From Microbulbifer celer (GTDB taxonomy: Bacteria; Pseudomonadota; Gammaproteobacteria; Pseudomonadales; Cellvibrionaceae): a stretch of 64,000 bases of DNA. The notes beneath the pieces are model-generated. The model had not been told where the DNA came from and did not search any database. It saw only the letters and a program-made list of their open reading frames with translations. The position numbers were made by a program, and so were the translations under genes. This document shows positions 1-64,000 of this stretch, piece by piece. The stretch spans positions 1,515,501 to 1,579,500 of the forward strand of contig NZ_CP087715.1 in assembly GCF_020991125.1 (NCBI RefSeq). Direction: 5' to 3'. The first letter of the stretch is position 1, and each line of letters starts with the position of its first letter.

Positions 1-19
1 TTTGAGGTGGCACCAGCCG

Positions 20-1165
20 ATGGATATTCAGGGATACTGCGCCCCGGGGTTTGAGCCCCTGTACGACGTCTTTGCCGAAAACTTCCGTTCCCGCGGGGAT
101 GCCGGTGCCGCATTCTGTGCGGTCCAGCACGGAGAGGTGATTGCCTCCCTGTGGGCTGGCAGTGCCGACCGTGAGGGCGCACAGGACTTTGAGGAAGACA
201 CGTTGGTCAATGTGTTTTCCTCTTCGAAGGGAATTCTGGCCCTGATCGCCCTGCAGCAGGTCGCCGCCGGCAAGCTGGATCTGGATCGGCCGGTAGCGGA
301 GTACTGGCCGGAATTTGCCGACGCAGGAAAGGCTTCTATAACCGGGCGTCAGCTGCTCTGCCATCGATCCGGTGTCATTGCCTTCTGCGAGCGCGTGGCG
401 GATGAACTGATCTACGACTGGCCCGCCGCGCTGAAACAAGTGGCCGCAACTGAGCCGTGGTGGGAGCCGGGCAGCCAGCAGGGCTATTCCCCGTTCCTGT
501 ACGGATGGACCCTTGGCGGTCTGATCGAGAAGGCCAGTGGTGAATCGCTGCGAGACCTCTACCGCAAGGGAGTCGGTGAGCCTCTGAGCCTGGATGGCGG
601 CTTTGGTGCCGTCGGGCACAAGTCATCTGCCATTGCCGATGTGGGCCCGCTGAAAAAGCCATTACCGGAACTGCGCGAGAATGCCATTGGCCGCTCGATC
701 AAAGAGGATCGCCAGGGCCCGGTGGCCACTGCATTTACCAATCCGGTGTCTCTGATGATGGGCACCAATGGAGACGCGTGGCGCAGTGCACTGATCCCGG
801 CCGCCAATGGTCACTTCAGTGCCCGGGATCTGGCGCGGGTGTACGGTGATCTGGCCTCTGAGTCTCCGCAATTGCTGTCGGTGGATGCGATCTCCGCTGC
901 GACCGTTGAGCAGAGCAGGGGGCAGGACGCGATACTGCAGACCGAAGTCGCGTTCGGCAGCGGCTTTATCCTTTCTGGCGCTGCGCAGGATCTGTACTTT
1001 GGCAGCGAGCGGGGGTTTGGCCACCCGGGTGCCGGCGGTAGCATCGGGTTTGCCGATCCGTCCGAGGGGCTCGGGTTTGGCTATGTCACCTCCCGTATGG
1101 GGCAAAGCCTGTTTATGGATCAGCGTGCTGTCAGCCTGGTGGAATCTCTCTACGGGCTCATCTGA
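20..1165 (+). CDS. Serine hydrolase of the beta-lactamase/esterase (EstB-like) family
   Basis: This 381-residue protein belongs to the class C beta-lactamase-like fold, whose members include carboxylesterases and D-aminopeptidases. The SxxK nucleophile motif is visible as SSSK at residues 67-70, a tyrosine motif lies in GYSPFLYG, and the HPGAGG segment near residue 338 stands for the usual KTG/HxG box. No signal peptide is seen, so it is probably cytoplasmic and more likely an esterase than a beta-lactamase. I chose the ATG at 20 because GAGGTGG lies nine bases upstream; a TTG at position 2 also keeps the frame, and the true start could lie before the window. The SlyX gene follows on the same strand. 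The substrate cannot be told from sequence. Confidence 0.85.
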   Translation: MDIQGYCAPGFEPLYDVFAENFRSRGDAGAAFCAVQHGEVIASLWAGSADREGAQDFEEDTLVNVFSSSKGILALIALQQVAAGKLDLDRPVAEYWPEFADAGKASITGRQLLCHRSGVIAFCERVADELIYDWPAALKQVAATEPWWEPGSQQGYSPFLYGWTLGGLIEKASGESLRDLYRKGVGEPLSLDGGFGAVGHKSSAIADVGPLKKPLPELRENAIGRSIKEDRQGPVATAFTNPVSLMMGTNGDAWRSALIPAANGHFSARDLARVYGDLASESPQLLSVDAISAATVEQSRGQDAILQTEVAFGSGFILSGAAQDLYFGSERGFGHPGAGGSIGFADPSEGLGFGYVTSRMGQSLFMDQRAVSLVESLYGLI

Positions 1166-1233
1166 TCTGCTTACTTCACTCTTCTCCGGGCCCAGTTTCG
1201 GTGAGGCCCGGCAAACCCTCCTTGAGTATTGCG

Positions 1234-1461
1234 ATGAACGACGACTCTCAAGCGCTGGTCGCGCGCGTAGATGAGCTGGAATCCCGGCTCGCTTTTCAGG
1301 AAGACACATTAGCACAGCTGAATGACGTGATTGCGCAGCAGGACGTGCAGATACGGAACCTGGTGGAGCGCCTTCGGGATATTAGCCAGAAGTACCAGGA
1401 CCTGTCTTTCGATATGCACAAAGGGACTGTCCCCGGCAATGAAAAACCGCCGCACTATTGA
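1234..1461 (+). CDS. slyX: SlyX family protein
   Basis: A 75-residue coiled-coil protein of the SlyX family. It opens with a heptad-rich stretch containing RVDELESRLAFQEDT and ends in the PPHY tail typical of SlyX. Its function is unknown; in enterobacteria slyX sits beside slyD. Here it follows the serine hydrolase gene with a 68-base gap and is followed by a long AT-rich intergenic region. The ATG at 1234 is the start; the reading frame extends 11 codons upstream, but that stretch is not SlyX-like. Confidence 0.85.
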   Translation: MNDDSQALVARVDELESRLAFQEDTLAQLNDVIAQQDVQIRNLVERLRDISQKYQDLSFDMHKGTVPGNEKPPHY

Positions 1462-1856
1462 GCATCCTGTGAGCATGCCTGGTGTGCGCCCTGAGGCTGC
1501 GCAACGTCGTGCTCACGGCCTGTAGTGTGGAAAAGGTGTCACTTCTTTTCCTGTTGTCACTTTGATCGTCCGGAGCAGTGGATAAGATTGTGCGCAGTTT
1601 TCAACGCTCGTTGTAAAATTTTCCCTCAGACGCCGCATTTTGGCTTCAAGTCAACTCTTGACAAACTTTTTTCCACATGGATTACCGTTTTTTTTACACC
1701 GCTTGTTGTGGCGTAGCAATTGGTACGAATGTGTCTAAAATTTACCTAAGTTATTGATTTTAAAGGTGTAATATGTGGTGAGCAAAAAATGAACAAACTG
1801 CTGGAGGCAAGAGACTGCGCCGCTTTCACTGAACTTCCACATGTTCTTGCACAGAG

Positions 1857-1865
1857 TTATCCACA
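1857..1865 (+). promoter_or_regulatory. Consensus DnaA box (TTATCCACA)
   Basis: Perfect match to the strong gammaproteobacterial DnaA box. A 7/9 inverted site follows six bases later (1871-1879), so the pair is convergent. Four weaker or inverted partners within 350 bp make chance less likely, but no dnaA, rpmH, mnmG or parA gene is in the window. Confidence 0.5.
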
Positions 1866-2108
1866 GTTACTGTGGAATACTTGATTACACCCAATAACAT
1901 CGCGGTCTCCTGTGGAATTCATTCAAAAGCTTAACCGCCAAAGGTGTCTAGAAAGGCACGTAGAAAAATGCATAGGCAGAAGCACTACCGAAGATTTTCT
2001 CTATCAGTTGTGTTCATAGAATCTGAGCTTTGTTGAGTTTTGCGCAGTGGGTGCTAGACGTTGCAGCGCTTTCCGCATAGTCTTGCAGCCCATGGCAAAT
2101 GCGGTTCA

Positions 2109-2131
2109 GCTGCCAGTCAGCAACTGGCAGC
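2109..2131 (+). other. Hairpin upstream of the OmpA-domain lipoprotein gene
   Basis: GCTGCCAGT and ACTGGCAGC form a perfect 9-bp stem with a 5-base loop. No T-tract follows on either strand, so it is not a standard intrinsic terminator. It may shape the 5' untranslated leader of the following gene. Confidence 0.4.
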
Positions 2132-2167
2132 GATACTACAGATAACAGTCAAAGGGCGGCAGATATC

Positions 2168-2182
2168 CGGCACACTGTGCCG
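2168..2182. promoter_or_regulatory. Short palindrome, possible operator
   Basis: CGGCACA-C-TGTGCCG is a perfect 7-bp inverted repeat around one base, located 81 bases before the lipoprotein start codon. The form fits a dimeric regulator site, but no regulator can be assigned. Confidence 0.3.
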
Positions 2183-2262
2183 CATAAAAAGCCCGCGGAG
2201 GATACTGCGCAATGACTGGCCGATTCTTACCCGTTAATAGTAAAGCGTTAGGAGAAGCTTCA

Positions 2263-2913
2263 ATGAAGAAGTGGGTTGCAATTCTTGCTCTTGGTTCACT
2301 GGTCGGTTGTACCACCCTGGATCCTTATACCCAGGAGAGCAAAACCAGTAATGCCGCCAAAGGGGCTGGCGCAGGTGCTGTTGCAGGCGCCATCATCGGC
2401 GCGGCTACCGCCAGCAAGAACGACCGCAAGAAAGGTGCCATTACCGGCGCGCTGGGTGGCGCGGCGATCGGTGGCGGTGTTGGTTACTACATGGATCGTC
2501 AGGAAATGGCTTTGCGCCAGCGCCTGGAAGGCACTGGTGTGCGCGTACAGCGTGAAGGCGACAATATCCGCCTGATCATGCCGGGTAACATTACTTTCGA
2601 CACCAACCGTTACAATATCCGCAATGACTTCACCGGTACCCTGGATTCCGTTGTACTGGTACTGAATGAATTCGACAAAACGGCAATTCGTGTCAGCGGC
2701 CACACTGACAGCACCGGTTCTGATGTAACCAATCAGACCCTGAGTGAGCGTCGCGCCCAGTCCGTTGCTGACTTCTTTACCTCCCGCGGCGTTGCCGGCG
2801 GCCGGGTTCAGGCAGTGGGCTACGGTGAGCGTTATCCCATCGCTGGTAATGACAGCGATGCAGGTCGGCAGGCCAACCGCCGAGTGGAGCTTGAGTTGCT
2901 TCCTCTGCAGTAG
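2263..2913 (+). CDS. Outer-membrane lipoprotein with glycine zipper and OmpA domain (YiaD-like)
   Basis: A 216-residue lipoprotein. The signal peptide MKKWVAILALGSLVGC carries a lipobox (LVGC) with Cys16 as the lipidated residue. Residues 30-75 are a glycine-zipper segment rich in GAGAVAGAIIGA-type repeats. The C-terminal half (about 100-216) is an OmpA-like peptidoglycan-binding domain with SGHTDSTGS and NRRVELELLP. Proteins of this layout anchor the outer membrane to peptidoglycan. The start at 2263 has AGGAG eight bases upstream and gives a proper signal peptide; an in-frame ATG at 2212 would put 17 hydrophilic residues in front. A strong terminator follows at 2921. Confidence 0.9.
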   Translation: MKKWVAILALGSLVGCTTLDPYTQESKTSNAAKGAGAGAVAGAIIGAATASKNDRKKGAITGALGGAAIGGGVGYYMDRQEMALRQRLEGTGVRVQREGDNIRLIMPGNITFDTNRYNIRNDFTGTLDSVVLVLNEFDKTAIRVSGHTDSTGSDVTNQTLSERRAQSVADFFTSRGVAGGRVQAVGYGERYPIAGNDSDAGRQANRRVELELLPLQ

Positions 2914-2920
2914 CCAGACG

Positions 2921-2945
2921 AAAGGGCGCTTCGGCGCCCTTTTTT
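2921..2945 (+). terminator. Intrinsic terminator after the OmpA-domain lipoprotein gene
   Basis: AAAGGGCGC, a TTCG loop, and GCGCCCTTT form a 9-bp stem followed by T residues. It starts seven bases after the stop codon. Confidence 0.92.
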
Positions 2946-3005
2946 GTGTCTGGATGTTTTGTGCGTCCCGGGTGAGGCAATCATTTGAATATAGGGGGAA
3001 TTTCA

Positions 3006-3485
3006 GTGAAGGGTGGAGCGGGTGAATGGAATCGCGCGGGACGCCGACATGGTTATGGGCTGAGGTGTACTTTTCGGTTGCTGGCGGTATTGCTTGGCAT
3101 TGAACTTCTGCCGCTGGCGCATGCTGCGCCAGAGAGTGCGTTCAAGGAGCGTTTTTACAACGCAGAATTGATCGCCAAGGTGCGGATCGCCAGCGTTCAC
3201 CGCATGGTGGATCAGGCGCTGTCGGAGCCGGGTATGACAGCAATCAAGGGGTATGTATATGCTGGCGTTACGCAAAAGGTCTGGCGAGGGCCGGCGGGAA
3301 ACCTGGTGGCGTTTCGCCTGTCACTGGATGCTTGCCAGCAAAAGCTGCACTCCGGAGAAACGTACCTGATATTCGCACGTACAGATGCTGACGGGCGTCT
3401 GGAGTTGATGGACTGTAGCGATGCGGTTGAGGAGGGGCAGGCAGCTTCACTCCTGGCCCAGCTGAACCGGGACAGTCAGGGCTAG
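3006..3485 (+). CDS. Secreted protein with NTR/TIMP-like fold, function unknown
   Basis: A 159-residue exported protein. A signal peptide ends at about LPLAHA|AP. The rest resembles small bacterial netrin/TIMP-like (NTR) domains: an alpha/beta opening (ELIAKVRIASVHR), then a VWRG turn, then two cysteines in SLDACQQKLHSGETYLIFA and LMDCSDA. I chose the GTG at 3006 because AGGGGGA lies seven bases upstream; a TTG at 2985 has no such site. The stop codon TAG is part of a repeat end (3480-3499) that recurs at 40533 and 40701. No function can be assigned; family assignment is tentative. Confidence 0.6.
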   Translation: MKGGAGEWNRAGRRHGYGLRCTFRLLAVLLGIELLPLAHAAPESAFKERFYNAELIAKVRIASVHRMVDQALSEPGMTAIKGYVYAGVTQKVWRGPAGNLVAFRLSLDACQQKLHSGETYLIFARTDADGRLELMDCSDAVEEGQAASLLAQLNRDSQG

Positions 3486-3499
3486 TGGTCCATGCGGGA
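3480..3499 (+). repeat. Solo end of a dispersed inverted-repeat element
   Basis: The 20 bases GGCTAGTGGTCCATGCGGGA match the outer arms of the 169-bp palindrome at 40533-40701 (the left arm with one difference, the inverted right arm exactly). In both places the element supplies the TAG stop of a plus-strand gene whose last codon is GGC. I do not find the partner end within the next 300 bases, so this looks like a remnant or a one-ended copy. Confidence 0.7.
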
Positions 3500-3815
3500 T
3501 GGGCCGCGTCAGTATATCGCGTCCTAATATAGGCGGAGATCCATATAGCCATAAAGCCTTGGTGGGTGGAACATAATTCCTTGAAGTGTGGCTGATGAGG
3601 ATTATTCTTATCAGTATTGGCGCGGTCTTCTTCGGTTGGGGTGTCCCACTGAAGAAACATCGGACAGGTCCGGAAGTCGGCGTCAACGGAAAAGGTCGGG
3701 GTGGCCTCTTGGCGGTGTCCCATTGCCAGGCTGGTGCACTCGGGTCACAGTCGAAATGATCGGGCTGCCGCCACTTCGACACATTCAACGCCAACCACCA
3801 GGGGTCTTTGGGTTT
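3486..3815. other. Intergenic stretch with one doubtful small ORF
   Basis: Apart from the repeat end at its left edge, this 330-bp stretch holds no recognised gene, terminator or clear promoter. An ORF at 3595-3759 is listed separately as doubtful. Confidence 0.5.
3595..3759 (+). CDS. Doubtful small ORF with hydrophobic N-terminus
   Basis: The 54-codon ORF begins MRIILISIGAVFFGWGVP, which looks like a membrane anchor or signal segment, and then becomes Gly-rich and polar. There is no strong ribosome-binding site, and I recognise no family. It could be a small membrane protein or a decayed fragment next to the repeat end at 3480. Confidence 0.22.
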   Translation: MRIILISIGAVFFGWGVPLKKHRTGPEVGVNGKGRGGLLAVSHCQAGALGSQSK

Positions 3816-4289
3816 ATGAAAAAGCTACTGTTGCCACTGATTATTCTGCTGCTGATTATCGGATATTTCATGACGCAGAGATCAGACGATACCACCGGCG
3901 ATGCCTACGATAATCTGGAGCAGCCGAAGTCAGAAAGTATGGACGATACGGCTCCCGGAACGACGCCAGACAGCGGTACTACGCCGGATAGCACGATGCC
4001 GGATACCGATTCCGATCCCACCATGCCACAAGAGAGCGATGATGTGGCTCCGGCTACAGATGATCCGCAAACATCGGATCGCCTGATTGACGATGCGAAA
4101 GACGCCGCGACGGACACTGGAGACGCCCTCAAGGACGCGGCCAAAGATGCCGGAGATACGTTGAAAGAGGCTGCGGATGATGCTGGCGATGCCCTCAAAG
4201 ATGCCGGAGAATCCACCAAAGACGCTGCGCAGAAGGCATTGGACAAGATCGACGGTGATGAGCCGAAAAAGGATGAGCCACAGCAGTAG
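3816..4289 (+). CDS. Membrane-anchored acidic protein with LEA-like 11-residue repeats
   Basis: A 157-residue protein with one N-terminal membrane segment (MKKLLLPLIILLLIIGYFM) and a very acidic Asp/Thr/Pro linker (about 25-90). From about residue 90 onward there are four to five tandem 11-residue units, for example DALKDAAKDAG and DTLKEAADDAG, ending in a KKDEPQQ tail. Such 11-mers are typical of LEA group 3 and related amphipathic-helix proteins linked to desiccation, salt or membrane stress. The likely place is the periplasmic face of the inner membrane. The role is inferred from composition only. The frame is open 76 codons upstream, but that part is not protein-like. A terminator follows. 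Confidence 0.65.
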   Translation: MKKLLLPLIILLLIIGYFMTQRSDDTTGDAYDNLEQPKSESMDDTAPGTTPDSGTTPDSTMPDTDSDPTMPQESDDVAPATDDPQTSDRLIDDAKDAATDTGDALKDAAKDAGDTLKEAADDAGDALKDAGESTKDAAQKALDKIDGDEPKKDEPQQ

Positions 4290-4306
4290 TCTGTAACGTA
4301 TTGCTC

Positions 4307-4338
4307 AAAAAAGGCCGCGACACCGTCGCGGCCTTTTT
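4307..4338. terminator. Bidirectional-looking intrinsic terminator
   Basis: An 11-bp perfect stem (4311-4321 with 4325-4335) closes a 3-base loop, flanked by an A-tract on the left and a T-tract on the right. It ends the LEA-like gene and makes an upstream start for the next gene unlikely. Confidence 0.9.
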
Positions 4339-4390
4339 GTTTCGTGAAATGTTTTCTACGCTTAATACAGTTGTCATCTGTAAAGCGGTA

Positions 4391-4759
4391 ATGATTGAGC
4401 ATTTCTGGCACCACAACCACGACATTCTGGAGATCCGCCCCATAGCGGAATTGAGCCCGGCTGAGTTCAGGGCGTTGGCGGCTCAGGTGGATCCGATAAT
4501 TTGTGAGCACGGCACTCTGCACGGGTTGTTGATTGATGCCGGGCACTTCAATGGTTGGAAGAACTTTACTTACCAGATTTCAAGTTGTGTCTTCTTCCGC
4601 GACCAGCACCGACAGGTGCACCGTATCGCCGTACTGTCTGACCACATGCTGATTGGCTTTATGCCGCAGCTTCTCAACCACTTTGTTGCCGCGGAAGCCC
4701 GCCCTTTTCCGCGCAACGAAAGCTCCCGCGCACTGGCATGGCTGCTTGAATCGGGGTAA
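4391..4759 (+). CDS. SpoIIAA-like (STAS-fold) protein
   Basis: A 122-residue cytoplasmic protein of the SpoIIAA-like family (Pfam SpoIIAA-like, formerly DUF3478). The family pattern is visible: an N-terminal ILEIRPIAELSPAEF strand-helix, a central ICEHGTLHGLLIDAGHFNGW, then HRIAVLSDH and the C-terminal RPFPRNESSRALAWL. The fold resembles STAS domains, but no sigma-factor partner is near and the role is unknown. The frame stays open up to 4301, overlapping the terminator, so I prefer ATG 4391; ATG 4349 is the alternative. rsmJ follows 29 bases downstream. Confidence 0.75.
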   Translation: MIEHFWHHNHDILEIRPIAELSPAEFRALAAQVDPIICEHGTLHGLLIDAGHFNGWKNFTYQISSCVFFRDQHRQVHRIAVLSDHMLIGFMPQLLNHFVAAEARPFPRNESSRALAWLLESG

Positions 4760-4788
4760 ATTCGCCCCTTTTCATCGGACCCCTCACT

Positions 4789-5586
4789 ATGCAACTGGCT
4801 GTAACTGCGACAGAAACGGCTGCGGCTCCCTATGCCCAGGCACTCGCGGAAGAGCTCCGGCTGGAGTATCTCGGCGTTGCCGACTCGCGCAACATCAGTA
4901 GCGTCGCTTATGTGTTGGAGTGCGGAGGGAAATTGCAGTTGCAGGCCACTGGCCGCAAAGCACCGGGCCCAATATTGGTGGATTTTGTGTCTGGCGTCGC
5001 CGCGCACCGGCGGAAATTTGGTGGAGGCAAGGGGCAGCAGATTGCCAAAGCCGTGGGGATGAAAGGCAGCTTTTATCCCCGGGTTCTGGACGCCACCGCG
5101 GGCCTTGGACGGGACGCTTTTGTACTGGCCTCCCTGGGTTGTGAGGTGCAGATGCTGGAGCGGAATCCCGTGGTGCACGCGTTGTTGAATGATGGGGTAA
5201 AACGCTTGCAAGCTGCTGCAACCAGCGATCCTGATCTGGCATCGATTGCGGCACGTCTGAAGTTGTTGCCTCGAGTCGATAGCGCGGCTGCCTGGCTGTC
5301 ACAGCAGCCTGGGGAATCTCTGCCGGTCATTTACCTGGATCCCATGTTCCCCAGCCGGGAGAAAAGCGCGAAAGTAAAGAAGGAGATGGTTGCATTTCAC
5401 CAACTGGTGGGGAGCGATGAAGACGCAGACCAGCTGATGGCGCCGGCGATAGCTGCGTGTTACTACCGCACGGTCGTAAAACGGCCGCGGTTGGCGCCCT
5501 GGCTTGCGGAGCTGAAGCCGAACCTGGCACTGGAAGGAAAATCCGGCCGGTTTGATATCTACACCCGACACGGGGTGCCGGGTTGA
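4789..5586 (+). CDS. rsmJ: 16S rRNA (guanine(1516)-N(2))-methyltransferase RsmJ
   Basis: A 265-residue SAM-dependent methyltransferase that modifies G1516 of 16S rRNA. Diagnostic segments are the SAM-binding LDATAGLGRDAFVLASLG (about residue 100), the acidic QMLERNP, and the catalytic-loop LDPMFPSREKSAKVKK. The C-terminus has VVKRPRLAPWL and GRFDIY. Length is slightly above the E. coli protein. It is convergent with the serine dehydratase gene, 19 bases apart. Confidence 0.92.
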   Translation: MQLAVTATETAAAPYAQALAEELRLEYLGVADSRNISSVAYVLECGGKLQLQATGRKAPGPILVDFVSGVAAHRRKFGGGKGQQIAKAVGMKGSFYPRVLDATAGLGRDAFVLASLGCEVQMLERNPVVHALLNDGVKRLQAAATSDPDLASIAARLKLLPRVDSAAAWLSQQPGESLPVIYLDPMFPSREKSAKVKKEMVAFHQLVGSDEDADQLMAPAIAACYYRTVVKRPRLAPWLAELKPNLALEGKSGRFDIYTRHGVPG

Positions 5587-5605
5587 ATGTGTTACCGCGC
5601 AATTG

Positions 5606-6991
<1,386 letters not shown>

Positions 6992-7213
6992 GCAGTTTGT
7001 CTCGCCTTAAAGTCTTGTCTAATTGTAGTTTCCGGCTGATATCGTCCGAGCCGGCCGGTGGCCGGCGAAAGTCGACGACAAATTCGCGCAAGCGGACAGA
7101 CGTTGCAACACGTTGGGGCGAGATCAAAATTATATTTGGTGGGGTAGGGGTATAGGGCAACAAACCACTAGTTTGGCGGGCTTTGAGAGTGGGATTATTG
7201 CGGACAAAGTGGC

Positions 7214-7231
7214 GGCCCCTGGTCAGGGGCC
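7214..7231. other. Hairpin between cmoB and sdaA
   Basis: GGCCCCT-GGTC-AGGGGCC is a perfect 7-bp stem with a 4-base loop about 55 bases downstream of the cmoB stop. It lacks a T-tract, so it is at most a weak terminator or an RNA 3'-end stabiliser. The rest of 6992-7285 shows nothing I recognise. Confidence 0.35.
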
Positions 7232-7260
7232 TTAGCTGGCTCAACCGCGTCAAAGGGCCT

Positions 7261-7296
7261 CAGCCACTTAGGGAGCCTCAGCCACTTAGGGAGCCT
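7261..7296. repeat. Perfect 18-bp tandem duplication across the cmoB stop codon
   Basis: Two head-to-tail copies of CAGCCACTTAGGGAGCCT lie at 7261-7278 and 7279-7296. The cmoB stop codon (7286-7288, minus strand) sits inside the right copy, so the duplication repeats the stop region without altering the protein. Looks like a recent replication-slippage event. Confidence 0.9.
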
Positions 7297-8263
7297 CGGC
7301 AACCAGGGTCGCCCGCAACGGGGCCGGATGGCCCTCAACGGTTTTGCTGTGGTCGTCGGGGTCGAGAAAGTCCACCAGCGACTCGAAGCGCATCCAGTCG
7401 GTACTGCGTTGCTCTTCCAGGCGGGTTTTGTCCAGATCGACGGTGCGTGGGTTTACAAATCCGCACTTGCGCAGCCAGCTTTCCAGAGTGGCCGTGCTGG
7501 GAAGGAACCACACATTGCGCATCTTCGCGTAGCGCCCTTCGGGAACCAGGCAGGCACCCGGACCGCCGTCGATTACGAGCGTCTCCAGCAGCAACTGGCC
7601 ACCGGGGCGCAGGGTTTCCCGCAGTTCCCGCAAATGGTCCAGGGGAGAGCGCCGATGGTAGAGTACGCCCATGGATAGCGTGGTATCAAATGCCTGTAGT
7701 TGGGGCGGGATCGCCTCAATACCGAGGGGTAGTACGTCTACCGGTTTGTCCATGCCCAGGTATTTTTTCAGTGCGTAGAACTGGGCAACGAACTTGGCGG
7801 AGGGATCGATCCCCAGAACCCGTCGCGCACCGGCCCCAAACAGGCGCCAACAGTGATATCCGCTGCCACACCCTACGTCCAGTACCAGGCGGTTATCCAG
7901 GTCGTCCAGGTGGGGGGCTACACGGTCCCATTTCCAGTCCGAGCGCCACTCGGTATCGATATGTAAATCGAACAGGCTCCATGGACCCTTGCGCCATGGA
8001 TGCAGGGCGCGCAGCTGCTGCTCCAGCTGTCGCAGCTGTTCGCTGGTGGCATCGCCTGCGCACCCGGCGCGGACCACCGGGTCGTAGCTGACGCTGCTGG
8101 GCACAATATCCGGCAGACTGTCGAAAGCCGCCTGCCAGTCCGGCAGGTCGCCCCAGCGCTCCGGCGCGAGGCCGGCAGCAACCTGGTTGGGTAAAGAGGG
8201 CAGCCAGGAGCGCAGAGCAGGGGTGTGCTGCAGGCCGGCGTAGAGCGGGGTGTAGTCGATCAT
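7286..8263 (-). CDS. cmoB: tRNA U34 carboxymethyltransferase CmoB
   Basis: A 325-residue enzyme that transfers the carboxymethyl group of carboxy-SAM to 5-hydroxyuridine at tRNA position 34. Typical features are the N-terminal WRKGPWSLFDLHIDTEWRSDWKWDR region, the SAM fold VLDVGCGSGYHCWRLFGAGA, and the LSMGVLYHRRSPLDHL segment. Length matches E. coli CmoB. It follows cmoA by 20 bases in the same operon. A tandem duplication overlaps the stop codon. Confidence 0.95.
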   Translation of the reverse strand: MIDYTPLYAGLQHTPALRSWLPSLPNQVAAGLAPERWGDLPDWQAAFDSLPDIVPSSVSYDPVVRAGCAGDATSEQLRQLEQQLRALHPWRKGPWSLFDLHIDTEWRSDWKWDRVAPHLDDLDNRLVLDVGCGSGYHCWRLFGAGARRVLGIDPSAKFVAQFYALKKYLGMDKPVDVLPLGIEAIPPQLQAFDTTLSMGVLYHRRSPLDHLRELRETLRPGGQLLLETLVIDGGPGACLVPEGRYAKMRNVWFLPSTATLESWLRKCGFVNPRTVDLDKTRLEEQRSTDWMRFESLVDFLDPDDHSKTVEGHPAPLRATLVAEAP

Positions 8264-8283
8264 CGGTCAGGGATTCAGTCGCG

Positions 8284-9012
8284 TTATTTGATGGCGATCA
8301 GCGATGCAAAGTTGAAACACTGGAACCAGACATCGACGCTGTTGAAGCCGACGCTTTTCAGGCGTTCGCGGTGGTCGTGCAGTGTTTCCGGGATCAGCAC
8401 ATTTTCCAGGGCGCTACGCTTCTGGGCAATTTCTAGGGCACTGTAGCCGTTGGCCGCTTTAAACGCATGGTGCAGGTCAATCATCAGCTCCTGGTGATCG
8501 CCATCGGAAAACGCGACTTTCTCCGACAGGATCAGCACGCCGCCCGGGCGCAGTCCGTCGTAGATTTTCTGTAGAATCTCCCGGCGTTCGCTGGTGGGGA
8601 TGAACTGCAAAGTGAAGTTCAGCACCGCCACGGAGGCATTCGTGATGGGCACGTTCTGCAGGTCGTCACAGATCAACTGCACCGGTACCTGGCCGCTGTC
8701 TGCGGCCAGTATGGTGCGGGCCTGCTGGATCATAGCCTCGGAATTGTCCACGGCGAAGATTTCACACTCCGCAGCGGGAATACGATGGCGCATAGCGAGG
8801 GTGGCGGCACCCAGGGAGCAGCCCAGGTCGTAACAGCGACTGCCGGATTGCGCGAAGCGCTCGGCCAATGTGCCAATCATGGCCACAATGGTGGTGTAAC
8901 CCGGCACCGAGCGCTGGATCATATCGGGGAAAACTTCGACCACTTTCTGGTCGAAGCTGAACCCGGCCACTTCTCCCAGTGGCTTGGCAAAAATGTTGTC
9001 TTTTTCGCTCAC
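8284..9012 (-). CDS. cmoA: Carboxy-S-adenosyl-L-methionine synthase CmoA
   Basis: A 242-residue enzyme that makes carboxy-SAM from SAM and prephenate, the donor used by CmoB. The Rossmann motif is [16 protein letters not shown], followed by [14 protein letters not shown] and LNFTLQFIP. Its ATG overlaps the stop of the M16C peptidase gene by four bases, so the order of transcription is peptidase, cmoA, cmoB. Confidence 0.95.
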
Positions 9013-12000
9013 GGCTGTGCCTTTTCCGCTGAAGGCTCTGCCCGTCCCGCTTCCACAGCTTCCGCACTGCTTTCCTGAGAAAGTGCTTCCACCTTCAATC
9101 CAAGTTCAATCCCGGCTTCGCGGCCCTGGCTGCCGGTCACCACCGCCGTGCTGGCGTTTTCCGGCTGCAGGTAGGTTTTGCCCACCCGTTGCAGGTCGTC
9201 GAGCGTGACCTCGCTGACTTTTTTGCGGAATGCCTGGCGCACGGCGTGAGTGCGTCCGTACAGGTTGGAGTGGAACGCTTTTTTCGCTTCTCCGGCGGGG
9301 GACCCGGGTTTATCCATGCTGCCGATAACCCCGAGGATGGCTTCTTCCACCTGGCTGTCTTCGTGAGACTCATTCAGCAGCCAGCCGATAGAGTCGTCGA
9401 AGTCCTGCAAGGTTTCTGCCATGCGCGGATCGCGATAGGAGAAGAACCGGAATGCGCCGATATTGACGTCGTGGCTCGCGCCGCCACCGTAGGCGCCGCC
9501 TTGCTCACGAATGGTGCGGTGCAGATAGCCGTTGCGCAGGAAGCCCCCTAGTACCGCCAGTGCCGGAGCATCTTCATGGGACATGGGCACGGTGGGGTAG
9601 GCTTTGGCGCAGAAGTTGACCTGGCTGTTGGCAAGCCAGACTTCTTCAACCTTGCGCGGCGTAAACGGCGCGCTGGCGGGCTCGCGCGCGACGGTTGCCT
9701 CATTCACCAGTGGCTGCAATGCCTGGGTAAAGCTTTCCAGGCGCTCTTCTTCACCGATGACCAGGAACTGCCGCTGACTGCCGCTAATCTTGTGGTGAAT
9801 CGTGCGGAATTTCTCCGCCATGGATTCGAGGCCTGCTTCATTGTCCAGGGTGCGCATCAGGGATTTCAATTGGCGCAGCCCCAGCAGGCCGCCCTGTTCG
9901 TGCCCCTCAAACGCCGCGCGATTGAAGCCCGCACTGGCCGCAGCCATGGCCAGCGCGTGGCCACTGCCCACCACAGACTGTTCCCGACGCGCCAGGGTCT
10001 GCAGCAAGAGCTCTTTTATGCGGGACAGCTCATCAAAGCGGACTTGCTCCATGGTGGCCTGCATCAGTTCGCTGAGCGCAGCCTGATTCGCCGCCAGCGC
10101 CTTGCCGGACAGAATGAAGTGGCCGGATTGGTTGTGCAGGTTGTCCAGATCCGTGCGGTGGCTGGTAAAGCCGTGCAGGGAGCCGGCAACCGCGGCTTGC
10201 CACTGTTGTACCTGCAGGTAACTCTTGTCACCGACGCCCAACTCACTGAGTACCTGGGTGTAGTAGGGCAGCAGCAGGCGCTCCTCGTCGGTAAATTCCG
10301 GCAGGGTGGCGATCAATTGTTGGTACACCAGACCGTTGGTGCCGGCACTGTAGCGGGTTACTTTCTGTTGGTGTTTTGCGCCTTCGGCAACCGGGCTGAC
10401 CAGGACTTCCTCGCCTTCAACCTTGGGCAGCTCCGGTGGGATGTCTTCCACGCCGACCTTGGGCAGGATGGATTCATCGTCCTTGCGCTGCTGACGCTCG
10501 GCCAGTGCCTTGGCGGTCTGTATAATCTGCTGCTTCTCGCCATCGGTCAGTCGGGATTTGATCTCTGCCAGGCGGGCCTTTTCCGCCTCGTCTGCGCGGT
10601 TTGCCATTTCGCTGTCCGGCGCGAGCACCAGCCGGACACGGTGTTGGTTTTCCAGCAGCAGTTTGCGCGCGGCATCGGCGATAAACTTCGGATCCTTGAT
10701 CTGCTCACGCAGCTTTTCCAGGGTGCTGTCGATATTCAGCAGACCGATGGCATCGCCGCGGTGGGTGGCGCCGGTGAGGGCGGTGAGGATCAATTGCAGG
10801 CCGTAGGGGAAACCGTCACCGCCAATTTCCCGCTGCTGCAGTTCCAGCTGGTGCAGGGCGGCGGCTACCTGCTCGTAGGGAACCCCCTTTTCTGCCACTT
10901 CTTCGAGGACCTTGAGCACTTCCTGCTCCAGAGTATCGGCGCGGTCCGCTTCACTGCCCTCGATACCACAGACGAACACCAGCTCGCGCTGGGAGTCGTC
11001 GAGGCCAATCAGGGGAGAAGGGGACTGGCCCAGCTCCGTGGTTTCCAGCAGGCGCATCAGTGGAGACGCGCTGTTGTCCAGGAGTACACCGGCAAGCAGG
11101 TGGGCGGTCAGTGCCTGCTCCAGATCGGTCACGTCGCCCAGTAACCAGCCCAGCACAATATGGGTTTTTTCACTCTGGGACTCGTCTCCGGGTAGAGGAT
11201 AATATTCTTCGACTTTTACCGGCGCCAGATAGTTTTTCTCACGGCCCACGGCAATGGTCTTTTGCAGCGGATCGAATTTATGCAGTGCCTTTTCTTCGAA
11301 CACTGCTTGATGTTCCGCGGCCTCTATGTCCCCGAATGTCATGAAGATTGCATTACTGGGGTGGTAGTGGCTGCGGTAAAATTCCACCAACTGCTCGTAG
11401 GTGAGGTCGGGAATGTCGGCAGGTTCACCGCCGGAATTGAAGTGGTAGGTGGTGGTCGGGAACAGGTATTTGCTCAGGGTCTGCCACAGTTGCGAAGTGA
11501 CTGAACTCATGGCGCCTTTCATTTCATTGAATACGACGCCCTTGAACACCAGATCGCTATCGGCATTTTCCGGCTCTTTGAACTCGAGGCGGTGGCCTTC
11601 CTGTGCGAAGTCCAGCGGGTCCAGGCGGGCGAAGAACACCGCGTCCAGATAGACATCCAACAGGTTGTCAAAATCCTTGCGGTTCTGGCTCGCGAAGGGG
11701 TAGGCAGTCCAGTCAGAACTGGTGAGCGCGTTCATAAAGGTGTTCAGGGAACGCCGTATCATCATGAAGAAGGGGTCGCGCACCGGGTACTTGTCACTGC
11801 CGCACAGGGCGGTGTGCTCCAGGATGTGGGCGACACCGGAGGAGTCATGGGGCACGGTGCGCAGGGCCACCATAAAAACATTTTCCGGGTTGTCTGCGGC
11901 AATGTGCAGATGTTGGGCACCGGTGCGGCGGTGGCGGTACTCTTCCACCCGGACACCGAGGGATTCGATCTCGGCACTGGTAATCGGTTCGAAAGCAGGG

Positions 12001-12014
12001 TGTACGTTGCTCAA
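9009..12014 (-). CDS. M16C insulinase-family metallopeptidase (PreP-like)
   Basis: A 1001-residue zinc peptidase of the pitrilysin clan. The inverted zinc motif HxxEH is at residues 63-67 (HILEH), with the distal glutamate expected in [12 protein letters not shown]. The length and the N-terminal [16 protein letters not shown] fit the presequence-protease (M16C) subfamily, in which two halves enclose a chamber that degrades short peptides. No signal peptide is present, so it is probably cytoplasmic. The gene heads the cmoA-cmoB operon through a four-base overlap, which looks like co-transcription without an obvious functional tie. Confidence 0.9.
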
Positions 12015-12201
12015 AAGACAGCTCCAGTCGGAAAGTTTTGCAGGCCGTGGCCTGCGCCGCGGACAATATTGGCCGCTATTCTAGCGCTGAGAGGTGGCGA
12101 AATGACAGTGTTGACAGGAGAGTGTTGACACCTACGCCACCGGTGCGAAACTTCATGGGTTTTATCAACGCAATAAATGTAGACGAACAGGGGGACAGGC
12201 A

Positions 12202-12915
12202 TTGACCTGGATGGATTTCGCGAGTTTGGCGGGTTTCTGCCTGACATGGGCCGGCTATACGGTATTTGCCCGTAAAAAGGCCAAAACCGCCTGGTGCCTG
12301 GCCTCTTCCATGCAGTGGTACCGCGTGGAATGGATGCTGCGCATGCTGGAGCGGGATATGCGGATGCCCGATGCCGCCATTCTCAGTAACCTGGAGCGGG
12401 TGATCGGCTTTTTTGCGTCTACCAGCATCCTGATTCTCGCGGGTCTGGTAACAGCGCTGTCGGCCAATAGCGCCGCTGTCGAAGTTTTGAGTACGCTGCC
12501 TTTTGCCGAAGGTACCACTGTTGAGCAGTTTGAGCTCAAGGTGTTTGTGCTGATCCTGATTTACATCTTTGCGTTTTTTAACTTCACCTGGTCCCTGCGC
12601 CAGTATTCCTTTGCCAATGTCCTGTTGGGTGCTGCGCCGGCGGTGGATGAGGATGATGTATCCAGAGATGAGCGACGCCGCTACGCGATCAGTGCTGCCA
12701 AGGTGATCGACCAGGCGGGCCACAGCTACAATTACGGATTGCGGTCGTTCTATTTCTCGATGGCGGTCATGGGCTGGTTTATCCACCCGCTACTGTTTGT
12801 GGTCGGGTACCTGCTGGTCGTGCTGGTGTTGTATTTGCGAGAGTTCCGCTCGCGCACGCTGCAGGTCATTCTGGCGGCCGAGGGACGGTCCCTGGATCAG
12901 GCGCGGGACAAGTAA
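12202..12915 (+). CDS. DUF599 family inner-membrane protein
   Basis: A 237-residue membrane protein with about four hydrophobic helices (near 5-20, 70-90, 110-135 and 185-215). It matches the DUF599 family by its RxEWMLRMLERDMRMPDAAILSNLERVIGFFAST region and FFNFTWSLRQYSF. Function is unknown. A TTG start at 12202 has AGGGGGA six bases upstream; the ATG at 12211 is an alternative. cmoM begins three bases after the stop, so the two genes are probably one transcript. Confidence 0.8.
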   Translation: MTWMDFASLAGFCLTWAGYTVFARKKAKTAWCLASSMQWYRVEWMLRMLERDMRMPDAAILSNLERVIGFFASTSILILAGLVTALSANSAAVEVLSTLPFAEGTTVEQFELKVFVLILIYIFAFFNFTWSLRQYSFANVLLGAAPAVDEDDVSRDERRRYAISAAKVIDQAGHSYNYGLRSFYFSMAVMGWFIHPLLFVVGYLLVVLVLYLREFRSRTLQVILAAEGRSLDQARDK

Positions 12916-12918
12916 CGG

Positions 12919-13698
12919 GTGCGCGACCGCAACTTTGACGATCTGGCGCATCGCTTCAAAGATCGTATTTACGGGGGCCTGAAAGGCGATATCCGCCTCG
13001 CCGTATTGAACCGGGATCTTGCGCCGTTACTGGCAGCGGGCGGCAGGCCGCTCACGGTAGTGGATGCGGGCGGTGGCCAGGGGCAGTTTGCGCTGGACCT
13101 GGCGGGCGCAGGGCACCGGGTATGGATCACCGATATCTCCGAGGCCATGTTGGCGCTCGCGGAGCAGGCTGCCATCGAGCGCGGGCTGGCATCCCGGGTG
13201 AGCCTGCACCAGATGCCATTACAGGCACTTGCCAACTCACCCGATATTCCCGCCGCTGACCTCCTGTTATGCCACGCGGTACTGGAGTGGCTGGCGGAGC
13301 CTGCGCAGGCGATCCAATCGCTTACGGAATCCGTCGTTGCCGGTGGCTACCTTTCCCTGACTTTCTACAACCGCCGGGCGCTGGAATTCCGCCTGTTACA
13401 GCGGGGCAGCCTGCGTCAGCTGGCGCGCAACCGCAACACTGAATACTGGGGCGGTCACCCCGGTAGTCTTACCCCGCAGAATCCGCTGCTGTCGGAATCG
13501 GTGTTCGATTGGATTGCACAGGCGGGGCTGACGGTCGTGGCACACAGTGGCATTCGCTGCTTTCACGATTTCATGGAACCGGAAATTCGGGCGCGATTGC
13601 CGGCGTCAGCCATTGTGGAAGAAGAATTGCGCTATTCCCGCATCGACCCATATCGGCAGATGGCGCGCTATATCCATTTACTGTGCCGAAAATCCTGA
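12919..13698 (+). CDS. cmoM: tRNA 5-carboxymethoxyuridine methyltransferase CmoM
   Basis: A 259-residue SAM-dependent enzyme that methylates cmo5U34 to mcmo5U34. It carries the CmoM N-terminus RDRNFDDLAHRFKDRIYGGLKGDIR, the SAM motif VVDAGGGQGQFALDLA, the LCHAVLEWLAEPAQ segment and the GRYIH-like C-terminus ARYIHLLCRK. Start is GTG. Together with cmoA and cmoB 4-6 kb away on the other strand, the window encodes the carboxymethylation and methylation steps of the pathway. Confidence 0.9.
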   Translation: MRDRNFDDLAHRFKDRIYGGLKGDIRLAVLNRDLAPLLAAGGRPLTVVDAGGGQGQFALDLAGAGHRVWITDISEAMLALAEQAAIERGLASRVSLHQMPLQALANSPDIPAADLLLCHAVLEWLAEPAQAIQSLTESVVAGGYLSLTFYNRRALEFRLLQRGSLRQLARNRNTEYWGGHPGSLTPQNPLLSESVFDWIAQAGLTVVAHSGIRCFHDFMEPEIRARLPASAIVEEELRYSRIDPYRQMARYIHLLCRKS

Positions 13699-13714
13699 CG
13701 CGTGGCAGACTCTG

Positions 13715-14266
13715 TCAGTCGAACTGTTTCAGCAGCAGCGCCTTTGCCGCGTTAATACGGGAAGCGAGGTAGTCGTTACCGCCGCGATCCGGGTGGAATT
13801 TCTGAATCAGCCTGCGGTGTGCGCCAATGATTTCTTCGCGCGTGGCATCGGCGGAGACACTCAGCACCTGTCGGGCTTCTGCAATGGTGAGGTTGGGCTG
13901 GTGTGGCTTCTGCTGTTGTTGGAATTGATCTTGCCCGGATTGATCAGAATCCGATTGCTGACCCTGCCGATTGTCCTTTTTTTGTTGTCGCGCCTGGGCG
14001 TGCTTTGCGATCAGTGGCGCGAGCCAGGGGATATGCCGCCCGAAAGTGCGCCACAGGCGATTGGCGATGGGGAGTATTGCGGCGATGGCGGCGCCTACCC
14101 AATGCAGGCGTCCGGAGATCGCAAGGAGAACGGCGGCCAATGCCACCGCGACCAGGGTCCACTGCACGATCAGCTTGCGCCGTTCCTGCGGTGTACTGGA
14201 TTTGAATTTTTGTAGCGCCAGCCAGGCCAGAATGGCTACGGCGATCAGCAGAATCATGCGGCCCAC
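13715..14266 (-). CDS. Membrane protein with C-terminal DnaJ domain
   Basis: A 183-residue protein with two N-terminal membrane helices (about 4-20 and 35-65), a Gln-rich polar linker (95-122) and a C-terminal J domain. The HPD signature is present as FHPDRGGND, so it should stimulate an Hsp70 ATPase. The layout recalls Tim14/Pam18- and DjlA-type J proteins tied to the inner membrane. It is convergent with cmoM and lies 38 bases downstream of the porin gene on the same strand. Confidence 0.85.
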   Translation of the reverse strand: MGRMILLIAVAILAWLALQKFKSSTPQERRKLIVQWTLVAVALAAVLLAISGRLHWVGAAIAAILPIANRLWRTFGRHIPWLAPLIAKHAQARQQKKDNRQGQQSDSDQSGQDQFQQQQKPHQPNLTIAEARQVLSVSADATREEIIGAHRRLIQKFHPDRGGNDYLASRINAAKALLLKQFD

Positions 14267-14304
14267 GGGCGCTCCCTCTCAAAACAGGTCTGGCCACAAG
14301 GGTA

Positions 14305-15573
14305 TCAGATGTCTACGCGAATGCCGACGGCGGTAAAGTTGTCGAATTCCGGCCGCGCGACAACATTGCTGTTGTCGAAGGCGTTCTCCATATAGAGCTT
14401 GACGCGTTCTGTCCAGCGATACTCAAACCCGAGATATATCTGTTGCAACTTGTATCTGTTTGCCCGCACCAGTGCGGCCTCAAACCCCGGGTCGTCGGAC
14501 TCCAGCAGGTTGTGGCCACCGTAGACCGAGTAGCAGTTCTGGGGGCCCCAGCTGTAGCTGATAAAGGACTCCGAGCCCCTGGCATCGAAGAAGTTTGTGA
14601 TGCCCTCTACCGAGCCCACGGGTGCCAATTGGTTGTTCTGGGAGCGCTGGTACACCAATGCAGCGTAGAGTCCGGGCTGGAATGCCCCCTTGCCATAGAA
14701 GGCGCCAACAGCGGAGGCCCAGTCGTTGCTACTTGAATTGAATGCAAACCGGTCGGAAATCAGTACCGGCTCATCACCGGAGGTGTCAAAGATGAGCCCA
14801 CGTTGGCTGGCAATATCCAGTTTGACCCGGTTATAAGCCGCGCCGAAGAAAAGGCCGTCGCCGATATCGGTGCGATAGGTGAGGGAAATACCGTGGCTCA
14901 AACCGTACTCGCAATCCCCTGATGGACAGACGAGCTGCGTATCCGGCCCCTGTATGTCATCGACCATGATATCCAGGTCCGCCACATGGGCAGCGTACTG
15001 GAGACCCAGCTTGAGTTCCCCGGCGTCAAATTTCCAGCTTTTACGCCAGGCCAGCGCACTGTCGGCGCGGCCGGTGCCCGCGGGCCCTCCGTCCGAATTC
15101 AGTCCATAGGTACCGCTGGCGAGTCCACCTGACACATTGTACCAGTCGGTAATGTAGGTCACCTCGTAATAGACGCCCCATTGTTTGCCTGCTGAGAAAT
15201 CCCCCCATTTTTCGTGTTTGGCGAATGCGTGCCCCTGGCGCAGATAGAGCGATTGATCTCTGTCACCCGGTTGCGCCTGCTGGTCACCCTGTATAACCAG
15301 ATCCTGGGCGGAGCTGATTGCCCGGACACCCCATTCGAGGTTGAACCCAGTGTCCCAATTGTCGTAGGCGGGGATGTTCAGCCCAAAGCGGATACGGGAG
15401 GCGCCATCCTGCATTTTTGTATCGCCAAAAGTATTCACCATGTGGGCGGTAAAATAGCCCTCCATGTACAGGGTGACCTCATTGGACTGATAGATTGGCA
15501 CCGCTTTGGCCGCAGAAACTGCGAGTAGCGTGGTTGCTGCCAGTGGCAGTGGGCCGACAATTATTTTGCGCAT
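14305..15573 (-). CDS. Outer-membrane beta-barrel porin
   Basis: A 422-residue exported protein with a signal peptide ending near AVSAAKA|VP. The body shows alternating amphipathic strands, many aromatic residues at strand ends (GYFTAHMVNTFGD, YLGFEYRW) and a C-terminal barrel strand ending AVGIRVDI. This fits a general 16-strand porin of the Gram-negative family. The start is the ATG at 15573 with GGGGA just upstream; 15 additional in-frame codons upstream would precede the signal peptide. Two cysteines in the VCPSGDCEYG loop could form a disulfide. Substrate is unknown. Confidence 0.8.
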   Translation of the reverse strand: MRKIIVGPLPLAATTLLAVSAAKAVPIYQSNEVTLYMEGYFTAHMVNTFGDTKMQDGASRIRFGLNIPAYDNWDTGFNLEWGVRAISSAQDLVIQGDQQAQPGDRDQSLYLRQGHAFAKHEKWGDFSAGKQWGVYYEVTYITDWYNVSGGLASGTYGLNSDGGPAGTGRADSALAWRKSWKFDAGELKLGLQYAAHVADLDIMVDDIQGPDTQLVCPSGDCEYGLSHGISLTYRTDIGDGLFFGAAYNRVKLDIASQRGLIFDTSGDEPVLISDRFAFNSSSNDWASAVGAFYGKGAFQPGLYAALVYQRSQNNQLAPVGSVEGITNFFDARGSESFISYSWGPQNCYSVYGGHNLLESDDPGFEAALVRANRYKLQQIYLGFEYRWTERVKLYMENAFDNSNVVARPEFDNFTAVGIRVDI

Positions 15574-15759
15574 TTCCCCAAAAATCCTTTTTGAAATCTG
15601 ATTGCGGGATATCTGCAAAGGTAGCCCAATCGACTGAATCGACGCACCAGAAGGCGTACACTGTGGCGGATTGGCAGGGGTTTGTTTATTTCGATGCGAA
15701 TTATTTAGAATATCTGTCGAAGATTGAACGATTTATGGAATAAGACAGGAGTGCGAAAC

Positions 15760-16377
15760 TTGGCGGATATCCGATCACTCAGCCGTCGAATGCATGGTTT
15801 AACCATCCGTAAAAATGCCCACCCCGATATGCGCAAGCTCCGGCGTGAAGCGGGGGAGGCCAGTCTGCATGGTAATAAGTTCTGGAGAAGTTCCTGTCTG
15901 ACCATGGACTACCTCAAAAAGCACCCTCTTAAAAAGGGCGCCCGTGTACTGGATCTGGGGTGCGGCTGGGGACTGGGTGGTATTTACTGCGCCAAAGCTT
16001 TCGATGCGGAAGTGACGGCACTGGATGCAGACAAGAGCGTTTTCCCGTTTGCGGAATACCATGCCGAACTTAACAAGGTGGAGATTACCACCTGGCAATG
16101 CCGTTACGAGAAAGTGACCCAGAAGGAGTTGGCCAATTTTGATGCAGTGATCGGCACCGATATCTGCTTCTGGGACAAACTTGAAGCTCCACTCTACAAT
16201 CTTACCCGCAGGGCGCTGCGCGCCGGCGTCGGGCGTGTCATGCTGGTCGACCCGGGGCGTTCCCCGTTTCGCAGCCTGGCACAACGGGCAGAAGAAAAGC
16301 TGGATGCACAATATTTTGAGTGGCAGACTTCGCGCCCCATGAAGGCGTCCGGCTGTATCATGTTGGCCGGAGAGTAG
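15760..16377 (+). CDS. Class I SAM-dependent methyltransferase
   Basis: A roughly 205-residue methyltransferase with the SAM motif VLDLGCGWGLGGIYCAKAF and the acidic strand VTALDADKSVFP. A DxxFW-type motif (GTDICFWD) in place of the usual (D/N)PP(Y/F) and the helix SLHGNKFW suggest kinship with the METTL/Methyltransf_16 protein-lysine type rather than a nucleic acid amino-methylase. The start is uncertain: TTG 15760 has AGGAG eight bases upstream and is my choice; TTG 15724 and ATG 15790 are also in frame. The target is unknown. Confidence 0.75.
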   Translation: MADIRSLSRRMHGLTIRKNAHPDMRKLRREAGEASLHGNKFWRSSCLTMDYLKKHPLKKGARVLDLGCGWGLGGIYCAKAFDAEVTALDADKSVFPFAEYHAELNKVEITTWQCRYEKVTQKELANFDAVIGTDICFWDKLEAPLYNLTRRALRAGVGRVMLVDPGRSPFRSLAQRAEEKLDAQYFEWQTSRPMKASGCIMLAGE

Positions 16378-16448
16378 GCTGGCATTTCCCTGTCCCGCTA
16401 TTCTTTACCCTCCAAACTGAGTTGTAGTAGCAACTACTGAGGTAACCC

Positions 16449-17078
16449 ATGCATTACGACAAGACCCAGATCCCCACTGCAGAGGAGGCCTTGCCGGGCC
16501 GTGATACCCCTATGCCTGTCAGTGGCAAGCACTTTGTCTCAGGTCATTCCACGGTGCCGCCGTTTCCGGATGGCATGGAGCAGGCGGTTTTCGGAATGGG
16601 GTGTTTCTGGGGCGCCGAGCGGCTGTTCTGGGAGATTGAAGGCGTATACAGCACAGCAGCCGGATACAGCGGCGGCCATACGCCGAACCCCGATTATCGC
16701 GAAGTCTGTTCCGGTGGCACCGGCCATGCCGAGGTAGTGCTGGTCGTATTCGATCCTGCCAAGGTAAGTTATGAAGCGCTATTGAGACGATTCTGGGAAG
16801 AGCACGACCCCACCCAGGGTATGCGCCAGGGGAATGACCTTGGTACCCAGTACCGCTCCTGTATTTACTGTTTCAGTGACACCCAGCTGGAGCAGGCACA
16901 GGCATCACAGCGGGAATTTCAGCAGGCCTTGCAGGATAAGGGCTATGGGGGCATTACCACGGAAATCCGCCAGGCGCCGGTGTTTTATTATGCAGAGGAA
17001 GACCACCAGCAATACCTGGCGAAGAACCCCGATGGCTATTGCGGCCTGGCCGGTACCGGGGCCTGCCTGATTCGTTGA
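16449..17078 (+). CDS. msrA: Peptide-methionine (S)-S-oxide reductase MsrA
   Basis: A 209-residue repair enzyme that reduces methionine-S-sulfoxide. The catalytic cysteine is in [13 protein letters not shown], the substrate site follows as [23 protein letters not shown], and resolving cysteines lie near the C-terminus ([13 protein letters not shown]). Length and motifs match E. coli MsrA. A short palindrome GTAGT-AGCA-ACTAC lies just upstream but its role is unclear. Confidence 0.95.
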
Positions 17079-17111
17079 TTCAGGAGGCGAGACGGGATGC
17101 GAACGCCGGTT

Positions 17112-17972
17112 TCAGGGTTGTGAGGCCGACGTTTGCTGATGGCGCGGGTGAAGAATCTGCGCACACCAGTCGCTCCAGCTACCGGGATACAGGCGCGCCT
17201 CGCGGCCGATCAGGTACAGGGAAAACAGGTTTACACAGGCAGTGACCCCGGAGCCGCAATAACACAGAATGTCGTCATCGGCCGGAATGCTCTGCCAGTG
17301 CTCCCGCAGCTCCGACAGCGGGCGGATGAAGCCATTTTCATTGGTCAGCAGTGCCCAGGGCTTGTTGACCGCAGTGGGGATGTGCCCGGCAATGGGGTCG
17401 ATAGGTTCCTCGTTACCGGAAAAGCGCCGCGGTTCGCGTGCATCCACCAGTTGCCACGGCGGATTGTTCAGATAGGGATAAATATCATCGTGATGCAGCA
17501 GCTCGGAAGGGTGCGCGGATGCGATAAAGTCGCTTACCTGCGCCTCGTCTTTGGTGCCAGGCCCCTCCTGAACCGGTAACCCTGCATCTTTCCAGGCCTT
17601 AAAGCCGCCATTCAAAATCGCGACCTGCTGATGCCCGAAGTGCCGCAGTAACCACCAGGCTCTGGCCGCAAAGGCACAGCGTTGGTCGTCATAAACAACC
17701 ACTTGAGTGTCCTTTTGAACCCCTGCACGGCGTGCGAAATCGGTAAATGCGGTTACATCCGGCAGGGGGTGGCGCCCGCCATAGCGCTGTACCGGGCCGG
17801 AAAGATCGCGGTGCAGGCTGGCATAACGCGCACCGGGGATGTGCGCTGTAGAATAGTCTCGCTCGCCGGCTTCTGTGTCGGCGAGATTGTAGCGACAGTC
17901 GAGAACGACAAGTTTGTCATTTCCCAACAGGTCCGCCAGCTCGGCAGTTTCGATCACACCCTGAAAGCTCAT
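17112..17972 (-). CDS. sseA: Sulfurtransferase with two rhodanese domains (3-mercaptopyruvate type)
   Basis: A 286-residue protein of two rhodanese domains; the first is structural and the second is catalytic. The active-site loop reads CYCGSGVTACVN, and CGSGVTA is the form found in 3-mercaptopyruvate sulfurtransferases, rather than the CRKGVTA of thiosulfate sulfurtransferases. It is convergent with msrA. No signal peptide is evident, so it is probably cytoplasmic. Confidence 0.88.
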   Translation of the reverse strand: MSFQGVIETAELADLLGNDKLVVLDCRYNLADTEAGERDYSTAHIPGARYASLHRDLSGPVQRYGGRHPLPDVTAFTDFARRAGVQKDTQVVVYDDQRCAFAARAWWLLRHFGHQQVAILNGGFKAWKDAGLPVQEGPGTKDEAQVSDFIASAHPSELLHHDDIYPYLNNPPWQLVDAREPRRFSGNEEPIDPIAGHIPTAVNKPWALLTNENGFIRPLSELREHWQSIPADDDILCYCGSGVTACVNLFSLYLIGREARLYPGSWSDWCAQILHPRHQQTSASQP

Positions 17973-18071
17973 AGCTACTGCATTTATTTATCGTCGTTAT
18001 AACGGTCAAATTAAGCGCCTGGGGAGCGTTTGTCCAGCGTTGATTGCGGACAAAAAGTGGCTGTTACCCGA

Positions 18072-19862
18072 CTACAAGGACTCCTGCTGCCTGGGTGGAA
18101 CAGCGCCGCCCTGAGGCTGCGCCGGGGTGGGTTTACGAGCAGCGGCCGGCGACTGATCCGATTGTGGGGGCACGGTTTCTTCTTCGACTGGCAGGGCCTG
18201 GTCCGCTTGCTTGCGCATTTCGGCGAGTTTCTGCTCCAGCTCCTTTTGTCGGGCAAGCTCTTCGTTGCGGCATGTGATTGCGTCGTCCACCACCGCCTGT
18301 TGCGGGTCATCCAGAAATTGGGCCGCAGCCTTTTCCGCACAATCGCTGGCCGAGATCACATCGTGGGCGAGTTCCGGGAACAGCAGCCACTGGTGGTGGG
18401 GCAATTTGCGGCCGGACTTCTCCGCATCCCGGGCCGAAAGTACCGGATCCAGGCCCCCATGCATAATCAGCGTCGGCACCGGTGTGGTGATCGGTTGCGA
18501 CTCCCGCATCGAGGCTGAGGGTATCGCCCAGATACGACACTGTACCTGCATCAAATCAATGTCCGAGCGCACCGATCCACCCAGTATGCCGCTGTTGGCG
18601 GCAGTACTCCGGGCCTGATCAAAATCCACGAACGGCGCCTCTTCATAGCAGAAGTGGCTGATGCCGGCGGCATCACCGAAGTTGGGGTCGAGCACGAGCC
18701 CCATAAAGCTGGCGATGGAGGATTTCAGTAGCGTGGCCTGGCCGGACTCCAGTTCCTGAATGATGGCCGGCAGTTGCCGGTAAAAACTCTCATTGTAGAG
18801 TGCCTGAAACAGTACGCGCAGCAGGCGTTGTCCGGTAAGCACGAAGGGGTAGGGGCCGTCGGGTTGGATATTGCTGGTCTCTACTGTCAGCGGTTCTTCA
18901 TCCAATATCTGTACCAGTGCTTCCAGGCGTTGTTTCAGGTCGGGGTATTCTTTCGCGCACGTCTTGTCTTTGCTGCAGTAGTCGAGGCCCCGTTGATACG
19001 CAGCGATTACATCTTGCGGTAATTGCTGGGTGTAAATGATTTCAGGGAAAACTGCGCTGTTAAGCACCATGGCACGGACCGTATCGGGGAAGTCACGGGC
19101 CACGGTAAGTGCGTATCGGCTGGCATAGGAGACGCCGTACAGGTTGAGCTTGGGGACGCCGATGGCCCGGCGCAACGCTTCGATATCTGCGGCAATAGCG
19201 CTGCTATTGTAGTGTGCCAGGTCGGCAGTTTTGCTCAGGCGGCTGTAACACCGCTCCATACTGTAGGTGAATACCCGGGACTCTTCATCGGTGCTGAGGT
19301 TGCGGGTAAAGGCCAGGTTCGCATCTTCGATAAATTCCGTGCAGGACAGTTTGGGGGTCGCCATACCTGTACCGCGCGGGTCGATCACGATCAGGTCGCG
19401 GCCGTCATCCACGCTCATGTCGGCATAGTTTGCCCATAACCAGTCACTGACATTTTCAGCTTCCAGCCCCATGCTGGCGCCGGGACCGCCGGCGCCCAAG
19501 TGGAGCAGCGGCTCTTTATCCGGGTCGGTGATGTTGGCAAAAAAACGTACCACTGGAAACTGAATGCGTCGTCCGGCCGGTTTCTGATGATTTTCCGGTA
19601 CCTCCATCATGTAACACTGGGTGGTCGGCCAGTCGCGCTCGGTATCAAACCAGCAGGGCTTGGGGATCAGGCGACTGGGCTCGGCGACCACCGTTTTCCC
19701 GTCACTTTCTGACGCTTTCTGTTCACAGCCGGTGGTAACGGACAGCAAGACGGTGATACCAGCGGCATAAAATACCCCGCGGCAGTATCTGGCGCAGTTA
19801 CCGTGCAGTGTGGTCAGGGCGTGAAAGAGCAGTCTGGTGGCTGGTGAGCTTGTGGCGCGCAC
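18072..19862 (-). CDS. Alpha/beta hydrolase, tripeptidyl-aminopeptidase-like lipoprotein
   Basis: A 596-residue alpha/beta hydrolase of the TAP family. The nucleophile elbow is GVSYAS, an oxyanion segment is LLHLGAGGPGAS, the acid is in MHGGLDPVLSA and the histidine in FPELAHDVISA. The N-terminus has a hydrophobic stretch ending in a lipobox-like VTTGC, so it may be an envelope lipoprotein; the long leader before it makes the true start uncertain. The last 75 residues form a charged helix (QKELEQKLAEMRKQ) and a Pro/Gln-rich tail, an unusual extension for this family. It lies alone on the minus strand, 56 bases after the channel gene. Confidence 0.83.
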   Translation of the reverse strand: MRATSSPATRLLFHALTTLHGNCARYCRGVFYAAGITVLLSVTTGCEQKASESDGKTVVAEPSRLIPKPCWFDTERDWPTTQCYMMEVPENHQKPAGRRIQFPVVRFFANITDPDKEPLLHLGAGGPGASMGLEAENVSDWLWANYADMSVDDGRDLIVIDPRGTGMATPKLSCTEFIEDANLAFTRNLSTDEESRVFTYSMERCYSRLSKTADLAHYNSSAIAADIEALRRAIGVPKLNLYGVSYASRYALTVARDFPDTVRAMVLNSAVFPEIIYTQQLPQDVIAAYQRGLDYCSKDKTCAKEYPDLKQRLEALVQILDEEPLTVETSNIQPDGPYPFVLTGQRLLRVLFQALYNESFYRQLPAIIQELESGQATLLKSSIASFMGLVLDPNFGDAAGISHFCYEEAPFVDFDQARSTAANSGILGGSVRSDIDLMQVQCRIWAIPSASMRESQPITTPVPTLIMHGGLDPVLSARDAEKSGRKLPHHQWLLFPELAHDVISASDCAEKAAAQFLDDPQQAVVDDAITCRNEELARQKELEQKLAEMRKQADQALPVEEETVPPQSDQSPAAARKPTPAQPQGGAVPPRQQESL

Positions 19863-19918
19863 GTCTCGTCCTTACTTCAAGTTGGCCAAACGGCCGGTGG
19901 ATAGGCTTTGGTGGCCGG

Positions 19919-20536
19919 TCAGTGGGAGCGCATGCGGGCAATGGGCGCAGACAGGTTCCAGCGCAGTGCGGCAAGGCGGATTCCCAGGGTAACCAGTACC
20001 GCGATGGCGACCACGGCCTCACCGGGCAGCACATCAAGATCGTTCAGTATTACCAGAGTGGCGGCGCCGCTCAAGGCCGCAGTGGCATAAATTTCCCGGC
20101 GCAGCAGCAGGGGGATGTCGCCGCAGAGAATGTCCCGGATCAGCCCCCCGAAAGTCCCCGTCATCACCCCCATGACCATGGCGATCGCCGGGGTGTGGCC
20201 GAGGGCGAGGACTTTCTGGGTGCCGATCACCACAAACACCGCCAGCCCGGCGGCATCGGCGATCATCAGCAGGCGCATGGGGACCTGCAGGTAGCGAATC
20301 AGATAGAAACTGATGACCCCGGTGGCTGCGGCGATCCACAGGTAGTAGCTCTCGGCGAGCCAGAATACCGGCACGTTGAGAATCATATCCCGCGTGGTGC
20401 CACCGCCGGTGGCGGTAACACAGGCCAGCACTACTGCACCAAATAGATCCATCTGCTTGTGACCGGCCGCCAAGACGCCGGTGAAGGCGAAGACGACAAT
20501 GCCGATCAGGTCAAACCATTGCAGCAGTGTTTCCAT
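19919..20536 (-). CDS. Trimeric intracellular cation channel family protein (YadS/YicG-like, UPF0126)
   Basis: A 205-residue inner-membrane protein of about seven helices made of two UPF0126 repeats. Landmarks are FAFTGVLAAGHKQMDLFGAVVLACVTATGGGTTRDM and, in the second half, GVMTGTFGGLIRDILCGDIPLLLRREIYA. Prokaryotic members are homotrimeric cation or amino-acid channels. The gene seems monocistronic; a palindromic element lies upstream. Confidence 0.9.
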   Translation of the reverse strand: METLLQWFDLIGIVVFAFTGVLAAGHKQMDLFGAVVLACVTATGGGTTRDMILNVPVFWLAESYYLWIAAATGVISFYLIRYLQVPMRLLMIADAAGLAVFVVIGTQKVLALGHTPAIAMVMGVMTGTFGGLIRDILCGDIPLLLRREIYATAALSGAATLVILNDLDVLPGEAVVAIAVLVTLGIRLAALRWNLSAPIARMRSH

Positions 20537-20633
20537 AAATGAGAGATCCCGGTCTAAAAGAAGCGATGCCAGTTTAGTTCAGCCCGGATTATGCGTTTTT
20601 GTATTTGATTAAGCGATAGTCAATGGGAAGGTG

Positions 20634-20739
20634 CGTCTACCGGGGACAGCTTTGCGAGACCTTCTGCGAGAGGGATCTCGCAGTAGAGCCCCCAGGGATG
20701 GGTGTACGGCGTGTCTTGCAAAGCTGTCCCCGGTAGACG
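20634..20739. repeat. Nested stem-loop intergenic repeat (copy 1)
   Basis: Outer arms 20634-20655 and 20718-20739 are a perfect 22-bp inverted repeat and extend to 27 bp (20634-20660 with 20713-20739) with one mismatch. Inside, 20664-20671 and 20676-20683 form a second perfect 8-bp stem with a GGGA loop, followed by a CAGGGATG motif. The same internal order occurs in the element at 28296-28407. It lies just after the 3' end of gcdH. Confidence 0.85.
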
Positions 20740-20833
20740 TACCGCCACGGAATCTGAAGAAAGCACAGCGTGAGAGGGGAAATGACACTCGCGGCAATTG
20801 GTAAAACGCCGCGAGTACCGGAGGGAAAGGGGG

Positions 20834-22021
20834 TTAGAAGAATGCCTGCAGACCGGTCTGAGCACGGCCGAGGATCAGTGCGTGTACATCGTGCGTACCT
20901 TCGTAGGTATTGACCGCTTCCAGGTTCATCACATGGCGAATCACATGGAATTCGTCGGCAATACCGTTGCCGCCGTGCATATCGCGGGCCGTGCGGGCAA
21001 TATCCAGCGCCTTGCCACAGTTATTGCGCTTGATCAGCGAAATCATGGTCGGATCAAAGTGCTTTTTCTGTTCGTCCATAATGCGGCCTACGCGCAGGGA
21101 ACCCTGCAGGCCCAACGCGATTTCCGTCTGCATATCTGCCAGTTTCTTCTGGAACAGCTGAGTCTGCGCCAGCGGGCGGTCAAACTGCTTGCGGTCGAGG
21201 CCATACTGACGCGCTGCGTGCCAGCAGTACTCCGCCGCCCCCATTGCGCCCCAGGAGATGCCATAACGGGCGCGATTCAGGCAGCCGAAGGGGCCGCGCA
21301 GGCCTTTGATATCCGGGAAGCGGTTGTCTTCCGGCACGAATACATTGTCCATTACAATTTCGCCGGTAATGGAGGCGCGCAGGGAGAACTTGCCTTCGAT
21401 CTTCGGTGCACTCAGGCCCTCCATGCCTTTTTCCAGCACAAAGCCGCGGATATCGCCCTCATCATCCTTCGCCCACACCACGAAGACATCGGCGATCGGG
21501 CTGTTGGTGATCCACATTTTTGAGCCGTTCAGGCGATAGCCGCCGTCTACTTTTTTCGCCCGGGTTTTCATGCCGCCGGGATCGGAACCAGCATCGGGCT
21601 CGGTGAGGCCGAAGCAGCCTACCCATTCGCCGGTCGCCAGCCTGGGCAGGTACTTTTCCTTCTGCGCTTCGCTGCCATAGGCGTAAATCGGGTGCATTAC
21701 CAGGCTGGACTGCACGCTCATGGCGGAGCGGTAGCCTGAGTCCACCCGTTCCACTTCCCGCGCGACCAGGCCGTAGGAGACATAGTTCAGGCCGGCACAG
21801 CCGTAACCGTCAATGGTAGATCCCAGCAGGCCCAACGCTCCCATCTCTTCCATGATCTCGCGGTCGAATATCTCGTGCCGGTTGGCCTCGAGGACCCGCG
21901 GCATCAACTTCGACTGGCAGTACTCCCGTGCGGTGTCACGGATCATGCGCTCTTCGTCGCTCAATTGCTGATCCAGCAACAGTATGTCGTCCCAGTGCAA
22001 AAGAGGCTGGTTTTTACTCAT
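20834..22021 (-). CDS. gcdH: Glutaryl-CoA dehydrogenase
   Basis: A 395-residue FAD flavoenzyme of the acyl-CoA dehydrogenase family that converts glutaryl-CoA to crotonyl-CoA in lysine/tryptophan and glutarate breakdown. FAD-binding segments are [18 protein letters not shown] and [17 protein letters not shown]; the catalytic glutamate is in [17 protein letters not shown], the form seen in glutaryl-CoA dehydrogenases. The matching CoA-transferase lies at 35326. A 14-bp palindrome at 22048-22061 upstream may be an operator. Confidence 0.92.
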
Positions 22022-22047
22022 GTTTGGTTCCTTAGCATCATGTGGCT

Positions 22048-22061
22048 GGCGAGTACTCGCC
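22048..22061. promoter_or_regulatory. 14-bp palindrome upstream of gcdH
   Basis: GGCGAGTACTCGCC is a perfect palindrome 26 bases before the gcdH start codon. It is placed as an operator would be, but no regulator gene is adjacent. Confidence 0.3.
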
Positions 22062-22301
22062 GTGCGATCTTCATTTTTATTGGCCGGTCAACCAGATAGC
22101 ATGATAACCAACAGACCCATCGGCCACAGCGCTATCGGGCGTTTTCCCGGAAAGTCAGAGAAATCTCCGGTAGGGTAGTTATAGGAGCGCAGACTATCCG
22201 CTTACAAACGTAAACTACCGTAAATCCTCTTGCGCCTGCTCAGACGGGATCCATAATTGGCTCAATAATTTATATGCCAAAAAGTTATTGAGAGTCTCAA
22301 G

Positions 22302-23750
22302 TTGTCTTTACGACGCGCCATTGTCCTTTTCCCGGTTTTCCTGCTGTCAGCCTGTGCCAGCCAGCCTCTGCCTACCGAGGTTCCCGCAGCCGCGCTCGGG
22401 TTGCCGCCCGCGTTCCGTGTCAGCGGCGAGATGCCGGTGGATATGCGCTGGTGGCAGAGTTTTGGTGATCCGCAGATGACCCGGTTGGTGGAGCAGGCTT
22501 TGCAAGCCAATCCCGATCTGCAGGCTACCTACTGGCGCCTGCAGCAGGCGGATGCGGCGGCAGATCGCGCCCGTGCCGGGTTCTGGCCGCGGTTGACGGG
22601 GAGTCTGGAGAACACCGAGCAGCGCCGTGCCTCCAACAATAGCTTCGACTTTTCCGAAGGGGAAAACGAGGGCAATAGCTGGAGCGGTAGTCTGGCCGCA
22701 AGCTATGAAGTGGATCTGTGGGGACGCGTACGCAGTGGCGCTCGCGCTGCGGAGGCCAATCGACTGGGCCAGGAGGATGCGCTTCAGACCGCTGCGCTCA
22801 CCCTGGCAGCAGAGGTTGCCGGTGTTTGGATGCAGCTACAGGAGCAGCGCGGCCAGGTACAGTTGCTGCAGGAACAGCTTGAACTGAACCGCAAAACGCT
22901 TCAGGCCCTGGGGTTGCGATTCGGCAGCGGTGTCAGTACCGCGGCGGATGTATTGCAGCAGCGCCAGCTGGTAGAGCAGTCCCGGCAGGAATTGGATCAG
23001 GCACGCGCGGATGCCGCGGTGCTTGAGGTCCAGCTCGCTGCGCTGTTGGGCGTAGCTCCGCACAACCTTCCCGACTACAGCACAGCCACGGGCGTGCTAC
23101 CCGCACTGCCGGCCATGCCGGAGACCGGTGTACCCGCGGACTTGTTGCTGCGCCGCCCCGATGTCCGTCAGGCCCAGCGCGCTCTGTTACAGGGGCACTA
23201 CCTCGCGAACCAGGCGTGGGCGGAGCGTCTGCCAAGCCTGAATCTCAGTCTTTTCTTCAGTGGCGGTGGCACTGCGCTGTCGGATATAGCCGAAAACTGG
23301 TTGGCCAACCTGACTGCCGCGGTTGACGGCGTCATCTTTGATGGCGGGGCACTCGCCGCTGATCAGCGCCAGCAGGAAGCCGTAGAGCAGGAGCGCTGGG
23401 TGGCGTACCGCAACACCGTTATGCAGGCGCTTTCTGAAGTGGAGCAGGCGCTGATCAATGAGCGCGCGATCCAGACGCGGATCGAACACCTGCAGGAAAG
23501 AACAGCCCTGGCGGATCAGATTACCCTACGTCAACGGCGTGCCTACACCCGTGGCGCGGTGGATTTTCTCAATGTGTTGTCCGCTACTGATAACCAACAA
23601 TCTCTCAAGCGGCAGCTGCTGACTGCGCGTCGCGAATTACTGGAAAACCGGGTAACGCTGTATCGCGCTCTGTCCGGGGGCGTACCGGCGGATAATCTGC
23701 CGCATCCACCGGCGTTGCAGCTGGAAGTTTACCGGGTGGAGGAATCCTGA
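22302..23750 (+). CDS. RND efflux outer-membrane factor lipoprotein (NodT/OprM family)
   Basis: A 482-residue outer-membrane channel. The signal peptide ends in the lipobox LSAC, Cys18 being lipidated. The mature part has the two repeated OEP domains, with WWQSFGDPQM near the start, the DLWGRVRSGARAAEAN turn, PADLLLRRPDVRQAQ at mid-length and a long periplasmic coiled coil. It opens a three-gene efflux operon; its stop overlaps the next start by one base (TGATG). The start codon is TTG. Confidence 0.92.
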   Translation: MSLRRAIVLFPVFLLSACASQPLPTEVPAAALGLPPAFRVSGEMPVDMRWWQSFGDPQMTRLVEQALQANPDLQATYWRLQQADAAADRARAGFWPRLTGSLENTEQRRASNNSFDFSEGENEGNSWSGSLAASYEVDLWGRVRSGARAAEANRLGQEDALQTAALTLAAEVAGVWMQLQEQRGQVQLLQEQLELNRKTLQALGLRFGSGVSTAADVLQQRQLVEQSRQELDQARADAAVLEVQLAALLGVAPHNLPDYSTATGVLPALPAMPETGVPADLLLRRPDVRQAQRALLQGHYLANQAWAERLPSLNLSLFFSGGGTALSDIAENWLANLTAAVDGVIFDGGALAADQRQQEAVEQERWVAYRNTVMQALSEVEQALINERAIQTRIEHLQERTALADQITLRQRRAYTRGAVDFLNVLSATDNQQSLKRQLLTARRELLENRVTLYRALSGGVPADNLPHPPALQLEVYRVEES

Positions 23751-25075
23751 TGTGGAAGAAAATCAACTGGAGCATTGCGCTGCCCATCGCCCTGATCGTG
23801 CTGGCGTTGTTTCTGTCCAGTTGGCTACTGCGTGAAAAGCCGACCATGAGCCGGGGCGAGCACCGCGCCCCGCCGGTGACGGTGGAGGTAGCGACGGCGG
23901 AATACGGTCGCTATCCGCTCACTGTCACAGCACTGGGCAGAGTCTCTGCGCGGGAAATGGTTGAGCTCGAACCCCAGGTAGAAGGGCGCGTGGAATGGCT
24001 GGATTACGATCTCGGTCCCGGCTCCACCCTGCGCGAAGGGGAAGAGCTCCTGCAGATCGAGCAGGAACCCTATCAACTGGCCCTGCAATCTGCCCGCAGT
24101 ACGCTGGCAGAACGCCGTGCAGAGCTGCAACAGGAAGAGGGGCAGCGCCGCGTCGCGCAGGAGGAGTTCGCCTTGCTGGGCTCGGATCTGCCCGCCGCAG
24201 ATAGCGCGCTGGTGTTGCGCGAGCCCCAGCTTGCCGCCGCGCGTGCGCGGGTGGATGCTGCAGAGGCCGACGTCAGCCTGGCCCGGCGGGATCTGCGCCT
24301 GACCCGCCTGAGCGCGCCGTTTAACGCCTTGCTGGTAAGCCGCTCGGTGGATATCGGTGATCGGGTGGGACCGGGAACAGTTCTGTATACCCTGGCCGGT
24401 GCCGATCGTTTTCAGATCGAGGTGGAAGTACCGCCAAGCCAGTTGCGCCAGCTGAATGCGCCGGGGGCCGAGGTACGCATTCACGGCAGTCAGTGGGCAG
24501 AAAACGAGTACCGTCAGGGGCAGTTTGTGCGCGTGATTCCGGTGCTGGAAGAGCAGGGCCGTCTGGCAACGGTGCTGGTGGAGTTGAAGGATCCATTGGG
24601 GATTGAGGACCCGGACCTGCCGCCGCTGTTACTGAACGATCTCGCGCGGGTAGAAATTACCGGGCGCGCGGACGGGCAACAGGTACGTATTCCCATCACC
24701 GCACTACACGATGGCGATGTTGTCTGGGTAGTGGAAAATGGAAAGGTGCGTATCCAGCCGGTAAAGATTGCGCATCTGACGGAGACACATGTGGTCCTCG
24801 AATCCGGCCTGCAGGGTGGCGAAACACTGATCACCACCCGTCTGGCGGCGGTGAGCAATGGCATGCCGGTACGCACCGTGGAAGAAGCGCGAGCGGCCAG
24901 TGGTTCGCACGGCGACGATCGCCGTAACGGTGAATCTCCCGGCTTGCCTACAGATTCCGGAAAACCGCAAGCGGACCCTGATCCTGGCAAAGCCGCTCGT
25001 CCGAAAGTACCGCCGGAAGAGTCCTCCAACCACGGTCCGGCTGATCGTCTGCGCCAGGGTGGAGAGCGCGGATGA
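23750..25075 (+). CDS. RND efflux periplasmic adaptor (membrane fusion protein)
   Basis: A 441-residue HlyD/MFP-type adaptor with one N-terminal membrane segment (about 8-26), then the lipoyl half-motifs (GRVSAREMVELEPQVEGRV and LTRLSAPFNALLVSRSVDIGDRVGPG) flanking an alpha hairpin, and beta-barrel and membrane-proximal domains. The C-terminal 60 residues are a Pro/Gly/Asp-rich extension beyond the usual fold. It overlaps the pump gene by four bases. Confidence 0.92.
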   Translation: MWKKINWSIALPIALIVLALFLSSWLLREKPTMSRGEHRAPPVTVEVATAEYGRYPLTVTALGRVSAREMVELEPQVEGRVEWLDYDLGPGSTLREGEELLQIEQEPYQLALQSARSTLAERRAELQQEEGQRRVAQEEFALLGSDLPAADSALVLREPQLAAARARVDAAEADVSLARRDLRLTRLSAPFNALLVSRSVDIGDRVGPGTVLYTLAGADRFQIEVEVPPSQLRQLNAPGAEVRIHGSQWAENEYRQGQFVRVIPVLEEQGRLATVLVELKDPLGIEDPDLPPLLLNDLARVEITGRADGQQVRIPITALHDGDVVWVVENGKVRIQPVKIAHLTETHVVLESGLQGGETLITTRLAAVSNGMPVRTVEEARAASGSHGDDRRNGESPGLPTDSGKPQADPDPGKAARPKVPPEESSNHGPADRLRQGGERG

Positions 25076-28000
25076 GTACCCTCGACAATAAAGGCCGCAG
25101 CCACAAGCGTCATGCCGTGGATACCCACCACGGCCCCATCGCCTGGATGGCCAACAATCATGTCACCGCCAATCTGTTGATGCTGGTGCTGATTCTCGGC
25201 GGCCTGGTGTTTTCCTTCACCATCAAGAAAGAGGTATTTCCCGAGTTCAGCCTGGATATGGTCTCGGTCAGTATTTCCTATCCCGGTGCCAGCCCGGAGG
25301 AAGTCGAGCGCGGTGTGCTCGTGGCCGCGGAGCAGGCGGTACAGGGGCTGGTGGGTATCAAGGAGCTGCGCGGCAGCGCTGGCGAAGGCAGCGCTTCGTT
25401 GACGCTGGAGTTGGAAGAAGATGCCGATCCCAACCAGGTCTACCAGAATGTGCAGGCGGCGATCGATCGGATTACTACCTTCCCGTCCGACATCGAGCGC
25501 CCCCGAGTGAGCTTGACCGAACGAAAGCGGGATGTGTTGGATCTGGTGGTGCACGGCAACGTGGATGATCGCACCCTGCGTCAGTACGTCATGCATGTGC
25601 ACGACCAGCTGGAGGCGCATCCGGATATCACCCAGCTCGAAGCCTACGGTGTGCGCGATTACGAAGTAGCGATAGAGATCCACCGCGATGATCTGCGCCG
25701 TTACAACCTGTCCCTACCTGAAGTCGCACAGCTGGTCAGTAACGCCGCGGTGGATGTGCCGGCGGGCGGGGTGAAATCCGAGGCCGGTGAAATTCTGGTG
25801 CGGGTGACCGAGCGCCGGGACTGGGCGCGCCAGTTTGGCGATATCACCGTTGCCCGCAGTCCGGGAGGCGGGACTGTACGTCTCAAGGATATCGCCACCA
25901 TCCGCGATGCGTTGGTGGATGAGCCGCGCAATATGGTATTCAACGGCGAGCCCGCCGCGGGTATCGATGTATACCGCATTGGCGATCAGACCCCCATGAG
26001 TGTCAGTGATGCCACGCACGAAGTGCTCGACGAATTGAAGCAGACCCTGCCGCCGGGCATTCAGGTCAGCGTGCGCGATGACGATTCTGAAATTTTTAAA
26101 GAGCGCCTGTCGCTGCTGTTGAAAAACGGCTTTCTCGGCTTGCTGTTGGTTTTTGTGGTGCTGGGGGCATTTCTGGAATTGCGTCTCGCATTCTGGGTAA
26201 CCCTGGGTATCCCCACCAGCTTCCTCGGTGCACTGTTGTTCCTGCCGGCGATGGATATTTCCATCAATATGGTGAGCATGTTCGCGTTCATCATCGCCCT
26301 CGGTATCGTGGTGGACGATGCCATCATCGCTGGTGAAAACATCCACGAGTGGCGACAGAAAGGCTACAGCAATCTCGAGGCCGCAGTCGCCGGTGCCCGA
26401 CAGGTATCGGTGCCACTGACATTTGCGATTCTCACCAACATCGTCGCCTTCCTGCCGCTGATGGAGCTGCCCGGATTTATGGGCAAAATCTTCGGCATCA
26501 TTCCCTTCGTGGTGGCTTCAGTATTTGTGATCTCCTGGATTGAAGCGCTGTACATCCTGCCCGGACACCTGGCGCACTCCAAACGCGGTTACAAAAGCCG
26601 CACCGCGCGTCGCTTTGCCGCGCGCCAGAAAATGCTTGCACGCAGCCTAGACCGTTTTGTGGAGAAACGCTTCAAGCCCGCGCTGGATACCTGCGTCAAA
26701 CATCGATATATCACCATCGCGGTTTCCGTTGCCATCCTCATCTTCATGTCCGCTTACGCCGGCAGTGGGCGTATGGGCTTTACGCTGATGCCGAAGGTGG
26801 AGCGGGATTCCGGCCGGGTGGAGGTGGTATTTCCTCCCGGTACCGCAGAAGCAGACCTGAATCGCGCCCGTCAGCAAATCATGGGCGCTGCAGATCGGAT
26901 TCTGGAAGAGGTCGGGCGCGATGGGTTTTTCATCGGCATGCGCGGGCTGGTGCGCGATGACCAGGTCCAGGTGGATGTTTACCTCACGCCCGGTGATCAG
27001 CGGGAAGTTTCCACCGGCGACTTTGTCCGTCGCTGGCGGCAGGAAGTGGGCCCTGTTCCCGGTGCGCTCAGTTCCAGTTTTGCCAGTGATCGCGGCGGCC
27101 CCGGTGCAGGTCCGGCACTCACGGTCGAGTTGCGACATACGGACACGGATTTGTTGGAAGAGGCCGCCGCGCAACTGGCGACTGCGCTACGGGAGTTTCC
27201 GGCGGTGGGAGATATCGACTCCGGTGTTTCTCTCGGCAAGCGACAGCTGGACCTGACCCTGACCGATACCGCAAAAAGCCTCGGTCTCAATGCCGAAGAT
27301 ATCGGGCGTCAGTTACGCGCATCCTTGTATGGTGCTGAAGCCATGCGCCAGCAGCGCGGGCGGGATCAGGTAAAAGTGATGGTGCGGTTGCCGGAATCGG
27401 AACGGGTCACACTGGATGATGTGAACAACATCATGATCCAGGCGGCCGATGGTATCTGGCTGCCGTTACCGGATCTGGTAGAAGTGGATCAGGGCCGCGC
27501 CTATGCCACCATCAATCGCCGTGCGGGACGGCGGGTGACCACCGTTACCGCGGAAGTGGTTCCGGCAGATCAGGCGGCACTGGTGATCAACGAGCTGAAC
27601 CAGAGCGTGATGCCACGCCTGCAAGCGCAGTATCCGGGATTGAGCATTTCTTACGAGGGACGGCAGCGGGATGAACGTGAAGGGCTGGCTTCACTGGGGC
27701 TGACTTTTACGCTGACATTGGCTGCGCTGTATTTTCTGCTGGCAATTCCGCTGAAGAGCTATATCCAGCCGCTGACGGTAATGGTGGCGATTCCGTTTGG
27801 GGTGATCGGTGCGCTGTTGGGGCATCTGATCATGGGCTATGGTCTCAGCATGGTGAGCCTGCTGGGGATGGTGGCGCTGGCGGGGGTTGTGATCAACGAT
27901 ACGCTGGTGATGATCGAGTATGGCAACCGTTTGCGGGAGGAGGGGACACCGATTACCGAGGCGATCAAGGCGGCCGCAGCGCGGCGTTTCCGTCCGATTA

Positions 28001-28227
28001 TTCTCACCACGGTGACCACGTTCTGTGGCCTGATGCCGATGATTTTTGAAACGTCGGTACAGGCGAAGTTTATGATTCCGATGGCGGTGTCGCTGGGCTA
28101 TGGCATTCTGGCGGCAACCACCATCTCACTGTTGCTGGTGCCTTGTCTGTATCTGATGTTTTCCAAGGATATTCCCGCGCTTTTCGGACTTTTGAAAAGT
28201 AAAACTCAGGGGAAGGTAGCTTCGTAG
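25072..28227 (+). CDS. RND superfamily efflux pump permease
   Basis: A 1051-residue, 12-helix inner-membrane pump. The first helix (HVTANLLMLVLILGGLVFSF), the proton-relay motif in TM4 (GIVVDDAIIAGENIHEW) and the second-half counterpart LAGVVINDTLVMIEYGNR are visible. The two large periplasmic loops have the SISYPGASPEEVERGV and VEVVFPPGTAEADL porter-domain openings. Sequence style resembles the AcrB/MdtBC-like clade that uses adaptors with short C-termini. No local regulator is encoded, so its control is unknown. Confidence 0.94.
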   Translation: MSTLDNKGRSHKRHAVDTHHGPIAWMANNHVTANLLMLVLILGGLVFSFTIKKEVFPEFSLDMVSVSISYPGASPEEVERGVLVAAEQAVQGLVGIKELRGSAGEGSASLTLELEEDADPNQVYQNVQAAIDRITTFPSDIERPRVSLTERKRDVLDLVVHGNVDDRTLRQYVMHVHDQLEAHPDITQLEAYGVRDYEVAIEIHRDDLRRYNLSLPEVAQLVSNAAVDVPAGGVKSEAGEILVRVTERRDWARQFGDITVARSPGGGTVRLKDIATIRDALVDEPRNMVFNGEPAAGIDVYRIGDQTPMSVSDATHEVLDELKQTLPPGIQVSVRDDDSEIFKERLSLLLKNGFLGLLLVFVVLGAFLELRLAFWVTLGIPTSFLGALLFLPAMDISINMVSMFAFIIALGIVVDDAIIAGENIHEWRQKGYSNLEAAVAGARQVSVPLTFAILTNIVAFLPLMELPGFMGKIFGIIPFVVASVFVISWIEALYILPGHLAHSKRGYKSRTARRFAARQKMLARSLDRFVEKRFKPALDTCVKHRYITIAVSVAILIFMSAYAGSGRMGFTLMPKVERDSGRVEVVFPPGTAEADLNRARQQIMGAADRILEEVGRDGFFIGMRGLVRDDQVQVDVYLTPGDQREVSTGDFVRRWRQEVGPVPGALSSSFASDRGGPGAGPALTVELRHTDTDLLEEAAAQLATALREFPAVGDIDSGVSLGKRQLDLTLTDTAKSLGLNAEDIGRQLRASLYGAEAMRQQRGRDQVKVMVRLPESERVTLDDVNNIMIQAADGIWLPLPDLVEVDQGRAYATINRRAGRRVTTVTAEVVPADQAALVINELNQSVMPRLQAQYPGLSISYEGRQRDEREGLASLGLTFTLTLAALYFLLAIPLKSYIQPLTVMVAIPFGVIGALLGHLIMGYGLSMVSLLGMVALAGVVINDTLVMIEYGNRLREEGTPITEAIKAAAARRFRPIILTTVTTFCGLMPMIFETSVQAKFMIPMAVSLGYGILAATTISLLLVPCLYLMFSKDIPALFGLLKSKTQGKVAS

Positions 28228-28295
28228 CTGCTCAGCGCTCCGCCTAAGATTTTACCTATTGCACTTTGACCCGACGTTCACCGGGTTTGTGTTAA

Positions 28296-28407
28296 GGCAA
28301 AGTGCTGGGGATGGGGTTTCGAAAGCGTCGGCGACAGGGACGTCGCCGCCGCAGCGTACAGGGATGTATCAACAGCGGTTTCGAAAACCCATACCCAGTG
28401 CTTTGCC
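28296..28407. repeat. Nested stem-loop intergenic repeat (copy 2)
   Basis: Outer arms 28296-28324 and 28379-28407 pair over 29 bp with four mismatches. Inside is a 6-bp stem (28330-28335 with 28342-28347) whose loop contains AGGGA, followed by CAGGGATG and AGCGG. This order matches copy 1 at 20634-20739 although the outer arms differ. It lies between the 3' ends of the pump gene and the convergent antiporter gene. Confidence 0.8.
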
Positions 28408-28446
28408 GCCACAGGGAGAGTTCGGGGCTCCGACGCTGCCGGGACG

Positions 28447-29616
28447 TTAATCCCGCCGCAAATGATCCTTGATCGCAATCGGATTGGGGAAGTTCAGAAC
28501 CACGATGTACGAAGACACCAGGAAGGTAAGAATCGCGGTGGCCTGGATCAGGTGGGAGGCTTCGCTGCCGATCAGTTTCTGGCTCATGGCGAGATAGGCG
28601 ATCAGTAGGGAGAACTCACTGATCTGCCCCAGACGGAAGCCAAGATCCCACGCAAGAATCTTGCGCTCACTCTGTTGGCCCAATAGATAGCGGAAAACCA
28701 CCGGTTTGAACATCAGCACGGCGGCGGCTGCCACGATGGCAGGCAGCGCGATCTGCGGCACCATGTCCAGGTTGAATTGTGCCCCGAGGCTGAAGAAAAA
28801 CAGCACCAGGAAAAAGTCCCGCAACGGCTTCAGGTTCAGTGCAATGTATTGAGAGATCGGGCTGGTCGCCAGGGTGATTCCGGCAATGAAGGCGCCGATT
28901 TCCCTCGAGAGTCCCATGATCTCCGCTAACTCTGCCAGTCCCAGGCACCAGCCCAGCGCGAGTAGAAACACGTACTCGTGAAAGCGGTCAAAGCGTGTCA
29001 ACAGTGGTTGCAGCACAAAGCGCACGCCGCCCCAGGCAATGGCGATCAGCAGGGGGAGTGCGGCAAAGGAGATGCCCAGTTGTGCAAAGTCCACTGCGCC
29101 GGTGCTGCCGCTCAACAGGATCATCAAGCACGCGATGGCGACAAAGTCCTGAAATAACAGCAGACCGACCATCATTTCCCCCAGGTGCTTGTGGTGCAGT
29201 ACCGTGGTGGGAAGCAGCTTGATGCCGATAATGGTGCTGGAGAACATCATCGCCATGCCGATCACCCAGCGCTCGATGGGCGTAAAGCCGAACATCCAGC
29301 CGATAAGATAACCCAACCCCAGAAACAGGCCGCAACTGATCAGCCCCACAAACGTTGCCTTGCGCATGACGGAAATCAGCGCTTTTGGCTGCATATCCAG
29401 CCCAAGCAGGAATAGCAGGAAGATGATGCCGATACTCGACATTTCTGCCATCAGTTTCACGTTGTCGACAATCGCGAGGCCGGAGGAACCGAAAAGGACA
29501 CCGAGAGCGATATAGGCTACCAATAACGGCTGACGGCCATAGAGGGCGAGGGATGCCAATACCGCGGCACCGCTGAAAATCAGGAAAAACGACTGAAACA
29601 GAGAGGTCTCAGGCAC
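28447..29616 (-). CDS. KefB-type cation:proton antiporter (CPA2)
   Basis: A 389-residue inner-membrane protein with about 11-12 helices in the CPA2 monovalent cation:proton antiporter fold, marked by FLLFLLGLDMQPKAL and AFIAGITLATSPIS. It lacks the C-terminal RCK/TrkA-N nucleotide-binding domain of full-length KefB/KefC (about 600 residues), so it is the short form with no visible ligand gating. It is convergent with the RND operon. Confidence 0.88.
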   Translation of the reverse strand: MPETSLFQSFFLIFSGAAVLASLALYGRQPLLVAYIALGVLFGSSGLAIVDNVKLMAEMSSIGIIFLLFLLGLDMQPKALISVMRKATFVGLISCGLFLGLGYLIGWMFGFTPIERWVIGMAMMFSSTIIGIKLLPTTVLHHKHLGEMMVGLLLFQDFVAIACLMILLSGSTGAVDFAQLGISFAALPLLIAIAWGGVRFVLQPLLTRFDRFHEYVFLLALGWCLGLAELAEIMGLSREIGAFIAGITLATSPISQYIALNLKPLRDFFLVLFFFSLGAQFNLDMVPQIALPAIVAAAAVLMFKPVVFRYLLGQQSERKILAWDLGFRLGQISEFSLLIAYLAMSQKLIGSEASHLIQATAILTFLVSSYIVVLNFPNPIAIKDHLRRD

Positions 29617-29773
29617 TGCACATCCTTGTAGTTAACTTGAGAGTTGAGTCGTGGGAATACTGCTCCCGGGTGAGGACTTCGGGCGGTACTGGTAACCCGA
29701 AATCCTGCAGTTGCCCATTATCGGCTGATGATCCCTCTGAATTCCACCCTGGCTACCAACAAGAGCAGTGCAC

Positions 29774-31441
29774 TCAGAGATTGAACCAGCGCAGATTTTC
29801 CCCCTCTGGTGACAGAATTGGCTGTTGGCAGACCTCGCCGGGCGGCTGTGCCAGCAGCGCCCGGGCCTGGTCAATGAACGTGTGCAGCGGCAGGGTGACC
29901 TGGCCCGGCGGTGTTGTTTCCTCTTCGACAGAAAACTGCAGCGCGGGGGCGGCGCTCTTGCCCTGATAGCGCCATACACCGCTTTCACTGTCGTACTGGT
30001 AGTAAGGCAGTAACCGGTGGCCGTGCTCCGCGATGACTTCAATGGCGTCAATCAGGTAATCAACGGTTTCCTGATCCAGGAAATAATTGAAATTCAGTCT
30101 TACCCAGCCCGGTTTGAGGATACTCTCTCCGGCACTGACCAGTTGCTCCAGTGCCGCACTCTGCTCTTCGGTCAGGTGCAACAGTTTGTGGCCGTAAGGG
30201 CCGGCACAGGAGCAGCCGCCACGGACCTGGATGCCGAACAGATCGTTTAGCAACGCAACGACAAACCCGTGATGCAGGGGTTTACCTCTCCGAAGAATAT
30301 GCAGGGAGACAATACTGACGCGCTCTGCACGGGTGCCGCCGAGAATCTCGATATTGGGGTTGTCCGACCAGCGGGAGAATGCCTGCGTCAGCCAGGCCGC
30401 CTCGCGCGCCTCGATTTCCTCTGCGCCCACCGCATCTTTCAGAGCAAATACCATGCCTGCACGCACGGATTCGATAATGGCGGGGGTGCCCGCTTCTTCC
30501 CGCCGTTCCCCTGGGGGCAGGTAAGTGTGCCGGCCGGGGCCCACCCACGAGACGGTGCCGCCGCCGGGCATCGCGGGTTGGCTGTCTGGCAACAGTGTTC
30601 TTCGCACTACGAGGATACCCGGTGTGCCGGGGCCGCCGACAAATTTGTGCGGTGAAATAAAGATCGCATCTTTGCTGCCACCGCTGCCCTGCATGTCGAT
30701 ATTGACATAGGGAGCAGCGGCAGCGTAATCCCAGAAAGACAGCGCGCCGTTGTCCTGTAGCAGTCGGGTGACGGCTTCCACATCGGAGCGAATGCCGGTG
30801 ACATTGGAGGCGGCGGAGAAACTACCGATTTTCAGTGGCCGCTCGGCATGGCGGTCCAGCGCCTGCTGCAGTTCTTCCAGATTGACCCCACCGTCTTCGT
30901 TCTGCGCAATGGTGACCACATCTGCGATGGACTCCCGCCATGGCAGATCGTTGGAGTGGTGCTCGAATGGACCGATAAACACCACCGGTCGTTTTTCCTG
31001 CGGGATGTGGCTGGCGGTTACGCCGAAGCGATCGTAACAATCGCGGCGTAATCCGAGACTGTCTACCAAACGATTGATGGCGGAGGTTGCGCCGGCGCCG
31101 CAGAAAATCACAGCGTGTTCATCGCCGGCGTTTACCGAGTGGCGTATCACCGTGCGCGCCTGCTCCCGAAACGCGGTGGTCTGGCGGCCGGTGGCGGAGG
31201 TTTCGCTATGGGTGTTGGCATACCAGGGAAGCACCTGATGGCGGATGTTGTCTTCGATAAAGCCGAGACTGCGGCCGGAGGCGGTGTAATCGGCGTAGAC
31301 CAGCGGGCGCTCGCCGAAAGGCGTCGCGAGGGGGGCGCGCTCGCCTATCACGCTTTCGCGGATTCGGGTCAGTAGCGGCTCGACCGCTGGGTTCAGGGCT
31401 GGGCTTTGGTTATTATTTTTTCTATTGCGTGGAGCGGCCAT
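29774..31441 (-). CDS. Class V aminotransferase, cysteine-desulfurase-like
   Basis: A 555-residue PLP enzyme. The PLP lysine is in FISPHKFVGGPGTPG; the nucleotide-free opening YADYTASGRSL and HSETSATGRQTTAFR follow the class V pattern. At the place where SufS-type enzymes carry the catalytic cysteine it has QVRGGCSCAGPYGHKLLHL. It is about 150 residues longer than housekeeping IscS/SufS, with an extra C-terminal region, and no Fe-S scaffold gene is next to it. Start ATG 31441 has GAGG five bases upstream. The Lrp regulator gene lies directly upstream on the same strand. The substrate is unknown. Confidence 0.8.
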   Translation of the reverse strand: MAAPRNRKNNNQSPALNPAVEPLLTRIRESVIGERAPLATPFGERPLVYADYTASGRSLGFIEDNIRHQVLPWYANTHSETSATGRQTTAFREQARTVIRHSVNAGDEHAVIFCGAGATSAINRLVDSLGLRRDCYDRFGVTASHIPQEKRPVVFIGPFEHHSNDLPWRESIADVVTIAQNEDGGVNLEELQQALDRHAERPLKIGSFSAASNVTGIRSDVEAVTRLLQDNGALSFWDYAAAAPYVNIDMQGSGGSKDAIFISPHKFVGGPGTPGILVVRRTLLPDSQPAMPGGGTVSWVGPGRHTYLPPGERREEAGTPAIIESVRAGMVFALKDAVGAEEIEAREAAWLTQAFSRWSDNPNIEILGGTRAERVSIVSLHILRRGKPLHHGFVVALLNDLFGIQVRGGCSCAGPYGHKLLHLTEEQSAALEQLVSAGESILKPGWVRLNFNYFLDQETVDYLIDAIEVIAEHGHRLLPYYQYDSESGVWRYQGKSAAPALQFSVEEETTPPGQVTLPLHTFIDQARALLAQPPGEVCQQPILSPEGENLRWFNL

Positions 31442-31548
31442 GGCTACCTCAAATACTGAAGAGCCGCCTACGGGGATCACCCACGGGCGGCAGGGCTGAA
31501 CAGCGGCTGAGCTGGCTGGGCGTCATTTTCCGTCTTTCCATTTTCCCG

Positions 31549-32019
31549 TCATTCGTCGGAAGGAATCGGCAGCTCGGTGCTGCTTTTGATCTGTTCCATG
31601 GCGAAATTGGAGGCGACGTCGGATATGCCGGAATGGGAGATCAGCTTTTTGTAAAAGTGGTCATAAGCGGCCACGTCTCTGACCACTACCCGGAGAATAT
31701 AGTCGTAGTCCCCGGCCATGCGGTAGCAATCTACCACCTCCGGGAAATCCGCAATACTGCGGGAAAAGGAGTCCGCCCACTCCGCACTGTGCTGGTTGGT
31801 TTTGACCTGGGCAAATACCGACACCGGCAACCCCAGAATCTCCGCATCCAGCAAGGCGACTTTGCGGCGGATGATCCCACTTTTCTCCAGTTTCTGAATC
31901 CGACGCCAGCAGGGGGTCTTGGTCAATCCCACGCGCTCGGCCAGCTCTTCGATGGAGAGGCTAACATCAGATTGGAGGATGGCAAGAAGTTGTCGATCAA
32001 TCGCGTCGAGTGAGGACAT
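31549..32019 (-). CDS. Lrp/AsnC family transcriptional regulator
   Basis: A 156-residue regulator with an N-terminal winged HTH (IDRQLLAILQSDVSLSIEELAERVGLTKTPCWRRIQKLEKSGII) and a C-terminal RAM/ligand domain (GDYDYILRVVVRDVAAYDHF). Such proteins sense amino acids and form octamers. It is placed between phhA and the aminotransferase gene, both on the same strand, which suggests control of amino-acid metabolism; the target is inferred. Confidence 0.92.
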   Translation of the reverse strand: MSSLDAIDRQLLAILQSDVSLSIEELAERVGLTKTPCWRRIQKLEKSGIIRRKVALLDAEILGLPVSVFAQVKTNQHSAEWADSFSRSIADFPEVVDCYRMAGDYDYILRVVVRDVAAYDHFYKKLISHSGISDVASNFAMEQIKSSTELPIPSDE

Positions 32020-32245
32020 ATTTCTACAAATCTCCCTTCAGCGCGAGGATAAATTCCGTAGAGCGTGTTTTCAGTGCCTCCAATGGCAACAAATTACCCC
32101 GGCAGTTTTCGGTGTTGCGGCGGTATCCGACTTTTTGCGGTCTCTTTAATCAGAACCCTTTGGTTACCGGCGCATGCATGGGGGTAACGATAACCTCCCA
32201 ATTGAAGGGTCAGTAGTGGAATTTTCTCTGTGCCCGATCAAACAC

Positions 32246-32269
32246 AAAAAAGCCGGGCGGGGGCCCGGC
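32246..32269 (-). terminator. Intrinsic terminator of phhA
   Basis: A perfect 7-bp GC stem (32252-32258 with 32263-32269) closes a 4-base loop; on the minus strand it is followed by six T residues. It lies 46 bases after the phhA stop. Confidence 0.9.
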
Positions 32270-32314
32270 GGATCAACAGAGGGTGTTGAACAAGGTGCGG
32301 AGAAGAAAAAACGA

Positions 32315-33184
32315 TTATGCGGCTTCTTTGGGTGGGAACAGTGGTTCGAAAAGCCCCGCGGCCATGGCCTCGCGTACACGCGCCATCAGATCAATCTCGG
32401 TGAGCTGCTGCAGCTGATCGAGACTGCTGAGAACGTAGTACAGCGGCTGTACGATATCGATGCGATAGGGCGTACGCAGCGCATCCACCACCTCGAATGG
32501 CGCTCTTAACGGTTCTTCGCTCATGGCATACAGGGTTTCCTTTGGGGAGGAGAGGATGCCGCCACCGTATATCCTGAGTCCGTCGGGCGTGTTCATCAGA
32601 CCGAATTCGACTGTAAACCAGTACAGGCGGGCGAGGTAAGCGCGCTCTTTGGGCGTTGCTTTGAGGCCGAGCTCGCCGTAATTCTGGGTAAAGTTGGCGA
32701 ACGCGGGGTTGGTGAGCATGGCACAGTGGCCAAAAATCTCGTGGAAGATATCCGGCTCCTGCAGGTAGTCAAACTCTTCCGGTGTGCGGATAAAGGTTGC
32801 GACAGGAAACTTGCGCTCAGACAGCAGACGGAAAAACGTCTCAAATCCGATCAGGGCGGGTACCCGGGCTACTTCCCAGCCGGTCTCACGGCGCAGTACC
32901 TGACTGATCTCCTCCAGCTGGGGGATCCGATCCCGGGGCAGGTCGAGCAACTCGAGACCGTGCAGGTATTCGTCACAGGCGCGCCCCGGGAGGATTTTCA
33001 GCTGGCGCTCAATCAGCGCCTGCCAGGTCTGGTGCTCGCGCTCGGTGTAGTGGATAAAGCCGCTGGCATCCGGTTCGCGGGCTACGTATTTACTCGGCTC
33101 TTTGCCGCTCTTAGCTGCGTCTGCTTGAGTGCTGCGCTTCTGACGGTTGGCGCTGGTTTTGCCAGTCTGGTCACGGTTCATCAT
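32315..33184 (-). CDS. phhA: Phenylalanine 4-monooxygenase
   Basis: A 289-residue non-haem iron, pterin-dependent enzyme that turns phenylalanine into tyrosine. Iron ligands lie in DIFHEIFGHCAML and in the RLYWFTVEFGL helix. The bacterial monodomain length is typical, with an added N-terminal Lys/Gln-rich stretch. I chose ATG 33184 because GGAGG lies five bases upstream; ATG 33196 is a poorer choice. It is divergent from a TyrR-like regulator gene with a TyrR box between them. The usual partner phhB (carbinolamine dehydratase) is not adjacent. Confidence 0.95.
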   Translation of the reverse strand: MMNRDQTGKTSANRQKRSTQADAAKSGKEPSKYVAREPDASGFIHYTEREHQTWQALIERQLKILPGRACDEYLHGLELLDLPRDRIPQLEEISQVLRRETGWEVARVPALIGFETFFRLLSERKFPVATFIRTPEEFDYLQEPDIFHEIFGHCAMLTNPAFANFTQNYGELGLKATPKERAYLARLYWFTVEFGLMNTPDGLRIYGGGILSSPKETLYAMSEEPLRAPFEVVDALRTPYRIDIVQPLYYVLSSLDQLQQLTEIDLMARVREAMAAGLFEPLFPPKEAA

Positions 33185-33338
33185 GACGGCCTCCATTGAG
33201 CCGGTCAGCCGGGGATGGTGTCTCCGGTGTCCGGGGATCTTGTTGTTATGTGCCCTCTATTCTTAGACATCTTCAGCGGCCACCGGCAGTGCGGAATGGA
33301 CCTGCTTGTGCCCAAAAGCCAATAAGGGCTACACTTTT

Positions 33339-33356
33339 TGTAAAGATAAGTTTACA
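33339..33356. promoter_or_regulatory. Perfect TyrR-type box
   Basis: TGTAAA-N6-TTTACA with six spacer bases, the canonical palindrome of TyrR/PhhR regulators. It ends where AGGAGG begins, 19 bases before the start of the TyrR-like gene, and about 155 bases before phhA. Its place fits autorepression and control of phhA. Confidence 0.85.
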
Positions 33357-33374
33357 GGAGGCGCGGGTTTTCCA

Positions 33375-34820
33375 ATGAGAGTTGAAATTACCTGTAGTAA
33401 CCGCGTGGGTATCTTGCAGGAAATCATGGCTATCTTCGGTGAATATAGGGTGAATATAACGTCCGGTGAGCTTGGAGGTGATGACGGGGATAAGGTGTAC
33501 CTGGCCGCCCCCGGATTACTGATGACCCAATACCAGACCATCGAGCGCGCCCTGAGCCGGGTTCCGGGGTTGCGGCGGGTCCGCCGGATTGAGCTGATGC
33601 CCTCGGAGCGGCGCCACTTTGAGCTGGATACTCTGTTGCAGCATGTCGTGGACGAGCCGGTGCTGTCGGTAGACCCCGAAGGACGCATCATCGCTGCCAA
33701 CCTCGCGGCAGCAAAAGCCTGCGGCGTCAGCCAGGGGCAGCTGGCGGGGATGCAGCTGCAGCGCTTTGTGCCCAGGTTGCAGCTCGACGCGTTACTGGAA
33801 GGCTACACGGTGCCGCGCTACGGGTTGCCGGTCACCCTGCGAGGGAAGACTTATCGGCTGGATTGGTCGCCCATCGCTCTGCGGGAAAACCCGGCGGGCC
33901 CGGAGTCCCTCGCGGGTGCCGTGCTGACCCTGGCTCCCGTAGAGGCCTCGTATTTTGAACCGGGAGTACAGGGTGGCTCGGCCAACTTCGTATCCGACAG
34001 TTCTCCACCGGTTCTGTGGGATTCCGGTCGGCGCCGAGAGGCCTGCCTCCGGCTCCAGCAGTTGGCACCACTGTCAGAACCCTTGCTGATCATCGGCGAG
34101 CGGGGTGCAGGCAAAACCACTTTTGCCGCGGCGGCACATCACCTTTCGCCACTGGCGGATCGCTGTGGTGCGCGCTGGCTTGCCTGCGACAGGGTCGCCG
34201 AGCTGTCTAAGTGTGCGGATGACGTCGTCATCATCGATGACCTGGATTTGTGGTCGCCCGAGGGACAGATTCAGCTGGTTAGCGCAATGCGGCAGAAGTC
34301 CGCGGGCAGACGGCTGATTGCCACTGTGGCATCCGTCGACAAGCTGGCCCCGGCTTTATTGCAGTTCCTATCCACGCTGACTCTTCGGCTGCCCCCGCTG
34401 CGTACGATGCGCCCCGTACTGGGTGCGTTTGCCAGCAGGATCCTTGCAATGCAGGGAGAAACGGTGATGCTGGACGAGGGTGCGCAAGGCGCACTGATGC
34501 TTTCAGACTGGCCGAATAACTTTTGCGGTCTGACCGCAGTCCTGCTTGCAGGCTCGGAACATGCCCGCAAGCGGGGCTCTGGCACGCTTGTCCGTGAAGA
34601 TTTACCTGGTCTGATGACTGAAACGCGCCTGCCATGGCACGCCTGGGGAGAGGGACTCGGTTACCGGGAGATGATGGAAAAGATAGAGCGGGCGCTATTG
34701 GAAGAGTTTACCCGTACCCAGCCCTCTACACGGGAATTGGCCCGACGGCTGGGCATTTCCCATACCGCCGTGGCCAACAAGTTGCGCAAATACGGGCTTA
34801 ACGTTAAGCACCCGAGTTAG
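33375..34820 (+). CDS. TyrR/PhhR-like aromatic amino acid regulator with reduced AAA+ domain
   Basis: A 481-residue regulator. Domains in order: N-terminal ACT (MRVEITCSNRVGILQEIMAIF), PAS-like ligand domain (about 80-185), a P-loop ATPase with Walker A GERGAGKTTF at 241-250 (K247) and Walker B VVIIDDLDLW, and a C-terminal Fis-type HTH (RELARRLGISHTAVANKLRKYGL). The stretch between Walker A and B is only about 30 residues, so the GAFTGA sigma-54 contact loop is absent. It should therefore act as a sigma-70 regulator, as E. coli TyrR does. Start ATG 33375; AGGAGG is 13 bases upstream. Confidence 0.88.
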   Translation: MRVEITCSNRVGILQEIMAIFGEYRVNITSGELGGDDGDKVYLAAPGLLMTQYQTIERALSRVPGLRRVRRIELMPSERRHFELDTLLQHVVDEPVLSVDPEGRIIAANLAAAKACGVSQGQLAGMQLQRFVPRLQLDALLEGYTVPRYGLPVTLRGKTYRLDWSPIALRENPAGPESLAGAVLTLAPVEASYFEPGVQGGSANFVSDSSPPVLWDSGRRREACLRLQQLAPLSEPLLIIGERGAGKTTFAAAAHHLSPLADRCGARWLACDRVAELSKCADDVVIIDDLDLWSPEGQIQLVSAMRQKSAGRRLIATVASVDKLAPALLQFLSTLTLRLPPLRTMRPVLGAFASRILAMQGETVMLDEGAQGALMLSDWPNNFCGLTAVLLAGSEHARKRGSGTLVREDLPGLMTETRLPWHAWGEGLGYREMMEKIERALLEEFTRTQPSTRELARRLGISHTAVANKLRKYGLNVKHPS

Positions 34821-35176
34821 CGCTGGATATTGCCCAGCAATATATCCTTGAACATGACGAAATCCCCCCACAGTGAATAGAGCGGGTGCTTGAACGTGGC
34901 GGGGCGGTTGTGCTCAAAAAAGAAATGTCCAACCCAGGCAAAGCCGTATCCGGCAAAGGGAACCGCGATCAATAGAGAAAGGTCCCCGCTTACCAGCGCG
35001 GTGATCAGCAGTGCAATCACCAGTGATGTGCCGATGAAATGCAGGCGGCGGCAGGTAAGGTTGCTGTGTTCCTGCAGGTAGAATGGGTAGAATTCGCGGA
35101 AGGAGGTGAAACCGGACTGGTTCCCTTCTCTTCGCACCTCGTCGCTCTGCACTGTATCAGCGGAATGCTGTGCCAT
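34817..35176 (-). CDS. Mpo1-like (DUF962) membrane protein
   Basis: A 119-residue inner-membrane protein of the Mpo1/DUF962 family, seen by FYPFYLQEHSNLTCRRLHFIGT and HFFFEHNRPATFKHPLYSLWGDF. Yeast Mpo1 is an iron-dependent dioxygenase acting on 2-hydroxy fatty acids; the conserved histidines are present here. Its stop overlaps that of the TyrR-like gene by four bases (convergent). Confidence 0.85.
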   Translation of the reverse strand: MAQHSADTVQSDEVRREGNQSGFTSFREFYPFYLQEHSNLTCRRLHFIGTSLVIALLITALVSGDLSLLIAVPFAGYGFAWVGHFFFEHNRPATFKHPLYSLWGDFVMFKDILLGNIQR

Positions 35177-35250
35177 CTTTACTATCCTGTTTCGAGATTA
35201 TTGTTGGTGTCGGCTCTTTGCGGCCAGATAAAAGTGTACGGCTCTTACGC

Positions 35251-35272
35251 ATTTAGACCAATCAGTCTAAAT
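35251..35272. promoter_or_regulatory. Palindromic operator upstream of the glutarate CoA-transferase gene
   Basis: ATTTAGAC-N6-GTCTAAAT is a perfect inverted repeat with 8-bp arms, the form used by TetR-type dimers. It lies in the divergent spacer between the Mpo1-like gene and gcdG, 54 bases before the gcdG start. No TetR gene is near. Confidence 0.65.
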
Positions 35273-35325
35273 AATGGTACTGTCAGCGGTTAAATAGTCA
35301 GGCAATTTTACAGGCAGGCAGCAAT

Positions 35326-36549
35326 ATGGCCGGACCCCTCACACATCTTAAAGTACTCGATCTCAGTCGTATTCTGGCGGGCCCCTGGGCAAGCCAGGTA
35401 CTGGCGGACTTTGGTGCTGAAGTCATCAAGGTGGAACGGCCGGAGCGCGGAGATGATACCCGCCACTGGGGCCCCCCCTACCTCAAGCGGGAAGATGGTG
35501 CGGATACCGCGGAAGCCGCGTATTACCTGAGCGCCAATCGCGGTAAAAAATCCATCACCGTGGATATTACGCGCCCGGAAGGTCAGCAGTTGGTAAGGGA
35601 ACTGGCCCAGCAGTGCGATATTTTGCTGGAAAACTATAAAGTCGGTGGCCTGAAAAAGTACGGGCTGGACTACGATTCGCTCAAAAGCATCAACCCGAAA
35701 ATCATTTACTGTTCCATTACCGGATTCGGGCAGACGGGCCCTTACGCCAATCGCGCCGGTTACGATGCCATGATCCAGGGCATGGGGGGATTGATGAGTG
35801 TTACCGGCGTGCCGGAAGGCGAGCCTGGAGCCGGTCCGCAAAAAGTCGGTGTCGCGGTCGCGGACCTGATGACCGGGATGTATGCGGTTTCCGCGGTTCT
35901 GGCGGCGGTAGTACATCGCGACCAGACGGGCACCGGGCAGCAGATCGACTTGGCTCTGCTGGACACCCAGGTGGCCTGGCTGGCGAATCAGGCGCAGAAC
36001 TACCTGACTTCCGGTCGCGCCCCCCAGCGCCAGGGCACGGCGCACCCGAATATCGTGCCGTATCAGGCGGTTCCCGCCAGCGATGGCTATTTCATGCTCG
36101 CGGTTGGGAATGATCTCCAGTTTCAGAAATTCTGTGGAATAGCCGGGTTGAATGAAATTGGTAGCGATCCGGCCTACGCCACCAATGCCGCCCGTGTGCA
36201 GGCCCGTGCGCAATTGATCCCTCTGATCGAAGCCGCCACTCGAGAAAAACCGGCGGCCTGGTGGCTGGAGAAACTGAGCGAAGCCCATGTACCCTGCGGT
36301 CCCATCAATGACCTTGAGCAGGTGTTTGCCGATGATCAGGTGCGGGCGCGACAAATGGTGGTAGAGCAGTCACACCCTGAAGCCGGCACGGTAAAAACCG
36401 TGCGCAACCCGGTGATCTATTCCGAAAGTGCACTGGAGTACGAGGCACCACCGCCACTACTGGGCCAGCATACTGACGCTATTCTGAAAGATATGTTGGG
36501 TAAAACGGTTGACGATATAGCGGAGCTCAAGCGCAACGGCGTCATCTGA
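35326..36549 (+). CDS. gcdG: CaiB/BaiF CoA-transferase, probable glutarate CoA-transferase
   Basis: A 407-residue class III CoA-transferase. The catalytic aspartate is in VAVADLMTGMYA, and LDLSRILAGPWASQVLADFGAEVIKVERP opens the fold. Segments such as GDDTRHWGPP, YLSANRGKKSI, NYKVGGLKKYGL, RQGTAHPNIVPYQA and PPPLLGQHT agree closely with what I recall of human SUGCT and bacterial GcdG, which make glutaryl-CoA from glutarate. With gcdH at 20834 it would complete entry into glutarate degradation, although the genes are 13 kb apart. Confidence 0.82.
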   Translation: MAGPLTHLKVLDLSRILAGPWASQVLADFGAEVIKVERPERGDDTRHWGPPYLKREDGADTAEAAYYLSANRGKKSITVDITRPEGQQLVRELAQQCDILLENYKVGGLKKYGLDYDSLKSINPKIIYCSITGFGQTGPYANRAGYDAMIQGMGGLMSVTGVPEGEPGAGPQKVGVAVADLMTGMYAVSAVLAAVVHRDQTGTGQQIDLALLDTQVAWLANQAQNYLTSGRAPQRQGTAHPNIVPYQAVPASDGYFMLAVGNDLQFQKFCGIAGLNEIGSDPAYATNAARVQARAQLIPLIEAATREKPAAWWLEKLSEAHVPCGPINDLEQVFADDQVRARQMVVEQSHPEAGTVKTVRNPVIYSESALEYEAPPPLLGQHTDAILKDMLGKTVDDIAELKRNGVI

Positions 36550-36621
36550 GTCCACTGATCACTGGCGAAGAGTCGATTGATATTGTCCACCGCTGAGCCC
36601 TGAGTCAGCGCGGGAGCGGTC

Positions 36622-37290
36622 ATGATGAAGCAGGTTGTCAGTAGTGTGATTTTCGCAGTTGGTGTTCTGGCCGGCTGTGGGGCCAGCGAGGATTCAGAAC
36701 AGAACAATATAGAGGCAAATACTCCCAATCTGACCAGCGAAACGCCCAGGACGCAGACGGCGTTGGGGGAGGCCGCAACTCCGGCATTGGATTGCAGTAA
36801 ACCTGACGATTCCATTGAAGAAATGGTGTGCGCTGACAGTGAGCTGGCAATGCTCGATCGCAAATTGGAACTGGTGTATCAAACTGCGCTCATGTCTCCG
36901 AAAGGGAAGGGCGATAGCTGGCTGAAAGCCAGCCAGATCGGCTGGGTAAAGGCGCGCGCTGAGTGCCGGGCGGCGACGGATAAACGCCCGTGTGTGCTGA
37001 ACAGCTACCAGCGCCGTATTGCGGAACTACAGGCCCTGTATTCGCTGGTGCCAGGCAATGGCCCGGTCGTTTATCGCTGCAGCGAGGGAGATGTCACTGC
37101 GACCTATTACCAGACCGACCCACCCAGTGCGGTGGTGGAATATGGTGGTAAGCAATCTTTGATGTTTCTGCAGCCCAGTGGCAGTGGCGCGCGCTACGAA
37201 GGCAGAAATGAGAGCCTGTGGGAGCATCAGGGGGAGGCCAGCGTTATCTGGGGGCACGGCGCGGCGGAAATGCGTTGTAAAATCAATTAA
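36622..37290 (+). CDS. Lipoprotein fusing LprI-like and MliC-like lysozyme-inhibitor domains
   Basis: A 222-residue lipoprotein with lipobox VLAGC (Cys20). After a Thr/Ser-rich linker (about 25-55), residues 56-135 match LprI (DCSKPDDSIEEMVCADSELAMLDRKL, WVKARAECR), and the C-terminal 80 residues look like the MliC fold (VYRCSEGDVTATYYQ, ASVIWGHGAAEMRCK). Both domains inhibit lysozyme in other bacteria, so the protein should protect peptidoglycan from outside lysozyme. Start ATG 36622 has GGGAGCGG upstream. An inverted repeat follows downstream. Confidence 0.82.
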   Translation: MMKQVVSSVIFAVGVLAGCGASEDSEQNNIEANTPNLTSETPRTQTALGEAATPALDCSKPDDSIEEMVCADSELAMLDRKLELVYQTALMSPKGKGDSWLKASQIGWVKARAECRAATDKRPCVLNSYQRRIAELQALYSLVPGNGPVVYRCSEGDVTATYYQTDPPSAVVEYGGKQSLMFLQPSGSGARYEGRNESLWEHQGEASVIWGHGAAEMRCKIN

Positions 37291-37293
37291 TCT

Positions 37294-37348
37294 AGGGAAC
37301 CTCTGATCAGGTCACGCTGAGGCATTGCGGGCTTGATCAGGGTTCCCT
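37294..37348. repeat. Inverted repeat between the LprI-MliC gene and the cstA-like gene
   Basis: Arms 37294-37309 (AGGGAACCTCTGATCA) and 37334-37348 (TGATCAGGGTTCCCT) pair fully apart from one extra base, around a 24-base spacer. It lies four bases after the upstream stop and 38 bases before the cstA-like start. It may be an RNA hairpin at the 3' end of the upstream gene or a small repeat copy. Confidence 0.7.
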
Positions 37349-37386
37349 GGTCGTTAGTTAGATAGAACCATAATAAGGACGTTTTC

Positions 37387-39054
37387 ATGAGCGCGATTTT
37401 ACTGATGTTGCTCGGCCTCGGGGGCATGGCGGCCGGCTACTTCTTTTACTCCCGCTACATCGCCGAGCGCATCTACCGCTTTGATCCCGATTTCATTACC
37501 CCGGCTCATGAGTACGACGACGGCATCGACTATGTGCCCACCAACAAGTTTGTACTCTGGGGGCATCACTTTACGTCGGTTGCCGGTGCAGCGCCGATTG
37601 TGGGGCCGGCTATTGCGGTGATCTGGGGCTGGCTGCCGGCGTTCCTGTGGGTAGTGTTTGGTACCGTTTTCTTCGCTGGTGTGCACGATAGTGGCGCTAT
37701 CTGGGCCAGCGTACGCAATCGGGCGTTGTCCGTAGGTGCGCTTACCGGCCACGTGGTGGGCAAGCGCGCCCGCAGCATTTTCATGATCGTTATCTTTCTC
37801 GTGTTACTGATGGTCAACGCGGTCTTCGGCGTGGTGATTGCGCGGCTATTGATGGAAAACCCGGGTTCGGTGTTGCCCATCTGGGGTGCGATTGCAGTGG
37901 CGCTAGTTATCGGGCAGTTGATCTATCGGTTTAAATTCAATCTGCCGCTGGTATCCCTGTTTGGGGTGGCCGCGCTCTATGCGCTGATCTATCTCGGCCC
38001 TCAGATTCCCATGGCGCTGCCGGAAACCGTTGGTGGGCTTTCTGCAAATGCGGCCTGGATTCTGATTCTGTTTGCATACGCCGCGATTGCCTCTCTGCTG
38101 CCGGTCTGGGTGCTGCTGCAGCCAAGGGATTACATCAATGGCCTGCAGTTGTTTGTGGGGTTGATCCTGCTGTATTCCGCTGTGGCCATTGGTAACCCCG
38201 AGATTGTGGCGCCGATGATCAACCACCAGGTACCGGTAGGGACGCCGTCCATCGTGCCGTTGCTGTTCGTCACCATCGCTTGCGGGGCGATCTCCGGGTT
38301 TCACGGGCTGGTAGCCTCGGGCACCACATCCAAGCAATTGAATAAAGAAACCGATGCGCGCTTTGTCGGCTACTTCGGTGCGGTGGGCGAGGGCGCGCTT
38401 GCGTTGGCAGCGATCCTCGCGGCTACGGCCGGGTTTGCCACCCTGGGGGAATGGCAAGAAGTTTATAGCGGGTTCGGCCAGGGCGGTGTTCAGGCCTTCG
38501 TCGATGGCGGAGCGACCATTTTGAGCCAGGGGACGGGCATCAGTGCTGCTGTGGCGGGGACCATGCTTACGGTCATGGCGGCACTGTTTGCCGGTACTAC
38601 CATGGACACGGGGCTGCGATTACAGCGCTATATTTTCCAGGAGTTTGGTGAAATCTACGGTATCCGCTGGCTCGGTCGTCCGTTACCGGCGACCCTGATG
38701 GCGGTGGGGTGCTGTGTATTGCTGGCGTTTGGTGCCGGCGGTGCCGACGGCTCTGGTGGGTTGCTGATCTGGCCATTGTTCGGAACCACCAACCAGTTAC
38801 TGGCAGGGCTGACACTGCTGGTGATCACAGTAATGCTGGTGCGCCTGAAGCGGCCGGTGTGGGTTACCCTGATTCCGCTTGTGTTCCTGTTGTTGATGAC
38901 ATTGGCCGCGCTGTTGATACAGCTCAATGAGTTCTATCAGAAGAAAGACTGGTTCCTGCTTTCCGTCGATCTGGTGGTTCTGATCGCGGCAATACTGGTC
39001 ACCCTGGAGTGTATTTCGGTATTCCGTAAACCGACAGAGGTTGAGGAAACCTGA
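37387..39054 (+). CDS. CstA-family peptide/pyruvate transporter (short form)
   Basis: A 555-residue membrane protein of the CstA (carbon starvation A) family, with about 14-16 helices. Markers are YFFYSRYIAERIYRFD, PTNKFVLWGHHFTSVAGAAPIVGPAIAVIWGW, FHGLVASGTTSKQLNKETDA and the WPLFGTTNQLLAGLTLL region. E. coli CstA is about 700 residues, so this is the shorter form. CstA proteins take up peptides or pyruvate. It is followed at 33 bases by a small CC-ending protein and then an ArsA-type ATPase, which suggests one transcript. Confidence 0.88.
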   Translation: MSAILLMLLGLGGMAAGYFFYSRYIAERIYRFDPDFITPAHEYDDGIDYVPTNKFVLWGHHFTSVAGAAPIVGPAIAVIWGWLPAFLWVVFGTVFFAGVHDSGAIWASVRNRALSVGALTGHVVGKRARSIFMIVIFLVLLMVNAVFGVVIARLLMENPGSVLPIWGAIAVALVIGQLIYRFKFNLPLVSLFGVAALYALIYLGPQIPMALPETVGGLSANAAWILILFAYAAIASLLPVWVLLQPRDYINGLQLFVGLILLYSAVAIGNPEIVAPMINHQVPVGTPSIVPLLFVTIACGAISGFHGLVASGTTSKQLNKETDARFVGYFGAVGEGALALAAILAATAGFATLGEWQEVYSGFGQGGVQAFVDGGATILSQGTGISAAVAGTMLTVMAALFAGTTMDTGLRLQRYIFQEFGEIYGIRWLGRPLPATLMAVGCCVLLAFGAGGADGSGGLLIWPLFGTTNQLLAGLTLLVITVMLVRLKRPVWVTLIPLVFLLLMTLAALLIQLNEFYQKKDWFLLSVDLVVLIAAILVTLECISVFRKPTEVEET

Positions 39055-39087
39055 CCCGGAAAACAACACAACAGGAGGTTGTGGACT

Positions 39088-39450
39088 GTGGGAAACGAAA
39101 TCAGAGAGTTGCGCGAATCCTGTAAAGCTGGAGATGAAGATGGCTCTAGTGGCGCTGTTTCGGGACAGACCAGGTCAGATCTTCCAAGAAATTTGAAACT
39201 GGTATTTTCCAGAATCGGGCGTCAGTTAGAGGCGTTTTACAATGCGCCCTATCGTCAGGCTATCGCGCGGGCCGAGCGCGACGAAGAAGATCTGTTTCTG
39301 TTGCTCGTCTATGGCGAATCTCTGGGAATTCCCAATCCCGCCGCGTTCTATATGCTGGAGTTACAACCGCTCTTGCTGGAGCGCTTTCATCAGTGGCATA
39401 AGCGGATGGGAATGGAGCGCTCCCCGCTGGATGAATTTCGCTGCTGCTGA
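39088..39450 (+). CDS. Small protein ending in Cys-Cys (cory-CC-star-like)
   Basis: A 120-residue soluble protein. The N-terminal 40 residues are polar; the rest is helical (AERDEEDLFLLLVYGESLGIPNPAAFYMLELQPLL) and the protein ends RCC-stop. I recall a family called cory-CC-star for proteins of this size with a terminal CC found beside CstA- and ArsA-like genes, but I cannot verify the match here. The terminal cysteine pair suggests metal or thiol chemistry. I chose GTG 39088 because AGGAGG lies ten bases upstream; a TTG at 39079 is too close to it. It sits between the transporter and the ATPase. Confidence 0.72.
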   Translation: MGNEIRELRESCKAGDEDGSSGAVSGQTRSDLPRNLKLVFSRIGRQLEAFYNAPYRQAIARAERDEEDLFLLLVYGESLGIPNPAAFYMLELQPLLLERFHQWHKRMGMERSPLDEFRCC

Positions 39451-39476
39451 CTTCAAACTTCAAAGGGGAACAGAGC

Positions 39477-40538
39477 ATGGCGAGCATTGACCTGCAATCA
39501 CTCCTTCGGCACCGGCTCTTGATGGTCGGTGGCAAAGGTGGCGTGGGTAAAACCTCGATCGCGGCCTCCCTGGCTCTCATTGCAGCAAAGCGCGGCCGCC
39601 GAACGCTACTGGTATCCACGGATCCGGCGCACAATCTCAGTGATATTTTTCAGGTGCCACTCGGGCCTGATAGTAAAACGATCGCGCACAATCTGGACGC
39701 CGTAGAGCTATCACCGGAGCGCGAGCTGGATGAGTATCTCGAGAGCATCCGCAAACAGATGTTGCCCCATGTCGCGGTAGGCATGCGTCCGGCGCTGGAG
39801 CGGCAACTTCAGTCGACCCGTCACTCTCCCGGTGCCGAAGAGGCCGCGCTGCTGGAGCGCATTACCTACCTGATGGATCAGAGGGAAGAGTACGACCTGC
39901 TGATCTTCGATACCGCACCCACCGGCCACACCCTGCGCCTGCTTTCACTGCCCCAGACAATGGCGGCGTGGAGCGCGGGACTGCTGGCCCAGAAGCAGCG
40001 CAGCAAGGGGCTGGCTTCCCTGCTTGCCCACCTGGACCCTGGAAGAGACATCAATAACCCACTGGCGGAGCCGGAAAAGCGGCAGCCAGGCGCTTCGAAT
40101 TCTCCTGTGCTGGCACCAATGGAGGCGCGAGAGCAGCGTTTTCGTCGCGCTGCAAAGTGCCTGACCGATACGACGGAATCAACTTTCCTGTTTGTGATGA
40201 CACCAGAGCGCTTGCCGCTATTGGAAACCGGCCGCGCGGTAAAAGCGCTGTCAGAAAAAGGGGTATCCATCGCCGGTGTCTTGTGTAATCGGGTGCTTCC
40301 TCCGCAGGCGGAGACGGTGGGCTTTCTGAAAGCGGTGCTGCATCAGCAGCGGACGGTACTGGCGGAGTCCGAACGTGTATTCAAAAAGATTCCACAAGGA
40401 CAGTTGGCGCTGATGGAAAATGCAGTTGCGGGCAGGGAAGGGGTAGAGTTGTTCGCCAAAGAACTTGAGCAGGTTTTGGACGGGGCGTTGAAGCAGTCTG
40501 TCGAGGCCGGCAGATCCTCCGCCGATGCGGCAGGCTAG
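39477..40538 (+). CDS. ArsA/Get3 (TRC40)-type ATPase
   Basis: A 353-residue P-loop ATPase of the SIMIBI class. The deviant Walker A GGKGGVGKTS at 18-27 has both signature lysines (K20, K25), LVSTDPAHNLSDIF is switch I, and FDTAPTGHTLRLLSLP is switch II. It is a single-ATPase-domain protein, unlike double ArsA. The only two cysteines (in AAKCLTD and GVLCNRV) do not form the CxxC zinc motif of eukaryotic Get3. In this position the ATPase probably works with the CstA-like protein and the CC protein. The stop codon TAG lies in the end of a palindromic repeat. Confidence 0.88.
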   Translation: MASIDLQSLLRHRLLMVGGKGGVGKTSIAASLALIAAKRGRRTLLVSTDPAHNLSDIFQVPLGPDSKTIAHNLDAVELSPERELDEYLESIRKQMLPHVAVGMRPALERQLQSTRHSPGAEEAALLERITYLMDQREEYDLLIFDTAPTGHTLRLLSLPQTMAAWSAGLLAQKQRSKGLASLLAHLDPGRDINNPLAEPEKRQPGASNSPVLAPMEAREQRFRRAAKCLTDTTESTFLFVMTPERLPLLETGRAVKALSEKGVSIAGVLCNRVLPPQAETVGFLKAVLHQQRTVLAESERVFKKIPQGQLALMENAVAGREGVELFAKELEQVLDGALKQSVEAGRSSADAAG

Positions 40539-40701
40539 TGGTCCATGCGGAAAATTCTGTAACCGATCACTTCGCCACAGACTCCAGGGCGACGCTGAAA
40601 AAGCTTGAATTAACGCTGCTAGTCCTGCGCTTTTTCAACGCCACCCTGGAGCCTGTGGCTGTGTGCTTTAGTTACCGAATTTCCCGCATGGACCACTAGC
40701 C
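40533..40701. repeat. 169-bp near-perfect palindromic (MITE-like) element
   Basis: The outer arms 40533-40563 and 40671-40701 pair over 31 bp with two mismatches; inner arms 40575-40603 and 40630-40658 pair over 29 bp with four mismatches. The ends read GGCTAG...CTAGCC. There is no coding capacity. The same end sequence is found once more at 3480-3499. In both cases the TAG in the end is the stop codon of the upstream plus-strand gene. A tetranucleotide CTAG at the tips may reflect the insertion target. Confidence 0.85.
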
Positions 40702-40741
40702 ACTGACCGGCGTGAAGCCGGCCAGGGTAGGGTGCCTTTTT

Positions 40742-41323
40742 TTATCCCAGCGCGCGACGCCTGAAGATCGGCAGGGTCTGATCTACGGCGGTCTGATAGG
40801 CGTCGGTAAAGTCCTGCATGGAATCCAGCAGATCCGCCAGCGGCTGATCGCCCTGATAGGCAAAGGCGTTAAAACCACAGCGATTCAGATAGGTGAGCTG
40901 GTCGCGAATAAAGTTGCCGACAGCCCGCAGCTCCCCTTGAAAGCCATAGCGCTGGCGCAACAGGCGGCCAGCGGTAAAGGCGCGGCCATCGGTAAAGGCC
41001 GGGAAGTTGGTGGCGATCAGCGGCAGCTCCTGCGCGTATTCGCCGATCAGGTCTGCGGTTTCGTCGCTATCCAGCCATACGCCAATCTCGTCCTTGCGGG
41101 CCGCAAGGTGTTCGCGCAGCTCCAACCATACGGTCAATGGCAGAATGATCTTGCCCGGGGCGAGATTGTCCGCGGTGATCTCTGGCTCGTCCTCTCCGCT
41201 ACCCAGCGGGAGCAGGTTCCACTGATTCTCCACCACCGCGCCGTCGACAAGCAGTTGCGCGGGATTGTCTGGCTGTGCACCTACCGGCTTTTTCACTGAC
41301 AGTTTCTCAGCTGGCTTTGGCAT
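40742..41323 (-). CDS. DUF934 protein, partner of sulfite reductase
   Basis: A 193-residue protein of the DUF934 family, usually encoded next to CysI-type sulfite reductase and thought to aid sulfite reduction. Family segments are KIILPLTVWLELREHL, GVWLDSDETADLIGEYAQELPLIATNFPAFTDGRAFTAGRLLRQRYGFQGELRAVG and the C-terminal LPIFRRRALG. Start ATG 41323 has AAGGAG seven bases upstream and overlaps the end of the reductase gene by 17 bases, so translation is probably coupled. Confidence 0.88.
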   Translation of the reverse strand: MPKPAEKLSVKKPVGAQPDNPAQLLVDGAVVENQWNLLPLGSGEDEPEITADNLAPGKIILPLTVWLELREHLAARKDEIGVWLDSDETADLIGEYAQELPLIATNFPAFTDGRAFTAGRLLRQRYGFQGELRAVGNFIRDQLTYLNRCGFNAFAYQGDQPLADLLDSMQDFTDAYQTAVDQTLPIFRRRALG

Positions 41324-42971
41324 ACACACGCTCCTTGAATGGCTTGAGTCCTATACGGCTGTAGGTGTCGATAAAGAGTTCATCCGGCTGGCGATTTTCC
41401 ACGAATACATCGAGGATCTTGCCGATGGTGTCCGGCATCTCCTCGCGGGAGAAACTGGGGCCGAGTACCTTACCCAGGCTGGCATTTTCAGAGCTGTTGC
41501 CGCCCAGCTGCACCTGATAGAACTCCTCGCCTTTCTTGTCCACACCGAGAATACCGATGTGGCCGATATGGTGGTGGCCACAGGCATTCATGCAGCCGGA
41601 AATATTCAGGTCCAGGTCGCCCAGGTCGTACAGGTAGTCCAGGTCGTCGAACTTGCGCTGAATAGCTTCTGCCACCGGAATCGACTTGGCATTGGCCAGA
41701 GAGCAGTAATCGCCACCGGGGCAGCAGATCATGTCTGTCAGGGTGCCGATATTGGGTGTGGCAAAACCGTTCGCGCGGGCTGCCTGCCACAGGTCATACA
41801 GTTTTTCCTGTTCCACATCCGCCAGCACCACATTCTGCTCGTGGGTTACGCGTACTTCACCGAAGCTGAACTGATCCGCGAGCTCGGCGATGGCTTCCAG
41901 CTGCCGGTCGGTGACGTCACCGGGGGGGATGCCTGTCGGCTTGGTGCTCAGTGTCACCGACTGGTAACCGGAAACCCGGTGCGGGAAGGTGTTGCGTTCC
42001 AGCCAGCGGGCAAATGCTTTATTGCCACCGGCCTGATCCTGTAGTACCGCTTCCGTATGGTTCTGATCGAACGATTTGTAATCCTGTTCCGGGAAGAAGC
42101 GCTTCGCCCAGGTAATCGCTTCCGGCGTGAGTTCTTCGGCGCTGTCTTTGATCTGCTCCCATTCCGCTTCTACACGGCGGGCAAACTCTTCCGGACCCAG
42201 TGCCTTCACCAGGATCTTGATGCGCGCCTTGAACTTGTTGTCGCGGCGACCCAGCTGGTTGTATACGCGGACAATCGCCTCCAGGTAGGAGAGCAGATGA
42301 GTTTCCGGCAGGAAGTCGCGGATGGCGACGCCGATGATTGGGGTGCGGCCAAGACCGCCGCCGACAAAGATCTGATAGCCGATCTCGCCCTGATCATTCT
42401 TCACGATCTGTACGCCGATATCGTGTGCGCGAATCGCTGCACGGTCCGCCTCTGAGGCGCAGACAGCAATCTTGAACTTGCGTGGCAGGAAGGCGAACTC
42501 CGGGTGGAAGGTGGACCACTGGCGGATCAGTTCACAGTAGGGGCGGGGGTCGACGTACTCGTCTGCGGCAACGCCGGCAAACTGGTCCGTGGTGGTATTG
42601 CGGATACAGTTGCCACTGGTCTGTACTGCGTGCATTTCCACTTCCGCCAGCTCGGCGAGAATATCCGGTACGTCTTCCAGATTCGGCCAGTTCAGCTGCA
42701 CATTCTGGCGGGTGGTGAAGTGCGCATAGCCCTTATCGTATTTACGTGTGATATGGGCCAGACGACGCAGTTGAACGCTGTTGAGCATGCCGTAGGGCAC
42801 GGCAATACGCAGCATGGGGGCGAGTCGCTGGACATAAAGACCATTTTGCAGCCGCAGCGGGAGGAATTCCTCCTCACTCAACTTGCCGTCGAGATAGCGC
42901 TCGGTCTGGCCGCGGAACTGGGCCACCCGTTCCCGGATCAGCTTGTGGTCCTGTTCGTCATATCGATACAT
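41307..42971 (-). CDS. cysI: Sulfite (or nitrite) reductase haemoprotein, CysI-type
   Basis: A 554-residue sirohaem [4Fe-4S] reductase with two ferredoxin-like/sirohaem repeats. The cluster and sirohaem cysteines lie in DMICCPGGDYCSLAN and NISGCMNACGHHHIGHIG. The N-terminal FTTRQNVQLNWPNLEDVPDILAELAEVEMHAVQTSGNCIRN is the family signature. The DUF934 neighbour and the lack of nitrate genes favour sulfite as substrate, giving sulfide for cysteine. Start ATG 42971; the frame stays open a further 14 codons upstream. Confidence 0.9.
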   Translation of the reverse strand: MYRYDEQDHKLIRERVAQFRGQTERYLDGKLSEEEFLPLRLQNGLYVQRLAPMLRIAVPYGMLNSVQLRRLAHITRKYDKGYAHFTTRQNVQLNWPNLEDVPDILAELAEVEMHAVQTSGNCIRNTTTDQFAGVAADEYVDPRPYCELIRQWSTFHPEFAFLPRKFKIAVCASEADRAAIRAHDIGVQIVKNDQGEIGYQIFVGGGLGRTPIIGVAIRDFLPETHLLSYLEAIVRVYNQLGRRDNKFKARIKILVKALGPEEFARRVEAEWEQIKDSAEELTPEAITWAKRFFPEQDYKSFDQNHTEAVLQDQAGGNKAFARWLERNTFPHRVSGYQSVTLSTKPTGIPPGDVTDRQLEAIAELADQFSFGEVRVTHEQNVVLADVEQEKLYDLWQAARANGFATPNIGTLTDMICCPGGDYCSLANAKSIPVAEAIQRKFDDLDYLYDLGDLDLNISGCMNACGHHHIGHIGILGVDKKGEEFYQVQLGGNSSENASLGKVLGPSFSREEMPDTIGKILDVFVENRQPDELFIDTYSRIGLKPFKERVYAKAS

Positions 42972-43252
42972 AAGAGCTTGATTCCATTGCTTTTTTACGC
43001 CTGTACCCGGCATCCGGAGGGTATTCTGGACCCTACCTGAGACCCTGAGTGGCGCATAACATACCAGCCGCCTTATACAAAAAATAACAATTTTTTTCGC
43101 TAGCTTAGTAACCGGTAGTTATAAGGAGTTAGGAGACTCAACAATAGCGCTGTTGCGCCCCGCAGAGGGATTTGCTCTACTTGAGAATCCGCCTGCGGGC
43201 GGTGCTGCTACAGTAAAAACAATAATGCGTTCTTGAGTGACGGAGTATTCCG

Positions 43253-43387
43253 ATGAGTGATCAAGTAGCCCGGGAAGTAGTAGTTGTATCCGACGATAGC
43301 GATAATGTTGTAGATGCCATTGCGGCAGTCGCGCTGGTGGCGATATTTGTTGCTACCTGCGTGTTCTGGGTAGCCTCTCAGGGCTGA
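43253..43387 (+). CDS. Small membrane protein, 44 residues
   Basis: The ORF encodes an acidic, valine-rich N-terminus (MSDQVAREVVVVSDDSD) and one hydrophobic helix (AIAAVALVAIFVATCVFWVA), ending SQG. GGAG lies seven bases before the ATG. Its codon use and the clean anchor make it a probable small inner-membrane protein. I do not recognise the family. It is divergent from the sulfite reductase gene and convergent with the DUF2970 gene. Confidence 0.6.
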   Translation: MSDQVAREVVVVSDDSDNVVDAIAAVALVAIFVATCVFWVASQG

Positions 43388-43488
43388 TTCCGGCCCGGTC
43401 AACCCAGACCACAGTTCAATACCGGTTATCCCGGCGCTGGTTAGCAGTCCAGCCCCGGGAGCTGTACGGTATTCCCCCCTCAAAATGG

Positions 43489-43704
43489 TCAGCCCATATT
43501 ACCCAACACCGTTTTCACCACCAGAATCAGGGTCACCACAAACAGCGCGGTAAAGATGACACCGGCTGCGATATACGCCTTGATGCTGCCTGCCTTGAAA
43601 TCCCGTTCCCGATTCTTGTTGGACTGCACGCCAATCGCGGCGGCCAGGGTGCTCAGCACTATCTGCCCGAATGAAGGTTTTTGCTTTTCGTTTTCATCTT
43701 TCAT
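43489..43704 (-). CDS. DUF2970 small membrane protein
   Basis: A 71-residue protein of the DUF2970 family: PSFGQIVLSTLAAAIGVQSNKNRERDF followed by a membrane helix (IAAGVIFTALFVVTLILVVKTVLG). Function unknown; members are frequent in beta- and gammaproteobacteria. I chose ATG 43704 (AGGGA upstream); the frame extends 14 codons further. It lies 57 bases downstream of metH on the same strand. Confidence 0.82.
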   Translation of the reverse strand: MKDENEKQKPSFGQIVLSTLAAAIGVQSNKNRERDFKAGSIKAYIAAGVIFTALFVVTLILVVKTVLGNMG

Positions 43705-43761
43705 GGTGAAGTCCCTACTGAAATGAGGGTTAAGGAGCCACGTCACTGGATTCGTACCTAC

Positions 43762-46700
43762 TCAATCCTCGAGGTTGGGCCGCAACCAACGCTCCAGCGC
43801 TTCTTCGCTCATCCCTTTGCGCTCGGCCAGGCTCTGCAGCTGATCGCGGCTGATCTTGCCCACATTAAAGTATTTTGATTCCGGATGTGCAAAGTACCAG
43901 CCACTCACTGCCGCCGCCGGCATCATCGCAAAGCTGGATGTCAGTTCCATACCCGCATTTTCTTCCGCGTTGAGCAGTTTGAACAATGTGGCTTTTTCCG
44001 TGTGGTCCGGGCAGGCAGGGTAGCCCGGAGCAGGGCGGATGCCGGTGTAGGCCTCTTTGATCAGGGATTCGTTGTCCAGATTCTCATCCGGCTGGTATCC
44101 CCAGTACTTTGTGCGTACTTCCCGGTGCAGGTATTCCGCCAGGGACTCCGCCAGTCGATCCGCCAGCGCCTTCACCATGATCGCGCTGTAATCGTCGTGC
44201 CTGGCTTCGTACTCCGCCGCCAGTTCATCGGCACCGATACCCGTAGTGACCGCAAAGCCGCCAATGTAATCCGCCACGCCGGAATCCACCGGCGCTATAA
44301 AGTCTGCCAGTGAACGGCAAAGGCCATCGCCGCCGCGTTTCTGTACCTGCTGGCGCATCTGGTGCAGCCGCGCGAGCTCTTCGGAGCGGCTCTCGTCGGT
44401 GTAAACGATGATGTCGTCACCGTCCGCATTCGCCGGCCACAGGCCGAATACCGCGCGGGCTTTCAGGCGCTTGTTGTCGATCAGGTCCGCCAGCATGGTC
44501 TGGGCATTTCTGAACAGATCCGTTGCCGCTTCGCCCACCACTTTATCGTTCAGGATCGCTGGATACTTGCCGGCCAGATCCCAGGAGATGAAGAAGGGCG
44601 TCCAGTCGATGGTATCCACCAGTTTTTCCAGTGGGAAATCATCCAGCACCGTCAGCCCCGGATTGTTGGGCGCCTTCGGCTTGAAGTTAGCCCAGTCAAA
44701 CTGTGGCCCGGCTTTCAGTGCTTCTTCATAGCTCAGCCGCGGGTCATTGCGTTTGCGGCTGGCGGTGCGCTTGCGCACCTTGTCGTACTCTTCCTGAATG
44801 TCTTTCACAAACGCCGGTCGCAGCTCGTCGGACAGCAGGTTGCTGGCCACACCCACAGCGCGGGAGGCATCGGCCACGTAGACTGTCTGGTTGCGGTTGA
44901 ACTGCGGATCGATTTTCACCGCCGTGTGCGCCTTGGAAGTGGTGGCGCCGCCGATCATCAGCGGGATATCAAAACCCTGCCGTTCCATTTCTGCCGCCAC
45001 GTGCACCATCTCGTCCAGGGATGGGGTGATCAGGCCGGACAGGCCGATGATATCGCAGTTCTTTTCTTTCGCGGTCTGCAGAATCTTGTCTGCCGGCACC
45101 ATCACGCCGAGGTCGATCACCTCGAAGTTATTACAGGCCAGCACCACGCCAACGATGTTTTTGCCGATATCGTGTACGTCGCCCTTCACCGTCGCCATCA
45201 GAATGCGGCCGTTGGGCTTGCTGTCGACGGTCTTCTCGGCCTCGATATAGGGCTGGAGGTAGGCCACCGCCTGCTTCATTACGCGGGCCGATTTCACCAC
45301 CTGGGGCAGGAACATTTTGCCCTCACCGAACAGGTCGCCGACCACGTTCATGCCGTCCATCAGTGGGCCTTCGATCACATCCAGCGGGCGGGTGGCCTGT
45401 TGGCGTGCGGCTTCGGTGTCTTCTTCGATAAAGTTGTTGATGCCCTTGACCAGCGAGTGCGCCAGGCGCTCATTGACCGGCAGCTGACGCCAGGCCAGGT
45501 CTTCCTTGCGTTCTGCGGTGGAACCGTCACCACGGTATTTCTCCGCAATATCCAGCAGCGCTTCGGTTCCTTCCGGTGTGCGGTTGAGGATTACGTCCTC
45601 AACCTTGTCCCGCAGTTCGTCAGGGAGTTCGTCGTACACCGCCAGCTGGCCGGCGTTGACGATCCCCATATTCAGGCCGGCCTTGATCGCGTGGTACAGG
45701 AATACGGAGTGGATCGCTTCCCGTACCGGGTTATTGCCGCGGAAGGAGAAGGACACGTTGGAAACACCACCGGATACGTTGGCTCCCGGCAGGTTTTCAC
45801 GGATCCACTGGGTGGCCTGGATAAAGTCCACCGCGTAGTTGTTGTGTTCCTCGATACCGGTGGCGACGGCGAAAATATTGGGGTCGAAAATGATATCGCA
45901 GGGGTTAAAGCCAACCTGCTCGACCAGAATATCGTAGCTGCGCTTACAGATTTCAGTCTTGCGCTCGAAGGTGTCTGCCTGGCCTTTCTCATCAAATGCC
46001 ATCACTACCACGGCGGCGCCGTAGCGCAGACAGGCGCGGGCCTTGGCCAGGAAGTCCTCTTCGCCTTCCTTGAGGCTGATGGAGTTGACGATGGCCTTGC
46101 CCTGGATGCACTGCAGGCCGGCCTCGATGACTTCCCACTTGGAGGAATCCACCATGAACGGCACTTTGGAAATGTCCGGCTCGGTAGCGCAGAGGTTCAG
46201 GAAGCGGCGCATGGCGAAGACGGAATCCAGCATCGCTTCGTCCATATTGAAGTCGATGATCTGTGCACCGTCTTCCACCTGGGCGGCGGCCACTTGCAGC
46301 GCGGTGTCGTAATCCTCTTCCATGATCAGGCGTTTGAAGCGCGCGGACCCGGTGACGTTACAGCGCTCGCCCACGTTCACGAACAGGGCGTTTTCGTCGA
46401 CGACATAAGGTTCCAACCCGGACAGGCGCAGTGCCGGCTTCTGTTCCGGCAGTTTGCGCGGTGCTATGTCCGCAACCGCGTCGGCAATCGCGCGGATATG
46501 CTCCGGGGTGGTACCGCAACAGCCGCCCAGAATATTGATAAATCCGCTGCGGGCGAACTCCGCCACAATGGCTGCGGTCTGTTCCGGTGTCTCGTCGTAC
46601 TCGCCAAATTCGTTCGGCAAGCCCGCGTTGGGGTGGGCGGAGACATGTTCCGCGCACACGCCGGAGAGTGCCTCCACATAGGGGCGCAGCTCTGTAGCGC

Positions 46701-47457
46701 CGAGGGCGCAGTTCAGGCCGACAGACAGCGGCTTGGCGTGGGCGATGGAGTAATAGAAAGCTTCGGTAGTCTGGCCGGAGAGGGTGCGACCGGAGGCATC
46801 GGTGATGGTGCCGGAGATCATGATCGGCAGCTCGAAGCCGCGCTGATCAAACACTTCCATCAACGCGTAGATCGCGGCCTTGGCGTTCAGGGTATCGAAG
46901 ATGGTTTCGATCAGGATCAAGTCCGAGCCGCCATCGATCAGCGCGTTGGCGGACTCGATGTAGTTGTCTACCAGCGCCTCAAAGGTGACATTGCGCGCGC
47001 CGGGATCATTCACGTCGGGAGAGATACTCGCGGTGCGCGATGTCGGACCCAGCACCCCGGCCACGTAGCGGGGCTTCTCCGGTGTGGAGACTGCGTCTGC
47101 GGCCCGTCGCGCCACCTCGGCAGCCACCCGGTTCAGTTCCGGCACCAAGTCTTCCATATCGTAGTCCGACTGGGAGAGGCGGGTGGCGTTAAAGGTGTTG
47201 GTCTCGATGATATCGGCACCGGCTTCCAGGTACTCCCGGTGCAGGCGCTCGATCAGATCCGGTTGAGTCAGTACCAGCAGGTCATTGTTGCCCTTGAGAT
47301 CCGAGGGGTAGTCGGCAAAGCGTTCCCCCCGGTACTCCGCCTCGGACAGCTTCTCCTGCTGGATCATGGTCCCCATACCGCCATCCAGGATAACAATGCG
47401 CTCCTCGAGGGCGGCATACAGCTGTTTCAGGCGTTGATCGCGGGACTGCTCAGACAT
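43762..47457 (-). CDS. metH: Cobalamin-dependent methionine synthase MetH
   Basis: A 1231-residue four-module enzyme that methylates homocysteine to methionine using methyl-tetrahydrofolate and cobalamin. In order: homocysteine domain with zinc cysteines in [15 protein letters not shown] (about 310-320), pterin domain (about 355-640), cobalamin cap and binding domain with the cofactor histidine in [15 protein letters not shown], and C-terminal activation domain with [13 protein letters not shown]. Length matches E. coli MetH. I see no obvious cobalamin or SAM riboswitch in the 249 bases upstream. Confidence 0.97.
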
Positions 47458-47706
47458 GGATTTTTCCTTAAACCGAGGATCAAAAGGGCGGCAATGTTAG
47501 CACAATTGATAGTCCGAAACGGCGCTTCCGCGACCGAACAAGACCATGTGTTCATAACCTTGTAACCAATTAATCTAGCCCCTGGCGGTTGCATCCGGCC
47601 AGTTGGCCCCAAGCCTGTTCCCGGGCCCCGAAAAGTCCCTTTGACACTACTATCTGTATACCAGTATTCAGATTAATGATTCAGAACACCGACCCCGGAG
47701 GGTGAA

Positions 47707-48390
47707 ATGAAGATTCTTATGGTGCTGACCTCGCACGACCAGCTGGGCGATACCGGCGAGAAAACCGGCTTCTGGCTGGAGGAGTTCGCCGCGCCTTACT
47801 ACGTATTCGTGGATGCCGGGGCAGAAGTTACACTGGCATCGCCGAAAGGCGGGCAGCCGCCCCTGGATCCGAAAAGTGACGCCGACGACGCGCAGACACC
47901 AGCGACGAAGCGTTTTCGCGACGATCCCGTGGCCCAGCAGGCGCTGGCGAACACCGTGCCGCTGGATAATCTGGACGCAGAAGACTTTGATGCGCTGTTC
48001 TACCCCGGTGGCCACGGCCCGCTGTGGGATCTGGCGGAGGATCAGCTATCCATCGCGCTGATCCACGGATTTTACCGTGGGAACAAGCCCGTCGGGGCGG
48101 TTTGCCACGCGCCGGCGGTGTTCCGGCACACCGTGGACAAGGCGGGGGAACCCCTGGTCAAAGGGAAAAAGGTCACCGGGTTCAGTAACAGCGAGGAAGC
48201 TGGCGTACAGCTCACCGAAGTGGTGCCGTTTCTGGTGGAGGACATGCTCAAGGAGCGCGGTGCCGAGTACAGCAAAGGGGGTGACTGGGAGAGCAACGTC
48301 AGTACCGATGGGCTGCTGATCACCGGGCAGAATCCGGCCTCGTCGGAGGCCACCGCACGCGCGCTTCTGGGGGCTCTCGCGCAGGGCTGA
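47707..48390 (+). CDS. DJ-1/PfpI family protein (class I glutamine amidotransferase-like)
   Basis: A 227-residue protein of the DJ-1/ThiJ/PfpI superfamily. The nucleophile elbow is [10 protein letters not shown], with an acidic residue in [21 protein letters not shown]. It resembles the HchA-like chaperone/deglycase branch in size, particularly in the [20 protein letters not shown] opening. Function may be glyoxalase III or protein deglycation; neither is proven from sequence. GGAGG lies six bases upstream of the ATG. Confidence 0.88.
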
Positions 48391-48500
48391 CAGGCCCTCG
48401 CTGTGAACCCATCAACAAGAGGAAAGCGGTCGCCGGTTTAATTTGTGGCTCACAAGCCGTAAAATACCCGACCGCAAAACTCGGTTATTTGAGAAGGTCT

Positions 48501-49103
48501 ATGTCAGAACAACCGTCAGAACTGAATGTCACCATCACGGACTCCGCTCAGGAGTACCTGCGAGACCTGCTCGCCAAGCAGGATTGCGAGGGCATAGCCA
48601 TTCGCATGTTCGTGTCCAATCCGGGCACACCCAATGCGGAAACCTGTATCGCCTACAGCCGCCCGGGCGAAGAGAAAGAAGGCGACCTGGAAATGCAGCT
48701 GAACGGTTTCAAAGCCTACTTTGAAGGCCGTAGTGTGCCGTACCTGGATGAGGCGCGGGTAGACTATGCGTCAGACAAAATGGGCGGTCAGCTGACGATT
48801 CGCGCGCCCAACTCGCGTATGCCCAAAGTTACCGATGACAGCCCCATCGAAGACCGTATCAATTACGTGCTCTACAGCGACGTAAACCCCGGTCTCGCTG
48901 CCCACGGTGGGCAGGTCAGTCTGATGGAAGTCACAGAAGATCACTACGCGGTGTTGAAATTCGGTGGTGGTTGCCAGGGTTGCGGCATGGTGGATATGAC
49001 CCTGAAAGAGGGTGTAGAAAAAACGCTCAAGGAGAAAATTCCAGAGCTTGCCGGTGTGAAGGATATTACCGACCACACGGATAAGTCGCAGGCTTATTAT
49101 TGA
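48501..49103 (+). CDS. nfuA: Fe-S biogenesis protein NfuA
   Basis: A 200-residue Fe-S carrier with an N-terminal degenerate A-type domain ([18 protein letters not shown]) that lacks the usual cysteines and a C-terminal Nfu domain with the CxxC cluster site Cys158/Cys161 in [24 protein letters not shown]. It passes [4Fe-4S] clusters to client enzymes. ATG 48501 has AGAAGG upstream; an earlier in-frame TTG at 48489 is less likely. A terminator follows. Confidence 0.95.
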
Positions 49104-49119
49104 TCTGCTAGCAGCACCA

Positions 49120-49149
49120 AAAAAATCGCGGCAATTGCCGCGATTTTTT
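49120..49149. terminator. Bidirectional terminator between nfuA and the GH16 gene
   Basis: A 12-bp perfect inverted repeat (49121-49132 with 49137-49148) around AATT, with A/T tracts on both sides, placed between two convergent genes. Confidence 0.93.
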
Positions 49150-49177
49150 TTGCCTGTTTCAGGCTCCGATCGCGGAC

Positions 49178-50695
49178 TTACTGGTATACACGTACGTAAT
49201 CTACATACATGCGTTGCGGGAAGGTGCTGCTCCCATCCGGGCTGCCGGGCCAACTGCCACCGACGGCAACGTTGAGCAAAATGAAGAAAGGTTGGTCGTA
49301 AACCCAGGGGCCATACTGCTCCACCTGTGCACGGGAGGCGTTGTAGAAATTGTTCCCGTCTACATACCAGCTGATCCCGTTACTGTTCCACTCCACCGCA
49401 TACACATGATAACCGGCATCTACACTTTGCCCCAGGTCGTGGGTGCCCGTCAGTGGCGTATTGCCCGAGTATCCTGGGCCGTGCAGGGCCCCGTGGGTGA
49501 GGGTCGGTTCATAGCCCACGTGCTCCATAATATCGATTTCACCGGAGTTCGGCCAAGGAGTGCCGGTGAAGAAACTGCTGCCCAGCATCCAGAAAGCGGG
49601 CCAGATGCCCTGTGTCTGCGGCAATTTGATCCGCGCTTCGATACGGCCATATTGGAACTCTTTTTTACCGGCGGTGATCATGCGGCTGGACGTGTACTGG
49701 CAGGCGCCGTACCAGCAGCTTTGGCCACCTTCATTACGGGCTTCGATCACCAGCACATTGCTGCCGGCCTGATCGTCATACTGAATAGATGCATTTTGTC
49801 CGGCGGTGTAGTACTGCAACTCACTGTTGCCCCAGCCACCGCCGCCGGTTTCAAATGTCCAGTTATCGGTGTTGATGCTATCGAATTCGTCGGCCCAGAC
49901 CACCCCATTGCCAGCGGCGGGGCTGACCACGATGGAGCTCACATTATCGTTGAAGCCTTCGTTGTTCAGGCAGCCATCATTACCGGTGATGGTTACCGAT
50001 GCACCGGTAAAATTGTCGCCGTCATAAAGCGTTGCCTGGTACCCGGAAGCCACTTGAATGGATGAAGCATCGTTGTCGACAAAGCCGAGCGCCTGCAGAC
50101 TGGCAAGGTTGTAGCTGCCAACACCGAGCGGTGTGGACCAACCGTTGAAATCACAATGTTGATAAACAGTTGCCACTCCTTCAGGGTTGCTGGGGACGAC
50201 CTCTATCCAGTTCAGATTCCAGTCTCCAGTTACCGCGTAGACACCAAGATTGTAGGTCCCGGCATTGATATGGACCTGGTGGGAAATGGTCTGCCAGTTC
50301 TGCCATCCGCCGGTGTTGGGAATCTCTAAAGTGCCGAGCACCGTTGCCCCGCCATTGAGGTCATTGGAAAGCGTACCCCCGGTTGCGCTAGCCACACGAA
50401 AACGGATGGTGTATTCGCCGCTACTGGGAATGGTGAGATTGTTATAGGCGAGCCATTCGCCGGCGGCTACCCAGCCGACATTGTATCCACCGCCAGTGTC
50501 CGTGGTCTCTTCGATGTCGACATCATCTGCTCGATACACACCACCGGTGTTTCCCGGGGTTGTGTCGTAGAAGGCATTGTAGTCTTCCGCTTGGAACACC
50601 GTTGCATGCGCTTCTGCGAAGAACAGAGCTCCACATAGCCCTGCCAGAAAAGTGCGCGCGAGCACGCTTTTCCGGATGTGTGTCAGGTTTCTCAT
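49178..50695 (-). CDS. Secreted GH16 beta-glucanase with CBM6 and beta/gamma-crystallin domains
   Basis: A 505-residue exported enzyme. A signal peptide ends near FFAEAHA|TV. Then come a CBM6-type carbohydrate-binding module (about 30-150: FQAEDYNAFYDT...GWVAAGEWLAYNN...LNWIEVV), a beta/gamma-crystallin-like domain (about 170-250: VYQHCDFNGWSTPLG, ATLYDGDNFTGAS), and the GH16 catalytic domain with E386-I-D-I-M-E391 as nucleophile and acid/base. GH16 enzymes of this type cut beta-1,3- or mixed-linked glucans such as laminarin. The start is ATG 50695; the frame extends 19 codons further. Confidence 0.9.
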   Translation of the reverse strand: MRNLTHIRKSVLARTFLAGLCGALFFAEAHATVFQAEDYNAFYDTTPGNTGGVYRADDVDIEETTDTGGGYNVGWVAAGEWLAYNNLTIPSSGEYTIRFRVASATGGTLSNDLNGGATVLGTLEIPNTGGWQNWQTISHQVHINAGTYNLGVYAVTGDWNLNWIEVVPSNPEGVATVYQHCDFNGWSTPLGVGSYNLASLQALGFVDNDASSIQVASGYQATLYDGDNFTGASVTITGNDGCLNNEGFNDNVSSIVVSPAAGNGVVWADEFDSINTDNWTFETGGGGWGNSELQYYTAGQNASIQYDDQAGSNVLVIEARNEGGQSCWYGACQYTSSRMITAGKKEFQYGRIEARIKLPQTQGIWPAFWMLGSSFFTGTPWPNSGEIDIMEHVGYEPTLTHGALHGPGYSGNTPLTGTHDLGQSVDAGYHVYAVEWNSNGISWYVDGNNFYNASRAQVEQYGPWVYDQPFFILLNVAVGGSWPGSPDGSSTFPQRMYVDYVRVYQ

Positions 50696-51071
50696 TATCG
50701 CTATCTCTGTTTTGATGGAAGGTGAACCCGCTGAAACATCGCTAACCCACAAGCGGGCCCCAAAATATCTAGAGATTTTTCTGGAGTGGCGTCCCAGAAA
50801 CGACCAAATCTGAAAGTGGCACGGCAGAATGGGGCAGTTTGGCGCGCTATTGTTTTAGCGGCGGACAGCGCTATCGATCTGGCCGGGAGGGGGCCAAAAG
50901 GGTTGGGGGGAAAACAGAAAGCGCGTTTTCGCCGACGGAGGTGAGAAAGCGCTTGTCGTAAGTGGTACAAACAAATCACTTTGATCTTCTGATGATCAGT
51001 GGGATGTGGATGCACCACTCGTTGAGACGTGAAATTGACGGAGCCCCGAGCTTCAATGGGGTCGCATAGCT
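50696..51071. other. Upstream region of the GH16 gene
   Basis: This 376-bp stretch contains the GH16 promoter region. It carries two palindromic motifs of LacI-operator style (50917-50930 and 50947-50954) near 225-255 bases before the start codon. A G-rich run lies at 50886-50910. No gene is seen. Confidence 0.5.
50917..50954. promoter_or_regulatory. Possible pair of LacI-type operators
   Basis: GAAAGCGCGTTTTC (50917-50930) is a 14-bp palindrome with one mismatch, and AAGCGCTT (50947-50954) is a perfect 8-bp palindrome within GAGAAAGCGCTTGTC. Both have the central CG/GC typical of LacI-family sites that often control glycosidase genes. No LacI gene lies near. Confidence 0.35.
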
Positions 51072-52091
51072 CTAGCCCTCGGAGTCAGATTCTTCGTTGA
51101 CGGGCTCCAGGTTTTCAAAATAGTCGTAAACCCCGACACCTTTCAGGTATACGCCATCAAAGCCCGCATCGATAATCCGGAACAGGTAGGAATCGTCGTT
51201 GCCATAGAGGATGTCTTTCCAGCCTTTTCTCCAGTAGTCCACGTAATAGGCGTTATCCGTGCCGGCAACCCGGTCTCTGAGCCATTCCGGGGGATTGGTG
51301 GGCCAGAAGGACTCCCAGTAGTAGCGGTTATCCTCCGCATATCCCACATTCATGGTGGCAATCAACAAGCGGCGGCGTCCGTTATCTTTGAACTTCAGGT
51401 CGTTGATCTGATCGGCTGTGTATGCAACACCGTCAAAGAAAAAGTCCATCACGATCAGGTCGTAATCGGTATTGCGGACGTCATTCACCAGATCCTGACG
51501 GGTGGAGTAGCCGCCGGTGTTCGTGAGATTGAGAAAGTTCTGCGCCTGGCTCAGTCGGTCTACATCGAAGCGGTTGCCATTGTAGATCGGTACCGGGAAA
51601 TCCGGGATGGTGTCCAGGATTTTCTGTTCCGCAACAAAGCCCACGTAGCCGGCGTTGTCGCTGAGGTCATAGGCGTTGTCGATATTTGCTTCTGTGAAAG
51701 CAAAATCAGTCACCAGAATATTGGCGCCGTTCCCCTGTGCCAGGTCCAGATAGGCCTGAAGCCGGTTGCGCTCCGACGCCGAGGTGGCCTGATCGACGGT
51801 GATCTGTCCGTAAAACAGACCGGTCTGCGCAACACCGTCCAGGGCGCTGACATAATCACTGTCTATCTGGGCACTCTGGCGGCCGGTGGTGGTGATCAGT
51901 TCCGGCGCATCTTCGGCAATCACAACAAAGCCGCTATCCAGACTGCTGGCGTAACTGCTAATGCTTTCGACCAAGCCTCGCATTTCCCGCTTGTAGTTGA
52001 ACTCGCCTTCTGTAGAGAAATCCGGGAATTCGTCGAAATTACAGCCACCAAATACCAGAGGTATCAGTAGGGCGGTGAACAGCCTTTTCAA
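51072..52091 (-). CDS. GH114-like lipoprotein (endo-alpha-1,4-polygalactosaminidase-like)
   Basis: A 339-residue lipoprotein with lipobox FGGC (Cys16). The body is a TIM-barrel-like protein of the GH114/TM1410 kind: LFYGQITVDQA, TDYDLIVMDFFFDGVAYTA, LLIATMNVGYAEDNRYYW, RKGWKDILYG and AGFDGVYLKGVGVYDYF. GH114 enzymes cut alpha-1,4-galactosaminoglycans of microbial biofilm polysaccharide. A long strand-free acidic C-terminus (NEESDSEG) ends it. It is next to the GH16 gene but separated by 376 bases, so probably not one operon. Confidence 0.78.
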   Translation of the reverse strand: MKRLFTALLIPLVFGGCNFDEFPDFSTEGEFNYKREMRGLVESISSYASSLDSGFVVIAEDAPELITTTGRQSAQIDSDYVSALDGVAQTGLFYGQITVDQATSASERNRLQAYLDLAQGNGANILVTDFAFTEANIDNAYDLSDNAGYVGFVAEQKILDTIPDFPVPIYNGNRFDVDRLSQAQNFLNLTNTGGYSTRQDLVNDVRNTDYDLIVMDFFFDGVAYTADQINDLKFKDNGRRRLLIATMNVGYAEDNRYYWESFWPTNPPEWLRDRVAGTDNAYYVDYWRKGWKDILYGNDDSYLFRIIDAGFDGVYLKGVGVYDYFENLEPVNEESDSEG

Positions 52092-52164
52092 GAGCCTTCT
52101 CCTTGAGATCTTTTATCTTTCCATCAGGCGCCAGTCTAACAGCGATGCCTGAATTCCACATGAA

Positions 52165-54714
52165 TCAATCCATGCGTTTTTTGGTTTTATTGGTGGCCTG
52201 TGCATTGACGGGATCCTCGGGCCAGAAATGTTTCTGGTATTTGATCCGGAGTTCTTTGCGCACCTCGTGATAAGTGTTGGCCCAAAAACTGTTCAGGTCC
52301 CGGGTCACCTGTACCGGCCGGCGGGCGGGTGACAATAGATGGATCATCAGCGGGTAGCGGCCTTTCAGGATGGAGGGTGTCTGCGCCAGCCCGAACATTT
52401 CCTGTAGTCGTACGGCCAGCACCGGCGGAGATTCCGCGTAATCGATGGCAACCCGGGAGCCGCTGGGCACCGCAATGTGTGCGGGGGCGAGCTCATCGAT
52501 TTGCTGGGGCAGGGGCCAGGGTAATTGCCCCTGTAAAACCGCGTTCATATTCAGCTGTTTGAGCTGCTCCAGACGGCTCATACCCTGGAGGTGGGGGAGC
52601 AGCCAATCGTTGAGCGAAGCCAGTAGCGTCTCGTCGCTCCAGTCAGGCAGCGACAGCGCCTCAAGCAGGTCGCCAAAAGTCTCCCGCTGCTGGTATAGAA
52701 ACTGGACCCGCCCGCGCAGGCTGGTCGACTCTTTATCCCACGGAAGAACCTCGAGGCCTTTTTGGCGGATAGCGTCCAACAATGCATGACTCAGCAATTC
52801 AGGGGATATCCGCTGCGACGGTTTATCTTCCAGCACGATACGCCCGAGGGTGATCCGCTCACTGGCGATGGCGCGCCCGCTGGTGTCGTCCCAGCGTACG
52901 GATTCTGCAGTGTCGATCAGGTCGGCGAAGTGCTCGCGCAGGGTCGACTCGGAGACCGACGCCGCTAGTTGAATGCGGGCATCGCGTCCTTGGCCATCGA
53001 GGTCGGCGATGACCAGATAATCCGCGTGGGCCAGTTCGTCGTCGTGGGAGAAGTGTGCGCCGCGACCATTGGCCAGCAGAAAGCGCCGGCCTTTATCGTG
53101 GCGGTTCTGCGCAATGCGGTCGGGGTAAGCGAGCCCGAGCAGCACGCCGCACCAGTCCAGTTCGTCTACGGGACGTGCTGCACTGTTAGCCGGTAACTGT
53201 TTCTGCCAGATGGCGGCCTGCTGACGTATCCGTTGAATCGCGCCACGGTCGGCGTTGCCGGCCCTGGCGCTTCCATCTAACACTGACAGTCTTTTTTGCA
53301 GGTCGCGGTCCCAACGCTGTTCTCCCTTAAAGATATCGCGCTCGGAAAGCAAAGCAGCCAACAAGCAGGCTTCCCGCGGAAGGCCGAGGTCAGTGCTTTT
53401 CAGCATCATATGTGCGAGGCGCGGGTGAGCCCCGAGCTTTAGAATGTCGCTACCGTGGGCGGTAATGCGCGCCCTGCTATCCAGGGCGCCCAACTGCTGC
53501 AGTAGAGACCGCGCCTGGCTCACAGGGCCCGGCGGCGGCAGATCCAGCCAGCGCAGTTCACTGACATCGGTCGCGCCCCACTGCGCCAGCTCCAACACCA
53601 GTGGGGCGAGGTCGCTGAGGAGTATTTCCGGAGTGTTCTTCCGGGCCAGCTCCCGCTGGCGGGATTCACTCCACAATCGGAGGCAGGCCCCTGCGCTCAA
53701 GCGCCCGGCGCGGCCACTGCGCTGGGTAGCGGAAGCCTGGGAAATCTGAGTGGTTACCAGTCGGTTCATCCCGGTATTGGGATCAAAGCGGGATTCCCGC
53801 ATCAGCCCGGAATCCACCACCAGGCGGATGCCCTCGATGGTGAGAGAAGTTTCCGCCACATTGGTTGCCAGCACGATTTTGCGTTTTCCCGCCGGGCTGG
53901 GGGCTATAGCAGCGTCCTGCTGTTGTTTGTTCAGGTTGCCATACAGTGGCGCCACCACAATATCGTCGCGGGTTGCCAACGCTTCGCGCAGTTCACGTTC
54001 AACGGAGAGGATTTCCCCCACACCGGGCAGAAACGCCAGCACGCTACCGTCTTCCTGCTCTACCAGCTCCCAGATTTTACGGCTCATGAGGGCGGGGAGC
54101 CGGCGAGCGTCTTCCGGCACCTGCTGATGGGGCAGGTAGTGGATATCCACCGGGTAGGCGCGGCCCTCGCTGGTGATGGTGGGGGCGTTGTCCAGCAGCT
54201 CGGCCACCGCGTCCGCATCAAGGGTGGCGGACATCACCAGCAGTTTCAGGTCATCGCGCAGCACCTCCTGGGATTGCAGGCACAGCGCCAGAGCCAGGTC
54301 ACCCTGCAGGTTGCGCTCGTGGAATTCGTCGAAGATCACCAGGGCGGTATCTGCCAGTTCGGGATCCGATTGCAGCAGGCGGGTGAGGATGCCTTCGGTG
54401 ACCACGAGAATCCGGGTGTCCCGGCTGGTTTTGCGCTCGGCGCGAATCTGGTAACCCACGGTTTTGCCCACCGGCTCGCCCAGTAGATCTGCCATGCGCG
54501 CTGCCGCCGAGCGCGCGGCCAGGCGGCGGGGTTCCAGCATGATGATCTTGCGGCCTTGCAGCCAATCGCTTTGGAGCAGGGCGAGGGGCACGGCCGATGT
54601 CTTACCGGCGCCCGGGGGCGCCTGCAACACCGCATTGTTGTGGCTTTCCAGCTTGTCCAGCAGTGTGGGCAGTACGTCGTGGATGGGTAGCTGTTTTATG
54701 GCTAAGTCAGTCAT
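52165..54714 (-). CDS. hrpB: ATP-dependent RNA helicase HrpB
   Basis: An 849-residue DEAH-type helicase. Walker A is APPGAGKTSAVPL, motif II is FDEFHERNLQG (DEFH in place of DEAH, as in HrpB), motif III is VMSATLDADAV and motif VI is QRSGRAGRLSAGACLRLWS. The C-terminal HrpB-specific domain is complete (HPLLSPARRPVQVTRDLNSFWANTYHEVRKELR-like end). Role in RNA metabolism is poorly defined. It stands alone on the minus strand. Confidence 0.94.
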   Translation of the reverse strand: MTDLAIKQLPIHDVLPTLLDKLESHNNAVLQAPPGAGKTSAVPLALLQSDWLQGRKIIMLEPRRLAARSAAARMADLLGEPVGKTVGYQIRAERKTSRDTRILVVTEGILTRLLQSDPELADTALVIFDEFHERNLQGDLALALCLQSQEVLRDDLKLLVMSATLDADAVAELLDNAPTITSEGRAYPVDIHYLPHQQVPEDARRLPALMSRKIWELVEQEDGSVLAFLPGVGEILSVERELREALATRDDIVVAPLYGNLNKQQQDAAIAPSPAGKRKIVLATNVAETSLTIEGIRLVVDSGLMRESRFDPNTGMNRLVTTQISQASATQRSGRAGRLSAGACLRLWSESRQRELARKNTPEILLSDLAPLVLELAQWGATDVSELRWLDLPPPGPVSQARSLLQQLGALDSRARITAHGSDILKLGAHPRLAHMMLKSTDLGLPREACLLAALLSERDIFKGEQRWDRDLQKRLSVLDGSARAGNADRGAIQRIRQQAAIWQKQLPANSAARPVDELDWCGVLLGLAYPDRIAQNRHDKGRRFLLANGRGAHFSHDDELAHADYLVIADLDGQGRDARIQLAASVSESTLREHFADLIDTAESVRWDDTSGRAIASERITLGRIVLEDKPSQRISPELLSHALLDAIRQKGLEVLPWDKESTSLRGRVQFLYQQRETFGDLLEALSLPDWSDETLLASLNDWLLPHLQGMSRLEQLKQLNMNAVLQGQLPWPLPQQIDELAPAHIAVPSGSRVAIDYAESPPVLAVRLQEMFGLAQTPSILKGRYPLMIHLLSPARRPVQVTRDLNSFWANTYHEVRKELRIKYQKHFWPEDPVNAQATNKTKKRMD

Positions 54715-54790
54715 GGCGCTGATTATACCGGCGCGGCGCCGTTATGCCTGTGGAAGTTGATGCTTGAGTAAGCTGTGTTTGTGAGAATGG

Positions 54791-54832
54791 TTGACAATAT
54801 CATCAACTTTGGCTTATGGTTGATATTGTCAA
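54791..54832. promoter_or_regulatory. Inverted-repeat operator and promoter of the MarR gene
   Basis: TTGACAATATCA (54791-54802) and its exact inverse TGATATTGTCAA (54821-54832) are 18 bases apart. The first arm contains a TTGACA -35 (54791-54796) and TATGGT at 54815-54820 would be the -10 with an 18-base spacer. This arrangement fits autorepression by the MarR protein encoded 35 bases downstream. Confidence 0.75.
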
Positions 54833-54867
54833 TTAACTGCTCAATCCATTTAAGGCTGCACTACACC

Positions 54868-55311
54868 ATGTCCGACTCGACACTCAGTGACAATTTGCAC
54901 CGGCTGATGCATGTCTATCGCAGCCGCCTGCGCGCAGAGGTCTCCGTGCGGGACTTGGGCCTTCCCATCACCCACATCCGGGCGCTCAAGGGCATCTGCA
55001 GTAACCCCGAATCCACCGCTCATTCCATCGCTCAGCGCATGCAGCGGGATAAGGCGCAGATCACCCGGGTTCTGAAGGAGTTGCTGAACGACGGCCTGAT
55101 CGAAAAGCAGCCCAACCCGAAAGACGGGCGCAGTCAGCTGTTATTTCCCACAGCAAAGGGATCCGCCGTACTGACGGAAGTACTGAAAGCAGAACAGCAC
55201 ACGGCGGATGTGATGACCCGCAGCCTGTCGAGCAAAGAGCTCGAGCGGTTTACCGAGCTCACCGCCCGCATGGTGGAGAATCTCACCAACAAATCTGAAG
55301 GAGGTCGCTGA
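54868..55311 (+). CDS. MarR family transcriptional regulator
   Basis: A 147-residue winged-helix regulator. The HTH is in LPITHIRALKGICSNPESTAHSIAQRMQRDKAQITRVLKELLNDGLIEKQPNPKDGRSQLLFPTAKG, which has the DGRSQLL wing of MarR proteins. It is followed after one base by a siderophore-interacting protein gene, the probable target, and carries its own palindromic operator upstream. I chose ATG 54868; the frame is open 31 codons upstream. Confidence 0.9.
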   Translation: MSDSTLSDNLHRLMHVYRSRLRAEVSVRDLGLPITHIRALKGICSNPESTAHSIAQRMQRDKAQITRVLKELLNDGLIEKQPNPKDGRSQLLFPTAKGSAVLTEVLKAEQHTADVMTRSLSSKELERFTELTARMVENLTNKSEGGR

Positions 55312-55312
55312 A

Positions 55313-56062
55313 ATGCCTAAACCAGCACCGAGAGAACTTGAAGTCATACGTCGCGAAACTATCACACCGCACATGTTGCGGATCACGCTGGGCGGAGAAG
55401 GTCTGCAAGGATTCCCCGAAGATCAGGAAAGTGCGTATGTGAAGCTCTTGTTTGAACAGGGGGCTAATGAACGACCGCTGATGCGCACCTACACCATCCG
55501 GCAACAACGGGATAATGAAATCGATATCGATTTTGTGGTGCACGATCATCCGGGCCCGGCGGGTGCCTGGGCCATGCAGGCGGAACCCGGCCAGCGTATC
55601 CGGGTTGGCGGCCCCGGTGCGCGAAAGCTGATCAACCCCGAGGGAGACTGGTTCCTGTTGGTAGGTGATATGACCGCGCTCCCCGCAATCAGCGTCAATC
55701 TGGCTGCATTGCCGGCAGATGCCAAAGGCCATGTGATTCTTGAAGTGGCCAGTGAATCCGATCGCCAGGATTTGATCTGTCCGCCCGATATGAAAGTTCA
55801 CTGGATTGTCAGCCCGGATCCCAATGCACCGGGTCAGGCACTGCTGGATGCGGTCAGTGAACTGCCATGGATGGAAGGCAATCCCGCAGTCTGGTGTGCC
55901 TGTGAATTCACCACCATGCGGCACCTGCGCGAACTGTTCCGCAAAGAGCGCGTGGTGGAGCCGAAACGCCGATATATTTCCAGCTACTGGAAACACGGTC
56001 TTAGCGAAGAACAGCACAAAGTGGTCAAGCGCGAAGACGAAGCAATTGCCTCGGTTTTTTAA
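55313..56062 (+). CDS. Siderophore-interacting protein (ferric-siderophore reductase family)
   Basis: A 249-residue flavoprotein of the ViuB/SIP family. FAD-binding RTYTIRQQRDNEIDIDFVVHDHPGPAGAWAMQA and the NAD(P)H-binding region (LLVGDMTALPAISVNLAALP) are present, plus the C-terminal EFTTMRHLRELFRKER and RRYISSYWKHGLSEEQHK. Such enzymes release iron from ferric siderophores in the cytoplasm. It directly follows the MarR gene, and tpm follows 28 bases downstream; the pair suggests control by iron or redox state. Confidence 0.9.
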   Translation: MPKPAPRELEVIRRETITPHMLRITLGGEGLQGFPEDQESAYVKLLFEQGANERPLMRTYTIRQQRDNEIDIDFVVHDHPGPAGAWAMQAEPGQRIRVGGPGARKLINPEGDWFLLVGDMTALPAISVNLAALPADAKGHVILEVASESDRQDLICPPDMKVHWIVSPDPNAPGQALLDAVSELPWMEGNPAVWCACEFTTMRHLRELFRKERVVEPKRRYISSYWKHGLSEEQHKVVKREDEAIASVF

Positions 56063-56090
56063 CGGGGTCAAGAGACTAGAGCTATAGACT

Positions 56091-56729
56091 ATGGAAAAAG
56101 CATTCTGGCTGGAAAAATGGCAGAAAATGGAAATCGGCTTTCATAATGCCGAGGCCCATCCACTGCTGGTGAAGCATTTTGACGCGCTTAACCTTCCAAA
56201 GGGCAGTCGACTGTTCCTGCCGCTTTGTGGCAAAACCCTGGATATTGGTTGGTTACTGGGCAACGGCTATCAAGTCGCTGGCGCGGAACTGAGTGAGACC
56301 GCGGTAGTGCAGCTGTTTGAGCAATTGCAGGTTGCGCCAACAATCGACGAGCTGGGTGAACTTAAGCGCTACAGCGCCGATGGGATCGATATCTTTGTGG
56401 GCGATATTTTCCAGCTTGACCCAGATACCCTGGGGCAAGTCGACGCGATCTATGACCGCGCAGCGCTGGTGGCCCTACCGGAATCCATGCGCGCCCGCTA
56501 TGCCCAGCTCTTGATAGCCCTTACAACAACGGCACAACAGCTGCTGATCACTTTCGATTACGATCAGAGTCAGATTGCTGGCCCGCCGTTTTGTGTCGAT
56601 AGCGATGAAGTAAAAGCGCTGTATTCCGAAAACTATACGCTAAGTCTGTTGCAGGAAGTGAATGTCCCCGGTGGGCTCAAGGGTAAATGTCCCGCACAGG
56701 AGCAGGTCTGGAGATTACTGCCAAGATAA
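56091..56729 (+). CDS. tpm: Thiopurine S-methyltransferase
   Basis: A 212-residue SAM-dependent TPMT. The N-terminal WLEKWQKMEIGFHNAEAHPLLVKHF and the SAM site LFLPLCGKTLDIGWLLGNGYQVAGAELSETAV are signatures of the family, and DAIYDRAALVALPESMRARY is the conserved third motif. Bacterial members also methylate selenite or tellurite in some species. It ends the MarR-SIP-tpm cluster; a hairpin at 56736-56758 follows. Confidence 0.92.
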   Translation: MEKAFWLEKWQKMEIGFHNAEAHPLLVKHFDALNLPKGSRLFLPLCGKTLDIGWLLGNGYQVAGAELSETAVVQLFEQLQVAPTIDELGELKRYSADGIDIFVGDIFQLDPDTLGQVDAIYDRAALVALPESMRARYAQLLIALTTTAQQLLITFDYDQSQIAGPPFCVDSDEVKALYSENYTLSLLQEVNVPGGLKGKCPAQEQVWRLLPR

Positions 56730-56735
56730 TAGACT

Positions 56736-56758
56736 GGCAGCGTGGCTTGCACGCTGCC
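56736..56758 (+). terminator. Hairpin after tpm, weak terminator candidate
   Basis: GGCAGCGTG, a 5-base loop and CACGCTGCC form a perfect 9-bp stem seven bases after the tpm stop. No T-tract follows, so ending of transcription is uncertain. Confidence 0.45.
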
Positions 56759-56783
56759 ATAGGTCGGCGCGATATAGCCGCTG

Positions 56784-57671
56784 TCAGGCCGCCACCGTCA
56801 CCGGCGAGTGATCGCGACTGCTGAGAAATGCGGGCCGCGGTCTGGGGGCTCCAAACGGGGCTTGGGGGCGATTGTGTACACTGTTGTACACGCACATGGC
56901 CACTTGGCGCGCGTCGCCGGAGATGTTGTCGGGCGAGCCGTGCAGCAGGTTGCATTCATGGATCACCAGTGTGCCCGGTTTACCGGTGATGGCGTGGATA
57001 TCCCGGTCGCGCAGTACTTCCCGCATGGTATCCGCTTGGGGAACCCCCAGTTTCTGCTCGCGCAGGGAAGACTTGTAATTGTCCTCTGCGGTTTCTCCGC
57101 TACAGGAAATGTACAGCTTGTGGGAGCCAGGAATCACGTAGAGGGGCCCGTTATGGTGGTGGTTCTCGTTGAGCATGATCCACGCCGTCAGTGCGCGCAT
57201 ACGCGGCATGCCGTCCTCCACGTGCCAGGTTTCAAAATCGGAATGCCAGGCAAAGGAGCGGCCATGGAAAGCCGGTTTGTTGTTGATGCGGGATTGCATG
57301 CGGTAAACATCTGAGCCCAGTAGTTGCTGCACAATGGGAAGGACTTCCGGATGACGGAAAAAGCGATCAAATGCATCGCTGAACCCACAGGGATTGAAGA
57401 TTGTGCGCAGCGTATTGTCATGGGGCTCGCAGACCAGCTCTTCGCGGCCCGCCAGTTTCTCCCGCAGCTGCTGAGTCTCCTCACGTAGAGGCTCTACCAG
57501 TTGTGGCAGTAGCTCCGGAAAAATGAGGTATCCGTTGTCCCGGTAAAAGGACAGTTGTGTGCTGTTTAAGGGGCCGTGGTTATCGGCGGGATCGGCGTAA
57601 ATCACGGGATCTTTACGCGGGATGATTTGCTCCCTTCCTCCAACCCGGGAAGGGTACATATCATCGGTCAT
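56784..57671 (-). CDS. ectD: Ectoine hydroxylase EctD
   Basis: A 295-residue Fe(II)/2-oxoglutarate dioxygenase. The EctD signature WHSDFETWHVEDGMPRMRA carries the iron ligands His143 and Asp145, with His244 in NLLHGSPDN. QSRINNKPAFHGRSF, NGPLYVIPGSHKLY and GETAEDNYKSSLREQKLGVP also agree with EctD, which makes 5-hydroxyectoine from ectoine. AAAGGAGG stands before the ATG. No ectABC genes are in the window, so it is a detached copy: ectoine may be made elsewhere or imported. PhyH-like oxidases of other function are the alternative, but the signature is strong. Confidence 0.9.
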   Translation of the reverse strand: MTDDMYPSRVGGREQIIPRKDPVIYADPADNHGPLNSTQLSFYRDNGYLIFPELLPQLVEPLREETQQLREKLAGREELVCEPHDNTLRTIFNPCGFSDAFDRFFRHPEVLPIVQQLLGSDVYRMQSRINNKPAFHGRSFAWHSDFETWHVEDGMPRMRALTAWIMLNENHHHNGPLYVIPGSHKLYISCSGETAEDNYKSSLREQKLGVPQADTMREVLRDRDIHAITGKPGTLVIHECNLLHGSPDNISGDARQVAMCVYNSVHNRPQAPFGAPRPRPAFLSSRDHSPVTVAA

Positions 57672-58033
57672 AGTGCATTTTCCTCCTTTACTGATGGGTT
57701 AAGTGCAGGGGGCCTCACAGGCCCGGCCTGTAAAAATGCAAAACTTAGTACCTGGCGGCAGTGCCGCGGAAATCAGTGCGAACGAATGGATTGGGGGCGC
57801 CGCGCTGAACTGGTTGACCGGTGATGGATCACCGAGTGATCGCGGAAATAGGATGACTTCCCTGAACGATCCGATTGACTTAGCCCCAGGTGATAGGGCA
57901 ATGGGTTGTCTAATCGGCGCGATATTCAAACGCTTGAGAAATATGAAGTCAAGTGGCCTCGACACCGTCCATAGTCCTCCCGTCAGTGGAGTCTTTGCAA
58001 TAAGTACTGTGAGTATATCCGGGAGTAGGCGAT
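57672..58033. other. Spacer between divergent ectD and the 58034 gene
   Basis: Apart from a short GC hairpin at 57710-57724 in the ectD leader, no signal is clear. An ORF running from 57703 over the next gene has no recognisable content and is rejected. Confidence 0.5.
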
Positions 58034-58990
58034 ATGAAACTGAATCGGCTTTCTATTCTGCGTTTCGCGTCGATTGCGCTTCTCATCGCGGCAGTCATTG
58101 CCAAACTTTATATTGTGCTGAGAGGGGCGGGTGGAAGCGCTTCCGATCTGAATTCATCGGGAGCGATAACTACGCCGGAAATACCGTCCCGTGATGCCGA
58201 GTCTTCGACACGCCGACAAGAAGCCTCGCCTCCACGGCAACCTGAAACGCAACGCCACCCAAAAGAGCAGGGTAATCCTGAAATCCAGGCAGTGCTCAGC
58301 CTGCCGCCTCACATCGCATACCAGAAGTTCCTGGAGCGCGCCGAGACCGGTGACGCCAGAGCCCAGTTGATGCTGACGGAAATTCTCGATCGGTGTCGCC
58401 ATTCCTCCGTTCAGTCAGAAGAGGCGCTGTCGCGTCTGGAGCGCCGGGGAGAGATGCCCACGGACATGCTGGCGTACTATCGGGAGAATCTCGAACAGTG
58501 TACAGGACTGTACGACATGCTTGAGGAGTACGACCTGGATACGTTGTGGGCCTTCTGGATGGAAGAGGCCGCCGATAAGCTCGCGGTGGCCAGGATTGCG
58601 CTTTCGTTAAATAGTCTTGAAGCAGAATACAGTGATGAGCTCTACCAGCAGTTACAGGCCGGAATTTCCGCTACTGGTGAAGACTGGATTCAGCAGCGCG
58701 TTGCCCGGCAGGCGGCCTTCGCATTTTTCCGTTCGTTTGTAGAACCGACCCAGTACGACGGGGCGACCCATGATGCCGGATACTATCTGCGATCGGACGA
58801 TAGCCTTGCCTGGGACTACCTGATGTGTGAGCACTCTGTGCACTGTGATCTGAAGGCAATGGAGCAGCAGGTTTCCGATCATTACTACGAGTACCAGATC
58901 AGCGATATGCGCAAACGGGCCAAGGAGCTGGATCGGGCATTACGGGACGGTGACTGGGAGCGCCTGGGACTGCGGCTAGACACGGATTGA
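58034..58990 (+). CDS. Membrane-anchored hypothetical protein with Sel1-like helices
   Basis: A 318-residue protein. Residues 10-28 form one membrane helix (FASIALLIAAVIAKLYIVL) and residues 30-85 a Ser/Pro/Gln-rich linker. The remainder is acidic and helical; AETGDARAQLMLTEILDRC recalls a Sel1-type repeat, but only one unit is clear. Cysteines at about 118, 155 and 272-277 could bond in the periplasm. It is followed 46 bases later by the pectate lyase gene on the same strand, though the two may not be linked. Family not recognised. Confidence 0.7.
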   Translation: MKLNRLSILRFASIALLIAAVIAKLYIVLRGAGGSASDLNSSGAITTPEIPSRDAESSTRRQEASPPRQPETQRHPKEQGNPEIQAVLSLPPHIAYQKFLERAETGDARAQLMLTEILDRCRHSSVQSEEALSRLERRGEMPTDMLAYYRENLEQCTGLYDMLEEYDLDTLWAFWMEEAADKLAVARIALSLNSLEAEYSDELYQQLQAGISATGEDWIQQRVARQAAFAFFRSFVEPTQYDGATHDAGYYLRSDDSLAWDYLMCEHSVHCDLKAMEQQVSDHYYEYQISDMRKRAKELDRALRDGDWERLGLRLDTD

Positions 58991-59045
58991 TTCGACTTGG
59001 TATTCCCGTCAGACTACCGAAAAGCACAATAAAAAGGTGGATATC

Positions 59046-60227
59046 GTGAGTAACCGTCGTTTCAGTAGCGCCCTACCGTGGGTTGCCCTAACCGTAGTGG
59101 GAATAGTTGGCGGAGTCCTGCCCTCAAACAGTTTGGCTGGTCCACTTTCCGAAGAATCCCGTTATCAACCCATCTCCATCGACGGATTCTACGACGCTAT
59201 CAAGCACTGGGATGATCGCACCGGCGAAAACGCCGTGCCTCATTACCAGCTCCACCAGATAGAAAAGATTGCCGATAATATCCTGCTTTATCAGCGCGAC
59301 AGTGGTGGCTGGCCTACCAACAAGCATCCGCTGCGTGTGGTATTGGACGAGGAGCGGGTAGTTGCGCTTGAAAACCAGAACCTGGCTGATGCCAGCTTTG
59401 ACAATCGCAATATTTACCCGCAGATTCAATACCTGTCCGAGGTCTACAAACAGACCGGTAATGTCCGCTATCGCGACGCCGCACTCAGGGGATTGCGTTA
59501 TACCCTGGACCGCCAGTATCCGAACGGCGGCTGGGCCCACTCTCCGGATCGCCACGAGCGGGCTTACTATCGCCATATCACCATTGCGGATGAGGTTATG
59601 CCCGGCGTTCTGGGTTTTTTGCGCAAGGTGGCCGAAGGTAAGCCGCCTTTCGGATATATAGACTCCAAGTTGCGCCAGCGGGCGGCGAGCGCCGTCGCCA
59701 GAGGTGATGCACTGTTGCTGAGGCTGCAGGTCCGCATCGACGGTAAACCCACTGGCTGGGCCGGCCAGTACCACGAAACCTCGCTAGAACCCGTCAAGGG
59801 CAGGGCCTATGAGCTGCCCGGCATTCTCGCCTGGGAGACAGTCCCGGTGCTGGAATACCTGATGTCCATTCCCAATCCGTCCGCTGACGTCATTGCCGCA
59901 GTGCAGGGCGGTAGTGCCTGGTTGGAATCGGCAAAACTTTCCGGGTTCCGCATCGCTAAAGTGGACACCGCGGGGCAACGCTTTGACTACCACGCCGCGG
60001 ATTACGATCTGGTGGTGGTTGAAGACGAGCAGGCGAAACCCATCTGGGCCAGATTCTACGATCTGAAATCCAGCGAACCTTTTTTGGCGAACCGCGATGG
60101 AAGCAAGGTGTACCAGCTTTCGGCGGTGGATATAGAGCGCCGCACCGGCTACAGCTGGTACGGTTACTGGCCGGAACGATTACTGCAGGAGCGGTACCCT
60201 GTGTGGAAGCAAGATAACGGTCTCTGA
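59046..60227 (+). CDS. Pectate lyase, PL10 family
   Basis: A 393-residue exported enzyme that cleaves polygalacturonate by beta-elimination. A signal peptide ends near SNSLA|GP. PL10 features are NILLYQRDSGGWPTNKHP, NRNIYPQIQYLSEVYKQTGNVRYRDAALRGLRYTLDRQYPNGGW, ARFYDLKSSEPFLANRDGSKVYQLSAVDIERRTGYSWYG and the tail RYPVWKQ. I chose GTG 59046 with AAGGTGG six bases before; a GTG at 59037 lies inside that site. A sodium symporter and a SnoaL-like gene follow, forming a probable pectin-use operon. Confidence 0.88.
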   Translation: MSNRRFSSALPWVALTVVGIVGGVLPSNSLAGPLSEESRYQPISIDGFYDAIKHWDDRTGENAVPHYQLHQIEKIADNILLYQRDSGGWPTNKHPLRVVLDEERVVALENQNLADASFDNRNIYPQIQYLSEVYKQTGNVRYRDAALRGLRYTLDRQYPNGGWAHSPDRHERAYYRHITIADEVMPGVLGFLRKVAEGKPPFGYIDSKLRQRAASAVARGDALLLRLQVRIDGKPTGWAGQYHETSLEPVKGRAYELPGILAWETVPVLEYLMSIPNPSADVIAAVQGGSAWLESAKLSGFRIAKVDTAGQRFDYHAADYDLVVVEDEQAKPIWARFYDLKSSEPFLANRDGSKVYQLSAVDIERRTGYSWYGYWPERLLQERYPVWKQDNGL

Positions 60228-60271
60228 TCGGGGAATCTCAGAACCGCAAGTTGGGGCGTTCAGGGAGCAGA

Positions 60272-61921
60272 ATGAATCAGAGTATCACAGGAATTGATTG
60301 GCTGATTATTGCCGCCTACTGTGTAGGTTTGCTGGCCATGGCCTACTGGCTCGCACGGCGACAGGAGAGCAGGGAAGACTATTATGTTGCCGGGCGCAAT
60401 GTTGGCCCCTGGCCGGTGGGGCTCTCTATTATGGCGACTCAGTGCTCCACCAACAGTATTCTCGGGGCGCCCGCATTCGTCGCATTTGCTGCTGGAGGCG
60501 GCCTGCTGTGGCTACAGTATGAACTGGCGGTTCCGCTGGCGATGGCAGTACTGATCCTGTTTGTAATGCCGCTGTTCCGTCACCTGCGGCTGGTTTCGGT
60601 CTATGCCTATCTGGAACAACGTTTTGACCTCCAGACCCGCCTTACCCTGAGCGGGCTCTTTCTTTTTGTGCGCGCCTTCGCTACCGCAGTTACAGTGTAT
60701 AGCATCGCACTGGTGATCGATCTGATCACTGGCCTGGGCTTTACCGCCTCGGTATTGTTACTGGGGGCGTTTACCGTCCTGTATGACGTAATGGGCGGCA
60801 TTCGTGGTGTGATCTATTCCGATGTCATACAGCTGGTGATTCTGGCGGCGATGCTGGTGCTGGTGCTGCTGTTTCTACTGGATGCCAGCGGTGGGTTCAG
60901 CCAGATGTGGCAAGCATTCTCTGCAGAGCGCAAGAGCGCGTTGGATTTCGAACATCACGGTTTTGGTGACGGGCAGACATTTGCCTTCTGGCCCATGTTG
61001 CTTGGTGGCCTGTTTCTGTATGTGTCTTATTACGGTTGCGACCAGAGCCAGGTTCAACGCCAGCTGAGTACGCGCGATATCGACGCCACCAACAATGCAC
61101 TGCTGATCAACGGCCTGCTGCGTTTTCCGCTGGTATTGCTGTACTGCCTGGTGGGTGTCGGCATTGCGGTTTACGCCGCCGGTAACCCGGAATTTGTTGC
61201 TGCGTTGCCGGAGTCCGACAATGGGCCGGAATACAACCTTGCAGTGCCCTTGTACATGATCAATGTATTGCCGACGGGGCTCGTTGGATTGAGCCTGGTG
61301 GCCCTGTTCGCCGCCGCTATGTCATCGCTGGATTCCGTGCTCAACTCCCTGAGCGCCACCACCATGGAAGACTTCGTACGACGGTTTCACCGCGGCGACT
61401 GGAGCGAACACCACGAGCTGATCCTGTCGCGCGGGATTACTGGGGTATGGGGCGGTATCACACTGGTAATGGCGTTTTGCGTCGGTGATATTGCCCCTAC
61501 AGTGCTGGAGGCCATCAACAAGATCGGGTCCCTGGCAAATGGGCCCATCCTTGCGGTGTTTGTGATGGGGTTCATTACGCACCATGTGCGCGGTCCCCAC
61601 GTCATAGCAGGGTTATTGCTGGGTATGGCGGTTAACGGTGCCTGCTGGTTGCTCCGCCCGGAAATTTCGTGGCTGTGGTGGAATGTTATTGGTTTTGCGG
61701 TGGCAGTCACGGTGGCAATGGCATTCGCCCTGGTGTGGCGCTCAATAGCGGTCGATGGCACTGTCGATGAAGCCAGGGCGCCTTCAGGCTCAGACCTGTA
61801 TGAGACTGCAATCCGACACCACTTGCAGGAAGAGGCCCACTATAACTGGTACCGTCGCAGTTTGTGGCTCGTAGCCTGGTTTGCAGCGCTGCTGGGGTTA
61901 CTCATTTTTATCAATGATTAG
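60272..61921 (+). CDS. Sodium:solute symporter (SSS family)
   Basis: A 549-residue, roughly 14-helix inner-membrane transporter. The family pattern is visible in REDYYVAGRNVGPWPVGLSIMATQCSTNSILGAPAFVA, YEQRFDLQTRL, GGIRGVIYSDVIQL and ALFAAAMSSLDSVLNSLSATTMEDF. Position 44 bases after a pectate lyase suggests uptake of galacturonate or an unsaturated uronide; substrate is inferred. ATG 60272 has GGGAG upstream; a TTG at 60251 is less likely. Confidence 0.88.
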   Translation: MNQSITGIDWLIIAAYCVGLLAMAYWLARRQESREDYYVAGRNVGPWPVGLSIMATQCSTNSILGAPAFVAFAAGGGLLWLQYELAVPLAMAVLILFVMPLFRHLRLVSVYAYLEQRFDLQTRLTLSGLFLFVRAFATAVTVYSIALVIDLITGLGFTASVLLLGAFTVLYDVMGGIRGVIYSDVIQLVILAAMLVLVLLFLLDASGGFSQMWQAFSAERKSALDFEHHGFGDGQTFAFWPMLLGGLFLYVSYYGCDQSQVQRQLSTRDIDATNNALLINGLLRFPLVLLYCLVGVGIAVYAAGNPEFVAALPESDNGPEYNLAVPLYMINVLPTGLVGLSLVALFAAAMSSLDSVLNSLSATTMEDFVRRFHRGDWSEHHELILSRGITGVWGGITLVMAFCVGDIAPTVLEAINKIGSLANGPILAVFVMGFITHHVRGPHVIAGLLLGMAVNGACWLLRPEISWLWWNVIGFAVAVTVAMAFALVWRSIAVDGTVDEARAPSGSDLYETAIRHHLQEEAHYNWYRRSLWLVAWFAALLGLLIFIND

Positions 61922-61930
61922 GGAGTATTC

Positions 61931-62440
61931 ATGATTTTCAACCAGATACCCTGGGCGTGGTTGGTTCCAATTGTCCTCAGCTTTTCTATCAATTCAGCGT
62001 GGGCCAAAACTCCCGAAGTTTCTGACGACGAGAAATCCGCAGTCGCCGTACAATTGGATGCCTTTCACCAGGCTGCTGCGGATGCAGATTATGACGCTTA
62101 CTTCGATAGTTTCAGCAAAGAGGGTGTTTTTATCGGCACTGACGCCAGCGAGCGCTGGACCGTGGATACCTTCAAAGATTATGTGCGACCGTACTTCAGT
62201 CAGGGCATAGGTTGGACCTATGTGCCGAGAGACCGCACCATCGTGATTCGTGGGGATGTCGCCTGGTTTGACGAGTTACTGGATAACGCAGCCTACGGAG
62301 AATGTCGGGGTAGTGGCGTATTGGTGAAAGTGGGCAATCGGTGGAAGATCGCCCAGTACAATTTACATTTCCCGGTGCCCAATAATCTCGCCAGGCAGAT
62401 CACTCAAATGATCAAGCAGGCCGCCTCAACGGTACACTAG
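61931..62440 (+). CDS. Exported SnoaL-like/NTF2-fold protein
   Basis: A 169-residue protein with a signal peptide (ends SINSAWA|KT) and an NTF2/SnoaL-like domain: AVQLDAFHQAAADADYDAYFDSFSKEGVFIGTDASERWTVDTFKDYVRPYF and the beta-strand RGSGVLVKVGNRWKIAQYNLHF. The fold often acts as a small enzyme or binding domain. It is nine bases after the symporter gene, so the operon is pectate lyase, symporter, SnoaL-like protein. Role unknown. Confidence 0.8.
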   Translation: MIFNQIPWAWLVPIVLSFSINSAWAKTPEVSDDEKSAVAVQLDAFHQAAADADYDAYFDSFSKEGVFIGTDASERWTVDTFKDYVRPYFSQGIGWTYVPRDRTIVIRGDVAWFDELLDNAAYGECRGSGVLVKVGNRWKIAQYNLHFPVPNNLARQITQMIKQAASTVH

Positions 62441-62447
62441 CGGGCCA

Positions 62448-63674
62448 TTATATCGTGCCCATCGTTACTTCAGCGTTGCTGCCGCGCCTCTCAATGGCGC
62501 GTCCCGCGAAAAAGACCAGCAAGCCTCCAATCGCCAGAACCGTACCTACCGGCCCGGTGATCGACCAGGTGAACCCCGCATTGATCGCGACGCCCGCCAG
62601 CCAGGCACCGAGGGCATTGGCGAGATTGAATGCAGCGTGATTGAGTGAGGCAGCCATCGTCTGGCCGTCTTCAGCCACATCCATCAGGCGTGTTTGTAAC
62701 GCAGGGCCGAGCGCCATGCTGGTGCCTACCAGACCCACAAACAGAATCCCCGGCCACACATAATCGGCGGCGAAATAAAAACCGCCCTGTACCAGTGCAC
62801 ACCAGATCAGAATCAGCGGGATTGCCCGCAACAGGTTCCAGTCCGCGGCCCTTGCGCCCAGCAAGCTACCTGCAGTGGCCCCCAACCCGAATACGACCAG
62901 TACCAGCGGACCGAGCACTTCGGACATGCCCGCTTGCTCTGTCAATGTCGGCATCACGTAGCTGAACACGGAAAACATACCGCCAAACCCGATACTGGCA
63001 ATGCCCAGGGTGAACAGTACCCGGTGTTTCAATAGCGCGGAAAGTTCGCGTACAGGGCTGGCGTTCGGGTCAGTCGGTTGAGCTGGTACAAAGCGCCATA
63101 CCATCAAGGCTGTGAGCAGTGCTACCACACCTACGCCTGCGAAGGCGAGTTGCCAGCCGAACAGATTGCCTGCCCAGGTGGCAAGTGGCGCTCCGATCAG
63201 GATTGCCAGGGTGAGGCCTAGCATGACCCTCGCTACTGCACGCGCACGCTGATTGGGTGGAACAGATGCTGCCGCGACAAGAGCCGCAACACCAAAATAG
63301 GCGCCGTGAGGCAGACCGGCGAGGAAGCGCAATCCGACAAAGGACAGGAAACCCGGCGCAAAGGCGCTGGCGATATTACCTACCGCAAATACCAGCATCA
63401 GAGCGATCAACAGTGTCTTGCGGGGCGCGCGCGCTGCCAGTACTGCAATAATCGGCGCACCCACCACAACCCCGAGCGCATAACTGCTGATCGCATATCC
63501 GACCTGTGGGGCAGTTACGCCAAGATCCGTCGCCACCCGGTTCATCAACCCCATGATGACAAATTCCCCGGTGCCAATGCCGAAGCCACCAAGCGCCAGG
63601 GCAATCTCCGCGAGGCGAGAACGAGACGGCGCGCCAACGGATGAATCCGTAGCGAGGGAGGAGGGTACAGACAT
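62448..63674 (-). CDS. MFS transporter (DHA1, AraJ/NepI-like)
   Basis: A 408-residue 12-helix MFS exporter. Landmarks are LGGFGIGTGEFVIMGLMNRVATDLGVTAPQVGYAISSYALGVVVGAPIIAVLAARAPRKTLL, with the motif A variant at LAARAPRK, and LPHGAYFGVAALVAAASV. Members export sugars, nucleosides or drugs. It is convergent with the SnoaL-like gene; the partial GyrI-like gene upstream (minus strand) may be its regulator. Confidence 0.9.
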   Translation of the reverse strand: MSVPSSLATDSSVGAPSRSRLAEIALALGGFGIGTGEFVIMGLMNRVATDLGVTAPQVGYAISSYALGVVVGAPIIAVLAARAPRKTLLIALMLVFAVGNIASAFAPGFLSFVGLRFLAGLPHGAYFGVAALVAAASVPPNQRARAVARVMLGLTLAILIGAPLATWAGNLFGWQLAFAGVGVVALLTALMVWRFVPAQPTDPNASPVRELSALLKHRVLFTLGIASIGFGGMFSVFSYVMPTLTEQAGMSEVLGPLVLVVFGLGATAGSLLGARAADWNLLRAIPLILIWCALVQGGFYFAADYVWPGILFVGLVGTSMALGPALQTRLMDVAEDGQTMAASLNHAAFNLANALGAWLAGVAINAGFTWSITGPVGTVLAIGGLLVFFAGRAIERRGSNAEVTMGTI

Positions 63675-63823
63675 GGATGATCCTTAAGGGAGTACAACAA
63701 CGGGGCACACGGCGTTGCCGTGGCCGCGCACATTAACCAAGGTGTTGAAATTATGCGAGGGAGTTCATCGCGGAAATCTGTACGACTGCCGAGTTAGCAG
63801 CGGCAAAGCCCGCTGCGTGATGA

Positions 63824-64000
63824 CTACAAGGTATCGACGACGTGGTCACCCCATCGAACTGGCAAATAGATATCAGTAACCATCTCGTTCTCCGGAACCT
63901 CTGGGAAAAACTTCACCCGCTCAAAGAAGATAGGAAAGTCCCTGACCTCAAAGTCGGACTGGGGCAGCCACTCTGAATAGAGATAGTTCACCGCAACACC
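63824..64000 (-). CDS. C-terminal part of a GyrI-like (AraC-effector-binding) protein, truncated at the window edge
   Basis: Translation of the minus strand from 64000 to the TAG at 63824 gives 58 residues containing YLYSEWLPQSDFEVRDFPIF and, at the end, VTDIYLPVRW. The WLPQSDFE...DIYLP pattern is that of the GyrI-like small-molecule binding fold, found alone or behind an AraC HTH. The start lies outside the window. The gene reads toward the MFS transporter gene, which begins 149 bases downstream. Confidence 0.7.
   Translation of the reverse strand, partial: GVAVNYLYSEWLPQSDFEVRDFPIFFERVKFFPEVPENEMVTDIYLPVRWGDHVVDTL

What the first reader, a model, noticed from the sequence alone, without database searches (positions are those of the whole stretch)
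37387..40538. Three-gene unit: CstA-like transporter, small CC-ending protein, ArsA/Get3-type ATPase
Seen: a 555-residue CstA-family protein, a 120-residue protein ending in Cys-Cys, and a single-domain ArsA-type ATPase with both signature lysines lie in tandem with gaps of 33 and 26 bases. Known: CstA imports peptides or pyruvate without an ATPase; Get3/ArsA proteins insert tail-anchored proteins or drive arsenite efflux. Inference: the ATPase and CC protein may assemble, gate or supply metal to the transporter, which would be a new type of transport module. I recall a family named cory-CC-star for the middle protein but no defined function.
Basis: partly seen in the sequence, partly recalled or inferred. 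Interest (0 to 1): 0.7.

Follow-up and report, generated by a model that had tools for sequence, protein, structure and literature searches.

The report
Transporter with cysteine-tail adaptor and ATPase
Three adjacent genes encode a CstA-type membrane transporter, a small protein ending in two cysteines and a Get3/ArsA-type ATPase; this trio recurs in many bacteria and was already described in 2010, and the small protein likely does for this transporter what YbdD does for E. coli CstA in pyruvate uptake, with the ATPase predicted to load it.

Summary
CstA (37387-39054), a cory-CC-star protein (39088-39450) and a single-domain ArsA/Get3-type ATPase (39477-40538) lie in tandem. Of the best 80 relatives fetched, 80 small proteins end in Cys-Cys and 70 loci show the complete trio. 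In 8 loci CstA is not next door; all 8 genomes carry a CstA elsewhere, 7 of them the same short type. The trio is not new: Castillo and Saier (PMC2963123, 2010) described it as CstA-CstX-ArsA and proposed that CstX couples transport to ATP hydrolysis. E. coli-type CstA has a small partner, YbdD/YjiX, unrelated by profile, that also ends in Cys-Cys and is required for pyruvate uptake (PMC5847655). In 21 of 50 YbdD loci, all from two families, a YjiA-type GTPase follows, of the same SIMIBI class as the ATPase here; in 0 of 20 others it does. My best reading: Cory is the accessory subunit CstA needs and the ATPase loads it through its tail. The trio is well supported; the mechanism is inference. 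The ATPase lacks the Get3 zinc motif, conserved cysteines and ars neighbours, which argues against arsenic efflux.

The parts
37387..39054 (+). CstA-family transporter, 555 aa, short type (E. coli CstA is 701 aa); predicted membrane protein with 15 hydrophobic segments
   Evidence: the only CstA protein found in the genome
38281..38283 (+). Cys299 of CstA (CGAISGFH motif), in 77 of 77 Cory-linked, 7 of 7 unlinked and 25 of 25 YbdD-type CstA, and 6 of 9 CstA without a partner
38713..38715 (+). Cys443 of CstA, in 74 of 77 Cory-linked and 7 of 7 unlinked CstA; Trp in 25 of 25 YbdD-type CstA
39073..39078 (+). AGGAGG, likely ribosome-binding site for the Cory gene
   Evidence: sequence
39088..39450 (+). 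cory-CC-star protein (very probably CstX of Castillo and Saier), 120 aa from GTG; predicted helical, no strong membrane segment
   Evidence: NF041419 125 bits; AlphaFold2 helices 34-78, 84-106, 115-118, pLDDT 80, pTM 0.42; highest Kyte-Doolittle mean 1.25
39442..39447 (+). TGC TGC codons of the C-terminal Cys-Cys, followed by TGA
   Evidence: CC in 231 of 232 listed homologues and 80 of 80 loci
39477..40538 (+). single-domain TRC40/Get3/ArsA-type ATPase, 353 aa, without the CxxC zinc motif; its relatives share no conserved cysteine
40533..40701 (+). 169-bp palindromic repeat at the end of the unit, overlapping the ATPase stop; a repeat family of this genome, not a part of the module

Best explanation
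This is a three-part CstA transport unit in which the small Cys-Cys-ended Cory protein likely acts as the accessory subunit that CstA needs, as YbdD does for E. coli CstA, and the Get3/ArsA-type ATPase is predicted to use ATP to load that subunit onto the transporter through its two-cysteine tail. Shown: the three genes are linked, or mostly kept together when unlinked, across many genomes; the CC tail is nearly invariant; YbdD, unrelated by profile, has the same tail and the same place after CstA; a SIMIBI-class NTPase gene follows Cory in nearly all loci seen and follows YbdD in a minority (two families). Published: E. coli needs both CstA and YbdD for pyruvate uptake. Inferred: the substrate here is pyruvate or a similar small nutrient; Cory binds CstA; the ATPase binds Cory; ATP binding and hydrolysis drive loading or release; the tail thiols bind a metal or form the contact. 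The step most likely to be wrong is the direction of the ATPase's action (loading rather than gating or energising).
For: Gene order: trio in 70 of 80 loci; 1 more is cut inside CstA by the contig end and 1 runs into a transposase-like frame and the contig end after Cory. Retention without linkage: in 8 loci Cory and ATPase stand without CstA; 8 of 8 genomes carry a CstA elsewhere, and 7 of 8 carry the short type, all 7 of which fall among Cory-linked CstAs in a tree. The class sample has CstA in 42 of 274 genomes. Class sample: all 6 Cory genomes have a short CstA; of the 6 genomes with a single-domain ATPase over 150 bits, 5 have it right after Cory. Phylum sample: 7 of 398 have Cory; the 5 not already seen all show the trio. 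Parallel system: CstA beside YbdD in 49 of 50 loci, YbdD tails CC in 48 and CPC in 2, YjiA-type GTPase on the same strand right after YbdD in 21 of 50, all 21 with CxCC. E. coli btsT-yjiX-yjiA; co-regulation of the Salmonella cognates (PMC3875573, passages). CstA and YbdD both required for pyruvate uptake (PMC5847655, passages). Get3 (PMC10248533, passages) and COG0523 (PMC2770081, passages) are both SIMIBI NTPases. Distance matrices of the three proteins correlate at r 0.79-0.84 over 72 loci, shuffled maximum 0.305.
Against: No interaction, transport or ATPase assay exists for this trio in what I read. The GTPase parallel is narrow: all 21 YbdD-GTPase loci come from two families (f3 and f177), 0 of 20 class-sample YbdD loci have a neighbouring YjiA-type GTPase, and YjiA relatives do not track YbdD there: 7 of 22 YbdD genomes and 4 of 6 Cory genomes have one anywhere. 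One of the 8 unlinked genomes (G279, 2.6 Mb) shows only a YbdD-type CstA, in two frames, with YbdD beside it, and no short CstA. G171 has CstA and Cory but no ATPase in the 2 kb to the contig end and no strong single-domain match elsewhere. 9 of 42 CstA genomes of the class sample have neither partner, so CstA can do without. Cory and YbdD show no profile similarity (hhalign probability 1.3%); their common role rests on position and tail only. Linked genes share history, so the distance correlation is expected even without contact. Cory and YbdD never shared a genome in the samples (class 6 and 22 of 274; phylum 7 and 67 of 398), but only about one overlap is expected by chance in the phylum sample, and G274 and G276 hold both CstA types, so replacement is not shown. 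An E. coli yjiA deletion showed no changed chelator sensitivity (PMC10763504, passages).
Confidence: 0.45

Rival explanations
1. The ATPase energises CstA directly: the trio is an ATP-driven pump in which Cory (CstX) couples ATP hydrolysis to transport, as Castillo and Saier proposed.
For: Published proposal with 26 instances; analogy with ArsA-ArsB; same gene linkage as above.
Against: BtsT is annotated a pyruvate:H+ symporter, and CstA-YbdD pairs exist with no such ATPase or GTPase next to them (29 of 50 loci; 20 of 20). CstA therefore need not be ATP-driven.
Confidence: 0.2
2. The ATPase is a Get3-like chaperone that inserts or assembles the membrane protein CstA (or Cory) itself.
For: Family TRC40/GET3/ArsA, 243.8 bits; best single-domain relative of known structure 3zq6, E 2e-49.
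Against: CstA has about 15 hydrophobic segments and so no single C-terminal anchor; Cory has no strong membrane segment. CxxC is absent from 86 of 86 distinct linked ATPases, although some Get3 proteins work without it (PMC10248533, passages).
Confidence: 0.15
3. The ATPase and Cory are an energy sensor that gates CstA, shutting or opening uptake with ATP supply.
For: CstA is a starvation-response transporter in E. coli (established knowledge); both NTPase classes cycle with nucleotide; the NTPase is missing from some loci, as expected of a regulator.
Against: It does not explain why YbdD is required for uptake in E. coli. No regulatory gene travels widely with the trio; a response regulator is in 13 of 83 loci.
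Confidence: 0.14
4. The unit exports arsenite or another soft metal, with Cory as an ArsD-like metal carrier.
For: ATPase in the ArsA family; a CC tail could bind soft metals.
Against: No conserved Cys in the ATPase; no gene family other than the trio recurs in more than 15 of 83 loci within about 5 kb (the clusters were not all annotated); single domain, below the ArsA equivalog cut-off, 148 against 650 bits. Castillo and Saier report no arsenic genes in such operons.
Confidence: 0.03

Closest known systems
CstA-CstX-ArsA operons (Castillo and Saier 2010, PMC2963123)
   Same: Same three genes, single-domain ATPase of about 330 aa, small protein of about 90 aa; their Table 1 includes Idiomarina baltica OS145, which is locus L087 here and carries CstA-Cory-ATPase. 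Cory is thus very probably their CstX.
   Different: They give CstX one membrane segment (archaeal cluster) and say it is never in an operon without cstA; here 8 of 80 loci have Cory and ATPase away from CstA. The parts I read do not mention its CC tail, and YbdD has 0 hits. The parallel with YbdD and YjiA is added here.
E. coli CstA-YbdD and BtsT-YjiX-YjiA
   Same: CstA-family transporter, then a small protein ending in Cys-Cys, then (for btsT) a SIMIBI-class NTPase gene.
   Different: YbdD/YjiX belongs to PF04328 and is not detectably related to Cory; CstA is the long type, a separate clade; the NTPase is a G3E GTPase with CxCC, not a Get3/ArsA-type ATPase.
Get3/TRC40 targeting ATPases
   Same: Single domain, deviant Walker A GKGGVGKT, DTAPTGHT switch.
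   Different: No CxxC zinc motif; linked to a transporter and a CC-tailed protein.
ArsA arsenite-pump ATPase
   Same: Same Pfam family PF02374.
   Different: One domain, no conserved Cys, no ars genes seen beside it.

Membership tests
CstA family (PF02554) | score over the curated cut-off | tested here: met
   450.6 bits, cut-off 27
E. coli-type pyruvate symporter CstA (NF011590) | score over the equivalog cut-off | tested here: not met
   238.6 bits, cut-off 1188
CstA pyruvate transporter | transports pyruvate | not testable with these tools
   no assay; inferred from E. coli only
cory-CC-star (NF041419) | score over the equivalog cut-off | tested here: met
   125 bits, cut-off 80
cory-CC-star (NF041419) | C-terminal Cys-Cys | tested here: met
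YbdD/YjiX (PF04328) | match to the family profile | tested here: not met
   no PF04328 match to the protein; none in the genome; hhalign probability 1.3%
YbdD/YjiX (PF04328) | small protein after CstA with CC or CxC at the C-terminus (works-like test) | tested here: met
   22 of 25 YbdD-type CstA loci, 48 CC + 2 CPC of 50 YbdD loci; Cory 80 of 80
TRC40/GET3/ArsA family (TIGR00345) | score over the subfamily cut-off | tested here: met
   243.8 bits, cut-off 135
Get3 with zinc clamp | CxxC motif | tested here: not met
   0 of 86 distinct linked ATPases; the site where 3zq6 has DCEFC aligns with ETVGFL
Get3 | inserts tail-anchored proteins | not testable with these tools
   no assay
ArsA arsenite pump ATPase | two tandem ATPase domains and equivalog score | tested here: not met
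   one domain of 353 aa; TIGR04291 148.2 bits, cut-off 650
ArsA arsenite pump ATPase | three metal-binding cysteines | tested here: not met
   no column with more than 17 Cys among 91 ATPase rows
CstA-CstX-ArsA operon type (2010) | cstA, small gene of about 90 codons and single-domain arsA in tandem | tested here: met
   PMC2963123
CstA-CstX-ArsA operon type (2010) | one transcript | not testable with these tools
   gaps of 33 and 26 bases only suggest it

The most novel reading that the evidence does not exclude
CstA transporters are switched on by a two-cysteine-tailed subunit that a SIMIBI NTPase must load, and evolution built this loader twice: YbdD/YjiX with the GTPase YjiA, and Cory with a Get3-type ATPase. 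In the Cory version the ATPase lacks the CxxC zinc clamp of its Get3 kin, and the Cory tail supplies the missing thiols in trans, making a shared metal site whose making and breaking is the switch.
Probability: 0.15. Interest if true: 0.78.

Novelty: new member of a known kind. Interest (0 to 1): 0.47.

Why it matters
YbdD, YjiX, YjiA and Cory/CstX are widespread proteins whose molecular jobs are not established in what I could read. If two unrelated small proteins with the same Cys-Cys end serve the same transporter family, and a SIMIBI NTPase is recruited beside each, then the tail is the working part and one simple experiment (cysteine-to-serine changes in the tail plus uptake) tests both systems. 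It would also give a client to an orphan GTPase (YjiA) and a non-arsenic, non-tail-anchor role to a bacterial Get3/ArsA-type ATPase.

Tried and rejected
Homology of Cory and YbdD: three hhalign modes gave probability about 1.3%; dropped, with the caution that the Cory profile had only 2.3 effective sequences. A metal role for the ATPase itself: disfavoured after no conserved Cys was found. Solved relatives: none for CstA (E up to 10) or Cory (profile, E up to 1). Defence library: only a weak match for the ATPase (mad8, 17.6 bits). Other recurrent neighbours: beyond the trio no gene cluster recurs in more than 15 of 83 loci. Strict exclusion of Cory and YbdD: not claimed; overlap was zero in both samples but not significant, and G274 and G276 carry both CstA types. 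Gene replacement in evolution: not shown; the CstA tree was the quick method without bootstrap, it warns of long branches, and the Cory-linked group needs 3 changes because some partnerless CstAs fall inside it. A general rule that YbdD operons carry a GTPase: rejected, 21 of 50 from two families, 0 of 20, and no genome-wide tie. The search for Get3, ArsA and CstA together found no paper and first made the trio look unpublished; the wider search found the 2010 paper.

One search shows that G279 has only a YbdD-type CstA in two frames, so the count is 7 of 8. It also shows that 5 of the 91 ATPase rows are the same gene fetched twice (86 distinct). The probability of the novel case was lowered from 0.17 to 0.15 because the GTPase parallel is confined to two families.

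Rows dropped before counts: ATPases outside 290-450 aa; CstA pieces under 480 aa. Of the 42 CstA genomes of the class sample, 3 were not judged for a partner (G174 and G200 end inside CstA, G251 has a broken frame). YbdD loci: 50 of the 73 places were examined (30 given by the tool, 20 chosen by me down the list, so biased to high scores), and 20 of 22.
Full report
1. What is there. The window lies in a single 4.35-Mb contig, probably a Microbulbifer, since the nearest named Cory homologues are from that genus. On the + strand lie a 555-aa CstA-family protein (37387-39054), a 120-aa protein ending in Cys-Cys (39088-39450, GTG start with AGGAGG in front) and a 353-aa ArsA/Get3-type ATPase (39477-40538), with gaps of 33 and 26 bases. 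Family assignments are clear: PF02554 450.6 bits; NF041419 'cory-CC-star protein' 125 bits against a cut-off of 80; PF02374 235.3 bits and TIGR00345 243.8 bits. It is the only CstA found in the genome and the genome has no PF04328 (YbdD) match. PF25952 is given for Cory in the protein database, although the hmmscan copy of Pfam listed nothing.

2. Conservation. All 80 end in Cys-Cys. The complete order CstA, Cory, ATPase on one strand holds in 70 of 80, with median gaps of 12 and 8 bases by my start calls. Of the other ten, one contig begins inside CstA (L098), one runs into a transposase-like frame and the contig end after Cory (L139; the frame's name is recalled), and eight have Cory and ATPase without CstA next to them. 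Of 232 Cory homologues listed in two protein searches (best 120 of 636 and of 3109 hits), 231 end in CC; the exception P0179 ends SC. The residue before CC varies (R, K, S, G, H and others). By contrast 1 of 532 window frames of at least 40 aa ends in CC. The family reaches Alphaproteobacteria and Bacillota on plasmids and Acidobacteriota and Gemmatimonadota. Haloferax volcanii has a match below the cut-off.

3. Retention without linkage. The eight loci without a neighbouring CstA gave a test. All eight genomes carry a CstA elsewhere, whereas 42 of 274 genomes of the class sample have any CstA. Seven have the short type, and all seven fall among Cory-linked CstAs in a tree. The eighth, G279 (2.6 Mb), shows only a YbdD-type CstA in two frames with a YbdD frame beside it, and no short CstA; whether the assembly is incomplete is not known. 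In several of these loci Cory and ATPase sit among genes that look like smpB, a sodium-dependent transporter, ratA and rnfH (names recalled from the sequences, not from a family search). No other gene cluster recurs in more than 15 of 83 loci around the trio.

4. The ATPase is tied to Cory. In the class sample 6 of 274 genomes have Cory. Six genomes have a single-domain ATPase over 150 bits; five have it directly after Cory and the sixth, G134, is a distant one at 157 bits, in a genome without Cory or CstA matches. Other matches over 150 bits are frames of 587-1063 aa, consistent with two domains. One of the six Cory genomes, G171, has CstA and Cory but no ATPase beside them. In the phylum sample 7 of 398 genomes have Cory, including two seen before; all five new loci show the trio. 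One genome of the same genus (G391) and one of the same family (G455) lack it, so the unit is patchy.

5. The ATPase is not a standard Get3 or ArsA. Among 86 distinct linked ATPases (91 rows), 83 keep GKGGVGKT and 73 keep DTAP[TA]GHT. None has CxxC, 35 have no cysteine at all, and no column has more than 17 cysteines in 91 rows. In the alignment with the archaeal structure 3zq6 the place of its DCEFC is taken by ETVGFL. Some Get3 proteins also work without CxxC (PMC10248533, passages). It fails the ArsA equivalog (148 against 650 bits).

6. The parallel with YbdD. E. coli YbdD ends GGARCC and YjiX ends GGMRCC. E. coli needs CstA and YbdD for constitutive pyruvate uptake: the cstA and ybdD deletions took up 13% and 20% of wild type and the double deletion 25% (PMC5847655, passages). 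In the class sample PF04328 is in 22 of 274 genomes, all 22 with CstA. Of 25 YbdD-type CstA loci, 22 have a small frame ending CC or CxC within 900 bases downstream; in the other three the contig or the stretch ended (L035, L161) or YbdD lay elsewhere in the genome (L037). Two more CstA genomes (G013, G070) have a CC-ended small frame there, unmatched by the profile. Nine CstA genomes have neither partner. In sequence Cory and YbdD are unrelated as far as profile comparison shows. YbdD-type CstAs form one group with SH-aLRT 100 in a quick tree.

7. The NTPase parallel. In E. coli btsT is followed by yjiX and, 10 bases on, by yjiA, a P-loop GTPase. I examined 50 of the 73 YbdD places of the phylum sample: 49 have CstA in front, 48 tails are CC and 2 are CPC, and 21 have a YjiA-type GTPase directly after on the same strand, each with a CxCC motif; none has an ATPase like the window's. 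All 21 come from two families (11 from f3, 10 from f177). 0 of 20 class-sample YbdD loci have it (four of these had under about 1.7 kb to look at). YjiA relatives (E up to 1e-10) occur anywhere in 7 of 22 YbdD genomes and 4 of 6 Cory genomes of that sample, so there is no general tie. In Salmonella the three cognates fall together in yehU and yehT mutants (PMC3875573, passages). COG0523 and Get3 both belong to the SIMIBI class (PMC2770081 and PMC10248533, passages). [quoted passage not shown] that paper found no chelator phenotype for its deletion, which does not help a metal role.

8. Prior art. Castillo and Saier (PMC2963123; abstract, section 3.2, figure legends and Table 1, and other passages) found 26 cases of CstA with an ArsA homologue, 24 with a small CstX, no CstX without CstA, single-domain ATPases of about 330 aa, no arsR, and no conserved ArsA cysteines in single-domain ATPases. 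They proposed that CstX couples CstA transport to ATP hydrolysis. Idiomarina baltica OS145 is in their table and is L087 here, so Cory is very probably CstX. Their text has no hit for YbdD. The search for 'cory-CC-star' found no paper, and no title or abstract start in the listings compares Cory/CstX with YbdD or the ATPase with YjiA; searches listed nothing. Only openly licensed papers were searchable, and two relevant COG0523 papers were not held.

9. Mechanism. I commit to this: Cory is the accessory subunit CstA needs, and the ATPase loads it through the CC tail. The CC tail is the most constant end of two unrelated small proteins in the same place, so it is likely the working part. The NTPase is often present but absent from some loci, which fits a loader or maturation factor better than the motor of an obligatory ATP-driven pump. 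The Cory model is helical (pLDDT 80, pTM 0.42), with the tail at the end of a short last helix. Cory-linked CstAs have a diagnostic Cys443 (74 of 77, and 7 of 7 unlinked) that is Trp in all 25 YbdD-type CstAs; it is a candidate contact but lies in a predicted membrane segment and nothing here shows it touches Cory. The correlation of evolutionary distances (r 0.79-0.84 over 72 loci, shuffled maximum 0.305) is expected of any co-inherited genes and counts for little.

10. Verdict. The new and testable element is the double occurrence of transporter and CC-tailed small protein, with a SIMIBI NTPase beside each in at least part of the loci.

Noticed in passing
window 40533-40701: 169-bp palindromic element touching the ATPase stop codon; eight near-identical full-length copies (92-100%, this one included) plus partial and more distant ones in the genome, MITE-like.
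   Followed up: partly
window 37288-37352: Hairpin-like stretch between the upstream gene and cstA, with partial matches at three other places in the genome.
   Followed up: partly
window 36622-37290: Upstream gene encodes a protein combining LprI-like and MliC lysozyme-inhibitor domains.
   Followed up: no
window 33306-34820: TyrR/PhhR-like regulator with ACT, PAS and HTH domains; the PF00158 sigma-54 domain match is just below its cut-off.
   Followed up: no
L117, L122, L147 (about 5850-8370): Acidobacteriota loci carry a second, more distant CstA just after or overlapping the ATPase frame; the three form their own group.
   Followed up: partly
L133 (6373-8055): Two closely scoring CstA genes flank one Cory-ATPase pair in a Natronospirillum genome.
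   Followed up: no
L028, L162, L170, L263, L264: Some YbdD-type proteins end Cys-Pro-Cys instead of Cys-Cys, a natural test of what the tail needs.
   Followed up: partly
P0022, P0050, P0061 and others: Several Cory proteins are named 'DNA helicase' in public records.
   Followed up: no
L158 (3690-3977): In Cytobacillus spongiae an extra gene of unknown function (288 bases) stands between CstA and Cory.
   Followed up: no
L125, L115 and similar loci, upstream: A response regulator and a larger gene lie divergently upstream of cstA; the regulator family is in 13 of 83 loci.
   Followed up: no
G171 (L062): CstA with a Cory ending GVCC but no ATPase beside it: a natural ATPase-less variant.
   Followed up: partly
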